From positions 66,799,719-66,863,718 of the forward strand of contig OY720348.1 in NCBI GenBank assembly GCA_963082975.1: 64,000 nt of DNA, given 5' to 3'. Made by a program: the position numbers and the translations under genes. Under the pieces are notes generated by a model. That model was not told where the DNA came from, did not search any database, and worked only from the letters and a program-made list of their open reading frames with translations. The stretch is from Labia minor. Its lineage: Eukaryota; Arthropoda; Insecta; Dermaptera; Spongiphoridae. Below are positions 1 through 64,000 of the stretch, piece after piece (the stretch's first letter is position 1; each line of letters begins with the position of its first letter).

Positions 1-148
1 TGGTTCTGCAAAATATTTCGCACATATTCAGCTGACATCGTACAGGTCTCAGCTATCTTGAATGTTGAAAAATAAAGCAAAAAAAAAAAAACAAATTTAA
101 AAACATCGATTTTCTTGGTCAGGCCGTAAACTTTTCACCCCACCCTCG
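1..148 (-). mobile_element. mariner element M1, 5' end, cut by the window edge
   Basis: The terminal repeat ends at CACCCCACCCTCG (136-148) and is followed by the TA target at 149-150. On the minus strand the terminal repeat leads into an ATG at 38-36 that begins a mariner transposase N-terminus (MSAEYVRNIL). The same terminal repeat and start region recur at 38994-39160, so both belong to one mariner lineage. The rest of this copy lies outside the window. Confidence 0.8.
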
Positions 149-537
149 TATAACTAACTAAATTTTTGTATCGGTCGGTCAATATAGAATAATCGTTAGT
201 AGAATTAATTTTTTTTTATGGCATTATAACTTTTATGTATACATATTATGCTTAAACCCCTTATAATTCTTAACTCTTCATTTTATAACACCGTCCTGTG
301 TTTATCACTAGATAATATGGTCACCCTAACTTTTGTAAATAATAGACAGCAAAATGCAAATTTAATTATTTTTTAAATTAAATTATTTTCAAGAAAAAAG
401 TACTTTTAATATAAATATTTAAATAAAATCTCGATTAACAGATTAATAGAACATAATCATTCAGTTAGATTAAAATGAATTTGAAATATATCTGATATTT
501 AAATAGAAATAGTATAAAGAAAAGAATTATCACTGAC
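149..537. other. AT-rich Dscam intron sequence, nothing recognised
   Basis: This is low-complexity AT-rich sequence just downstream (minus strand) of the Ig2/Ig3 exon donor. I see no coding or repeat signature. Confidence 0.6.
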
Positions 538-805
538 CTATAAAATGGAGGTGGATGTCCGTCAGCTAAGCAAGGTATTACAAGCCGCTCATCTCGTCGT
601 ACTTCGAGTACTAATGACCTTTCTGAAAGGGTTGGTGCTAATTGTCCACGAGGTTCAGTAACTGTCATCCTCGCGGAACCTTCGCTGACTACAGTCTCAC
701 CGCTTAAACGATGAGTAACACGACACTGGTAACTATGAAAATTATCTGACGGTGATACATTCCAGATAACAAGCTCACCGCTTGGAATCATATGATATTT
801 TCCAT
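538..805 (-). CDS. Dscam: Dscam-family exon: second half of Ig2 and first half of Ig3
   Basis: Dscam is a cell-surface immunoglobulin-superfamily receptor used in neurite self-recognition and, in some arthropods, immunity. This 268-bp minus-strand exon starts after a pyrimidine-rich acceptor ending CAG (808-806) and ends at a GTCAGT donor (537-532). It opens with two bases that complete a codon with the 9578-9739 exon (phase 1) and ends in phase 2. The peptide starts GKYHMIPSGELVIWNV and holds the Ig2 F-strand cysteine (SYQCRVTHRLSGET). It then crosses TVTEP into Ig3 with its B-strand cysteine (LVIPCLADGHPPPFYR). In Drosophila Dscam1, as I recall it, this stretch is split between exon 5 and the variable exon 6. 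Here it is one exon. Which Dscam paralogue it is cannot be resolved. Confidence 0.9.
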
Positions 806-1037
806 CTGTAAAGAAAAAAAATTTAATTTATGAGTGAAATCGATAGATAATCGTCGTTATAAATTTTTAGTAGATTCACAGTTCAGCGATCTCCGCTAAA
901 AACGATGAGGGATTAATTTATAGAATATCTTAAAAACATAGTTTCGAAGAAAAACAATTTTTCAAAAAAATAAATATACACAATAAAGATTTAATGGAGA
1001 AAATCGATTTATATATATATTTATCATATCTTTATTT
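806..1037. other. AT-rich intron sequence, nothing recognised
   Basis: This lies between the exon acceptor and the first transposon. It contains the pyrimidine tract of the splice acceptor and otherwise shows no signature. Confidence 0.5.
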
Positions 1038-1046
1038 TCTATATAT

Positions 1047-1937
1047 ACACCCTCCATTCCAAAAGAAACCGAACTTTTTAAAAAAAATAGTACCACTAAT
1101 GCCATCTGTTGTAATATTTTACCCGTAGATGGCTTAGTCCCTCATTGACAACTGGTATAAATTTCATGACAATTGGATGCATACAACAAAAGTTATTGCG
1201 TTTCAAATGTCAGTGTGTTTTGTACATCGGTTGGAAAATGAGTTTCAAACAAAGAGCTGCAATTGATTTTTGTGTTAAACTTGGTAAAACATTTACTGAA
1301 ACGCACCAAATGCTACAAAATGCATATGATTGTCTATCCCGTACGCAAGTTTACGAGTGGTTCGGGCGATTCGAATCGGGTAGAGAGATGATGACGAAAG
1401 ATCAGGCCGTCCCATAACCGGATTTTTACGATTCAAAAGGAATTATCCACAAAGAATTTGTTCCACCCGGCTAGACAGTCATTGGAGAGTTTTACTTAGG
1501 CGTCATGAAGCGTTTGCTGGCAAGAATTCGACGTATTCGGCCAGAATATCGAGAAATCGGCAGTTGGACTCTTTTGCATGATAATGCACCCTCACATCGT
1601 TCGCAACTTGTAACTGAATTTTTGGTCAAAAATCATGTTATTCCTTTGCATCATTCGCCCTATTCATCAGATTTGGCTCCGTGCGACTTCTATCTGTTCC
1701 CTAAACTGCATTTGGCGATGACAGGAAAGTGGCACGCATCGATTGAAGCCATTGAGAAGGCGACGAGTGACGTCCTAAAGACCATTCCAATAAAGGACAT
1801 GGAGAAGTCGTGTTGTTGGAGCGTACAAATTTGTGTATCGATGCAGAAGTGGAATACATTGATTAATAAAAATGATTTGTTCCAAAATGTACATTGGTTT
1901 TTTGTTTTTTGTTAAAAAGTTCGGTTTCTTTTGGAAT
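1047..1937 (+). mobile_element. mariner element M2, internally deleted, DD34D type
   Basis: A perfect 26-bp inverted repeat bounds the element (1056-1081 and 1912-1937). Inside is a broken mariner transposase. The N-terminal helix-turn-helix part is at about 1238-1414 (MSFKQRAAIDFCVKLG to YEWFGRFESGRE). The C-terminal catalytic part is at about 1430-1870, with HDNAPSH and then APCDFYLFPKL, 34 residues between the two aspartates. The section normally between them is missing: sequence jumps from about 1413 to a DSKGIIHKEFVPPG stretch, which holds an in-frame TAG where CAG is expected. The element is about 890 bp against the usual 1.3 kb. The transposase is dead. Confidence 0.9.
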
Positions 1938-2565
1938 ATATATATATGTAAAAAAAAGTTTTTTGTCTGCGGATTGCGCAGACTTTAAAATTTTTTGCAC
2001 ATCTTTACGTTTTATGACCTTTAGAATCCAAAATAATTTTTTATCTCTGTCTGTTTGGAAAATTGTAATGTTATAGACTCAATATTGGTTAAACCGATTA
2101 CTATGAAATTACATCACAATATTCTTATATACCTCTATTTGAACATAGACTATATATTATATCAATAACTATTCAATAAGCGCAGAAATTAACTTTATAC
2201 AATTTATATAATACTCTATGTTGTTCATTCAGATTGTCTCGTTGTTCAGTGAAGAAATCGTATCATTTCCGACAATGAATATAAAATTAATAATTCTAGC
2301 AATTCCTATACAAAGAATGATTACAATAATTAAATTTTTATTTTAATTTCTAATGTTCAAATTTCTCTCAATTATTTAATCTATTCTAAAAGTTTTCATT
2401 TAATTAATTTATTTAATTCAAGCACAATGATTCAGAAATACTATCCTCTATTATAAAATATGTACATAATTAATTTACTGATTGAATTAAAATAAATGAA
2501 TACATATAATATACAGACTTTCAATCAAATACTATGTATCATTTCGGGGGTACAGGGGGTTCTGC
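1938..2565 (+). mobile_element. degenerate Helitron (Hel-1 family), 3' end lost
   Basis: The sequence follows the Hel-1 copy at 41080-41460 and the 3' region of 42000-42075: a GTTTTTTGTCTGC-like start, the TCTGTCTG tract, a TTGGTTAAACCGATTA block, and CGGGGGTACAGGGGG near 2550. The GC-rich 3' hairpin and CTAG end are absent. Its 5' tip appears split by mariner M2: TCTATATATA lies left of the mariner at about 1038-1047 and the AT tract resumes at 1938. Confidence 0.65.
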
Positions 2566-2712
2566 CATTTATTACCAATATATTATTATTATATTCTTTA
2601 ATCGAAATTATACTTTTTAAAGTTGTTTATATCAATGAAATATATAAAATAAATATGTCTAATATGTGTTATTGATTATTTAAAATTAACACTAACTAAA
2701 ATTATAGATAAT

Positions 2713-2754
<42 letters not shown>

Positions 2755-3147
2755 ATTTTTTTAATTGGAATATCCCTAAAAGTACAATAGATTTTTTTTA
2801 AATTTAAATGGTGGCTGTCAAAGTTAGTATCATTCATTCGTTCCTCTTTCTATGAGATAGTATAGAATAAGGACAAAGAGATAAATGATCAATGGAAGTT
2901 ACAAAGTTAAAATGAAAAGTTGCATCTTCATCTCATAATAGCTCACCAATTTAATAGTCCGGATAAACTAAAATTTAGATAGATATATTATTATTGATAT
3001 ATTGTCCGAAATATACCAAATAGCTTTATCTTTCAATATTTTTAATTCAATTTAATTATTTTATTTTAATTATTTTATTTATTTTGTAAAGAAATAAAAT
3101 TCTTTTTAAAATAGACAAAAAAAATTGTATTGAATTATTAATATTTT
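2566..3147. other. AT-rich intron with (TA)n at about 2717-2748
   Basis: I see only low-complexity sequence and a TA microsatellite here. No coding potential was found. Confidence 0.5.
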
Positions 3148-3743
3148 TACTATATCGCCAGAGATAGTATTGCGATCACGAAAATTTTCGATGTCGAGAT
3201 TTTGATGTTTATATACGTTTTGAAGGTTCCTGAATCATTTTCACTAAGGTTGAGAAAAATGTGTGTGTATGTGTGTAAACAAGATTACGCAAAAAACGGT
3301 TTGAGCTAGAATCATGAAATTTGATATACGGGCATTATTCAAAATTCGTAGTTTTCTAACAACTTTTGAGAAATGTAGCTCAGCCGGAAGAGGGTCATTA
3401 ATTACAACGTTTTGATTTTTTTTTCCTCTAAACTGACCGTAAAAATAAAGATATACCTATGTTTGATAGTTTTTCACATGATTAAAAATTGTATAAAACT
3501 GCTATATATAGAATTTCAGCTTGATTGAATCGCTAAAAGTTTCTGAATTAATTTTTTAACACTGCAAATCACGCACCAACACGTGACGTAGTGCCACCAA
3601 CAAAAAGCCAAACATGCGCTTGTTGAATAAATATTATTTATTAATTTTAATTTATAATTTATAATTAATTAAATTTAATTTAAATATAATATATGGTATT
3701 TAATAAAATTTAAATGCGAGATAGTCGAGTGGAGACACTCCAG
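3148..3743 (+). mobile_element. Family A element (Helentron-like, non-autonomous)
   Basis: The copy starts with TACTATATCGCCAGAGATAG and ends with the subterminal inverted repeat GCGAGATAGT and the hairpin GAGTG-GAGA-CACTC-CAG. Inside are a GT microsatellite, the TTTGAGCTAGAATCATGAAA block and the TGATTGAATCGCT block shared by all family A copies. It has no coding capacity. Confidence 0.8.
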
Positions 3744-4727
3744 CTTATTGTGTTTACTGTATGTATACCGAAATGCGCAACATTTATTATTTAATTCTTT
3801 GTTTGATTTGGGTGCTAGCAAAATTAATACATCTTTATGAAATTTATACATTTTTAAATGATTTGAATAGAAAAATAAAATTTTAAAAATAGATAAATTA
3901 AAAAAGCATTTTTTTTTTAATATATAACTGTAAAATCTTAAGAAGCAAAAAAAGTTTGTTGGTTGTTTTATAGAGAAAATGAAGAAAATATTTTATCAAA
4001 TTCTAGAGATGTTGTTGAGAATGAAATCCATCTTAGTGCGAAAAGCTTTTTAATATCACCCGAGGGAGATGGTGAGTGGTAATTAATTGGTATATACTAA
4101 GAAAGTCAGGTACCTAACGGTATTTAATAGGACTTGTGTTAGTATAGCAGTCAAGTCATAAACGGGGATCCGCCCCTAGGGTTGCGCAGTCTGCCTGATC
4201 AATGCCCTTGCCTCTTACACTTGTAATGGAGTTTCCATGTTTTGCCTGATATAGTTATGGCACTTAGATTATTTCACCAAATAAAGAAAACAACTAAAAA
4301 TATAGCAATTACTTGTGGGGCAACTTGGACTAAGAGAGATCAACGCTATATAAATATTCAATCTTACTTTAGTCAATTAACTTGTTAAATTGAATTATAT
4401 TAAATTTCAAAAGCTTAGTCCAATTCGTGTCCCGAATTTAATAGGAAATTTTATAGTTATAAATTACGTTTATTAACGTATATTCAAAATTCACGATGCT
4501 ATATAAATTCATCTTCAATTGAAAAATTAAATAAAACCATTATATGATTACAATTAAACAGGCTGATGTATTGGTGGGATTTTTAACAATAAAAATAGAC
4601 CCATCGAACTCTTATTTATGAAAAAAATCATTTTAATTGGTTTTTAATTGCTTAATAAAAATGTGTTATTAAAATGAAAGGATGTCAAAATAAATCTTTG
4701 AAGTTGTTTATTAATCATACTTGAAAA

Positions 4728-4787
<60 letters not shown>

Positions 4788-5124
4788 AATATGAATATTA
4801 AAATGATATTAATGTAAATGCATATATGATCTTTTGAAAATACACTCCATAACAAACGTGACCATTTATTTTTTTCCTAAAATCGGGACATTTTTTAATT
4901 ATCGGTAATAGTTTGGGGAGGCTATGAAGTAAACATATATTTATAATTATTTTTGTTTATTAAAATGAAAATAACTGAAAAATATAGTAAATAATATAAC
5001 AATAACTTAGTATAATAATATAATAATAAATTTAAAATAAGAGACAAGCTACCTGAAAACGGGGCGTATGATCACTTTATATATAATATATTCTTTTAAT
5101 TCATATCACTATATTAAAGATTCA
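3744..5124. other. AT-rich intron, no gene seen
   Basis: A (TA)n tract lies at about 4731-4781. Around 4060-4260 the sequence is less AT-biased (for example GGGGATCCGCCCCTAGGG near 4160), but it has no recognisable tRNA, ORF or repeat partner in the window. Confidence 0.5.
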
Positions 5125-6215
5125 AAAAAGATTTATAAAAGAAAAAATATTCTATTCGATATAATAATTTCAAAAGTTTATTAAAATGAACTTTTCCAAT
5201 AGTTTTTTATTAAATAAAATTTGTAAGGTCTTATTTAAAGTTTGAATTCAGTGAAATTTTCTATTGTTAAATTAATATAAATTCAGAAAATTATTCAAAA
5301 TATTTCATATTAAATAAATAGTACCTGGATTATATAATCTGCCCAAGAATATTATAAAGTTGGGGAGATTCATTACCTGGAAATTTATGTGAATATCTTC
5401 CATTCTCCAATTCTTTACTTGTTATGTCTATATATATATATAAATACCGTGCCCGGTAAACTGCATAATTATCCTTTTCTCATATAAAAAATTATAAATT
5501 CTTTATGTTAAAAAACCGATCAAAATATTTAAAGCTCAACGCTACTAAACTGAGGCTTCCCTTAGTTCAAAGAATACCTATTGGTCGTCCAATGAATACA
5601 AAAATAATAATTCAAACAATTCGAACAATTATTCAAATAAATCAATTTGAAATTTAAATTATAAATATAAAAAAAAATATCATTTAAATTAAATTATTAA
5701 AATTTAATATTTAAAGTTGGGGAGATTCAAAATAAATTACCTGGAAATTTAAGTGGGTGAATATTTTCCATTCTCCAATTCTTTACTTGTTATGTATATA
5801 CTGGGCCCGGTAAACTGTATAATTATCCTTTTTTCATATATATCGTACTGAATGAATATAATTTTTCATCAATCAATATATATTTATATATATTCTAAAA
5901 AAATTATAAATTCTTTATGATAAACAACCGATCAAATTATTTAAAGCTCAACGCTACTAAACTGAGGCTTCCCTTAGTTCAAAGAATAAATATTGGTCGT
6001 CCAATGAATACAAATATAATAATTCAAACAATTCGCATAATTATTCAAATTTGAAATTTAAATTATAAATATTAAAAAATATCACTTAAATTAAATTTTA
6101 ATTTAAAAAGTTAATATTTTAAATAATTTATTAAAATTATAGGTCATACTTATTTTATAGTTTAATATGAATTAGATATTCATGTTTCTTCATTTATCAT
6201 TGTAATTAATATCTT
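5125..6215 (+). repeat. Family T interspersed repeat with two internal tandem units
   Basis: The flanks and internal units match 9855-11400. Each internal unit (about 360-410 bp) begins AAAGTTGGGGAGATTC (about 5356 and 5714). It includes GTGCCCGGTAAACTG or its variants, and a CTCAACGCTACTAAACTGAG block. This copy has two units and the other has three. No open frame or terminal inverted repeat was found, so the transposon class is unknown. Confidence 0.7.
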
Positions 6216-6839
6216 AAAAAAATAAATTATATTTTGATTTCCTAGTAATATATTAATATAAAAAATAAATAAAAAGACTTGAAATTATATTTATTGCATT
6301 TTTTTTTAAGACAGGATGTATGATGACAAATTTTTTTGTTATACTTCAGACCAGGATTAGTTTTTAATAATTTTCTTCGAAAATTTTTCTTCTATCAAAA
6401 AATTGAAAAGTCAATTATTTATATCATTGTGAAGCCAAAAGAACCCATCGACAGTTGTCACTCCCATTTAGAAAATGAGTTAAACAAAATTTGCTATATA
6501 AATAAAAATATTTAATCTCTCTACTAATATGGATTATTATTATTATAAATTATAAAAGAAATATTATTATAAAAGAAGGGACAACAACCTTAAGCCACAT
6601 GAAGGGTGGAAGATGTAAAGAATTAAGAGAATCTTTTTTAACTAATTAACAACATTTCTCCTTTGGCCTATTGTTCATGTTTTATTTTATTTCATAACAA
6701 AGAGATGCGGGGACCAATTGACTAATAACATGATTTATGTGGTAGCCATTATTTAAATTAAACTACATATAAAGAAAATCTATGTTAGAAAGAAGAATGT
6801 AGACCTGTCGACGATGATTTCTGGTAAAAACAAAAAAAT
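6216..6839. other. AT-rich intron, nothing recognised
   Basis: I see no coding frame and no clear match to other repeats in the window. Confidence 0.45.
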
Positions 6840-7380
6840 CTGGAGTGTCTCCACTCGACTATCTTGCAAATTTGAATTGGATTAATTAACATAAATTTAA
6901 TTCACACATTAAATAATAAATTAAGTATAATTGAATTGGATTAATTAATTAATTCATTAAAAAAAATTAAATTTAGAGTATAATATTGTTTTATTCAATT
7001 AAATTAATAAATAAATATTTAAATTTAAGTTTAAAACCTTTACCTTCATTTTTAAGTCAAAATGTAAAAATTAATTCCGGTACTATCGGCGATTCAATCA
7101 AATGAAAACGTGGTAGGTAATGAATGACCCCCTTCCGAATGAGCAAAAGTGGATAGAAAACTATAAGTTTTGAATAATGCCCGTATACCAAATTTCATTA
7201 TTCTATCTCAAACCGTTTTTGCTTAATCTTGTCTATATACACCCCCCCCCCCACACACACACAGACATTTTTCATAACCTTAGTGAAAATGACTCAGGGA
7301 CCTTAAAAACGTATAAAAACATCAAAATCTCTACATCGAAAATTTTCGTGATCGCAATACTATCTCTGATGTGTTAGTAA
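6840..7380 (-). mobile_element. Family A element
   Basis: This is an inverted copy starting CTGGAGTGTCTCCACTCGAC and ending with GATCGCAATACTATCTCTGA. It contains a C-rich and CA-repeat tract at 7240-7263. Its 5' tip, the last bases on the plus strand, is degenerate. Confidence 0.75.
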
Positions 7381-7439
7381 AAAGTAACCATTCATTCTTT
7401 GATCTCTTAAAAGTTAAACGTAAAGTGAAAAAAAGTAAA

Positions 7440-7745
7440 TATACTATGCTTTTTAACCTAAATAATGAAAATAAAAAAGTATTCAATAATATCTTTGAGT
7501 GTTCTGGTCAAGAGAATGTTTGTGTGCTATTGTGCATTCTTCCCAGATGTTAATTTTGCATTTTTTCAGTACCATGCAATGGTTGTTTTTTATGTTATAC
7601 TCTGGGTCTGGGTTATTTTGTATATTCAATGGCAGTTTTACTGAATAATCTGTCCTGCCTTCATTCAATAAAGTGACTGCAATGCCAGATGATGCAACGA
7701 CCAAAACGATGCCATTATTAGATCGTAGGTACTCATATTTTGACG
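7440..7745 (-). pseudogene. Helitron replicase fragment: PIF1-like helicase domain
   Basis: Translation of the minus strand gives LRSNNGIVLVVASSGIAVTL, then a GRTDYSVKLPLNIQ stretch, then KINIWEECTIAHKHSL. This is the characteristic segment of the PIF1-family helicase domain in Helitron RepHel proteins, covering the VASSGIA region after Walker A and a Walker-B-like WDEC motif, here WEEC. After HKHSL the frame shifts: the expected RTLKDI continues in another frame at about 7495-7480. Only about 100 codons survive and neither the Rep nuclease part nor the Walker A loop is visible. It is a decayed piece of an autonomous Helitron and fits the many non-autonomous Helitrons in the window. Confidence 0.8.
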
Positions 7746-8631
7746 AGAATTAGCAAAATAAGAAATGTTTTACCAGTGTATCCAAAAAAAAGGCATCCAC
7801 CTTATCCCACTAAAACTGCCGAGATAATGTGTTTTGTTCATACATTAATAGTGGGACATTACGAGTAACAATCGCTGTCATTTCTGCAGTATTGTACTTT
7901 CACGATTACATTTCGTACATTCCACAATTAATTTCATTGTACATTAAATTAGATCCACTTCGATTTAACGAATTCATACCTTCTAATATCAAATTCTTTT
8001 TTTTATTAATAAATATAAAAATTATTAAACCAAATTAAATTCCAAAATAAAACTAAATGAATTAATTCAATAAAAATTAATTGAAGTTAAATTATGATTA
8101 AAAATTTATGTTTTTATAATTTTTATAAAGGAATGATTACAAAGATTCCAAGAGCAACCCCCCCCCCCCCCCACAAGATTGAATTATATGTACAAAGGAC
8201 ATTTTTATGAACTTATAGCTGGTTTTTTTGATTAGATATTCATAAAATTCATAGCCTATGTTCTATTCTTCTACTTACCTCTTACCAAAATACACATACA
8301 AAATTACATTCAAATAGATCTAGCAGTTTCGGAGGAGTTTATGGTCAAAAACCATGAGACGAGAGTTGTATATATATATGTAATATCATATTAAATTACT
8401 TATTTAATAATAATAAAAAATTATATAAATAAAATAATATAGTTCCAGTAAATTGTTAAATTTACAAAGATAATTAATCTGGTTTAATTATCGGACACAT
8501 CTAAAGAGAAATTTTTCAGTATATAATAACGCATGCAATTTACGATGATTTTTGAAGAATAATCTATTTATCTTACAAATTATAATTCTAATCATATGGA
8601 AAATTTTATAATTTTAATTCTTAAGGAAATT
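7746..8631. other. AT-rich intron; poly-C tract near 8158-8172
   Basis: No gene was recognised. A short plus-strand frame at 7829-8038 has no familiar motif and ends in low-complexity sequence. Confidence 0.45.
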
Positions 8632-8639
8632 CTATATAG

Positions 8640-8910
8640 CAGAGGTTCCCAAATTGTTTCGATAAACGGCTCCCATAATACATCGGATTTTTTCCGCGGC
8701 TCCCTTAATTAGGGTGACCATATTTCGAAAATTTTGAAAAAAGTACGAAATATTCAAAAGCTTAGCCCAGGAAACGTTTGAGGTATTTTTTAGAAGCATA
8801 TTGAAAAAATTTTGACCTATTTTTTTTAGAACCAAAAAATTTCAACTATTAGGAAATTTTTTCGCGGCTACCTTATGACGGCGTCGCGGCTCACAGTTTG
8901 GGAATCACTG
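8640..8910. mobile_element. hAT-type MITE with 8-bp target duplication
   Basis: The ends are CAGAGGTTCCCAAA on the left and TTTGGGAATCACTG on the right. These are imperfect inverted repeats of the CAGNGGTTCCCAA type used by hAT transposons. The 8-bp sequence CTATATAG flanks both sides (8632-8639 and 8911-8918). The element is 271 bp and has no transposase. Confidence 0.9.
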
Positions 8911-8918
8911 CTATATAG

Positions 8919-9577
8919 GTTAGTTTTAAACCTCTTGATCAGAATCAGAAAATATTTTTTAAATAAAAATGTAATATTTACTAAAAAATAATTTTAATAT
9001 TATTTTAATATAATTTAATTTTAATTAAGTATACTTAATGGATAATCCACCAATGATAGAAAGAAATATGTTTTTATAGTTATACACCACAATAAAAGAA
9101 TTAAATTTGGGAGTGGGCGAGATTAGAAGCTCAATATGAAATTTAAAAAAAAATTTAAAAAATCATTATAATGAAGAATTATTTCTTCGTAATTTTTTAT
9201 AAATATTGTATCCAATTTCAACTTCTCTTAAATTTGACAAGTTTACAGATAAAAAAAATATTTCAATATCAATTCTATTGAATAATGGCTCAGAACATTT
9301 AGAAAAAATTTATTTTATTATACTATATATATTATACTTTATTATACTTTATCATATTATACTATATAATATATTATAGAATTAGTATTATCAACCAAGT
9401 CGTAAACTTGATTGTGATTAACGAGACTAGAATCGATTCGTCCATCTACGCATGTTTAATGTACATATATGAAAAAAAAATCAGAAATTATTTAGAAAAA
9501 AAAATTTGAAAACTAAAAAATGTTAATAAGATTAAGTGAAACTTTGAAAAAGGTTGAAAAGATGGAAAGGAGCTTAC
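8919..9577. other. AT-rich intron next to the Ig2 exon donor
   Basis: Apart from the donor at 9577-9572, I see nothing recognisable. Confidence 0.45.
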
Positions 9578-9739
9578 CGCCGTCTGTTGATGGGAAGATG
9601 TTGAAAGTTTGATCTTGTAACCAGGATGTGACGGTCACCAAATCTCGTACGAAGCTCGGCACGTGGCAGCGCAGGACAGCTGCGCCTCCTCGGATGGCGG
9701 TGCCACCCCCCGCTGACACCGAGAAATCTTGCATCACCA
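9578..9739 (-). CDS. Dscam: Dscam-family exon: first half of Ig2
   Basis: This 162-bp exon follows an acceptor ending TTACAG (9745-9740) and ends at a GTAAGC donor (9577-9572). Both ends are phase 1, so it joins the Ig1 exon (codon G+TG = Val) and the 538-805 exon (G+AT = Asp) without breaking frame. The peptide reads VVMQDFSVSAGGGTAIRGGA and then AVLRCHVPSFVRDLV. It holds the Ig2 B-strand cysteine and the core tryptophan (TSWLQDQ). The size and position match exon 4 of Drosophila Dscam1, which exists there as a cluster of alternatives. Only one copy is visible here. The exon is far richer in G and C than its flanks. Confidence 0.92.
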
Positions 9740-9854
9740 CTGTAATCCAATCCAATCGATTAATTACAAATCTGTTGCGCCTGTCTTTTAATTTTTAATA
9801 ATATGCTAATGGTTGTGAATTTTAAGTAGTACACTTAGGGCCAACCAAGGGTTC

Positions 9855-11400
9855 TAATAAGATTTATAAACGGAAAAATATTCTAATCGATATAACAATT
9901 TCAAAAGTTTATTAAAATGAACTTTTCCAATAGTTTTTTATTAAATAAAATTTGTAAGGTCTTATTTAAAGTTTGAATTCAGTGAAATTTTTTATTGTTA
10001 AATTAATATAAATTCAGAAAATTATTCAAAATATTTCATATTAAATAAATAGTACCTGGATTAAATAATCTGCCCAAGAATATTATAAAGTTGGGGAGAT
10101 TCATTACCTGGAAATTTATGTGAATATCTTCCATTTTCCAATTCTTTACTTGGTATGTAAATATATATATATATATACATTATCCTTTTCTCATATATAT
10201 CGTACTGAATGAATAGAATTTTTCATCATTCAATATATTATATATATATATATATTTTCTAAAAAATTTATAAATTCTTTATGATAAAAAACGATCAAAA
10301 TATTTAAAGATCAAGTCTACTAAACTGAGGCTTCGCTTAGTTCAAAGAATACCTATTGGTTGTCCAATGAATACAAGAATAATAATTCAAACAATTCGCA
10401 CAATTATTCAAATAAATCAATTTGAAATTTAAATTATAAATATAAAAAAAATATCATTTAAATTAAAAATTTAATATTTAAAGTTGGGGAGATTCAATAT
10501 TAATTACCTGGGAATGTATGTGTGTGAATGAATATCTTCCATTCTCCAATTCTCTAGTTGGTATATATATATATATATTTATAAATACATACCGTGCCCG
10601 GTAAACTGTATAATTATCCTTTTCTCATATATATCGTACGGCATGAATAGAATTTTTCATCAATCAATATATATTTATATATATTCTAAAAAATTTATAA
10701 ATTCTTTATGATAAAAAACCTATCAAATTATTTAAAGCTCAACGCTACAAAACTGAAGCTTCGCTTAGTTCAAAGAATACCTATCGATCGTCCAATGAAT
10801 ACAAAAATAATAATACAATCAATTCAAACAATTATTCAAATTTGAAATTTAAATTATAAATATTAAAAAAAAATATCATTAATAATTAAATATTTAAAAT
10901 TTAATATTTAAAGTTGGGGAGATTCAAAATAAATTACCTGAGAATCTTCCATTCTCCAATTCTTTACTTGGTATATATACATACTGTGCCCGGTAAACTG
11001 GATAATTATCCTTTTCTCATATATATCGTACTGAATGAATAGAATTTATCATCAATCAATATATATATATATATATATTTTCTAAAAAATTTATAAATGC
11101 TATATGATATAAAACCGATCAAAATATTTAAAGCTCCACGCTACTAAACTGACGTTTCCCTTGGTTCAAAGAATACATATCGGTCGTCGAATGAATATAA
11201 AAATAATAATTCAAGCAAATCGCACAATTATTCAAATTTGAAATTTAAATTATAAATATTAAAAAAGTATCATTTAAATTAAATATTTAAAATTTAATAT
11301 TTTAATTGATTTATTAAAATTATTAGATCATACTTATTTTATAGTTTAGTATGAATTAGATATTCATGATTCCTCATTTATAATTATAATTAAAAAAATA
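9855..11400 (+). repeat. Family T interspersed repeat with three internal tandem units
   Basis: The left flank (from about 9855) and right flank (to about 11400) match 5125-6215. Internal units begin AAAGTTGGGGAGATTC at about 10086, 10479 and 10910. Each holds a TA microsatellite and a GTGCCCGGTAAACTG-type block, which is partly lost in the first unit. The element has no ORF. It sits in the intron upstream of the first Ig2 exon. Confidence 0.7.
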
Positions 11401-11755
11401 ATTTAAAATAAGTTGAGTTTTTAAAAGATCATAAATATAAATAGTAATTAATTAATAATAATTATAATATTAATATAATATAATATATAATTATAATATA
11501 AAGTTATTCACGATCAAAGAATCAGTGTCAAAGGAAAAGATGGAAAAGAAACCAGCTGATGATGAATTACTTTCCGAAATCCTAATAAAGCAAGCAAGTA
11601 CGTATAATGTGGTGGCTGAAACCAAAAACATTTGAGTTCAATAGCGCCAAAGAGATAGGTAGATAAATGCAGGAATTCAACAATTCAAGGCAGGAATGAT
11701 AGACACTTTATTAATAAAGAAATCTTCGATTACGAAATATATATGGTATTTGATT
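11401..11755. other. AT-rich intron, nothing recognised
   Basis: This is simple AT sequence followed by a short, less biased stretch (about 11515-11650) with no recognisable frame. Confidence 0.45.
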
Positions 11756-12036
11756 ATAGGAGCCATTGGGTGTATGGATAGTGAACCTGCCTCACATTCA
11801 CATGGTTCCCGGTTCAAGTCCCCTGCCTGGCAAGGGAATTTCCCTAGCTGGGGTCTATGAGACGGAGTCAACGCAGCCTCCGGGAACAACATTGGGGAAA
11901 AGCAACTTGATAGCGCCTCCGATCAAGAAAATCAAGGTAAAGGTTGAGAGGTCCCGTTCTACTGATCATAGGACACCTCATTGATATAACAGGCTTGATA
12001 GGCGATGTCCTTGCGTAGGACGTACAAAGTCAGAGG
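11756..12036 (+). mobile_element. tRNA-derived SINE, family S1
   Basis: The 5' head looks like a tRNA gene with RNA polymerase III boxes, including a B box GGTTCAAGTCC at about 11810-11820. A body of about 200 bp follows and ends near GACGTACAAAGTCAGAGG and a T-rich tail. Two more copies with the same body lie inverted at 17036-17195 (head missing) and 26583-26858. A head with a pol III promoter plus repeated copies marks a SINE rather than a functional tRNA gene. Confidence 0.85.
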
Positions 12037-12044
12037 TTTTTTTT

Positions 12045-12480
12045 TATTTGATTATTATAAAGAAAAAGAAAAAAATATATCCTCCATTCTTAATTCAAAA
12101 ATAGACAAGTACAGGTGTCAATATAATTTCAGAATGTATATTTTTATCAGTAATCTTTGGTAGAAACAGTCTATGTCTATAAGCTATTGCTACTTTGAAA
12201 AATATAAAGCTGAAGCTATCTAATTATAACAACATATATATATATATATATATATAAATAGGATCAAATATTTTATGAAGTAAATTTGAATATATTTTTC
12301 ACCTAGAAATGAAAATCAAGTTATTTTAATTAATTAGGAAACATTTGATGGGTCACCTTTAGAAAACACATTTAACAATTGTAATAACAATTCAAAAAAT
12401 TGTAAAATTTTTAAAGTTTATAATAATAAATTGTAGAAATTTGTTTAAGGGTCGAGCGATAGCTTGGTGTTTCAGGTACC
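12045..12480 (+). repeat. Family C interspersed repeat
   Basis: It matches 35128-35510 in inverted orientation over about 400 bp. Shared blocks include GACAAGTACAGGTGTCAATA, GCTATTGCTACTTTGAAAAA and GGGTCGAGCGATAG. No coding frame or terminal structure was found. Confidence 0.65.
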
Positions 12481-13566
12481 ATCTATTTATATATTTATAT
12501 AAGTATGAAAGTTGGTTTGTACATATATTCGTATATTTTTGGATATTTTATCCTGATAAGGATTTTTATTAAATTCACACAATAGATAATTTTTAAAAAG
12601 AAATGTATTATATAGTTTCAGCCTCAGGAAAAATAATCTTTGTTAGTTTATTTTTCTTAAATAAAATAGCAAATGAAAACCACATGTGCCTAACGTTTTT
12701 CTTTGTATATGAAGCAATACAATCATAGAATTTGTCAGGCTTATAAAAAATTATTTTATTCCTTTTATTCCACGAGAAAAACCTTATTTTATAAATTTTC
12801 TTTTATATTTTAATATAAACTACTAAAATATTAGATTGTTTGTTGTTTGAATTATTTAATATGCTCAAAAACTAAGCACTTGTTTTTTAAACATTGTTTT
12901 AAAAATTAATTTTTTGGGATATCACTTATTTTTTTATGAGTGTTACAATGGTCATAATTTTATATTACATACCTCTTTTCATAAAATAATTCTTTTATTT
13001 ATTCTAACATGATTATTTATTTCTTAATATTCCTTTATATTTGAAATAAATGTTTTATTTTCTACGTTCTTTTATATCCAATGAAAATTAAAATGAAATA
13101 TTAATATATGATAGTTATTTCGCGAAAGATTATGAATTTTTATAAATAGAACAATTTGTTAATATTATATCTGTTTAAGAAAAGGTCCCACCACCACCTT
13201 AGTTATTCATTTTTATGTATTGACGAAACGGTTTTCTGTTTAATTAATATACAAATTTTTAATTAAATAAATAATTTTTCCTATAATAAAATACAGTTAT
13301 AATATAAAATATACATATATTTATTATTAAATTCTAATACATTTCAAAATAGGTATAAAAACAATAGATTTATATCTAAGATTTAGGAATAAATATATAT
13401 ATTATGTACGTACTATTCTTAGATATGAAATGTGATGTATTTTTCTATCAGTTAATAACAAATTTTATTAAAATTTGCAATTATACAAGTTTGAGTGTAG
13501 AAGAAAGAAATTTAGTTTTCTCTGGGAATCCCTCTCCGCTTGGGTTGGCGGAAACAAATAACAATA
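12481..13566. other. AT-rich intron with two repeat fragments
   Basis: At about 12615-12665 lies a CCTCAGGAAAAATAATCTTT block also found in families B and E. At about 12685-12770 lies one arm of the long inverted repeat seen at 28316-28879. The rest is unassigned. Confidence 0.5.
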
Positions 13567-14127
13567 AGTTAACCTGTGGCTAGGCACAGAACCGACCGAC
13601 GGTTTGAAATAAATTAATTTCCAGCTACAGAAACAATTTCAAATGATTGAAATGTATTTATTATGCAATAAAAAACAGATATGGATATAACATATATATT
13701 ATAAATAAAATAAAATTAAAAATATTTAAGGAGGTGCTGGCTCATGAAGAGCCGGGTGACGTCATATAATTTTAAATTAAGAAAAACATAATGAAGATGA
13801 TTTTTCCCGAGGATAAAACCAATACATTCGTGGTGATATGTAAAAAAATCTCTTCATGTGAAATTTGGTGTGAAAATAACCCTTAAATTCCTATCGTCGA
13901 TCGGTAATACTACCACCTCCTGTTTCTGGATACACACCAAAAGTTGACCAATTCATCATACTGATGCATTAAGTAAATATACCAAATTTTATCACAATCC
14001 TTTAAGGCGTTCAAGCTGTACACATCTATATGGACAGACATCATGCTAAAAATACTATTTTTCTGTTAACAAAATGCATGATTCGTGGAAATAAGTAAAA
14101 ATCTCCATATGTGAAATTATTTATGTT
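13567..14127 (-). mobile_element. Family B element, 5' end truncated
   Basis: The copy starts GTTAACCTGTGG, continues with GAACCGACCGACGGTTTGAA, and carries the GGCCGGGTGACGTCA-type core and the TGATGCATTAAGTAAATATA block. It stops at TCTCCATATGTGAAATT without the CGTCGGTCGGTA end seen at 24520. Confidence 0.75.
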
Positions 14128-14768
14128 ATATTATTATATTATTTCCAAAATGAAAATCTATCCTGAAATCAATATTTATGTTTCAGAGGCGTTGAAAAAA
14201 AACGCACTAAAACTAAAGGAGAATCTATTATTCGCTAATTACATTTAATTGATTAATTATAATTCAATTATCAATTATATTTCTTCCATACCTCTAGAAA
14301 CCTAGTTAAATATATAAAAAAATTATCAGTAGCCTAGCTCAATTTAAAGTTGATTATTGTTAAGAGTTATAATCGATAACAATTTTTATTTGAGCGAACA
14401 GACAGACAGACATGAAGTGAAGTTGATAAAAACGTAAAAAAGCTCGAAATTATATATATAAAAAATGTTTAAAAAACATGACATTACCATGACAATCTTA
14501 TAATAAAAGACAAAAAAATAATTTTCTTTTTATTCTTAGTCTTCTAAATTATTATTGCTAAATAAATTTAAGTTTCCTCCCTTTTATTAATCATCAATTA
14601 TAATTGATTAATTATTCAATTCTAATTTTATGATCAACTTTTTATTTTTAAATTATGCTTTTACATTTGTTTTTCTTTTATCAGCATTTATCTTCACATT
14701 CAGTGTACCTTTTGATTCTATTTTCAAATAGATTTTTTGTTTTTTTAAATTGCATTAAATGCTTTAAT
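14128..14768. other. AT-rich intron, nothing recognised
   Basis: There is a short GACAGACAGACA tract at about 14399-14411. No gene was seen. Confidence 0.4.
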
Positions 14769-15065
14769 GTAGTGGTTCCCAACCTTTTTGGACTAAACGC
14801 CTACTTTGTAAGGCCGGCTTCATAATTTGCCCCCCTATAAATTTTAACAGATAAAAATTCAAAATCATCTTACCTTTTTTTAGAACCATATTGAAAAAAA
14901 GCGGAAATGTTTAAAAAGCCTGATCGCAAAATCATCTTACCTTTATTTTAGAGTTGAAAATTATTTCGCCCCCCAAAAATAACTTATCGCCGCCCAAAAT
15001 CGTATTGTCAATAATCGCCCCCTTTAAGATGTCGATCGCCCCCCCCCCCCCACGCATTATAAAAA
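14769..15065 (+). mobile_element. hAT-type MITE, right end lost
   Basis: The left end TAGTGGTTCCCAACCTTTTT is a classic hAT terminus. Body sequence (AAATCATCTTACCTTT, CGCCCCC runs) matches 45732-46072 and 43020-43912. The right terminal repeat is missing beyond a poly-C run at about 15040-15052. Confidence 0.75.
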
Positions 15066-15214
15066 TAAAAACACTTCAATCGATTGTAATGAACAATATT
15101 TTTAGTTCTAAAAAATGTGAACATAATTTATTTAACATTTAAAGAAAAATATTCATAAATTCTTATAAACATACTATATATATATATATATTGATTTGAG
15201 TAAATTATATTATA
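15066..15214. other. AT-rich intron spacer
   Basis: This is AT-rich sequence with a short TA tract ending at the Helitron insertion point. Confidence 0.4.
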
Positions 15215-16257
15215 CTAGCTGCTCAGAGCGCCTTCGGCGCTCTTCACACCTAGACGGGGGCTCCGCCCCCTGTACCCCCGAGTGGTACATAGTATTTGCT
15301 TGACAGTAGTAAAAGGTTTTCATCCATTTTGTTTCAATATATTACATAAAACATTCATAGAGATATGTAAGAATACTGTGATATAATTAACGTCAAAATT
15401 TTTCGGTCAGACAGACAAATATAAAAAATTCTAAACTCACTTTTGGCTTCCAAAGATCATGAAAGGTCTGCAAAAAATTTTAAATTCTGAGCAATGTGCA
15501 GACAAAAACCTTTCTTTATATATATAGATAATAATAATAAAAAACATTTTAATAAATTTAAAAAATATACCCAATTTAAAAATGTCAAAAATTTAAAATA
15601 ACTTTATATCATCATATTTTAATTTTTATATATTTTCACTTCATAAAATACTAAATAATATTTTTTTTTATTATTCAATGATAAAATTTATATATTATTA
15701 TATTATATATATTATAGAAAAGAAGAAATATTCAATTAAATAAAAATAAATATTTTATTAAATTAATTAAAATGAGAACTTTTAGAATAAATGATTTAAA
15801 TGCATTGATATTTGAATATTAGAATTTAAAATAAAAAGTGAAATATTATAATAATTCTTTAATTGGGAATCGCTATGATAATTCATTGTTTGAAATGATT
15901 TCGCTAGGACAGTGGGCCACGCCAGGCTCTTGAATGAACAACACGGAGAATTAAATAAACTTTAAAAAATTAATTTCTGCGGTTATTGATTAAATATTAA
16001 TAAAATTTATAGCCTATGTTACTCTAGGGGTATATAAGAATATTGTGATGTAATTTCATAGAAATCGGTTCAGCCAATTCTGAGTCTATAAAATAGTAAT
16101 TTTCCGGACAGACAGACCGACAGACAGACAGACAGACATGAAAAATTCTAAAGTCACTTTTGGATTCTAGAGGTCATGAAACGCGAAGATATGCAAAAAT
16201 TTTTAAATTCTGAGCAATGTGCAGACAAAAACCTTTTTTTATATATATAGAAGAAGA
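15215..16257 (-). mobile_element. composite Helitron (Hel-1), with a shorter Helitron (15215-15528) inside
   Basis: On the minus strand the element ends in CTAG (15218-15215) after a GC-rich hairpin AGAGCGCC-GAA-GGCGCTCT. The next base is T, as expected for insertion between A and T. Two 5' termini are visible: an inner TC at 15528 and an outer TCTTCTTC start at 16257, each preceded by A. Both lead into nearly the same AAAAGGTTTTTGTCTGC start. The whole composite is repeated at 41071-42133 with unrelated flanks, so it moved as a unit. It is non-coding. Confidence 0.85.
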
Positions 16258-16260
16258 TTA

Positions 16261-17025
16261 CTAGCTGCTCAGACCACTTTCAACGCTCTTAGCATGTCGT
16301 CAAGGCCCTATACCCTCTTCAATAAAATCGAATATCTTTGTATATCTTGTATTTTTGTATTATCGTGTACACAATTATTATACTTTTAAATATTAAACTT
16401 TATATCAAAAAAGTAAAATGAGTATTAAAAAATATTAAATACTATTTGTAATGTATCTGAAATGAAAATGTAACTTTTCAAAAAATAAATTATTTTTTAT
16501 TTTTAGGGTTTGTAAATTCTTTAATTGAATTTAAATATCATGATGCGGACTCACTGTATTATTTTCTATATTTACCTGAATTTTGGGAAAAATTCACAAT
16601 ACGACATTTTTAAAAGAAATCATTCATGTTTTATTATTCTAATAATTTTATTTATATGACTCTTCAAAATTATCAGAAAATATAAGGATTATCAATGTAA
16701 TTTACAAAAAAGTCTTGTAAATTATTTGGAGCGATTATGTTTGTTAAAATATGTTGTTTTAATCGCTTACATTGACAGTCTCCGTTCTACGTGACAAAGA
16801 GCCGTTTTAAAAACGATCTTTTTTCCTGAATCCCAAAACCTTCAGAGGAGAAGAATATTCTGAAACAAGACAACTTAGAGTCTAAAACGTAACATTTTCC
16901 CAGGCATACAGACAGACATTAAAAATTCTAAAATCATTTTTAGATTCTCCACGTCATGAAACGTGAAGATGTGAAAAATTTTAAATTCTAAGCAATGTGG
17001 AGAACAAAACCTTTATAAATATGTA
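16261..17025 (-). mobile_element. older, degenerate Helitron
   Basis: Its CTAG end (16264-16261) and eroded hairpin (AGACCACTTTCAACGCTCTT) lie 3 bp from the 5' end of the composite Helitron. Its far end still shows GACAGACATTAAAAATTCTA and a GCAATGTGGAGAACAAAACC version of the Hel-1 start near 16990-17015. Confidence 0.7.
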
Positions 17026-17035
17026 TGGTATATAA

Positions 17036-17195
17036 AAAACCTCTGACTTTTGTACATCCTACGCAAGGGCAACGTCTATCAAGTCGATTATATCAATGAG
17101 GTGTCCTATGATCAGTAGAACGGGTCCTATCAACCTTTATCTTGATTTTCTTAATCGGAGGCGCTACTTTTTATCAAGAAGCTTTCCAATGTATT
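17036..17195 (-). mobile_element. SINE S1, head truncated
   Basis: It matches the body of the S1 SINE (CCTCTGACTTTTGTACATCC through CTACTTTTTATCAAG). The tRNA-like head is absent, the usual result of incomplete reverse transcription. Confidence 0.8.
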
Positions 17196-17769
17196 TATTA
17201 AAGCTTTCGTGGTTATTTTGATAATTATTAAGGGAATTTTTATTAAAAGACCACACATTGTTTGTATAAAATTATTTATTAAATTAAAATAACTGTTCAA
17301 CGTTTCGAATGCTTATTCTGCAGTGTTTTAGTTTAGTTTAAAAAAATATGTTTATTAGAGCCAATTTGGTATGCATAAAATTTTTTATCTGTTTTGTCTT
17401 TATTTGGAATAGAATTGCTATAATTTCATATTTTAATAGATATATTTTTGTTTAAAGAGGGTTCATAGTTTATTGATTTTACATTTTTTTATGGTTGATA
17501 TGATAATTTAATGGAGTGCAATTATCGTTCTGGATGTAACCTTTTCTGTCTAGGTATATAAATGCTTCTTGAGATATGTGAAGCCTGTTTCTAAATTTTA
17601 TAAAATATTGTTCATTATGAAAAATAGAACTATATATAAGATAATCACATATAGATGTAACATTTTCTTCAACATAAATGCTACTATAATGGAGGGAATT
17701 AGAATATTAATATTACGAAATGCACTCGGGCATGCCTAGGAAAATTTCGTTCGAGCAAAACAGAATATC
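17196..17769 (-). mobile_element. probable 3' part of the LINE at 17770-18960
   Basis: The sequence continues from the reverse-transcriptase fragment and is strongly eroded. At 17225-17335 it shows a CAACGTTTCGAATGCTTATT motif related to the short TIR element at 19979-20188. No clear frame remains. Confidence 0.4.
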
Positions 17770-18960
17770 TTCATAATATAAGTAATGAAAAATTGGACGG
17801 TAATTTAATAATGTATTCGAGTTATTGTATTTTTTTTTTTGGATGGGGGATAACTTTAGCTTTTTTCATTTTGAAGGGAAGTATTTGTTATTTAAACAAT
17901 TGTTAAAAATAATGATGTAATATTGGATGTATTTATTGGGGAGTTTTTTTAAAGCAATGTTTGGAATATTGTCAAAACTTGATGAAATTTTATTATTTAA
18001 ACCCCTGAATAAAAAAAATGTTTAACTTCTTTTTCATTTGTGAGACTGTTATCTATTATTTGAGGGTTTAATGCTGAGTTATTTTACCTGGACCAAGTTG
18101 GTTATTGCATTTACAGCATTTATATGGAAGGATGTATTTATTTGCTAAGTGATCTATTACCTGACAAATTTTACAGATCACTAAATCTCTCTTATCAATT
18201 TTTTCCCAGCGAACAGTCTGATAAATAAGTAATTTAATTTTGGTGAGTTAGGGTTTGAGTCAGCTGAAATCAAAGCAAATAAATGCGGAATTAGATATTT
18301 TTTCCTAATTGAAACATTTGTATGAACTGTTTGATTTTGAAAATTTTTTGACCTCTCAAAGCCTCCAATTCTTCCTTTAATTTCTTTTAAATCAGAATTA
18401 TTGGATAATCTCTTCAGCAGAAAAGCTTGATTCCTTTCATATTTTAGAGTAAAGGTGTAGCAATTCACTCCACTCATATCTTCTGATATATTAATTTTAT
18501 TAAAATTGTTTATCGTTAGTTCTTTTGTGTTGTTTGTTTTTGTTAACAGAGTGTAACTATCTGTTGAGTATCACCATACCTTATTTTAATAGGAGGCGGT
18601 CTTAGACTGATCTTAAAAAAACGGCGGAAGCAAAGTTGTACACCCTTTATTTAAAGCGATGTTGTCTTCTTTGCTCGACTTCCAAGTAGAAGATGTTACC
18701 TTCAAGGCTGATGCATTTGATGATTCCTTTAATCCATCATGCAGCTGCGTTGTAGATTGCTGCTTTTGTTTTTACGGCGAGGATGTCACCACCTTGGCAT
18801 TTTTAGAGTTATTGTCTTCCGTCGTTTTCTTTTTTTGTCTCTTGTTAATTACAGGAGACAATTCAGCGTTATCTTCTGATTCCGCTTCCATTGATTCATC
18901 TAAAGGAAGGACATCGAAAGGGTTTGGACTTGAGCATTTCTAGTCCATATTTAGTTTGCT
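17770..18960 (-). pseudogene. jockey-like LINE remnant: ORF1 (PRE_C2HC type) and start of reverse transcriptase
   Basis: On the minus strand an acidic and lysine-rich N-terminal part (18955-18770) leads to PPPIKIRYGDTQQIV at about 18600. A CYTFTLKYERNQAFLLKRLS segment follows (about 18460-18400), typical of the PRE_C2HC domain of non-LTR ORF1 nucleic-acid-binding proteins. A zinc-knuckle-like region then follows (CKIC...H...CCKC, about 18170-18080). After a stop, a second region at about 17990-17830 resembles the reverse-transcriptase N-terminus (IPNIALKKLPNKYIQ, KKAKVIPHPK). Several stops and frameshifts break both ORFs. The plus-strand frame at 18659-18943 is only its antisense. Confidence 0.7.
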
Positions 18961-19474
18961 TCTGATACTTTTATTTATTGCTTCAAGTCTATTTAATTCT
19001 TTTCTGAGATCTTTAGTTTCAGCTCATAGCAGTTGCAATTGTTTTAAAACTTCTTCCATGTGACCATGTTATTTTTTAATTTTGTTTTTATTTTTTATTT
19101 TTTGGAGAAAGATTTGTTTTTTGTTTTTTTTACAAGATTATCTTTAATTGATTTTCTTGAAATGTTCTTTAACAAATTGTGAAGACAATTTGTCAAGGTA
19201 TAGACTAGAGCTACAGATAGATGTATACCTAACGAGGGGCAAGATGAGACTGAGATTCAATGATGTTACCTCCTACCCTGTGGCGCGTTCTTCATATATA
19301 TATTAACATAATAACAATAATAATAAAAGTTTGAAGTTGGAAAAATAATTTTGGTAATTATTCATGTTAAATTAAAAACATTCCGTACCATGTTGATTGT
19401 TAAATGAAAAGGGGAAATAGGAATGAAATATAAAATGCAAATAAAAACAATGTAAATAAACGATTCTTTTAATC

Positions 19475-19510
<36 letters not shown>
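18961..19510. other. T-rich intron; (TA)n at 19479-19508
   Basis: This may contain more of the LINE 5' region but no motif is recognisable. Confidence 0.4.
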
Positions 19511-19990
19511 CTAGCCGCTTCGGCGCTCTTCGCACCTAAACAGGAGGCTCTGCCCTCTGTGCCACCAAAATAAAACATATTGTTTGGCTGAAAGTCTGTA
19601 TGTGAAATAGGTTTTCATTTATTTGATTTATAAAACTAAAACTAAATTTTTTCACCTATTTCCACCATAACTAGACATAATTTAAATAAATTCAAATATA
19701 TATTTTTTTGATTAAAAAACAATTTAATTTAAACTTTTGAGTCATAATAACTTATATACAGAAATATTAATGTGCGGTTAGCGAGATTAGATTTGATCTA
19801 ATGTTGTTCGATTTGGACTTAATCTGCATTGTTATTTTACTAAGATTATAATAAGCTTATAAATTGTCTCCTCTTCCAGTCCAATTCATATACCCATTCA
19901 TGTTACATGAGGTATCTAAATTTCTTAATTTGGCTAGAACATTAAATTATTCAAGCTTTGGTGATGGTTTTAATTTATAAGGGAATTTTG
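19511..19990 (-). mobile_element. degenerate Helitron 3' end joined to a LINE-derived repeat (repeat D)
   Basis: CTAG at 19511-19514 is followed by a mutated hairpin (CCGCTTCGGCGCTCTTCGCA) and AGGAGGCTCTGCCCTCTGTG, as in the Hel tails at 15215 and 60652. From about 19740 the sequence matches 62430-62590, and at 19850-19990 it matches 52985-53125 almost identically (CTCCTCTTCCAGTCCAATTC). Confidence 0.6.
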
Positions 19991-20188
19991 TAAATAAAAC
20001 CACATATTGATATTTGTTATTGTAAATTTATTCAAAAAATATAAAAATATATACAACGTTTCGATTGCTACTTCTGCAAAAATACAAAAATATACACAAC
20101 GTTTCGATTGCTACTTCTGCTACTACTACTTTTACATATTGTAAATACAAATATCAATATGTGGTTTTATTTACAAAATTCCTTTGGC
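19979..20188. mobile_element. short element with about 40-bp terminal inverted repeats
   Basis: The left arm GGAATTTTGTAAATAAAACC is repeated inverted at the right end (to 20188). The arms can be followed through CACATATTGATATTTGT. The middle contains two copies of CAACGTTTCGATTGCTACTT. A lone left arm recurs at 53119-53170. Confidence 0.7.
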
Positions 20189-20286
20189 TAGAACACTTTA
20201 CGTTTTTTGTAAAATTTAAAATAGAGAGAGAGAGGTTCTAATTATATTTTAATAGTGCATATATTAATAATATAAGTATTTTTTTT

Positions 20287-20941
20287 TACCGACCGACGAT
20301 AGTAAGGGAGGTATTGTTTTCACACCAAATTTCACATGTGGAGATTTTTACATATCTCCATGAATCATGCATTTTCTTAACAGAAAAAAGTATTTTTAGC
20401 ATGATGTCTGTCCGTCCGTCCGTCCGTGTGTCCGTGTGTCCGTATAGATGTGTACAGCCTGAAGGCTCAACGGATTTTGATGAAATTTGGTATATTTACT
20501 TAATGCATCAGTGGGATGAATTGATCAACTTTTGGTGCAAATCCGGAAACCGGAAGTGGTAGTATTAGCGATCGACTATAGGAAGGGAAGGGTTATTTTC
20601 ACACCAAATTTCACATTAGGAGATTTTTTTACATATCACCACGAATGTATTGGTTTTATCCTCGGGAAAAATCATCTTCATTATGTTTTTCTTAATTTAA
20701 AATTATATGACGTCACCCGGCTCTTCATGACGTCACAGTCTCAGGTAACGCCGGGCAACGCCGGCTACTTCAGCTATATATTATAAATAAAATAAAATTA
20801 AAAATATTTATGTTATATCCATATCTGTTTGTTATTACATTAATAGATATATTAAAATTATTTGAAATTGTTTCTGTAGCTGGAAATTAATTTATTTCAA
20901 ACTGTCGGTCGGTTCAGACCTGGCCACAGGTTAACTTATTA
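20287..20941 (+). mobile_element. Family B element, full length
   Basis: It starts TTACCGACCGACGATAG. It carries TCCG/TGTC simple repeats at about 20409-20443, then TTTTGATGAAATTTGGTATA, paired TGACGTCA motifs near 20708-20735, and the inverted subterminal repeat GTCGGTCGGTTC followed by CCTG-GCCA-CAGG and TTAACTTA. It has no long ORF. The short frames at 20314 and 20532 are translations of this repeat. Confidence 0.85.
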
Positions 20942-21204
20942 TAGATTTATCAATATATTTCTATATACATTTATTTTAAATATTTTCAAATAATACCTTT
21001 CTTTTATTATTATAATTAAATATACTACATTTCAAGTATTCTAATTACACTCCTATTTTTGAATTAAATAATTTAATACCAAGTTAATTTTCATTAAGTT
21101 CTTTTTAATTTGCATTTGATTGATTACTTTTAATAAAATTTTCCTAATTTAAATATTCCAATTTTTAGATTTATATACAATTTAATACATTATTTTTTAG
21201 GGTA
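20942..21204. other. AT-rich intron, nothing recognised
   Basis: This is low-complexity AT sequence before the LINE fragment. Confidence 0.4.
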
Positions 21205-21930
21205 GGGCTTGGAAACTTTCGAAATTCGGAATGAATTAAAACAAGGAGACGGACTATCACTAATTTAATTTAATTCAGTATTTGAATAAGTGATTAGACA
21301 AATTGTGGAAAAATCCCAGTAAACAAAAAAATTAAAGTATTAGGTTACGCAAACGACTTAAATATAATAGGGGATTCGCCAATTGCAATTAAAGATAGCG
21401 TAGAAAATTTAATCGAGGCAGGAAAAGAGGTGGAGCTTGAAATTAATAGTGATAAGACAAAGAGGAACAGTATTAACAAACAAAATCATAATATACAAAA
21501 TGTAGAATTTGAAAATTTAGAAAGATTTAATGTAATCATGAAGGAGAATAATATTCGGGAAGAATTTATTGACCAAAGAAAGATGAGGTTACCGAGGATG
21601 GCGGACACTGCAGAACGAGGAATTGAATGACTTCTATTTATCTCCAGACATAGTTAGGGTTATAAAATCGGGAAGGATGCGAAAGGCAGGACTTGTGGCT
21701 AGAATGGGAGAGGAAAAAATGGCGAAAAAGATTTAGTGGGGAGACCGATTGAAAAACGTCCGTTTGGAAAACCAAGCGCGCTGTGAGTGGACAATGTAGG
21801 AATGGTCGTGAGAGAGATGGGACAGAGTAGGAGTTAGATGGTTATAGCTCAGGATAGGTACACCTGGAGAAATGTGGTTGTTGCGGCCAAGAACTTTCGA
21901 GTTACGCAGAGCCACAGAGATAGACAGATA
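21205..21930 (+). pseudogene. LINE reverse-transcriptase fragment and 3' end
   Basis: Translation gives FEIRNELKQGDGLSLI at about 21215-21260. About 21340-21440 then gives LGYANDLNIIGDSPIAIKDS, the catalytic YxDD motif with its first Asp changed to Asn. It ends GLEINSDKTK-like. A deletion leads into the C-terminal end of the LINE (about 21650-21900) and a GATA-rich tail (GATAGACAGATAGATA, 21915-21935). Stops interrupt the frame. Related pieces lie inverted at 50458-50700, 55966-56070, 58300-58560 and 60886-61830. The clade is not resolved. Confidence 0.8.
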
Positions 21931-21939
21931 GATAAATAT

Positions 21940-22010
21940 AACTTATACAATAATAGTATATAATTAATTTACTGATTAAATTAAAATATATTTTAAATAA
22001 AAACACAAAA
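21940..22010 (+). mobile_element. Helitron (Hel-2) internal fragment after the LINE tail
   Basis: The block AATTTACTGATTAAATTAAA and what follows matches 38650-38710 and, inverted, 60800-60870. At 60.8 kb the same LINE tail also abuts it. Confidence 0.6.
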
Positions 22011-22067
22011 GACAAACAACAAATGCATGTAAGACGCAACATAATTTTATTTTAATAGAGAATACCG

Positions 22068-22095
22068 GGACTCGGGACTCGGGACTCGGGAGCCT
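22068..22095. repeat. GGGACTC short tandem repeat
   Basis: Three to four consecutive copies of the 7-bp unit GGGACTC stand out in AT-rich surroundings. Confidence 0.8.
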
Positions 22096-22494
22096 CGGCT
22101 CGGTAATTAAGTTAAAAAAAATGATTCATTATTATTAGGTTTGGCTGGTAACCCTTTAAAAAATATTAATATACACTTCTTATTATTTATTACAATTATT
22201 AAATGTTGCATCATTGCATCAATCTGATTAAAATGAATGGAACTGGTGTCCTCAATAATACAAACAAACAATTTTAGTTAGCATAATAAGATTAATCCAA
22301 GTAATATCGTCTATTTCTATTCGACACTATTTTCAGTTATGAAATGAACAGTCAGTAGAGAGTAAAAAAAATTGTAATTGAAGACCGCCGTTTTTTAAAA
22401 TAATTAAATTATTTCAAATAATTTAAATGTATCTATTAATGAAATAAAAAAATCAAATATGAATATAATATAAATATTTTTAATTTTATTTTAA

Positions 22495-22539
<45 letters not shown>
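22096..22539. other. AT-rich intron; (TA)n at 22497-22538
   Basis: No gene was seen. The sequence ends in a 40-bp TA microsatellite. Confidence 0.45.
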
Positions 22540-22541
<2 letters not shown>

Positions 22542-22790
22542 ACGGGCGGTGGCTGTGACGTCACATTTTTACATTTAAATTAAAAAAAACTAATAAAGAA
22601 GAATTTTTCAAGAGATGTCATCAATAAAACTTAATTTTTCTTTATAAAAACTATCTCTGGTGTGAATTTTAAAAAAATTGTTAGAGCGGTTTTTGAGAAC
22701 CCATTTACAAATATAAATAATTTTAGCTAGCTTAATAAGATTAGATTGATTGTAAACCATTTCGTTGAAATAACGATTCAAGGGTCTCAA
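22540..22790 (-). repeat. Family E interspersed repeat
   Basis: It is related to 36480-36730 and 37490-37745 (TGACGTCA near one end, TTTTTCTTTATAAA, TTAGAGCGGTTTTT, then AGCTAGCTTAATAAGATTA). It shares the ATCTTTATTAG core block with family B. Confidence 0.55.
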
Positions 22791-22910
22791 GGATCAAGAA
22801 GGGGAGAGAGGATGCAGATAAAAAAAATAATTAACAAACATGCTGCGATTTAAGAGAGGACTATGATCGGTTATAAAGTCAGGTGACAAATTTGTTAATC
22901 TCCATGTTAC

Positions 22911-23234
22911 CTGCTCGTAGGCTTACATCTCTGCTGATAACGGTACCGAGGGTGTTGCTAGCGAGACATCGATACACGATACGATGAACATCCGGACGAA
23001 ACTCGACGGCACTGAATGGAGGAAAAACTAAAGAGCCATTTCCTAATTGGTACCGCAAACTGGGCACATCCGACACCGGCTGCCCATCGATGGTTATCCA
23101 ACTTATACTTGGGGTGGGACTCCCCCGCGCCAAACAGTCCAGTCGACCACCGGTACTGTTGCTTATTTCGAGACGAACAGGAGGTTCTAGTTCGAACAAG
23201 GGTCCTTGGCCATCGGCGATACCAGCACTCGGAT
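22911..23234 (-). CDS. Dscam: Dscam-family exon: Ig1
   Basis: This 324-bp exon encodes one complete immunoglobulin domain. The acceptor ends TTGTAG (23240-23235) and the donor is GTAACA (22910-22905). Both ends are phase 1. The peptide begins DPSAGIADGQGPLFELEPPV and holds the Ig1 B-strand cysteine (RLDCLARGSPTP), the core tryptophan (SISWITIDG), NGSLVFPPF, and the F-strand cysteine (YRCLASNTLGTVISRDV). This is a very close match to the first Ig domain of Dscam proteins, including the invariant SNSTG and LVFPPF signatures. The plus-strand frame at 23016-23252 is antisense shadow. Confidence 0.93.
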
Positions 23235-23720
23235 CTACAAACAAAAGAATGAATGAATGAATCTGTAATGAGTAATCGATCAGAGAGATAGAAGGGTACA
23301 TTTTAAATCAGGTTATATAAAGTTAAATAAGCTGGAGTGTCTCCACTCGACTATCTTGCAATTTGAATTGGATTAAATAACATATATTATATTTAAATTA
23401 AATTTAATTAATTATAAATTATAAATTAAAATTAATAAATAATATTTATTAAACCAGCGCATGTTTGGCTCTTTGTTGATGGCGCGAGTTAAAAAATTAA
23501 TTTTGGTACTTTCAGCGATTCAATCAAGCTGAAATTCTATATATAGCAGTTTTATACAATTTTTAATCATGTGAAAAATTATCAAATATATATCTTTATT
23601 TTTACGGTCACTTTAGAGGAAAAAAAATCAAAACATGGTAGGTAATGACCCACTTCCGGATAAGCTACATTTCTCAAAAGTTGATAGAAAACTACGAATT
23701 TTGAATAATACCCGTGTACC

Positions 23721-24596
23721 CAGTGGTGTACCTAGAAATTTTGCCGCCCAGGGCGATCTCCAGTTTGACGCCCTTTTTATTATAAGTCAATCAAATAGTG
23801 GTTTTTATAAATTAATACACATAAATAAATTATTAAGTTATTTAATCAATAAAAGAAAGGTATTATTTGAAAATATTTAAAATAAATGTATATAGAAATA
23901 TATTGATAAATCTATAATAAGTTAACCTGTGGCCAGGTCTGAACCGACCGACAGTTTGAAATAAATTAATTTCCAGCTACAGAAACAATTTCAAATAATT
24001 TTAATATATCTATTAATGTAATAAAATACAGATATCGATATAATATAAATAATTTTAATTTTATTTTATTTAGAATATATATGTAAAACCAGGCTGTGAC
24101 GTCATGAATGGCCGGGTGACGTCATATAATTTTAAATAAAGAAAAAACTAATAAAGATGATTTTTCCCGAGGATAAAACCAATACATTCGTGGTGATATG
24201 TAAAAAAATCTCCTCATGTGAAATTTGGTGTGAAAATAACCCTTCCCTTCCTATCGTCGATCGCTAATACTACCACTTCCGGTTTCCGGATTTGCACCAA
24301 AAGTTGATCAATTCATCCCACTGATGCATTAAGTAAATATACCAAATTTCATCAAAATCGGTTGAGCCGTTCAGGCTGTACACATTTATACGGACGGACG
24401 GACAGACATCATGCTAAAAATACTTTTTTCTGTTAAGAAAATGCATGATTCGTGGAGATATGTAAAAATCTCCACATGTGAAATTTGGTGTGAAAACAAT
24501 ACCTCCCTTACTATCGTCGGTCGGTAAAAAATGCCGCCCCAAGATAAGTGCCGCCCGGTGCGGACCGCACCCACCGCACCCCCCTAGGTACGCCAC
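23721..24596 (-). mobile_element. hAT-type element (GGCGTACCTAG ends), hosting a family B copy
   Basis: The left end CAGTGGTGTACCTAG and right end CCTAGGTACGCCAC are inverted repeats. A GCCGCCC-rich subterminal region lies at both ends. A second copy is at 46292-46925. Internal sequence is non-coding. The target duplication is not clear here. Confidence 0.75.
23921..24527 (-). mobile_element. Family B element, full length, nested
   Basis: It starts GTTAACCTGTGGCCAGG and ends CTATCGTCGGTCGGTA, with the TGACGTCA pair and GGACGGACGGACAGACA simple repeat inside. Confidence 0.85.
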
Positions 24597-24810
24597 ACAA
24601 ATTTCATTATTCTAGCTCAAACCATTTTTTTAATTGTAATTTTGTCCACTCACACACACACACACACACACACACACAAATACAAATACATATACACACA
24701 CACAGAGAGACATTTTTCTCAACCTTAGTGAAAATGCCTCAGGGACCTTCAAAACGTATAAAAACATCAAAATCTCGATATCGAAAATTTTCATCTCTGG
24801 CGAGATAGTA

Positions 24811-25950
24811 AAAATCGCCATTCGTTGAATGAAAGAATTATGTTAGTTTTATACAAGATCAAAGTTATATATATTTATATATAATATATAAATGAAAATT
24901 GATTTTAATTATAATACCTGGCCTTATTTCGATTAATAAATAATATATGAATTAGAAATAAAAAAAAAAATAAAAAAAAAAAAAAAAAAAACGAAAAAAA
25001 ATGGAATCGAATAAACTTTTTCCAATTTTGCCTTAAATGAACCTTTAATTAGAATATACAGTTACTCTCATTTATTCCCCTTTTACATCGATAATTGAAT
25101 TCAACTTTGCGAAGGAAATTTATCAAAACAATTATCCCCCCGACATGCCTTCATCAAGAATGGAAATAAATTCAATATCAGGTCAGTGGGCTTTGTTTTC
25201 AAGTTCTTATTCAAATTTGTCTATCACTCTTTGACAAAATCACATAACTGGTTGTGACAAACAAAAACAAAAGGAACAACATAAATTTCATGACAAAATT
25301 ATTTATTTTATAAAAGAGCTTCATTAGGAAAAATCCTTTCTCTACATTCAAACAAAACAGCATCCGAATGAAGGATGATACTCAATGAGCCTGCCACATA
25401 TTCATGCATGGAGTGAAATATATTAATAATAATAATAATAATATAGAATAAGCCTTTTCAATTTAATTTAATTTAATAATTAAATAAACAAATATACTGC
25501 TATCTGTTTGGAGAAGAGTAAATAAAGATAATTGAAAAGATTTTATCCCTGTTAAAATATCATAAACTTTTACTTAGTAATTAATTAAAAAATAGCTCAT
25601 GTATGTTTTGTCTATAATATGTAAAATTTTGAATTTAGTTAAGTTTTTGCAAATATTAGATCATATATATATAATATAAATAATATAAAAAATAACTATA
25701 GATAATTTTTATGAATTTGTATTTATTGTTTTTTTTTTATTTTAAATATATTTTTAAATTTAATTTATTTTATTTTAATTTATTTTTTATTATATCTTAT
25801 CTTATATTATACTAGCAAAAATTGTATATGTATATATAATTTGTATTTTTGAATTATTAAATCCGATCTGTATAGATTTCAGCCTCGGGAAAAATCATCT
25901 TTTTTAGTTTTTTTCTTAATTTAAAATAGGAATTTTAATAATAAAATAAG
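24811..25950. other. AT-rich intron; poly-A at 24959-24991; some non-repeat sequence
   Basis: Between about 25010 and 25400 the sequence is less repetitive and has no partner in the window, but no exon-like frame was found. The shared GCCTCGGGAAAAATCATCTT block occurs at about 25883-25902. Confidence 0.45.
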
Positions 25951-26440
25951 CTGGAGTGTCTTCACTCGACTATCTCACAAATTTGAATTGGATTAATTAA
26001 CATAGATTATATTTAAATTAAAATTAATAAATGATATTTATTAAACCAGCGTATGTTTGGATCTTTGTTGATGGCATCACGTGCTGGCGCGTGAGATTAG
26101 TGTTAAAAAATTAATTCTGGTACTTTCAGCGATTCAATCAAGCTGAAATTCTATATATAGCAGTTTTATACAATTTTGAATCAAGTGGTAAACTATCAAA
26201 CATATATCTTTATTTTTACGGTCAGTTTAGTGGAAAAAAATGAAAACGTAGCAGGTAATGGTCCACTTCCGGATGAGCTACACTTCTCATAAGTTGATAC
26301 AAAACTACAAGTTTTTAATAATGCCCGTGTACCAAATTTCATGATTCTAGCTCAAACTGTTTTTGCGTAATCTTGTCTACACACACACACACACACACGC
26401 ACACACACATACACACACACATACATAGATACACACATAC
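25951..26440 (-). mobile_element. Family A element, 5' part lost at the CA microsatellite
   Basis: It starts CTGGAGTGTCTTCACTCGAC and runs through GTTTTTGCGTAATCTTGTCT into a CA-rich tract (26380-26440), where homology stops. Confidence 0.8.
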
Positions 26441-26582
26441 ATAATTAAAATTATTTATTTTAATAAAATATTTTATAATCAAATTAAGAAATGTATAATA
26501 TGTTATATCCACAGGCCATACTTTTCTTTCTTTCAGTGCATTAATATATACGTTTAAGGGCTGTATATGTTTAAATAAAAAA
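26441..26582. other. AT-rich spacer, part of repeat F
   Basis: The block around 26505-26570 (GTGCATTAATATATACGTTT) matches 37355-37420 inverted. Confidence 0.45.
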
Positions 26583-26858
26583 AAACCTCTGACTTTTGTA
26601 CGTCCTACGCAAGGACAACTCCTATCAAGTCGGTTATATCAATGAGGTATCCTATGATCAGTAGAACGGGTCCTCTCAACCTTTACCTTGATTTTCTTGA
26701 TCGGAGTCGCTACTTTTTATCAAGTAGCTATTCCCCAATGTTGATCCCATAGACCCCAGCTAGAGAAATTCCCTTGCCAGGCCCGGGACTTGAACACGGG
26801 CCCATGTGAATGTGAGACAGCAAGACTAGCCTCTCACCCAATGGCGCCTTGCTGTATG
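26583..26858 (-). mobile_element. SINE S1, full length
   Basis: It is an inverted copy of 11756-12036. The tRNA-like head, with the inverted B box GGACTTGAACACGGG, lies at its right end (about 26785-26858). Confidence 0.85.
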
Positions 26859-27176
26859 TTTTATGACTATTTTTTATTAATTTATGTATGTTCTTTTAAA
26901 TTATTTGAAATTGTTTAATATATTTTGTCGTTTATTTATTATCTTAAAATTTCATTCTTCATAAGGGATATTTTTTAAAGTACCGGCTCGGTGAACCAGG
27001 TACTTATTATAATAGTTAAAATAGCAATGCTTTTATTTTTTTATTCTCAAAATTTTGTTTTATTGTGCAGGAGTTTACGAAAATAGTATCGATCGAACAT
27101 GAGCAAGTTCATTAATTTAATCTAACAAATAATTAATATACGAATTGAATACGAAGGCTGAATCAAATAGGCATAC
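26859..27176. other. repeat F continuation and AT-rich sequence
   Basis: About 26860-27010 matches 37195-37330 inverted (ACCGGCTCGGTGAACC against GGTTCACCAAGCCACGGCTC). The SINE appears inserted within repeat F. Confidence 0.5.
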
Positions 27177-27178
27177 TA

Positions 27179-27634
27179 AATGGGCTGAAAAGTCCCGGGA
27201 TTTTTCAATAGGTGACTCCACTAGAAAATGAACATGACTCGTTTCGAGAGGCTCATCTGTCAGCTACAGTCGTTTGAGTGACGCTACTTTCGCGTTCATA
27301 AGAAAAATGGGAAAACAGGAATATCACGTCTTGATTAAAGATTGTTCTTGAAGGAGCAGATGTGGAATAACATTCCTGCAACCACTGTAATGATTGTTCA
27401 CAAGTTTTTCCAATTAAAAAACAATGTTTAATCAAGACGCGATATTCCTGTTTTTTCATTTTTCTTATGAAGGCGAAAGTAGCCTCACTCAAACGAGTGT
27501 AGCTTGTAAACGAATGGACGAAATGTCATGATACTTCATACATAAACTAGTGACAGATGAGCCTCTCGAAATGAGTCATGTTCATTTTCTAGTGGCGTCA
27601 CCTATTGAAAAATACCGAAACTTTTTAGTCCATG
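27179..27634. mobile_element. fold-back mariner: two 5' ends in inverted orientation
   Basis: Two inverted arms, about 27179-27345 and 27416-27634, each carry a mariner terminal repeat and the start of the transposase (MKKQEYRVLIKHCFLIGK and on, minus strand from about 27465). TA dinucleotides flank the element at 27177-27178 and 27635-27636. The right arm contains about 50 bp (TAGTTTATGTATGAAGTATC and on) missing from the left. There is no catalytic domain. Confidence 0.85.
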
Positions 27635-27636
27635 TA

Positions 27637-28315
27637 CTTGGGGGTTTTTTAATTTTTAAATATTATGAAATGTGTGATTGCATAGAATATAGCTAAATAT
27701 AAAATAGAATATAGAAATAAATATTACGATCCCTCTCACAAGGCTCGAAATGAACGTCTCTTGCAATATCTATATTGCAATATCTATATTCGGAAAACAA
27801 ACCAAAAATAAGTTTGATCCATTGCCCTGCAAATATAATATAAAAAAGAAAAATATTTGTTTACAAGTATAAGTACTATCATAATTCTAAATTTTATTAA
27901 GATAAATATATCTTTTTAATATATTGTTTTATAAGTATAAATAACCAGTATAAATGATGGTCACTTATTCATTTATGGGAAGGGGGGGTAGAAAAAGGAG
28001 CTGTTTAGAAATCTGTTTTTTTTTTTGTTTTACTCGTTTAATACACAAACAATCAAAGAGTCATTTGGAAATACCAAATTTATCAATGGTAAATCTTTTT
28101 GTTTAGTCATTAGACACCCCTCGATAAACAGTAAGTTTTTTTAATCATCAACGTCATTAACTCACGATTTGTCCACCATTGAATCCCAAAATAAACTAAC
28201 TATATTATAAGAACTCCAAATGTAGTTATTTATTCCAATTTTAATGTTTTTACCAAATGAATTAAAAAATAATATAAATATAAAATTTTTTTATAAAATA
28301 ACGTATTTCCAATGG
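27637..28315. other. AT-rich intron, nothing recognised
   Basis: A tandem duplication of TTGCAATATCTATA lies at about 27760-27785. No gene was seen. Confidence 0.45.
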
Positions 28316-28701
28316 ACTAAAAAGAATAAAATAATTTTTCTATAAGCCTGACAAAGTTTAAGGATTAATTGCTTCATATTCAACGAAAAACGTTGGGCGC
28401 ATTTAGTTTAATTTATTTATATGAACAATCAAGTCAAATTTTTGTAATAATAAACATTTTATTAAATATATAAACTGACAAATTTTTTTATCATGCAATA
28501 AAATTGATAGTTTAAGAGCTAAGAAATTAAAATTAATCTTTTATTATTTTTCACTGTAATATACTTATATCGAAGTATGCATCAAAATTTAAAAGAATTT
28601 TTATTAAATTTAAATATTATCAATCAAATCCAAAATGGTTGATTATATTTGAAGAAATATGTTACTTGTTAATTAAGTGTTTTAGTGTGGTATGTATCTT
28701 A

Positions 28702-28750
<49 letters not shown>

Positions 28751-28879
28751 TGAATTATAGCTCTATAAAGGAAGTTATTTGCATAGAACTAAATGCGCCC
28801 AACGTTTTTCGTTGAATATGAAGCAATTCATCAATAAACTTTGTCAGGCTTATAGAAAAATAATTTTATTCTTTTTAGT
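28316..28879. mobile_element. DNA element with about 93-bp terminal inverted repeats
   Basis: The left arm (28316-28409) starts ACTAAAAAGAATAAAATAAT and reaches ACGTTGGGCGCATTTAGTT. The right arm (about 28787-28879) is its inverted copy. The interior is AT-rich with (TA)n at 28704-28743 and has no ORF. A single arm lies at 12685-12770. The superfamily is unknown. Confidence 0.75.
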
Positions 28880-29445
28880 GCAATTTTAATACGATAAATT
28901 TATTTAATATAACAAGAGAAATAGAAAAGATGAAGTTATACGAAAATTTACAAATTGAATAAAACAAAAAAATATATTACTCTTTCAAAATTGATTTTAT
29001 GCATTTATGTTAAGTAAATGTTATTATTGAATAATAATTATTATATTATATTTATGAATAAATAATTTTTATTAATATGCGATTTTATAAATATATATAT
29101 ATAAATATATACATTAATTTATACATATATAAATGTATATTTTATAAATATATATATATTGTCTTCATAAAAAAAGTTATTCTATTATTTTGTTTCCTTT
29201 CTATCGGAGACATATACAATGTACAAAAAAAAAAGATATTTTCTCTATACCATCTGAGGGGAAGAAACCCCTCCGCATTGGCGATACAACTGATTAATAG
29301 GAATTCATCATTAATTTTAATGCTATGAAATATTTTTAAATGCATTCAAAATGAAATGAATATTCTGAAATCAATATTTATGTTTCAAAATCGGTTGAAA
29401 AAAAAGTTAGTTATTAAAAGTAATTAATCGCTAATTAATTACAAT
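28880..29445. other. AT-rich intron, nothing supported
   Basis: Short frames at 29077-29345 are low-complexity or chance. Confidence 0.45.
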
Positions 29446-29738
29446 TGAGGGGCAGCATGGCTGAATGGGTAGAGTACTAGATTTCTACACAGGAAGCCTG
29501 AGTTCGAATCCCAGCATAGAACTCAAGATTATATATTTATTTAATTAATTTAATTTAATTAATAAATTAATAAATTAATAAATATAAAAATCTAATTCAA
29601 TTTAACATCGGCTGCCCCACCGAAGAAGGCAAGGGGAAACCACTTCGGTCAAATTTTCCCATGAACACCCTATGACTCCTTGGAGTTATTAGGACCACGA
29701 CACTTCCGCTAGGAAGTTATCGACAACGAAGAAGAGAA
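29446..29738 (+). mobile_element. tRNA-derived SINE, family S2
   Basis: The head GGGGCAGCATGGCTGAATGG and on resembles a tRNA gene with an A box and a B box GAGTTCGAATCCC (about 29501-29513). An AT-rich stretch and then an unrelated body follow (GGCTGCCCCACCGAAGAAGG to GGAAGTTATCGACAACGAAG). It is not a clean tRNA gene because a body follows and the 3' acceptor arm does not pair well. It is the only copy in this window. Confidence 0.65.
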
Positions 29739-31038
29739 TTAATTATAATTCAATTATATTTATTTTATACCTTCTAGGGATCCATTGAAATATCTATAGA
29801 AATTTTCAAAAGTCTATCTCGATAAAAAGTCGATGAAAATTAAATAAACTATAATAAAAATTAAAAAATCCAGAAAAATATAATTAATATTTAATCTAAA
29901 TTATGTATTAAAGCTATGAGGTTAAGTGATTATGAAACTAATCAAATTTTCATAAAAGATTAAAAATTGTGAACAATTAAATTACTATATTAATCGATAA
30001 ATATAATTTATTTTGTTAATAATTATAGTTTAATATAGATTATATCTATAAATCTTCAGAGATAATATACTTTATTGTGTATTATCCCTGTTCTCACGTG
30101 AGCTTATGAAATTTTGCACCCATACCCCTTTTGCTTAAGGAGAAATCATTAATTTCACTTTAAATCCTTTCCCTCGGATAATCATTATAAATGTGTTCAG
30201 ACTACAGGAAAAACTAGAAATGGTACTGTGTTTAAATATTTTATTTAAGATCAATATTCCACTGCTATATGACAGAAACTTTTTTATTACAACTGCCTAA
30301 CCGGAAGTTTTGAATTACTTTTGTGGTTTTAAAGCTTTCGAAATTTCTCTAAAAAAAGATCTTGATTTAATTTTATTAAAATTCTCTGGTAATATTTTTT
30401 TTTTTTTATTTTATCTATGTCATTCATCATTTTCATTGTGATTGGATGATCACACAGATTCTTCTTACCGGAATAGATTTAAATTTGTCTCCATAAAAAT
30501 CTTAATTATCAATCAATTATTCCGTTGGTCGTTTAAGGAAATTTGCAAATCTTAATTCCAATCTTATATTTTTAAAGTGGCGCCATCTGTACTATAAATA
30601 ATATTAAAGTTGGATAAAAAAATCAAAATATAACTAATAATTTAGCTAAATTTTTGCTATTCATTAAATATTCTTAAAATTGTCATTTTGATGATGATTG
30701 ATTAAATCATCGAGTGCTTTTGTTGCAACAATTAAGTGTTTACTTGGATTTTGGAGCATTTTACTAAATGTAACTGTTTATCCGTGATAGTATATCGAAC
30801 CAAATTATTATAAAATTTACTTCGTGGCAGAATAACGTCATATCCTATATATATTAAAAGATTTCAATTTACAAAAAGTCAACTACAAGTCTACAACTAT
30901 TTTTGTTGTTGTTTAAATATTCAGTATATTATAGCGCCCTTAATCGGAAACACTCCGATGCGACGTAGGATTACACATTGAGTCCTGATTAAAAGGGTTA
31001 TGATTAGAAGAGTTCTATGAAACATTTTTGTAATTTTT
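29739..31038. other. intron sequence without recognised genes
   Basis: This is moderately AT-rich, mostly non-repetitive sequence. No splice-flanked open frame with a known motif was found. Confidence 0.4.
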
Positions 31039-32149
31039 TACTATCTTGTTAGAGATAGTATTGCGATCACAAAAGTTTTCCATGTCGAGATTTTGATGTT
31101 TTTATACGTTTTGAAGGTCCCTGAGTCATTTTCACTAAGGTTGAGAAAAATATCTATGTGTGTCTGTATGGAGACAAGATTACGCAAAAACGTTTGGAGT
31201 AAGAATAATGAAATTTGGTACACGTGCCTTATTCAAAATCCGTAGTTTTTTATCAACATTTGAGAAATGTAGCTCATCCGGAAGAGGACCATTACCTACC
31301 ACGTTTTCATTTTTTTTTCCACTAAACTGACCTTAAAAATAAAGATATATGTTTGATAGTTTACCACTTGATTCAAAATTGTATAAAACTATATATATAT
31401 AGAATTTCAGCTTGATTGAATTGCTGAAAGTACCAGAAATGTGTGTGTGCGGACAAGATTACGCAAACATGGTTTCAACTATAATAATGAAAATTGGTAC
31501 ACGGGCATTATTCAAAATTTGTAGTTTTCTATCAATTTTTGAGAAATGAAGTTCTTTCGGAAGAAGACCATCAGCTACAACGTTTTCATTTTTTTTTTCC
31601 TCTAAACAAATCTAATCTCCTCTAATCTAAAAATAAAGATATATGTTTGATAGTTTTTCACATGATTAAAAATTGTAAAAAACTCTTATATATAAAATTT
31701 CAGCTTGATTGTATTCCTGAAAGTACCGGAATTTTTCACAATTTTTTAACACGTTGACTGCCAATCACGCGCCAGCACGTGACGTGCTGTCATCACCAAA
31801 AAGTCAAACACACGCTGGTTTAAGAAATGTTATTCATTAATTTTAATTTATAATTTATAATTAATTAAATTTAGTTTAAATATAATATACGTGTTAATTA
31901 ATCTAATACAAATTTGCGAGATAGTCGAGTGGAGACACTCCAGAATTTTACCATCTCGCCTGAGATAGTATTGCAATCACGAAAATATTCGATGTCGAGA
32001 TTAAAGGTCCCTGAGTCATTTTCCCTAAGATTGAGAAAAAATTATCCGTGTGTGTGTGTGTGCGTGTGTATGTGTGTTAATTTAAATATAATAAATGTGT
32101 TAATTAATCCAATTCAAATTTGCCAGGTAGTCGAGTGGAGACACTCCAG
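31039..32149 (+). mobile_element. cluster of three family A copies, one internally deleted
   Basis: The first starts TACTATCTTGTTAGAGATAG (31039) and breaks near 31440, where a second copy begins inside the microsatellite region and ends at the hairpin CACTCCAG (31943). A third, 201-bp deletion derivative spans 31949-32149, with both termini but almost no interior. The third copy and its neighbour are repeated inverted at 45205-45615. Confidence 0.8.
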
Positions 32150-32828
32150 ATTTTTTTAATGGTATTGGTGGATTTTAACTCTTCGTGTTGATGTTACAGG
32201 ACCTAGCCAATTGAAACTACGTAACTTTGTCTAATGTATTGCCTCTATCTTACTTTATTAGAGGCGTAAATTATAACCCGGTCGTAATCCAATGTGAAAA
32301 ATATACTTTGAATATTCTTTAATACGGCTACAAAATGGAAGAGTGATCGGATAACTTACTCTGTACATTAAAAAGAAGTTAATGTTATCGAAAATATATC
32401 AGTTATCTACTCTAAACGTGTTTCTGGATGATAAAAATGGGTTCATTGTAATGATCTTCCAAATTCAATTCAATTAAGCGTAAATTAAAACAAATTGTAC
32501 ACAATTGTTTACAATTTAAAACCTCTTTTCCCCTCCTCATCCGTTCCGATTAAGTTCAATTCGTCTCGTATTGTAGTCAACTATTTATGAAACAATTCAT
32601 GGAATCTGAACGTATTAAATACAAAAAAACCTCCCTTTAAAACGTTCTCACCGGCTCCAAAATTTATCTATTTATTTTATATGGCGGCATGAGCCACCGG
32701 TGGTACATGCCGACGGGAAGGTGTTAATAAAGAGACTTAATTGATTGATTTGAAAAATGGAACTTTGGAAGTGGTTGGGGAGAGATTAAACATCTTCCCT
32801 GATCTTTGTTGTTGTATTTAGTTATTTT
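32150..32828. other. intron; possible retroposon tail at about 32680-32750
   Basis: GGCGGCATGAGCCACCGG, AATAAAGAGAC and a TTGATTGATT tail look like the 3' end of a LINE or SINE, but there is no second copy here to prove it. Confidence 0.35.
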
Positions 32829-33405
32829 TACTAGCTCGCCAGAGATAGTATTGCGATCACGAAAATTTTCGAATTCGAGATTTTGATGTTTTTATACGTT
32901 TTAAAGGTTCCCGAATCATTTTCACTAAAGTTGAGAAAAATGTATGTATGTGTGTGTGTATTTAGAAAAGATTACGAAAAAACGTTTGAGCTAGAAATAT
33001 GAAATTTGGTATACGGGCATTATATTCAAAATTCGTAGTTTTCTATCACCTTTTGAGAAATGTAGCTCAACCGGAAGAGGGTCATTACCTACAATGTTTT
33101 CATTTTTTTCGGGCAGTTTATGCCCGTAAAATTAAAGATATATGTTTGATAGTTTTTCACGTGATTAAAAATTGTATAAAACTGCTATATATAGAATTTC
33201 AGCTTGTTTGAATCACTGAAAGTACCAGAATTAATTTTTTAACACTACAAATCACGCGCCAGCACGTGATGTGATGTCATCAACAAAAAGCAAAATAAAT
33301 ATTATTTATTAATTTTATTTATAATTAATTAAATTTAATTTAAATATGATATATGTTATTTGATCCAATTCATATTTGCGAGATTTTCGAGTGGAGACAC
33401 TACAG
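32829..33405 (+). mobile_element. Family A element
   Basis: Both ends are present: TACTAGCTCGCCAGAGATAG at the left and GAGTGGAGACACTACAG at the right. The GT microsatellite is at about 32945-32961. Confidence 0.85.
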
Positions 33406-33550
33406 ATTGTATAAAAAATTATATTAATTATATTAAATAAAATATTATATTATTCAGGCATTTATTATTTATTAATTATATTATCAACAATTATTTTAGT
33501 TCAATGTTTAAATAATTCATAAAAAATGAAAAAAAGGAGGTCGTTTTTAT

Positions 33551-34046
33551 GAAAAATGTCTATGTGTGTCTGTATGGAGACAAGATTACGCAAAAACGGT
33601 TTGAGCTAGAATCATGAAATTTGGTACAAGCGTATTATTCAAAATTCGTAGTTTTCTATCAACTTTTGAGAAATGTAGCTCAATCATAAGAGGGTCATTA
33701 CCTACTACGTTTTGATTTTTTTTTCCTTTAAAGTGACCGTAAAAATAAAGATAGATGTTTGATAATTTTTCACATGATTAAAAATTGTATAAAAGTGCTA
33801 TATATCGAATTTCAGCTTGATTTATTTGCTGAAAGTACCAGAATTAATTTTTAACACTGCAAATCTCACGCGCCAACACGTGACGTGGTGCCATCAACAA
33901 AGAGCCAAACATGCGCTGGTTTAATAAATATTATTTATTAATTTTAATATTTAAAATTTATAATTAACTAAATGTAATTTAAATATAATATATTATCTTA
34001 TTTAATCCAATTCAAATTGCGAGATAGTCGATTGGAGACACTCCAG
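33551..34046 (+). mobile_element. Family A element, 5' truncated
   Basis: Homology begins at AAAAATGTCTATGTGTGTCT and runs to GATTGGAGACACTCCAG. The first 100 bp of the family is missing. Confidence 0.8.
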
Positions 34047-35127
34047 CTTATTTTATATTTTAGAAATAAAATATATTGTATATTATGTTGAAATAAAATG
34101 AAAAGGATTAAAATAGCTAATACCAATTTGTTAGGGAATGGAATTAGTCAACTTTCTAAATTGACTTTTAATAAAGTTGGATTAATTAATAACTTTGGAC
34201 CGAAAACCGAGTTTTTTTTTTTTTTTTAATAAATGTAATAAGGAAAGAGTAAGTTGTAGGAATGTTTATGAATCGAAATCGTAATCGAATGTATCCTAAT
34301 AAAGCAAGCGTATCAGGTAAAAAAAAAAAAAAAAAAAAAAAACTCCCGAACGAATAAATTATGTGGGCTAAAGGACAATGCATTTCGGGACACAAATCAG
34401 TATTGAAAGAATCAATACACAATGCGTGCAATTGGGCGAGCGATTAGCATGCGCTGGCGCCCCTGGTGTTCATTAATGACAACTGGGCTGGTTTGTCCTG
34501 GTCACCAGAAATAGCTCCAGCCCAGAAACGCGGTTGCTTTATTTTAGCCAAAAATTTCCATTTTATCTCGAATTCAAACCGTTCCTAATAAACTTGTTCG
34601 TTGCAAATGATCGTTTCTATCGAGCTATTCCCACTGGGATACGTACTATTCACTCCCCCCTCCTCCTCATCGTCCTCCACAACCGATCTCTACATCGTTA
34701 TTACTTAATAGAATAAATAAATAAATAAATAAATATATATATAGCATCAATTCCAAAAAAAAAAAAAAAAAAAAAAATAAAAAAATAAAAAATGAACGTC
34801 TTATTCGGGTTATTTAATGCAAAATCATGAAAAGTCGATTATATAATATCAGAAAAAGAAAGAAAAAAAAAGATATAAATCATTCGAGGCCACATTTATT
34901 AAAAATCAATAGTTTATCTTAAGAAATGCAATTGTAAGAATTTTAGGGGCTAAATGGAAATTTTTTTTTTTTTTTTATTATTATTATTATTATTTTGTCG
35001 TGTATTTTTTGCTTTAAATTTGGTTTATTCGACACATAAGTGGATTATGTAATTTTTAAGTTTTTTTTAATTTTTTTTTTTTGTTACATTAAATAAAATT
35101 TATTGTATACCTAGCTAATAAATATAT
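34047..35127. other. intron; less AT-rich island at about 34340-34720; poly-A and poly-T tracts
   Basis: The island holds sequence with no repeat partner in the window. A plus-strand frame (34534-34716) and a minus-strand frame (34186-34431) have no recognised motif. Poly-A runs lie at 34321-34342 and 34757-34777. A regulatory or non-coding RNA role is possible but unproven. Confidence 0.35.
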
Positions 35128-35510
35128 ATTACCTGGAACACTATCGCTCGACCCTTTAACAAATTTATACAATTTATTATTATAAACTTTTAAAAATTTT
35201 ACAATTTTTTTAAATTATTTATTACAATTAATGGGTTTTCTAAAAATGATACAAATTAATTAAAATAATTTGATTTTCATTTCAAGATTAAAAAGATATT
35301 GAAATTTACTTGATAAAATATTTGATCCTATATTATATATATACATATACATGTTATAATTAGATGTCTTAAGTTTTATATTTTTCAAAGTAGCAATAGC
35401 TTATGAATTACTTTTGATAATAATATACATTCTGAAATATATTGACACCTGTACTTGTCTATATTTTAATTAAGAGAAAGGAGGTAATATTTTTTTTTCT
35501 TTTTATTTAA
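35128..35510 (-). repeat. Family C interspersed repeat
   Basis: It is the inverted copy of 12045-12480 (ACTATCGCTCGACCCTTTAA, then GACACCTGTACTTGTCTATA). Confidence 0.65.
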
Positions 35511-35670
35511 AATAATCAAATATCATTTATATATTATTTATAATTTAATCTAAAAAACATTTTAATCAATATAATATAATTTATTTAATATTATAAGATC
35601 AAATTTATTTAACAATTTATTTAAAATTCCTTCCTTTATTGTTCATATGTATTATATGTTGCTAACTTTT

Positions 35671-36332
35671 TACCGACCGACGATAGTAAGGGAGGTATTG
35701 TTTTCACACCAAATTTCACATGTGGAGATTTTTACATATCTCCACGAATCATGCATTTTCTAAACAGAAAAAAGTATTTTTAGCATGATGTCTGTCCGTC
35801 CGTCTGTCCGTCTGTCCGTCTGTCCGTCCGTCCGTCCGTCCGTCCGTATAGATGTGTACAGCCTGAACGGCTCAACCGATTTTGATGAAATTTGGTATAT
35901 TTACTTAATGCATCAGTGGGATGAATTGATCAACTTTTGGTGCAATTCCGGAAACCGGAAGTGGTAGTATTAGCGATCGACGATAGGAAGGAAAGGGTTA
36001 TTTTCACGCCAAAGGAGATTTTTTTATATATCACCACGAATCATGCACTTTGTATTGGTTTTATCCTCGAGAAAAATCATATTTATTAGTTTTTTCTTGA
36101 TTTAAAATTATATGACGTCATCCAGTCATTCATGACGTCATAGCCTGGTCTTGCATATATATTATAAATAAAATAAAATTAAAAATGTTTATATTTATTA
36201 TTTATATATCCATATCTGTTTTTTATTAATTACATTAATAGATATATTAAAATTATTTGAAATTGTTTCTGTAGCTGGAAATTAATTTATTTCAAATAGT
36301 CGGTCGGTTCGGACCTGGCCACAGGTCACCTT
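35671..36332 (+). mobile_element. Family B element, full length
   Basis: It starts TACCGACCGACGATAGTAAG, has a long TCCG/TCTG repeat (35792-35848), the CTCAACCGATTTTGATGAAA block, paired TGACGTCA motifs (36112-36140), and ends GTCGGTCGGTTCGGACCTGG followed by CCACAGG. Confidence 0.88.
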
Positions 36333-38082
36333 ATTTTTTTTGGTTGGGGAAGGATAAATATATTTCGTAATTTTATTCTAAAATATTATTAAAATAATTT
36401 TTTTTTTCAATTTTATTTCGAAATTAAATAAAAAATTTTAAAATATTTTAAATATAAAAAAATATTAAGACAATATCAATTAAAAAAGAATGGCGGGAAG
36501 CAAATTTCATTATGGATGACGTGATTTAAATTTACTATTTTAAATAAAGCAAATACAAATAAAGTTGATTTTTCTCGAGGCTGAAATCAATACAGATCGA
36601 TTTTTAATTATAAATATTATCTATTTTGTGAATTTCAAAAAAATATTTAGAGTGGTTTTTTATCACAAAAATATACATATATATATATAAGTATATACAA
36701 TTTTTTCTAGTATAATAAGATAAGATAATACACAAATCTTCATTAAATTTTAATTTTATTAAAATAATTTTAACTTTGTGAGAAATACGAATGATGGAGG
36801 TTTAAGCCAAATGAAGGGTATTTATATCAAAATATGTAGCATTAGTATTTCTTTAAATAATAAGGTCGCAATAATTTATTTCGGGTATGCTGCCTCTCAG
36901 TGAATCACATGAAGTTGAACCGAGTGAACATAAATTGAATATGCAGATTCTAATTTATAAATCCCCTAAATACGACCGCTAGTGAATTAATAAAATCGCA
37001 TATACCCCCATATAATTCCGGATTATATTTAGAAAGAAATCTTTGTTTCTTAGATTAACTTTTTTTTTATTTAATGAAATTGTTAAAAGATTTTGTCGAA
37101 AATTTTAAAATTACTTTATATACCAATACATTACTTTCTTAGTGAATTTACTATTTTAATTATTCTTTTCCTATAAATAATTAGTACATGGTTCACCAAG
37201 CCACGGCTCGGTACTTTAAAAAAATGATTCCTTATGAACTATGAATATTTAAGATTAAGATTATTATTTAATATAAATAAACGACAAAATATATGAAACA
37301 ATTTCAAATAATTTAAAAGACCATAAATTAAAAAAAAAATATTCATAAAACATACAGCCCTTAAACGTACGAATCAATGCACTGAAAGACAGAAAAGTAT
37401 GATCTGTGGATATAACATAATATATATTTCGTAATTGGATTACATAATATTATTATAATAAATATTTTTAATATTATTTTATTTATAAAATTTTAAGGAA
37501 GCACTGTCCGGTGTTACCCGACGTCTTTTTTTTTTTATTATTAAAATTTCTATTTTTTAATAAGAAAAAACTAACAAAGATGATTTTTCCTGAGGCTGAT
37601 ACCAATACAAATCGATTTTTCTTTATAAATATTATCTATTATGTGAATTTCAAGAAAATCTTTAGAGAGGTTTAATATCTCAAAAATATACAAATATATA
37701 TATATATACAATTTTGCTAGTATAATAAGATAAAATAAATCATTGAGTGTAACAACCAGAATCAAAATTGTTAGAGTCGCTTTAGAGATTTTAAAAATCT
37801 ATAAACTTGTGTAAACAAATGAGGGTGACGTCAGCGAAGGTTTATATATTTATTAGTATTTCATATACGAAAGGGTTGAGAGTTTAAAATTTATTGGATT
37901 TAATTAGATTTAATTTATTATAATTATAATGATGAATATTATTATTTTCTAATTATTCTCCATACCGGAAAATTTATATTTCCACTTTAATAAATTTATA
38001 CGAGATCACTGCACTAATCGATTTTCCTGGACAACTTTCAAGATGATTTGTATAATTAAATTTTCAATTTTTTTTTTCTTTT
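36333..38082. repeat. AT-rich intron with repeat E (36480-36730, 37490-37745) and repeat F (37195-37480)
   Basis: Repeat E copies share AAATATTATCTATT and a CTAGTATAATAAGATAA block. Repeat F shares GGTTCACCAAGCCACGGCTC with about 26995 (inverted). Stretches 36740-37190 and 37746-38082 show no gene or repeat signature. Confidence 0.5.
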
Positions 38083-38361
38083 TACCGACCAACGATAGGT
38101 GAGAAGGTATTGTTTTCACAGAAAATTTCACATGTGGAGATTTTTACATATCTCCACGATTCATGCATTTTGTTAACAGAAAAAAGGATTTTTAGCATCA
38201 TGTCTTTTCATCTGTCCATTGTGTCTCCGTATAGACGTGTATAGCTTGAACGGCACAACGGATTTTGATAAAATTTGATATATTTACTTAATGCATCAGT
38301 ATGATGAATTGATCAACTTTTGGTGTATGTCCGGAAACCGGAAGTGGTAGTTTACAAATTA

Positions 38362-38832
38362 TCTATATATTTAAAAGACAGTTCTATCACATAATGCTCC
38401 GAAACGATTTATGCGATTTGGGCCATTCTAATGCCATTTGATAGCCCTCGGGCTAATCTATTAATAGCGTGATATTCATTGGAAAACAATAAATACTTTT
38501 TGAGAAAAGTGAAAAAATAATTTTTTTCTTACTTTTTATTATTTTTGACGTCATTTGTGACGTCACATCCAGTGCCTCTTATATCTTATAATATTTTTCA
38601 ATCTTTTGCGTTTCAATTTCGTTGCGTGAGGGCTCTCACACTGGTCCGCTAATATATAATTAATTTACTGATTAAATTAAAATATATTTTAAATAAGAAC
38701 ACAAAAAGAAATGAATGTTTTATGTAATATACTGATTGAAACAAAATGGATGAAAACCTTTTACTACTTTCAACCAAATACTATGTACTACTGGGGGGTA
38801 CAGGGGGCGGATTCGGCGCTCTTCACACCTAG
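38362..38832 (+). mobile_element. Helitron (Hel-2), complete, with altered 3' end
   Basis: It starts TCTATATATTTAAAAGAC, preceded by A (38361), and ends CTAG followed by T (38833). It is 471 bp and non-coding. The body matches 51387-51927 (inverted). The last 21 bases (TTCGGCGCTCTTCACACCTA plus G) are the reverse complement of the corresponding part of the canonical end at 42097-42117. Confidence 0.88.
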
Positions 38833-38993
38833 TTAATTTTATATTCATTGTCGGAAATTTTTCACTTAAAATATAGTAGTAATATTAATTAATTTGAATT
38901 ATTGAGTAATAAAATTATAAATAAAAACCAAGATAATATAATTTAGTCATTTTAATTCAAGTTTTAAAAATATTTTTTTATTTTGATACTTTA

Positions 38994-40179
38994 CGAGGGT
39001 GGGGTGAAAAGATTCCGGCTTGACCAAGAAAAACGATGTTTGTAAATATTTTTTTTGCTTTATTTTTTAAAAATTCAAGATAGCTGAGACCTGTACCATG
39101 TCAGCTGAACGTTTGCGGAATATTTTGCACAACCATTTGAATATGGAAAGCTGTGTGCAAGGTGGGTGCCGCGTTTGCTAACGTTAGACCAAAAACTGCT
39201 TCGAAAAACCATTTCTACCGACAATTTGGCGCTGTAGGCGTAATCCGAACGAATTTTTGCGTCGATTCATAACTGTTGATGAGACTTAAATTAAATTCAT
39301 TTTTTTGAATTACTTAATTAAATTAAATTTATTTTTTTTCAATTAATTAATTAAATTAAATTAAATTTTTGAATTAATTAAATTAAATTAAATTTTTGAA
39401 TTAATTAAATTAAATTAAATTTTTGAATTAATAAAAATAAATTAAATTTTTGAATTAATAAAAATAAATTAAATTTTTGAATTAATTAAATTAAATTAAA
39501 TTTTTGAATTAATTAAATTAAATTAAATTTTTGAATTAATTAAATTAAATTAAATTTTTGAATTAATTAAATTAAATTAAATTTTTGAATTAATTAAATT
39601 AAATTAAATTTTTGAATTAATTAAATTAAATTAAATTTTTGAATTAATTAAATTAAATTAAATTTTTGAATTAATTAAATTAAATTAAATTTTTGAATTA
39701 ATTAAATTAAATTAAATTTTTGAATTAATTAAATTAAATTAAATTTTTGAATTAATTAAATTAAATTAAATTTTTGAATTAATTAAATTAAATTAAATTT
39801 TTGAATTAATTAAATTAAATTAAATTTTTGAATTAATTAAATTAAATTAAATTTTTGAATTAATTAAATTAAATTAAATTTTTGAATTAATGAAAATAAA
39901 TTAAATTTTTGAATTAATTAAATTAAATTAAATTTTTGAATTAATGAAATTAAATTAAATTTTTGAATTAATTAAATTAAATTAAATTTTTGAATTAATT
40001 AAATTAAATTAAATTTTTGAATTAATTAAATTTAATTTAATTTTCTGAATTTATTAATTAATTAAATTAATTAGAACACCGTATGTATGGAGATTATGTT
40101 GAAAAATATAGCAAAAAAAAAAAAAATTTAAAAACATCGTTTTTCTTGGTCAGACCAGAAAATATTCACCCCACCCTCG
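38994..40179 (+). mobile_element. mariner M1-type element whose interior is a minisatellite
   Basis: TA (38992-38993 and 40180-40181) flanks inverted ends beginning CGAGGGTGGGGTGAA. The left part encodes a frameshifted transposase start (MSAERLRNILHN, about 39100) and a middle part (LLTLDQKLLRKTISTDNLAL, RRNPNEFLRRFITVDET, to about 39285). The rest of the gene, including the remaining catalytic residues, is gone and replaced by the tandem repeat at 39330-40045. Confidence 0.9.
39330..40045. repeat. 27-bp minisatellite, about 26 copies
   Basis: The unit is TTTTTGAATTAATTAAATTA followed by AATTAAA. It is nearly invariant over about 715 bp, with a few variants (TAATAAAAATAAATT at about 39430-39470, TAATGAAAATAAATT at about 39888). 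There are no spacers, so it is not a CRISPR array. It starts abruptly after the mariner VDET motif. Confidence 0.95.
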
Positions 40180-40252
40180 TATATATATATAATGTTGTTT
40201 GGAAATTAATTTATTTCAAATCGTCGATCGGTTCTGTGCCTGGCCATAGATC

Positions 40253-41070
40253 ATTTTTTTTTTATTTTGTTATAATAAAAATATTTTACTAAAACTTGTT
40301 AAAGTTAAACAGAAAAACAATTTTCAAATTATCTTGATGTCTTATTTAAATAAACATGATGTGTATTGTGATGGCAGCTGCTCCGGGCATCCAAATTCAG
40401 AAAATGTGGAAAATCATATGATCAAAAGATTTTTTTTTTTTTTTCAAAATTTTTTTTTTACCAACTCTAAGAAATTCAAGTAAAATTATAGAGTTCTTTC
40501 GCTTTTTCTTCTCTTCTCGCGTTTTCTCTCTCCTTCACTCTCTAAACACATCTTATTTGTGAAATTCTAGTTCAAAAAATATCAATTTGATAAGTAAATT
40601 TGCATGTTGAGAGATAAATAATCAAAAGCCTGAGGGGGTAAAAGGCAATAAGCCGCGTTGTGGAAAATGAAATTCCTCGCTTTGTCACGGTTGGCTTCAC
40701 CATCTCATCCCAACAAATTGGATGCAAAAAAATTCACGATTCATCTCGACAACTAATTAAAAACCTTCAAACAAGCATGGTGAGGGTGCTCTATTAAAGT
40801 CACAACATTTCTATTTCAAGATACCAATTGTTTTTAATCATGAAAATTTATAAAAACGATTTCTATAACGACTAGATTGTTCAAGTTCATTGAAATAGGA
40901 ACATAAACTAATCGAACAAGTGGATTTACAATTAATCCGGACTTCATTTCGAGAAACATTATTTTGGATAAAGATTCCGAGTATTTACAATAATTGCAAT
41001 GAAATAATTTTTTACCACACTCACCATTGGCATATTGGTGAGTTTTTATAACGAATGATCAATCGATTAA
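40253..41070. other. intron; non-repetitive, less AT-rich stretch 40360-41040
   Basis: There is a TTCTCTTCTCGCGTTTTCTC pyrimidine-rich block and sequence such as GCCGCGTTGTGGAAAATG with no repeat partner. No exon-like frame was found. Confidence 0.4.
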
Positions 41071-42133
41071 TCTTCTTCTTCTATATATATAAAAAAAGGT
41101 TTTTGTCTGCACATTGCTCAGAATTTAAAAATTTTTGCATATCTTCGCGTTTCATGACCTCTAGAATCCAAAAGTGACTTTAGAATTTTTCACGTCTGTC
41201 TGTCTGTCTGTCCGGAAAATTACTATTTTATAGACTCAGAATTGGCTGAACCGATTTCTTTGAAATTACATCACAATATTCTCATATACCCCTAGAGTAA
41301 CATAGGCTATAAATTTTATTAATATTTAATCAATAACCGCAGAAATTAATTTTTTAAAGTTTATATAATTCTCCGTGTTGTTCATTCAAGAGCCTGGCGT
41401 GGCCCACTGTCCTTAGCGGAATCATTTCAAACAATGAATTATCATAGCGATTCCCAATTAAAGAATTATTATAATATTTCACTTTTTATTTTAAATTCTA
41501 ATATTCAAATATCAATGCATTTAAATCATTTATTCTAAAAGTTCTCATTTTAATTAATTTAATAAAATATTTATTAGATCATATTTTTATCATAAATTAT
41601 TTTTTATTTAATTGAATATTCTTTTCTATAATATATATAATATAATAATATATAAATTTTATCATTGAATAATAAAAAAAAAATATTATTTAGTATTTTA
41701 TGAAGTGAAAATATATAAAAATTAAAATATGATGATATAAAGTTATTTTAAATTTTTGACATTTTTAAATTGGGTATATTTTTTAAATTTATTAAAATGT
41801 TTTTTATTATTATTATCTATATATATAAAAAAAGGTTTTTGTCTGCACATTGCTCAGAATTTAAAATTTTTTGCAGACCTTTCATGATCTTTGGAAGCCA
41901 AAAGTGTGTTTAGAATTTTTTATATTTGTCTGTCTGACCGAAAAATTTTGACGTTAATTATATCACAGTATTCTTACATATCTCTATGAATGTTTTATGT
42001 AATATACTGATTGAAACAAAATGGATGAAAACCTTTTACTACTGTCAAGCAAATACTATGTACCACTCGGGGGTACAGGGGGCGCAGCCCCCGTCTAGGT
42101 GTGAAGAGCGCCGAAGGCGCTCTGAGCAGCTAG
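41071..42133 (+). mobile_element. composite Helitron (Hel-1); short Helitron 41816-42133 forms its 3' part
   Basis: The outer 5' end is TCTTCTTC at 41071 (A before it). The inner 5' end is TC at 41816 (A at 41815). The common 3' end is CTAG at 42130-42133 with T following. Before the end come two GC-rich hairpins: GGGGGC-GCA-GCCCCC and AGAGCGCC-GAA-GGCGCTCT. It is a near-copy of 15215-16257 (inverted). Confidence 0.9.
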
Positions 42134-42295
42134 TTTTAGATAAAAACGACCCCCTTTTTCATTTTTTTATGAATTATTTTAACATTGAACTAAAATAATT
42201 GTTGATAATATAATGATAATAAATAATAAAAGCGTGAATAATATATTATTTTATTTAATATAATTAATATAAATTTTTAAACAATCTGGAGTGTC

Positions 42296-42771
42296 TCCAC
42301 TCGAAAATCTCGCAAATATGAATTAGATTAAATAACATATATTATATTTAAATTAAATTTAATTAATTATAAATTAAAATTAATAAATAAGATTTATTTA
42401 ATAAGCGCGTTTTTTTCTTTTTGTTGATGACATTACATCACGTGCTGACGCGTGATTTGTAGTGTTAAAAATTTAATTCTGGTACTTTCAGTGATTCAAT
42501 CAAGCTGAAATTCTATATATAGCAGTTTTATACAATTTCTAATCACGTGAAAAATTATCAAACATATATATTTATTTTTATAGTCACTTTAGAGGAAAAA
42601 AATCAAAACGTTGTAGGTAATGACCCTCTTCCAGTTGAGCTACATTTCTCAAAAGTTGAAAGAAAACTACGAATTTTGAATAATGTCCTTGTACCAAATT
42701 TCATTATTCTAGCTCTAACCGTTTTTGCGTTATCTTGTCCACATCGCAATACTATCTCTGGTGAGATAGTA
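42296..42771 (-). mobile_element. Family A element, microsatellite lost
   Basis: It runs from CTGGAGTGTCTCCACTCGAA to GGTGAGATAGTAAAAAT. The CA tract and about 80 bp around it are deleted. Confidence 0.8.
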
Positions 42772-42804
42772 AAAATGATAATAAAGTAATAATAACTTAG
42801 TTAA

Positions 42805-43015
42805 AAATGAACTGTGGCCAGACACCTTACCGACCGACTATTTGAAATAAATTAATTTCCAAACAACATTATATTTATATATATATAGTTGTATGTTTAT
42901 ATATATAAAGTATCAAAAAAAATTTAGTTTAATTATTCAATTATAAATTAGTACTATATTTTAAGTGAAAAAATTTCCGACAATGAATATAAAATTAATA
43001 CTTTGTAAACTACCA
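42805..43015 (-). mobile_element. Family B variant, 3' part only
   Basis: It shows AACTGTGGCCAGACACC, CCGACCGACTATTTGAAAT and TTTCCGACAATGAATATAAA, as in 58645-58870. Confidence 0.7.
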
Positions 43016-43019
43016 TTTT

Positions 43020-43912
43020 TTTTCAATATTTTTCAATATGTTTCTAAAAAAAAAGGTAAAATGATTTCACGATGCGCTGAACCATGGCCCACCCCTGTTG
43101 TTATATTATTTTAGAAATGTGCCCGACTATTGAAAAAGAAAATTTGATTATTACAAAAATTAAGGGGGGCGGAAGAATCTTTTTTAAAATTAGCTGGAGT
43201 GTCTCCACTCGACTATCTCGCAATTTGAATTGGATTAAATAACATAATATATTATATTTAAATTAAATTTAATTAATTATAAATTATAAATAATAAATAT
43301 TAAACCAGCGCATGTTTGGCTTTTTATTGATGGCACCATGGCACGTGTTGGCGCGTGAGATTTGCAGTGTTAAAAAATTAATTCTGGTACTTTCAGCAAT
43401 TCAATCAAGCTGAAATTCTATATATAGCAGTTTTATACAATTATTAATCATGTGAAAAATTATCAAACATATATTTTTATTTTTACGGTCACTTTAGAGG
43501 AAAAAAAATCAAAACGTTGTAGGTAATGACCCTCTTCCGGTTGAGCTACATTTCTCAAAAGTTGATAGAAAACTATGAATTTTGAATAATGTCCATGTAC
43601 CAAATTTCATCATTCTAGCTCAAACCGTTTTTGCGTAATCTTGTCTACATACATACACACACACACACATACACACACACATACACACAAACACACACAG
43701 ACATTTTTCTCAACCTTAGTGAAAATGATTCAGGAACCTTCAAAACTTATAAAAACATCAAAATCTCAACATCGAAAATTTTCATGATCGCAATACTATC
43801 TCTGGCGAGAGAAAAAGGGGGGCGTAAGAATTTTTTTTAAAAAAAAGGGGGGCGTAAGAATTTTTTTTTAAAAAAAGGGGGGCGCCGGTATAAAAAGGTT
43901 GGAAACCACTGC
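43020..43912 (-). mobile_element. hAT-type MITE interrupted by a family A copy
   Basis: The left part ends at GGGGGGCGGAAGAATC (about 43180). Family A occupies 43194-43810. The right part resumes with three tandem copies of an AAAAAGGGGGGCGTAAGAAT unit (about 32 bp) and ends AAAGGTTGGAAACCACTG (43912), a hAT terminus. Confidence 0.7.
43194..43810 (-). mobile_element. Family A element, full length, nested in hAT
   Basis: It runs from CTGGAGTGTCTCCACTCGAC to CTATCTCTGGCGAGA, with a CA microsatellite at about 43646-43700. Confidence 0.85.
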
Positions 43913-44771
43913 ATCTCATACAAAAAATATTGTTTATTCCATCAATTCTATATTTGTTTCTAAGATTCATCGTGTGTTTTTATTTTTAACTATTTTGATT
44001 GTTTGAAACAACATTGGAACAAAAAATAAGTTGAAATCTTCTAAAACTTATCGAAAGTATATAATACATAACTTTAATGTGCCACATTAATAAATACTCA
44101 ACTGTTTTTGAAAGGCAGGACGCAAACCTGTTTCTTATCTTAGATCAATTTTTAATAATTTGTTGAACCAATGATAAATAAAATGATTTCCTCATCAATT
44201 TATAATTTTTCTATAAATATTTAATTAAATGTTTTTTTTTATTAAAAGCTCTATATTATATTTTGGAGTTTTTCGTATAAAAGTTAGTCCCCGGGGCAGT
44301 TCGTACCCCAACCCCCACCCCACACTCCCCTCCCCGCTCTCACTCCTTTAACAGGGCTCTGGATAAACATACACACTTTCATAAATGTTATTTCTAATTA
44401 GTAAACTATCATAGGTCTCTGGTGGAATTTTTATATATATATATATGATATTGTATGATGGTTAATTAGAAGGATACGACATTCAAAAATAAATTGAAAT
44501 GAGGTTGTTAGTCAAAAAATGCCCCCCCCCCCCAAAATAGGAGATAACAAAAGATTAAAAAGGTTTCCTTTGTTATTGGCCTTGCCATTCTCTGTTTATA
44601 TATCTAAAGCCATATTATGAATCCGCAAGAATGTTCTTCTGAGAATATTCAACCTTTTGTTGATACCTTTCACGTATACTTACAATTCGCCGCGATATTA
44701 GCTAACAGACTAATTCAATAGTTCCCAAGTTGACTGTATGTTTCCAGTTTATTTTTTTTATAAAAAAAAAT
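43913..44771. other. intron without recognised genes; C-rich tract 44290-44342
   Basis: The C-rich tract (CCCCAACCCCCACCCCACAC) and a poly-C run at 44523-44533 are the only compositional features. Confidence 0.4.
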
Positions 44772-46250
44772 CTGGAGTGTCTCCACTCGACTATCTCGCA
44801 AATTGGAATTGGATTAATTAAAACATAGATTATATTTAAATTAAATTTAAATTAATTAAATTATAAATTATACGTATAATTTATTATATAGTATTGTTAT
44901 TCAATTCAATTAATTAATTAATATATATATATATATATTAAATTAAAACATTTAACTTAAAAATGATTTTAATTCAAAATTTAAAAATATAAAAAATTAA
45001 TTCGCGTGTTTGGCTCTTTATTGATGACAACACGCCACGTGCTGGCGCGTGATTGGCAGTCAACGTGTTAAAAAAATTTAAAAATGAATTCTGATACTTT
45101 CAGCGATTGAATCAAGCTGAAATTCTATATATAGCAGTTTTATACAATTTTTAATCATGTGAAAAACTATCAAACATATACCTTTATTTTTAAGGTCAGT
45201 GGTAGTAAAATCCACCAATACCATTAAAAAAATCTGGAGTGTCTCCAATAGACTACATGTCAAATTTGAATTGGATTAATTAACACATTTATTATATTTA
45301 AATTAACACACACACACACACACACAGATAAAATTTTCTCAATCTTAGTGAAAATGACTCAGGGACCTTTAATCTCGAAAATTTTCGTGATTGCAATACT
45401 ATCTCAGGCGAGATGGTAAAATTCTGGAGTGTCTCCACTCGACTATCTCGCAAATTTGTATTAGATTAATTAACACATATATTATATTTAAACTAAATTT
45501 AATTAATTATAAATTATAAATTAAAATTAATGAATAACATTTCTTAAACCAGCGTGTGTTTGACTTTTTGGTGATGACAGCACGTCACGTGCTGGCGCGT
45601 GATTGGCAGTCAACGTGTTAAAAAATTTTAAAAATGAATTCTGATACTTCAGCGAGTAGCAGTTTTATACAATTTTTAATAATGTGAAAAACTATCAAAC
45701 ATATACCTTTATTTTTAAGGTCAGTTTAGAGTAGTGATTCTCAATCTGGGCGATATCGCCCCCTGGGCGGCGATCGACACCTTAGGTTGACTATATTTGT
45801 TTATTTGACTCTACGCTTTTTTTTGGGGGGGGGGGGCGATAGTTATTTTATCAGGCATTTAAACATTTCCGCTTTTTTCAAAAGGTAAGATGATTTTGCC
45901 ATCAGGTACTGAAACTCGGTTTTTCAATATGGCTCTAAGTATCACCAAGTGTACCTACCTTATATTGGGGATTATCATGCAATTTTTTTATCTGTTAAAA
46001 TTTATAGGGAGGCAAATTATGAAGCCGGCCTTACGAAGTGGGCGTTTGTTCCAAAAAAGTTGAGAAACGCTAGTTTAGAGGAAAAAAAAATGAATGATCC
46101 TCTTCCGAATGAGCAAAAGTTGATAGAAAACTACGAAATTTGAATAATGCCCGTGTTCCAAATTTCATTATTCTAGCTCAAACCGTTTTTGAGTAATCTT
46201 GTTTACATACATACACACTTACACGCACATATACACTAGTGAGATAGTAA
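44772..46250 (-). mobile_element. cluster of family A copies with a deletion derivative and a nested hAT MITE
   Basis: Copy one spans 44772 to about 45205. A 185-bp deletion derivative spans 45234-45418. A third copy spans 45424-46250 and is interrupted by the hAT at 45732-46072. A short non-A segment (45206-45233) matches 32150-32180 inverted. Confidence 0.8.
45732..46072. mobile_element. hAT-type MITE with perfect 8-bp target duplication
   Basis: The ends TAGTGATTCTCAA and TTGAGAAACGCTA are inverted repeats. GTTTAGAG flanks both sides (45724-45731 and 46073-46080), and the uninterrupted family A sequence has a single GTTTAGAG there. Confidence 0.92.
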
Positions 46251-46291
46251 AAATAAATGTTAAACATCATTCTCGTTTCATATATATTAAT

Positions 46292-46925
46292 TGTATGCGG
46301 TGGGTGCGGTCCGCACCGGGCGGCACTTATCTTGGGGCGGCATTTTTTATATTTAGTTAAAGTTGTAAAAAGCAACTTATTTTATTTCTTTATTTAATAA
46401 TAAATGATTATTATGATTATTATAAGTTTACTATTTGATTTATATAAATTATGATTAACTATATCATTTCGAATATTATTCCTCGGTGTATATAAATCCA
46501 TTTTAGTGTAAATTTTGAATTCCAATTCCGAGAACAGGATAATAATTTTATTTTATTGTATTCATTAAAATTCGTTGAATTCGCAAACGCATCTTTACGA
46601 TTTTGTTCGGCAATTTTTCCTAACTAAAATTTTTTGATATCAGTTTATAAATGTCATTTCTTTTGAAAAGTTTATATGATTACTTTGAAGTGTGATATAC
46701 CAATATTTTTTTAAATCATCGATTTTTCTTTTGAAAAGCAGGGCAGGCGGAAGGCGGTCTGCTAGGTTTAAAATTTACTCTGTGTATTAATTAATATTGA
46801 TTAAATATCTTAATAATTTATTTATGTGTATTAATTTATAAAAACCACTATTTGATTGACTTATAATAGAAAGGGCGGCAAACTGGAGATCGCCCCGGGC
46901 GGCAAAAGTTCTATGTACGCCACTG
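46292..46925 (-). mobile_element. hAT-type element (GGCGTACCTAG family), one end eroded
   Basis: It contains GCGGTGGGTGCGGTCCGCAC at the left and ATGTACGCCACTG at the right. It is the inverted relative of 23721-24596 without the nested family B. Confidence 0.75.
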
Positions 46926-47273
46926 ATTATTATCTACCATATTATGTATAAATAATAACCAATCATAATTTTTAATGTTATGTAAACAAATTTAAAAAAA
47001 AATATAAAATATATAGAACTCGTTACTTCCCTCGAAATTACATCAATTTGATTTTGTGTTTGTTTGTTTATATTTATATAGAAAGATATTTTTGTAACAG
47101 GTGCATGCCCCATAGCAATTATATTACACACACACAAAGGGGGTTGCCTTTATTGGTTGAGAACCCACTGATTTCATAATTTTAAAATATTTAATAATAT
47201 TGGGTCGTTTCTTTCTTGCCTATTGAGTTAACGATTACATTTCTTTAAATCAGCGGTTCTTCAAATTTTATTA
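46926..47273. other. AT-rich intron, nothing recognised
   Basis: I saw no repeat or gene signature. A short frame at 46934-47137 has no motif. Confidence 0.4.
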
Positions 47274-47932
47274 TTATCTCGCCAGAGATAGTATTGCTAG
47301 ATATATGAAATTTGGTATACGGGTATTATTCAAAATTCCTGGTTTTGTATCAACTTTTGAGAAATGTAGCTCAACCGGAAGAGGGTCATTACCTACCACG
47401 TTTTCATTTTTTTTTCCTCTAACTGACCGTAAAAATAAAGCTATATGTTTGATAGTTTTTCACATGATTAAAAATTGTATAAAACTGTATTATATAGAAT
47501 TCAAGCTTGATTGAATCACTGAAAGTACCAGAATTAAATTTTTAACACTACAAATCACGCGCCAGCACGTGATGTGATGTCATCAACAAAAAGCAAAAGA
47601 CGCGCTGATTAAATAAATATTATTTATTAATTTTAATTTATAATTAATTAAATTTAATTTAAATATAATATATGTTATTTGATCCAATTCATATTTGCGA
47701 GTGGAGATACTCCAGATTGTTTAAAAAATTATATTAATTATATTAGAATTATACCAGAATTAATTTTTTAACACGCGCCTGAACGTGATGTGGTTGCATC
47801 AACAAAGAGCCAAACATGAACATAAATATTATTTATTAATTTTAATTTATAATTAAATAAATTTAATTTACATATAATCTATGTTATTTAATCCAATTCA
47901 AATTGCGAGATATTTGTTTGGAGACACTCCAG
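47274..47932 (+). mobile_element. two incomplete family A copies
   Basis: The first runs from TTATCTCGCCAGAGATAG, jumps over the microsatellite, and reaches the hairpin at 47715. The second is the 3' third only (about 47745-47932), ending GGAGACACTCCAG. Confidence 0.75.
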
Positions 47933-48213
47933 CTTATTTAAAGTTGGTAACAGAGAAACTTACATCAAAAAGTACAGGTACCAACCACTGAAATGATAAA
48001 TAACAGTACTGCAGGTAGTACTACCATCAGGTTATAAAGTGTACATGTTCCACAGCTTGAGGACCCCTACTTTACACAATACAAATACCTAATATTTAGA
48101 GTAGTTAAAAAATAAAATGTATCATTCTATAATTTTTTCTTCATTCTAATCCATATCAGGGATTTATTTTTAATCATTTCAATGTTATAATGCTAAAGAA
48201 TATTTTTAATATA
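47933..48213. other. intron spacer, nothing recognised
   Basis: AAGTACAGGTACCAACCACT at about 47970 precedes AT-rich sequence. No gene was seen. Confidence 0.4.
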
Positions 48214-48690
48214 CGAGGTCTATTCAAAATAAAAAGTGAATTTTGAATTTTCTCGGGCTTGGTACACATATGTTGACATTATCAGCCATTTTGGATTAGT
48301 AGTTTTTTTGACAACTGAAAAAAGTTACTCACGTTTTGTGTGTTCTTCGATTTTTTATTTAAAAAACAAATAAGGAACACTACCAGGAAGTTATGCAACC
48401 TTTGCATGAAGCAATATTGCTTTAACGATCGAAATTATGAAAAAACAAATCATGTATTCTGCATCACGATAATGCACCAGCTCACATCATTGCTTGTTGG
48501 TGATTTTTTGGCCAAAACAACACCGCCTCAACCATCGTATTCACCAGGTTTCGCTCCCTGCGACTTTTTCCTATTTCCAAAACTGAAGAGACCAATGAAA
48601 GGAAAGTGTTTTGCCACAATCGATGAGATAAAGTCGGAATTGAAGAATGAGCTGATAGGCTTACCGAAAATAATCTCAAACTTTTAAATT
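48214..48690 (+). mobile_element. mariner remnant M3
   Basis: The left end ACGAGGTCTATTCAAAATAA follows TA. A decayed transposase C-terminus remains: HHDNAPAHIIACW then a stop, and in another frame FAPCDFFLFPKLKRPMKGKC to about 48685. The N-terminal and middle regions and the right terminal repeat are missing. It is a different lineage from M1 and M2. Confidence 0.8.
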
Positions 48691-49788
48691 TTTTATCTCA
48701 TAAACTAGAAGAGAAAGTTTCTTTGGAATTAAAATTAATTTTCATATATATGCAAACCGAACTAAAAGAAAACACAGAAAATTAATGGAGCCCCCTGCTG
48801 GCCAAATGAATAAAACATGGTAGCTAAATAGAATTTAAATGGATTTATATGCAAATTTTAACAATTTTTTTTTAGTAAACTAAAAGAGACCGAGAAATGT
48901 TGTATAAGGAAAGTTTCTTTGGAATTAAAAAAAGGATTCCACTGGCAAAATTTCATCCGAATCCCTGAAGCATCCCGTTTTGTAAACAATTACCCAACTC
49001 AATTATACTCAAACTTTGAGGTTATTTTTATCAATTGCTTTTGATAGGATCGAAGCTTCTGCTTTATTATTTTACCTTTTAGTATAATTTTAATAAAAGG
49101 GTTTAAAAACTTTTTTTTTAATTTATTTACTAACATTTAGTCTTAAATGTTATAATGTGACACCATCGAAAATCTCACTATTAAACGATGAAAAGATTTA
49201 AATTAAAAAGAATATATAATTATTTTTAATATTAAGTTAATTTATTTGTAAAGAAATATTGGAATGGACTATAGCGCCCCTTTTAAAGATAATAATAACA
49301 ATACCATCTCCATTTCTTTGATCTTTGATCTTTTCTGCAGGACTGATGAATCAATAAGACAATTTAAATTTTTTTTTTTTGATTCTAAAACAAATATTAA
49401 AGCATATTTAATTTATCTCTACATATCCAAGAAGCTTTAAATTTATAGAAATTTATTTCTTAATTATTTATTAATACAATAATAATAATATTATTATGTG
49501 ATGAGAACTTTCCACTCCAACACTTATGGCCCCTTGAAGGATCTCCTAAAATCTTGTTATCTTGAAATGGGCCGGCTAAACAACCACTTTACACTCAAAT
49601 TATAAATAAAAATAAAGAAACTTCCATCCAAGCATACAAAGTAAGTTAAATTAAGTATAGTACTAATAATAAATACATTGTGTATCAATAAACAAATTAA
49701 TTTTATTTGTTTATTTGTATAAAAAATAGCTAAAAAATTATTAATTTGTTGACATTCAAAAAAATAAAACAAACAATATTGTTATCAG
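48691..49788. other. AT-rich intron, nothing supported
   Basis: The phrase AAAGTTTCTTTGGAATTAAA occurs twice (about 48715 and 48912), a small duplication. No gene was seen. Confidence 0.4.
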
Positions 49789-50457
49789 GGCCCGCTCTAG
49801 AAGGCGACAAACCGGGCATTTGTCCATTTGAAGGGCGGCATTTTGTTTATGAATATAATAAAGGGGCGCCAATTTATTCATTTGCCTGGGGCGCCGTAAA
49901 TGCTAGAGTGGGCGCTGTTGCTATTATTATTTTTATTATTATTATTATTTTCAATTTCATCTTTTCAATATCTATCTATTCCCTTTGATTTTTGAAATCA
50001 ATGCAAATTGTGTATTTTATTTAAGAATTAAAAAACCGTCCAATAATTTTTTAATTATAATTATTAATATTATTAGTATTAAATTTGTTTTTTGAGAACA
50101 AGACATTTTATATAATTTTGTTTTTATCAGAAATATGAAAATATTCCATAATTAAAATGAATAATGTCAAACATTTTTATGATTTAATCACAAATAATTC
50201 ATAATATTCTTAATATTATTATTATTATTATTATTAATTATTAATTATTATAATATTTATTAATTATACTTGTAATAATAAATATAATAATAATAATAGA
50301 AGGCGACATATCGGAATTTTGTTATGAATATAATAAAGGGGCGCCAATTTATTCATTTGCCCGGGGCGCCGTAAATACTAGAGTGGAAGCTCTTGTTATT
50401 ATTATTTTTATTATTATTATTATTATTTTCAATTTCATCTTTTCAATATCTATCTAG
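49789..50457. repeat. composite: hAT-like MITE, remnant of a Tc1/mariner end, second MITE copy
   Basis: The MITE (about 49789-49913) has CAGGGCCCGCTCTAGA and GCTAGAGTGGGCGCTG ends. From about 49990 the sequence matches the right end of the 54256-55115 transposon (AAATCAATGCAAATTGTGTA) and its flank to about 50290. A second MITE fragment follows (50298-50458). The same order recurs at 55068-55965. Confidence 0.65.
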
Positions 50458-50700
50458 CAACAACATTTCTCCAAGTATCCCTATCCTTATCCACAACCCT
50501 CCAATCCCTACCCTCTCCTATCTCCCCTTCCTACATTATACACCCACCGCGTTCTTGGTCTTCCAAGCGGACGTTTCCCACTGGGTCTCCACGCCAATAT
50601 ACTTTCCTCTCCCATTCTAGCTATCGTCCCTGCTTATCGCAGCCTTCTCGATCTTTGTAACGCTAACTATGTCTGGAGATGCATAGAGGTCATGCAACTA
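50458..50700 (-). mobile_element. LINE 3' end fragment
   Basis: It matches the C-terminal end of the LINE at 60886-61146 (CCAAGCGGACGTTTCCCA, TCTCCCATTCTAGCTATCGT, GGAGATGCATAGAGGTCATG). It begins next to an inverted GATA tail (TATCTATCTA). Confidence 0.75.
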
Positions 50701-51016
50701 CAAAAATATAACAAATTATAAAAACACTCTTAATTCAAATAATTGTATATTTAATTTAATTTTAAATAAATCTTTTAATCAAATTTAACATGATTAAAGT
50801 AAGACATTACCCAAATAAATTTATAATACCTTATACAAATTTAATAGTAATTTATGTAAACAAAAATGAACAGACTTTAATACAATATAATCATGTAAAG
50901 AAATATCTTACATATGGATTATATAAAATGTAAATAACTATTGCAGAGTGAACGACTGTAAAATAATAAAATCTATAAATTTAAAGGATTGAAATCACAC
51001 TTCAAATGAAAAAAAT
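50701..51016. other. AT-rich intron, nothing recognised
   Basis: Only simple AT sequence is present. Confidence 0.4.
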
Positions 51017-51386
51017 CTGGAGTGTCTCCACTCGACTATCTCGCAAATTGGAATTGGATTAATTAACATATATTATATATAAATTAAATTTAATTAATAA
51101 AAAATTATAAATTAAAATTACTAAATAATATTTATTAAACCAGCGCGTGTTTGGCTCTTTGTGGATGGCACCACATCACGTGCTAGCGCGTGGTTAGCAG
51201 TTAAAAAATTAATTCCTGTACTTTCAGCGATTTAAAGTTGAAATTCCATATATAGTTTTATACAATTATTAATCATGTGAAAAACTATCAAACATATTAT
51301 TTTATTTTTACGGTCAGTTTATAGAAAAACAGTGGTAGGTAGAAATGAGCTACATTTCTGAAAATTTGATAAAATACTACGAAAAC
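51017..51386 (-). mobile_element. Family A element, interrupted by a Helitron
   Basis: Homology runs from CTGGAGTGTCTCCACTCGAC to about TACTACGAAAA, then stops at the CTAG of the Helitron. Confidence 0.8.
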
Positions 51387-51927
51387 TAGCTGCTCCGCCC
51401 CTTGTACCCCCGAGTGGTACATAGTATTTGGTTGAAAGTAGTGAAAGGTTTTCATCCATTTTATTTCAATCAGTATATTACATAAAACATTCATTTCTAT
51501 TTGTGTTCTTATTTAAAATATATTTTAATTTAATCAGTTGTTTTAGACAAAAACCAAAAAATTCAATTTTACTAACATATATTATATATAATACATATAA
51601 ATTGTTTGTTATTTTCATATTCTATTTATATATTTTTATTTTTAAAATATACAACTTTTAAAATGTAAATATATATATATTATTAATAGAAACGAAATTT
51701 ACTTTGTTTTATTAATATTCTGAACAAAATTGAAATTTAATGTTTGTCTAAAATGAGTAAGAAAAAAATTATATTTTCACTTTTCTCAAAAGGTATTTAT
51801 TGTTTTCCAATAAATTTCACGCTATTAATAGATTAGCCCGAGAGCTATCAAATGGCATTGGAATGGCCCAAAACGCATAAGTCGTTTAGGAGCAGTATGT
51901 GATAGACCCGTCTTTTAAATATATAGA
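51387..51927 (-). mobile_element. Helitron (Hel-2), complete, with shortened 3' hairpin
   Basis: On the minus strand it starts TCTATATATTTAAAAGAC (51927, A before it) and ends GGGGCGGAGCAGCTAG (51387, T after it). It is 541 bp. The AGAGCGCC/GGCGCTCT hairpin present in other copies is deleted. Its 5' half matches 38362-38560. Confidence 0.88.
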
Positions 51928-52984
51928 TACCTTCCATAAATTAAATAAATTATACAACTTCATGAAAGTAATTTAAATAAAATAAATTACATATTTGATA
52001 ATGTAACTGAATTAACATTTATATGTTTAGGAAAATTTAATACTTTTATTTTATTTAATTAATTTATAAATTTATGTATATAATATGATTGTAACTTTAT
52101 AATTACAATTTATAGACGAGTGATTTAACAGCCATTAATTCAAGTGAATAAATAAAAGAGTTATTTTATTACCTAACAACGCAGATTCAGGTTACATGGC
52201 GTCTTGTCATATTCACTAATCAATACATACTAAAAATGAAAAAAGAATATTTATTATTTTATTTTATTTATTAATAATATTATTTTTAACATTAATAATA
52301 ATAATAATAATTATAAAAAATATTAAATAGAATTTATTTTTATTTATTTATTATTTATAAAATTATATTTTTTCAAAGAATTGGCCAAATTGCTTATCGC
52401 TTGATGTTCAATGGAAAAATAAGCATTGGAATTGTGCTAACGGTGCCCTTTTCACTTTTCCCCGTGGACAGGCATCAATATTATTTATATTTTTAATACT
52501 AATATTAAACATTAAATAAAAATTATTTAAAAAAAACAGAAAAATTGATTGAATATAATTTACAATAAGGATATTCTTTGAATTCGATTTTTTTTTGTTT
52601 TCGTAAAATTATTTACTAAATCACTCCTTCCACACGTTACCACAAGTAAATATTATTAATAATAATAAATATAAAATAAAAATTATTAAAGAAAAATTTT
52701 TATTCTTTTTTTTTAATTTTATTTATAATTAATATCAAATTTTCAAATAATTTGACTTATTGAATAAATCTTCTTCCTCATTATATTATTATTTTTTAAT
52801 ATTATTTTCAATATTAATAATAACTATAATATTATAATAATAATAATAAATATTAAAAATATAAATTATTAGAAAAAGAAAAAAAAAATATATTTTTAAG
52901 AGCCTAAAATTGAATATGATGTTTGAGAATATTTAGAAATTAAAATTAAATTTTATATCGTTGAAAAATTTCACAAATTTTTAT
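51928..52984. other. low-complexity AT-rich intron
   Basis: This is a long stretch of TTA/AAT-rich sequence with no frames of interest. Confidence 0.5.
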
Positions 52985-53180
52985 AATATATAATAAGCTT
53001 ATAAATTGTCTCCTCTTCCAGTCCAATTCATATACCCATTCATGTTACATGAGGTATCTAAATTTCTTAATTTGGCTAGAACATTAAATTATTCAAGCTT
53101 TGGTGATTGTTTTTATTTATAAGGGAATTTTGTAAATAAAACCACATATTGATATTTGTTATTGTAAATTTATTCAAATA
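52985..53180. repeat. repeat D (LINE-related) with one TIR-element arm
   Basis: It is almost identical to 19850-20020 (CTCCTCTTCCAGTCCAATTC, then GGAATTTTGTAAATAAAACC). The right arm of the TIR element is missing. Confidence 0.65.
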
Positions 53181-53185
53181 ATAAG

Positions 53186-54190
53186 CTGGAGTGTCTCCAC
53201 TCTACAATCTCGCAAATTGGAATTGGATTAAATAACATATATTATATTTAAATTAAATTTAATTAATTATAAATTAAAATTGATAAATAATATTTATTTA
53301 ACCAGCGCGTCTTTTGCTTTTTGTTGATGACATCACATCACGTGCTGGCGCGTTATTTGTAGTGTTAAAAAATTAATTCTGGTACTTTCAGTGATTCAAT
53401 CAAGCTGACATTCTATATATAGCAGTTTTATACAATTTTTAATCATGCCATAATAAAAGCCTGAATAATATATTATTTTATTCAATATAATTAATATAAT
53501 TTTTTAAACAATCTGCAGTGTTTCCACTCGAAAATCTCGCAAATATAAATTGGATCAAATAACATATATTATATTTAAATTAAATTTAATTAATTATAAA
53601 TTAAAATTGATAAATAATATTTTTTTAACCAGCGCGTCTTTTGCTTTTTGTTGATGACATCTCATCACGTGCTGGCGCGTTATTTGTAGTGTTAAAAAAT
53701 TAATTCTGGTACTTTCAGTGATTCAATCAAGCTGACATTCTATATATAGCAGTTTTATACAATTTTTAATCATGCCATAATAAAAGCCTGAATAATATAT
53801 TATTTTATTCAATATAATTAATATAATTTTTTAAACAATCTGCAGTGTTTCCACTCGAAAATCTCGCAAATATAAATTGGATCAAATAACATATATTATA
53901 TTTAAATTAAATTTAATTAATTATAAATTAAAATTAATAAATAATATTTATTTAACCAGCGCGTCTTTTGTTTTTTGTTGATGACATCACATCACGTGCT
54001 TGCGCGTTATTTGTAGTGTTAAAAAATTAATTCTGGTACTTTCAGTGATTCAATCAAGCTGAAATTCTATATATAGCAGTTTTATACAATTTTTAATCAT
54101 GTAAAAAACTATCAAACATATAGCTTTATTTTTACGGTCAGTTTAGAGGAAATTTTCGTGATTGCAAAACTATCTCTGCCTAGATATTAA
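53186..54190 (-). mobile_element. Family A copies in tandem (three units, period about 327 bp)
   Basis: Units start at 53186, 53513 and 53840. Units 1 and 2 both break off at AATCATGCCATAATAAAAGC, followed by the same approximately 60-bp spacer. Unit 3 continues to ACTATCTCTGCCTAGATA. The second and third starts share CTGCAGTGTTTCCACTCGAA. Confidence 0.85.
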
Positions 54191-54221
54191 AAACTATAAC
54201 CTTATAATTATATTCCTTTAG

Positions 54222-54255
<34 letters not shown>

Positions 54256-54259
<4 letters not shown>

Positions 54260-55115
54260 GGTCTTTCAAATTGGATATCTTTTTAATCCTTAAATAAAAT
54301 ACACAATTTGCATTGATTTCAAAAAAATTTTTATTGGTCATTAAAGTATAGTGTATGACATTTAAAGTGTATAATATAAAGTGTATTCATAGTTTATGAC
54401 ATTTATACGGATGGCTTTTCTCAAAAAATCATTTTTTTCACATTTTGAAATTGGTGGCTATGTTAATAAACAAAATTGCCGTATTTGGGGTGAGGAAAAT
54501 CCACGACTGATTCATCAAAAACCATTACTTCCTAAACGGATTACTGTTTGGTGTGAGTTGTGGTCAGGAGGTGTCATTGGTCCATACTTTTTCGAAAATG
54601 ATTCTAGTGAACCTGTTAACGTGAATTGCCTGCGATATCGTGAAATGATAACTAACTTTTTGTGGCCTAAATTGAACAATCATAACCTGGAAGGCGTGTG
54701 GTTTCAGCAAAATGGTTCAACCTGTTACACTCCTCAAAAAAACACATCGAGTTGTTACAAGAAAAATTTCCTCCAGAAATGGTGATGTTAATTGGCCATC
54801 AAGATCATGGGATCTGACACCATTGGACTACTTTCTCTGGGGTTACGTGAAAAACCAGGTTGATAAGAATGATCCACAATCGATTCCTGAACTGAAGGAC
54901 AAAATTATTCAAATTATTGGAGGATTAGAACTGCAATTATGCCAAAATGTCATTGAAAATTTTGACAAAAGATTTCGCATTTGTGGAGCTTCACGAGGTG
55001 GACATATGGCAGATATTAGTTTTTGTGTTTCAATGTCATACACTATACTATGACAAATAAAAAATTTTTTGAAATCAATGCAAATTGTGTATTTTAATTA
55101 AGGATTAAAAAAACC
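54256..55115 (+). mobile_element. Tc1/mariner-superfamily element with about 85-bp inverted ends, dead transposase
   Basis: Long inverted ends (about 54280-54365 and 55030-55115) share TACACAATTTGCATTGATTT and GTATAGTGTATGACATT. The transposase fragment runs GGYVNKQNCRIWGEENPRLI, TVWCELWSGGVIGPYFFEND, then WFQQNGSTCY, where the usual catalytic Asp is Asn. After a frameshift it continues RNGDVNWPSRSWDLTPLDYF to about 55050. The N-terminal domain is missing. A (TA)n tract (54223-54255) precedes it. Confidence 0.85.
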
Positions 55116-55965
55116 GTCCAATAATTTTTAAATTATAATTATTAATATTATTAGTATTAAATTTGTTTTTTGAGAATAAAATATTTTATATAATTTTGTT
55201 TTTGTCAGAAATATGAAAATATTCCATAATTAAAATAAATAATGTCAAACCTTTTTATGATTTAATCACAAATAATTCATAATATTCTTAATATTATTAT
55301 TATTATATTATTATTATTAATTATTAATTATTATAATATTTATTAATTTTACTTGTAATAATAAATATAATAATAATAATAGAAGGCGGAAAACCTGAAG
55401 GGCGGCATTTTGTTTATGAATGTAATCAAGGGGCGCTAATTTTTATTCATTTGCCCGGGGCGCTGTAGCTATTATTATTTTTATCATTATTATTTTCAAT
55501 TTCATCTTTTCAATATCTATCTATTCCCTTTGAATTTTGAAATCAATGCAAATTGTGTATTTTATTTAAGGATTAAAAAACCGTCCAATAATTTTTAAAT
55601 TATAATTATTAATATTATTAGTATTAAATTTGTTTTTTGAGAATAAAACATTTTATATAATTTTGTTTTTATCAGAAATATGAAAATATTCCATAATTAA
55701 AATGAATAATGTCAAACCTTTTTATGATTTAATCACAAATAATTCATAATATTCTTAATATTATTAATATTATTAATACTTGTATTATATAACCTTAATA
55801 ATAGAAGGCGACAAACCGGGTATTTGTTCAGGGCGGAAAATCTTAAGGGCGGAATTTTGTTATGAATGTAATAAAGGGGCGCCAATTTATTCATTTGCCA
55901 GGGGCGCCGTTGCTATTATTATTTTTATCATAATTATTTTCAATTTCATCTTTTCAATATCTATC
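55116..55965. repeat. composite repeat: transposon flank, MITE, second solo transposon end, MITE
   Basis: MITE-like GGGGCGC blocks lie at about 55380-55470 and 55800-55910. A solo copy of the Tc1/mariner right end lies at about 55537-55590 (AAATCAATGCAAATTGTGTA), followed by the same flank as at 55116. The order matches 49789-50457. Confidence 0.65.
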
Positions 55966-56070
55966 TATCCCTGTCGCTCTACGGAACTTGAAAGATCTTG
56001 GCCGCAGCAACTACACTCTTCTCCAAGTATACCTATCCTGAGCCACAACCTTCCAATCCCTCCCGGAATT
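55966..56070 (-). mobile_element. LINE 3' tail fragment
   Basis: An inverted GATA tail (TATCTATCTATCCC) is followed by TCTTGGCCGCAGCAACTACA and on, matching 58300-58380 and 60905-60965. Confidence 0.7.
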
Positions 56071-56847
56071 TATTAGTAGTAAAAATATATCTTTCCTAAA
56101 AATTGTTTATTATTTTTTTTTTATTTTTATTGTATGGAAATTCTTTAATTGATTTTAGTTTGTAGTTTTGAGTTGAAGAGAATGACTAAAAAGCAAAATT
56201 TATATCTAGTACCGTGAACCACTTACATTTTCTTGTTTTAACAATGTTATATTAAATTCCAGAAAAATATTGCGATTCTTGCACTATTCTCCAACCCCCC
56301 TATGGGCAAAAAAAAATTAATTTTCCTTTTTTATAATAATTATTGATAATTTTTATAGCATATATTAAAATAAGAGCATATAAGAATATTCTGGTAATAT
56401 TTCATCGCCCAAATCAATTTTGAGTTTATAACTTCACAATTTCCCAAACAAACAGACATGAAAAATACAAAAGTCATATTTGGATTTTGAAAAGTGAGTG
56501 AAGTTTTGCAAAAATTTTTAAATCCTGAACAATGCTATTTGTACGGCACAAACACGCAATGGCATTAATAGAAGTCCAAACGATATACACATAATCTATC
56601 ATGAATCTTTTTATATTACATTTCAGTAATAAGATGTAAAATTTGCCGGTTTCATAAACTAAGAGAGATAAATAAATATTCAGTACTACAAATTTCATAA
56701 ATTATCATTTTATTGTGAATTGTTCAATTTGAATTCATTTCCATTGAAAAAAGTAATTATTATTCAAAAACTAATTTTGTCTTTATTCGTGCCATGAAAT
56801 TTTTCAAACATGCCATAGGTTCGCCCTGATATATGACAATTACTCAC
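56071..56847. other. AT-rich intron, nothing supported
   Basis: A minus-strand frame at 56474-56698 has no motif. About 56400-56540 weakly resembles Hel-1 (ACAAACAGACATGAAAAA, then GCAATG). Confidence 0.4.
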
Positions 56848-56904
56848 TTAGAAGGTCGCAGACAATTATAAGAAGCCATAAACATCGGAGACGTTTCTTT
56901 CCAC
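56848..56904 (-). CDS. Dscam: probable Dscam signal-peptide exon
   Basis: This 57-bp open segment lies between a good acceptor (CTTATTTTACAG, ending 56905) and a strong donor GTGAGT (56847-56842). In the frame that fits the Ig1 exon (phase 1 at both ends) it reads GKKRLRCLWLLIIVCDLL, a basic stretch followed by a hydrophobic core, as in a signal peptide. Joined to the Ig1 exon it gives ...CDLLNPSAGIADGQGP. There is no in-frame ATG without an upstream stop, so the start codon must lie in another exon further upstream. The call rests on splice signals, phase and hydrophobicity. Chance is not excluded. Confidence 0.55.
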
Positions 56905-57022
56905 CTGTAAAATAAGAGAAGTCACTTTGTTATAAACATCATTCTCTATTCTTTAGATATACATGTATATAAAATAAATATTAGTTTAATCTAATTTTGT
57001 ACTTGAATGGAGAATTACTAAG

Positions 57023-57601
57023 CTGGAGTGTCTCCACTCGACTATCTCGCAAATTTGAATTGGATTAATTGACATATATAATATTGAATATAAATTTAAT
57101 TAATTATAAATTATAAATTAAAATTAATAAATAATATTTATTAAACCAGCGAGTGTTTGGCTCTTTATTGATGGCACCACGTGCTGGCGCGTAATTTACA
57201 GTGGTAAGAAGTTATTTCCGGTATTTTCAGCGATTCAATCAAGCTGAAATTCTATATATAGCAATTTTATACAATTTTTAATCGTGTGGAAAACTATCAA
57301 ACATATATCTTTATATTTACTGTCACTTTAGAGGAAAAAAAAATCAAAACGTTGTAGGTAATGACTCTCTTCCGAAAGAGTTACATTTCTCAAAAGTTGA
57401 TAGAAAACTACGAATTTTGAATAATTCCCGTATACCAAATTTCATTATGTTAGCTTAAACCGTTTTTTCGTAATCTTTTCTATATACACTCACACATACA
57501 CACATCCTTAATGAAAATGACTCAGGGACTTTCAAAACGTATAAAAACATCAAAATCTCGACATCGAAAATTTTCGTGATCGCAATACTGGCGAGATAGT
57601 A
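57023..57601 (-). mobile_element. Family A element, full length
   Basis: It runs from CTGGAGTGTCTCCACTCGAC to CAATACTGGCGAGATAGT, with a short CA tract at about 57485-57503. Confidence 0.85.
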
Positions 57602-58290
57602 AAAATTATAATTAATAAGAACTTTTATATTAAATTAATACTACTACTATATGTAATCAATTTATATTATTATTTTCAAAACAAAAAAAAAACAAAAAAT
57701 ACACGTGACTAATTCTCTTGGAGAGGTTTAAAGCTGTGTATGATTGTTCATTATACGAAATCACGAGTTAAGCGGAATTGATCCACAATAGCCACTAGAA
57801 TTTTATTAAATTTCAAGTAACTTTGGTCTGGAATCTTATCTTGATGTCGTTCTATTCACCTGTCAACCATTCCTGTATTAACTTCTCGAGATTTCTATAA
57901 AGCCTAGTGGAGTCAAAAAGTAACCACCCTTAGTTTCATAAACACTTGATATGGCTAAAAGTATCATCGCCATTGTTCTCGCTCCGCTCATTCTTAGCAT
58001 CTTTCAAAAAACAAAAAAGTGGCATGGAATCTGTTGACATGTCAGATCAGAATACTTTTACACAGATAAATTATAATATTTTACGAGGGTAGTCTAAAAA
58101 TTTTAGAGATAAAATTTTTCTTAAAAAAAAAAATTTCATTTTATGGTCTCTTATTAAAATCAGATTAGCTTAGTATTTTAATGTATCAATTTATTTTGTA
58201 TTCATAGATAAATATATAGATATATTGGGTAAAGATAGGAAATTAATGGTTATATTGCTCAGAATAGTCAGTAAGCATGTTAGTTCACTT
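57602..58290. other. non-repetitive AT-rich sequence; possible mariner end at about 58081
   Basis: TACGAGGGTAGTCTAAAAAT resembles a mariner terminal repeat but no partner end or transposase is visible. Confidence 0.35.
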
Positions 58291-58299
58291 TATATCTAT

Positions 58300-58560
58300 G
58301 TTTCTGGCTCTACGGAACTCGAAAGTTCTTGGCCGCAGCAACCACATTCCTCCAAATATCCATATCCTGAGCTACACCCAACCAACTTTTATTTTCTCCC
58401 ATTCTTTTTCCCATCCGCGTCCAACCGGACGTCTCCATATCGCTACAAATATATTTTTTGCTAGTCTATCATCATCTAATCTTGCTAGGAGTCCTGCCCA
58501 TCGCAACCTTCTTAATTTTATTATTCTTACTATTTCTGGAGATGCATAGAGGTCATGCCA
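58300..58560 (-). mobile_element. LINE 3' end fragment
   Basis: It shares TTCTTGGCCGCAGCAACCAC and TTTCTGGAGATGCATAGAGG with the other LINE 3' fragments. Frames on the plus strand here are antisense. Confidence 0.75.
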
Positions 58561-58644
58561 ATGCCCTTTATGCAGTTTCGTTGATTTTTGTTTTCCTATT
58601 TAAAAGTGAAGGGTATCAATTGTATCTATGTCTAATAAAAAAAT

Positions 58645-59113
58645 CAGCTGTGACCAGGCTCAGAACCGACAGACGATTTGAAATAAATTAATTTCCAAAC
58701 ATTATATATATAAAGTATATTAAAAAAATATTTTTAAAACTTGTTTTAAAATGACTAAATTATATTATCTTGTTTTTTTTTTTAATTGTATTACCCAATT
58801 ATTAATTTCTACTATATTTTAAGTGAAATATTTCCGACAATGAATATAAAATTAATACTTTGTAAACTACCACTTACGGTTTCCGAGTATAGACCAAAAG
58901 TTGATGAATTCATCCTTCTGATGTATTAAGTAAATATACCAAATTTTATTTTAGTCTGTTGAGCCGTTCAAGCTATACGGGTCTATACGGACACACAGAC
59001 GGACAGACATCATGATAAAAATACTTTTTTTGTTAACGAAATGCTGCTTCGTGGAGATATATAAAAATCTCCAAATGTGAAAACAATACCATCCATTCCT
59101 ATCGTCGGTCGAT
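58645..59113 (-). mobile_element. Family B variant, uninterrupted
   Basis: It runs from GCTGTGACCAGGCTCAGAAC to CCTATCGTCGGTCGATA. It is the empty-site counterpart of 38083-40252. Confidence 0.88.
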
Positions 59114-59244
59114 AAAAATGAAATTTGTCCACAGCAGCGCCATCTAACAACACATAAAGTTTCCGGAAGTCCTATTTGCGTGTCACACATCTGCTTATAA
59201 CCTAGTATATATTTTATAATTGATAATAGATTAATCAATTAAAA
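59114..59244 (+). other. 5' flank of the zinc-finger gene
   Basis: It contains GCAGCGCCATCTAACAACAC and AT-rich sequence before the ATG. A promoter cannot be pinpointed. Confidence 0.4.
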
Positions 59245-60655
59245 ATGGATCTTAATTCACAAGAAGACAAAAAATATCCAATATATATAGGTAATTTTTA
59301 TTACTATGTTTTTTTTATTCGAAAATAATGTCAATTTTTTTGTTATTAATATTTGTTAATACGAACGCAATGGTAAAGTTTTATCCAAATTCATGTTGGA
59401 GTAACTTTTTTGTATAATTTCCAAAAATATAATGATTTAAAATAACGAAAACAATGATTTTTTTTTAGGTCCTCTATATTCTTGTGTATATTGTCAAATG
59501 AATTTTATAAGTGAGGAATTTTTATGTAAACATCTAAAAAAATGTTTTCATAAAAAAATATTTTCAATTTTCAAAAATGATGTTAAACTCAAAAAGGATA
59601 CAGAGCAATATACAGACGAAAAAATTAAAGAAGAAACTGATTCAATCCATTCAGAAGACAATCGTTTACAATGTAATTATTGTGAAAAGAAATTTAAATG
59701 GAAATCAAATTTAAATAGACATTTATTAATTCATACAGGAGAAAACCCTTTTGAATGTAATTATTGTGAAAAGAAATTTAAATGGAAATCAAATTTAGAT
59801 CAACATTTATTAATTCATACAGGAGAAAAACCTTTTGGATGTAATTATTGTGAAAAGAAATTTAAATGGAAATCAAGTTTAGATAAACATTTATTAATTC
59901 ATTCAGGAGAAAAACCTTTTGAATGTAATTACTGTAAAAAGAAATTTAAACAAAAATCATCTTTAAATAGACATTTATTAATTCATTCAGGAGAAAAACC
60001 TCTTGAATGTAATTATTGTGAAAAGAAATTTAATGATAAATCAACTTTAAATAAACATTTATTAATTCATACAGGAGAAAAACCTTTTGAATGTAATTAC
60101 TGTGAAAAAAGATTTAATGTGAAATCAAATTTAAAAAGACATTTATTAATTCATACAGGAGAAAAACCTTTTGAATGTAATTATTGTGAAAAGAAATTTA
60201 ATCACAAATCAAATTTAGATCAACATTTATTAATTCATACAGTAGAAAAACCTTTTGGATGTAATTACTGTGAAAAGAAATTTACTGTGAAATCAAGTTT
60301 AGATAAACATTTATTAATTCATTCAGGAGAAAAACCTTTTGAATGTAATTATTGTGAAAAGATATTTAAATGGAAATCAAATTTAGATCAACATTTATTA
60401 ATTCATACAGAAGAAAAACCTTTTGAATGTAATTACTGTGAAAAGAAATTTACTGTGAAATCAAGTTTAGATAAACATTTTTTAATTCATACAGGACCTT
60501 TTGAATGTAATTACTGTGAAAAGAAATTCACTGTGAAATCAAATTTAAAAAGACATTTACTAATTCATACAGGAGAAAAACCTTTTGAATGTAATTATTG
60601 TGAAAAGAAATTTACTAGGAAATCTACTTTAAATAAACATTTATTAATACACTAG
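59245..60655 (+). CDS. C2H2 zinc-finger protein (two exons), C-terminus cut by a Helitron
   Basis: Exon 1 is 59245-59290 and encodes MDLNSQEDKKYPIYI. A 178-bp intron (59291-59468, GTAATT...TTTTTTAG) splits a Gly codon. Exon 2 is 59469-60655. The predicted protein is 410 residues. It has one divergent N-terminal finger (CVYC-x12-H-x5-H), an acidic/basic linker, and 12 fingers of the form CNYCEKKF...H-LLI-H joined by TGEKPF-type linkers. It is probably a nuclear DNA-binding protein. Variation between fingers is concentrated in the recognition helix. Finger 10 has a shortened linker (HTG-PF, two codons deleted). The last His codon and TAG stop are created by a Helitron (minus strand, CTAG at 60652-60655). 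Downstream fingers, if any existed, have been separated. No KRAB, BTB or ZAD domain is visible. Confidence 0.88.
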
Positions 60656-60880
60656 CTGCTCAGAGCGCCTTCGGCGCTCTTCACACCTAGACGGGGGCTC
60701 CGCCCCCTGTACCCCCGAGTTGTACATAGTATTTGGTGGTTGAAAGTATTAAAAGGTTTTCATCCATTTTGTTTCAATCAGTATATTACATAAAACATTC
60801 ATTTCTTTTTGTGTTCTTATTTAAAAAATATATTTTAATTTAATCACTATATTAATTATATATATTATTATTGTATATGT
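60652..60880 (-). mobile_element. Helitron 3' end (Hel-2 type tail), inserted in the zinc-finger gene
   Basis: CTAG at 60652-60655, the hairpin AGAGCGCC-TTC-GGCGCTCT and the GGGGGC/GCCCCC hairpin are all intact. The sequence then follows the common Hel tail (CATCCATTTTGTTTCAATCA) up to about 60860, where LINE sequence begins. Confidence 0.88.
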
Positions 60881-61830
60881 TATATCTATCTACCTATGTG
60901 GCTCAAAGATACTCTAAAGTTCTTAGCCGCAACAACCACATTTCTCCAAGTGTCCCTATCCTGAGCCCTTATTCCATCTCTCTTACGTCCCTTCCTACGC
61001 GTCATTGGTTTTCCAAGCGGACGTTTTCCAATCGGTCTTCCCACCAATATCTTTTTCCTCTCCCATTCTTGCCACGTGCCCTGCCTATCGCAGCTTTTCC
61101 CTTTTATAACCCTAACTATTTCTGAAGATGCAGAGAGGCCATGCAATTTCTTGTTATACAGTCTCCCTCATACCCGGTGACCTCATCTTTCTTTGGCCAA
61201 TAAATCCTATTCTCAAATACTCTGAATCTACTCTCATCTCCAAGGGTCATAGACCATGCCTCCCACCCATATAATGCAACAGGCAAAATATTCTTTTTAT
61301 ATATTCCCTTTGATAATAATTTTGAAGAGATAAGCCTCTTTATTGCAGATAACAGGCGTTTCCCGATTGCAACCCCGATTTAAATTCTTCTCAAATATTA
61401 TTATCCTTCGTGATTACATTCAATTTTTCTACATATTCAAATTCTACATTTTGTATCTTAAGATTTTGTATGTTAATACTCTTCCTCTTTGTTACTAAAT
61501 ATTTTTTCTTATCACTATTAATTTCAAACCTCCATTAAATTTTCCTCGCTATCTGTAATTGCAATTGCCGAATCTCCTATTATATTTAAGTCGTCTGAGT
61601 AACCTAATATTTTACAATTGATTTCCGCATCTTATTCTTTCTTTACTACCTTCAAGAGAAATTTGAAGATTGAAAATTTGAAAAAGTTTATCCGGATCTA
61701 TTGAGTTATGCGTATGTTTTACTAAAGTCTACAAATAATTAGTGAACAGAAATATTGAATTCGCGGTTTAGTTCCTAATATCTGTCATAATGAAAATATC
61801 TTAATTAATGTTGGTCGATTTGGCCTGAAC
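60881..61830 (-). pseudogene. LINE reverse-transcriptase fragment with 3' end
   Basis: On the minus strand, from about 61830, is a FxxNRS-like stretch, then NIxVHxLFVDFSKTYA-like (about 61760-61690), then GYSDDLNIIGDSAIAITDSE (about 61605-61545, the intact catalytic YxDD). It continues with a C-terminal region ending GRPIGKRPLGKPMTRRKGRK and QDRDTWRNVVVAAKNFRVSL (to about 60905) and an inverted GATA tail. Frameshifts and stops make it non-functional. Its 3' end abuts the Helitron tail, as at 21205-22010. Confidence 0.8.
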
Positions 61831-63109
61831 CCGCAATGATATCTCCTAATATTTCCTCCGCCTATAGTTTATAAGTATTGTATATGTTATAATAGAGTAT
61901 AATATTTCTTGATCATTACATTTTGGTATTTTATTTTCATTGCTAGATTATTATTGAATATTTTTAATTATAATGAAACTTGAGAAAATGCAAAAATAGA
62001 GACTTGAGACAATTTATAAAAATTAACGGTATAAAACTATAGATAAATGACCAATATATACATTCATTAATAGTATTAATTTAAATTAATTGATTTATTT
62101 GTTTTTTTTATTATTAAGTTCATTTATTAATTTTTTTAGATCATAGTTATTTTCCTTAAAAGAGACTTATCTAATTCTGTGGTGCTAGGGGATTTGAAAA
62201 TTATTCGTCGCAATATGAAGATTTCGCTTACAGTTTCTGTCATGTCCGACCTCCATCCAACAGTTATTTTCTGTCAAGTTTTTTGCTTCTCTTAATCATG
62301 TGATCTATATATTTAATTTTTTTTGATTCATTATAATAAAATTTAAACAAATAAAAATTTTTACTTTGTTAATTTATATAAATTTCAATATAAACTGATT
62401 GTGAGTGATACGCTTAGCCAATACTCTGAATAATTTGTGTACAAAAATATTGAATGTTCTTAGCGAGATTTGATATAATGTTGTACGATTTGTCCTAAAT
62501 CTGAATTAGAAGAAAATTATAAATTGCCTCCTCTTCCAGCCCAATTCATTTACCCACCCATGTTGCATATGGCATCTAAATTTCTTAAAACTCCGTTTTT
62601 TTAATTTAAAATAGAAGGAGAGAAAGAGTTTTAAATTATATTCGAATTGTCTATATATTCTATATATCAGTATTTTTTTTCTGAATTTAATAGCAAGTTG
62701 ATTTTAAAAATTTTCCATTCTTAATGCATATGATTGATTACATGTGTTAAAATTTAAAAAAATTCAAATATTCTAATTTTTATATTTATATACAATTTAA
62801 TATTATTTTTTATTAATATCATATCAAAAAAAGAGAATTTATTAAAAATTAAAAATAAAAAAAGAAGCCTATTAATAAAAAATTGAATGGTGATTTAAAT
62901 ATTTTATTAAATTAATTAAAATGAGACCTTTTAGAATAAATTATTTAATTGAAATGATATTTAAATATAAGAATTTAAAAAAATATTATATTCTTTGTTT
63001 GGCAATTGTTATTTAATTATGTGCAACATGATTCGACTTGCACAGAGCATCGTTATTTTTTATTAATATCACATAATAAAAATGAATCTTTTAAACATAA
63101 TAAATAAAA
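61831..63109. other. AT-rich sequence with repeat D (62430-62590)
   Basis: The D segment (TTAGCGAGATTTGATATAAT, CTCCTCTTCCAGCCCAATTC) matches 19740-19990. The rest is AT-rich and unassigned. It may be interior to a large Helitron (60652-63923). Confidence 0.45.
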
Positions 63110-63770
63110 AAGACATTTTAATAAATTTAAAAAATATACCCAATTTAAAAATGTCAAAAATTTAAAACAACTTTATATCATCATATTTTAATTTTTATAT
63201 AATATATATATATATATTTAGTAATTAATAATAGAGTCATTAAATTAAAATAAAAAACAAAGATAATATAATTCAGTCATTTTAATTCAGGTTAAATAAT
63301 ATTTTTTTTTATTATTCAATGATAAAATTTATATATTATATATTATATATATATTATAGAAAAGAAGAAATATTCAATTAAATAAAAAATAATTTAAGAT
63401 AAAAATATGATCTAATAAATATTTTAATTAAATTGAGAACTTTTAGAATAAATTATTTAATTGAATTGATATTTGTATATTAGAATTTAAAATAAAATGT
63501 GAAATATTATAATAATTCTTTGATTGGGAATAGCTATGATAATTCATTGTTTGAAATGATTCCGCTAGGCCGACAGTGAGCCGCGAGCTGCTCTTGAATG
63601 AACAACACGGAGAATTATATAAACTTTAAAAAATTAATTTCTGCGGTTATTGATAAGATATTAATAAAATTTATAGCCTATGTTACTCTAGAGGTATATA
63701 AGAATATTGTGATGTAATTTCAAAGAAATCGGTTCAGCCAATTCTGAGTCTATAAAATAGTAATTTTCCG

Positions 63771-63809
<39 letters not shown>

Positions 63810-63923
63810 GTGAAAAATTCTAAAGTCACTTTTGGATTCTAGAGGTCATGAAACGCGAAGATATGCAAAAATTTTTAAATTCTGAGCAATGTGCAGACAA
63901 AAACCTTTTTTTATATATATAGA
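63110..63923 (-). mobile_element. Helitron (Hel-1) 5' part
   Basis: On the minus strand it starts TC at 63923, preceded by A (T at 63924 on plus). The common GGTTTTTGTCTGCACATTGC start, the GACAGACA repeat (63773-63809) and the ATTGGCTGAACCGATTT block follow. It matches 16257-15540 (inverted) and 41080-41810 and lacks the inner short Helitron. Confidence 0.85.
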
Positions 63924-64000
63924 TAATGTCTGAAAATTAGGCTTAATAAAGAAAACAAGATTTTCTTTAAATATAGCTTCTCTACTTTATATCACAAATT
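63924..64000. other. window end, nothing recognised
   Basis: There are 77 bases outside the Helitron 5' end with no signature. Confidence 0.4.

What the first reader, a model, noticed from the sequence alone, without database searches (positions are those of the whole stretch)
60640..60670. A Helitron sits inside the last histidine codon of the zinc-finger gene and supplies its stop
Every other finger ends with His as CAT. Here the sequence is CA followed by CTAG of a Helitron on the minus strand. A Helitron inserting between A and T of CAT converts the codon to CAC (still His) and puts TAG next. The protein therefore ends exactly on the last zinc ligand with finger 12 complete. The codon arithmetic is seen directly; insertion between A and T is established for Helitrons.
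Basis: partly seen in the sequence, partly recalled or inferred. Interest (0 to 1): 0.78.

Follow-up and report, generated by a model that had tools for sequence, protein, structure and literature searches.

The report
Helitron ends a zinc-finger gene
A common type of jumping DNA landed in the last codon of a zinc-finger gene and supplies its stop signal, but the joined flanks suggest that the gene ended two amino acids later anyway, so the protein was hardly changed.

Summary
The zinc-finger ORF ends CA|C TAG, and CTAG (60652-60655) is the 3' terminus of a minus-strand Helitron, with a 17-nt hairpin 11 nt from its end. A word search found six such 3' ends in the window; host A precedes CTAG in 6 of 6. 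I add the other end: a 5' TC terminus at 63923, host T at 63924. The element is 60652-63923 (3,272 bp); terminus profiles show no other family terminus in its orientation inside it.

Joining the flanks gives CAT AAT GTC TGA, so the inferred empty gene ended His-Asn-Val-stop. Finger 12 was already last. The right flank does not resemble a linker (11 of 30 identical; 9 of 10 real linkers give 28-30). The Helitron replaced two residues and probably the 3' UTR; it did not cut a longer array. The CAT-to-CAC arithmetic is generic: 75 of 152 A^T sites in exon 2 would give a synonymous codon plus TAG.

The ORF is still open although the element has roughly 1.4-3.3% changes of its own, which hints at a gene in use. 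No second allele, sister species or RNA was examined. Mostly ordinary, neatly resolved.

The parts
59245..59290 (+). putative exon 1 of the zinc-finger gene (ATG ... G|GT), inferred
   Evidence: joined CDS of 1233 nt in frame, GT-AG intron 59291-59468; no RNA evidence
59469..60655 (+). exon 2: one degenerate and 12 canonical C2H2 fingers, stop TAG supplied by the Helitron
   Evidence: (Pfam zf-C2H2 1.6e-61)
60590..60652 (+). finger 12 from its first Cys, complete to its last zinc ligand
60650..60652 (+). split His codon: CA from the gene, C from the Helitron
60653..60655 (+). stop codon TAG inside the Helitron's CTAG end
60652..63923 (-). Helitron copy A, 3,272 bp, 5' TC at 63923, 3' CTAG at 60652-60655; no ORF of 120 aa or more inside
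60663..60679 (-). 17-nt 3' hairpin, 11 nt from the 3' end
   Evidence: DNA fold of last 60 nt -21.2 kcal/mol, z -5.6
60693..60707 (-). second GC-rich hairpin, exact in copy B, one mismatch in copy C
63884..63923 (-). 5' terminus, 40 of 40 identical to the ends at 16251, 41080 and 41816
63924..63933 (+). right host flank: T + AAT GTC TGA, inferred original end of the gene (Asn-Val-stop)
   Evidence: (joined flanks)
63945..63950 (+). AATAAA in the right flank, possible original poly(A) signal (could be chance in AT-rich DNA)
60748..60753 (+). ATTAAA inside the Helitron, possible new poly(A) signal; copies B, C, E and G differ there
60807..61614 (-). LINE-like stretch inside the Helitron (two blocks, also at 21333-22010), broken by stops
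   Evidence: label recalled, no Pfam match

Best explanation
A Helitron without an ORF of its own, now 3.27 kb with nested debris, inserted on the minus strand between A and T of the last His codon (CAT) of a two-exon C2H2 gene whose array already ended there. Shown: both termini, the A and T flanks, the CAC-TAG junction and the intact ORF. Inferred from joined flanks: before insertion the gene read CAT AAT GTC TGA, so the insertion removed only Asn-Val and replaced the 3' UTR. Inferred, less surely: the gene stayed in use after the insertion.
For: 3' end: CTAG with 17-nt hairpin 11 nt away; host A before CTAG in 6 of 6 family 3' ends found by word search. 5' end exact at 63923, followed by T. 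Terminus profiles list no other 5' or 3' terminus between 60652 and 63923 at E up to 10, apart from the self-complementary echo of the 3' hairpin on the opposite strand. Compact copy F (1937-2566) carries the same 5' and 3' parts in the same order. Right flank is unlike a linker: 11 of 30 identical, a level reached by 8341 of 21562 window 30-mers starting with T; ten real linkers give 28-30 in nine cases and 13 in the one with a 6-base deletion. With indels counted, simulated neutral decay leaves the ORF open in 6.5% (1.0% substitutions), 0.2% (2.1%) and 0.0% (3.2%) of 3000 runs each.
Against: No empty allele, paralogue or transcript was seen. A and T are expected beside the ends of any Helitron of this kind, so they do not prove that both ends belong to one insertion. 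Only 77 bp of right flank are in the window. The age is uncertain: 23 of 720 sites private against B and C, but 2 of the 4 in the 3' part are shared with copies E and G, so it may be nearer 1.4%. With substitutions alone a neutral ORF survives in 45%, 19% and 8% of runs at 1.0, 2.1 and 3.2%.
Confidence: 0.78

Rival explanations
1. The array was longer and the Helitron truncated it; the lost fingers were later deleted or lie beyond another rearrangement, and the 5' end at 63923 belongs to a second element.
For: The interior of copy A is a patchwork of other repeats, and copies B and C show that composites with two 5' ends occur in this family.
Against: No second 3' or 5' terminus in the same orientation was listed between 60652 and 63923; the pattern C-X2-4-C-X12-H-X3-5-H occurs nowhere else in six frames of the window; copy F has both parts in the same order.
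Confidence: 0.12
2. The gene is a dying pseudogene; the insertion at its end is just one hit in a repeat-rich region.
For: Repeats crowd both sides (58633-59123 upstream). One linker lost 6 bases. No transcript evidence. If the insertion is young (about 1%) and indels are rare, an open ORF is no surprise (45% of runs without indels).
Against: The CDS is open over 1233 nt; differences between fingers concentrate at unit positions 9, 10, 13, 15 and 16 (helix -2, -1, 3, 5, 6, naming recalled) while Cys and His ligands are invariant in 12 of 12; neutral survival is unlikely at 2% or more when indels are counted.
Confidence: 0.3
3. Chance: CTAG is the gene's own end and the Helitron merely starts nearby.
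For: CTAG is a four-base word.
Against: The last 151 bp of the element, ending on this CTAG, align over their whole length to the ends of copies B and C, 97% identical in ungapped columns.
Confidence: 0.01

Closest known systems
Canonical non-autonomous Helitrons of animals (definition in the background of PMC4067079; insect Hel-2 family, PMC4344730; matched passages read)
   Same: 5' TC, 3' CTAG (CTRR), 16-20 nt palindrome about 11 nt from the 3' end, insertion between A and T without target duplication
   Different: Own terminal sequence; two GC-rich hairpins near the 3' end; no relative found in the viral, bacterial and archaeal collections searched
Transposon insertions that supply a gene's stop codon or 3' end (general knowledge, recalled)
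   Same: Element end gives the stop and probably the 3' UTR
   Different: Here the split codon keeps its amino acid and, by the joined flanks, only two residues are lost
Tandem C2H2 zinc-finger genes (Pfam zf-C2H2, zf-H2C2_2)
   Same: 28-residue units, TGEKP-type linkers
   Different: Protein ends on the last zinc ligand with no tail

Membership tests
Helitron (canonical) | 5' end TC | tested here: met
   TCTATATATATAA at 63923, minus strand
Helitron (canonical) | 3' end CTRR | tested here: met
   CTAG at 60652-60655
Helitron (canonical) | 16-20 nt palindrome about 11 nt from the 3' end | tested here: met
   17-nt hairpin, then 11 nt
Helitron (canonical) | insertion between A and T, no target duplication | tested here: met
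   A 60651 and T 63924; host A before CTAG in 6 of 6 3' ends found by word search. At the five 5' ends of the type TCTATATA the host base is A in 3 of 5; at the two outer ends of B and C it is T, and A only if the end is taken to extend to TCTTCT
Helitron (canonical) | empty site known from another allele or paralogue | not testable with these tools
   own genome search did not complete
Helitron (canonical) | Rep/Helicase in an autonomous partner | not tested
Helentron | ends and target unlike those of canonical Helitrons | tested here: inconclusive
   Copy A has the canonical ends and target of PMC4067079; the passages I saw do not spell out Helentron ends, and say that an intermediate element has 3' CTAG and A/T insertion too
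C2H2 zinc-finger gene | tandem C2H2 fingers | tested here: met

The most novel reading that the evidence does not exclude
Antisense Helitrons ending in CTAG act as built-in silent terminators: at any NAT codon they keep the residue (NAC) and add TAG at once, so in AT-rich tandem-repeat genes they can cap a protein exactly at a repeat boundary. Here such a cap, with a new 3' UTR, may have been kept by selection in a working zinc-finger gene.
Probability: 0.15. Interest if true: 0.45.

Novelty: new member of a known kind. Interest (0 to 1): 0.3.

Why it matters
It is a clean case, with both ends in view, of a Helitron becoming a gene's end. It also gives a simple rule that can be tested across genomes: CTAG-ended Helitrons in antisense at NAT codons terminate without changing the last residue. 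It corrects the tempting story that the element cut a longer array.

Tried and rejected
Relatives: exact-pattern scans for the Helitron 3' end found 0 stretches in viral contigs and 0 in genome contigs. Scans for relatives of the finger array found none in viral contigs or genome contigs; one pattern match in each failed confirmation. These collections hold viral, bacterial and archaeal records, so the negatives say little about insects. Rfam gave 0 matches at gathering scores. Pfam gave none for two LINE-like peptides.

A continuing array beyond the Helitron was considered and rejected on the right flank. My first anchored comparison was one base out of register; one search is the corrected one. 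The local alignment of right flank to array is no better than shuffles (score 22 against a mean of 20.9; 189 of 500 shuffles reach it).

Literature: searches (25 of 34 papers listed; 0; 4 of 4; 2 of 2; 15 of 53; 12 of 439; 15 of 3,355) showed, in listed titles and abstract starts, no paper on the CTAG/NAT stop rule or on a Helitron supplying the stop of a zinc-finger gene. I read matched passages only of PMC4344730, PMC4067079, PMC13253262, PMC9783078 and PMC10095026. The listings are capped and most subscription journals are missing, so I do not claim absence from print.

The Helentron row went from not met to inconclusive, because the passages seen do not define Helentron ends.

Full report
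Observation. The ORF 59441-60655 ends TTA TTA ATA CAC TAG; CAC is 60650-60652 and TAG 60653-60655. In 12 canonical fingers the last His codon is CAT in 11 and CAC only in finger 12; the Ile codon before it is ATT in 11 and ATA in finger 12. Self-comparison of 58001-64000 against the window shows array-to-array matches reaching the array's end stopping at 60651, and matches to the full Helitron 3' ends starting at 60651 (copy C) or 60645 (copy B, a few extra letters); with the element alone as query both start at 60652.

The element. On the minus strand the sequence up to CTAG holds a 17-nt hairpin followed by 11 nt, and a second GC-rich hairpin; the last 60 nt fold as DNA at -21.2 kcal/mol, z -5.6 against 200 shuffles. 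A word search found the same kind of 3' end at 15215 and 42133, and in diverged or shortened form at 16261, 19511 and 51386; all six, this one included, have host A before CTAG (T after it, read in the element's direction). Copies E (38652-38832) and F (1937-2566) have lost or rearranged this end. The 5' end TCTATATATATAAAAAAAGG... occurs five times in the window within 3 mismatches of 40 (15528, 16251, 41080, 41816, 63923), that of copy A without mismatch. Copy A is thus 60652-63923, 3,272 bp, with A at 60651 and T at 63924. Profiles built from seven 5' and five 3' ends list no further terminus inside it in its own orientation at E up to 10. Copy F, about 0.6 kb, carries the same two end parts in the same order. 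Copy A has no ORF of 120 aa or more and holds a LINE-like stretch also found at 21333-22010 (the label is recalled, Pfam gave nothing).

The empty site. Joining 60651 to 63924 restores CAT and continues AAT GTC TGA, so the inferred older protein ended HLLIHNV. The next 30 bases match the linker expected if the array went on at 11 of 30; 8341 of 21562 window 30-mers beginning with T do as well, whereas ten real linkers score 28-30 in nine cases and 13 in the one with a deletion. An AATAAA lies at 63945. So finger 12 was probably the last finger before the Helitron came. This is inference from one haplotype and 77 bp of flank.

The arithmetic. The exon-2 part of the ORF has 152 A^T sites, 75 of them in phase 2 (NA|T). 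An antisense copy gives a synonymous codon and TAG at 75 of 75 of these; in phase 0 (58 sites) the stop follows after 12 foreign codons, in phase 1 (19 sites) after 30 codons counted from the split one. Twelve of the 75 are last-ligand His codons. The exact ending at the last ligand is therefore a fair chance outcome, helped by survival: insertions at the end of a gene do least harm (inference).

Is the gene alive? A 1233-nt CDS with a GT-AG intron is open from ATG to TAG. Copy A has 19 of 576 (5' part) and 4 of 144 (3' part) private substitutions against B and C, and 5 private indel events; 2 of the 4 in the 3' part are shared with copies E and G and so belong to B and C instead, which puts the divergence between about 1.4% (2 of 144) and 3.3% (19 of 576). 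With indels a neutral ORF stays open in 6.5%, 0.2% and 0.0% of 3000 runs at 1.0, 2.1 and 3.2% substitutions; without indels in 45%, 19% and 8% (indel rates and the 75% frameshift share are my settings). Differences among fingers sit mainly at unit positions 9, 10, 13, 15 and 16, the DNA-facing helix (naming recalled), while the Cys and His ligands are invariant. This favours a gene used after the insertion, but it is not proof.

Comparison with known kinds. The definition used (5' TC, 3' CTRR, palindrome about 11 nt from the end, A/T target, no duplication) is in a passage of PMC4067079; an insect family with CTAG ends and A/T flanks is in passages of PMC4344730. Copy A meets each feature that I could test on it; two outer 5' ends of copies B and C fit the A rule only if taken as longer. 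Searches of viral, bacterial and archaeal collections found no relative. The window's own genome could not be searched.

Verdict. Observation confirmed; mechanism right; the implied truncation of a longer array not supported. A tidy ordinary insertion with one small general rule.

Noticed in passing
15215-16257 and 41071-42133: Copies B (-) and C (+) share the same composite structure: a small Helitron (314 and 318 bp) with its own 5' end joined to a longer 5' part; their outer 5' ends look extended to TCTTCT.
   Followed up: partly
38652-38835: Copy E ends in an inverted piece of the hairpin region that again gives CTAG followed by T, as if a new 3' end arose by inversion.
   Followed up: no
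16261-17028: A diverged copy of the family with both termini lies directly beside the outer 5' end of copy B.
   Followed up: no
58633-59123: A dispersed repeat, also near 13.9, 20.3, 24.3, 35.8, 38.2 and 42.9 kb, ends about 120 bases before the gene's ATG.
   Followed up: no
39290-40060: Long AT-rich tandem array (units like TTAATTAAATTAAATTAAATTTTTGAA), seen.
   Followed up: no
1475-1915, 48319-48687, 54393-55053: ORF pieces that look like mariner-type transposases (label recalled, not searched).
   Followed up: no
465-827 and 22879-23307, minus strand: ORFs resembling Dscam-like immunoglobulin exons (label recalled, not searched), suggesting an arthropod genome.
   Followed up: no
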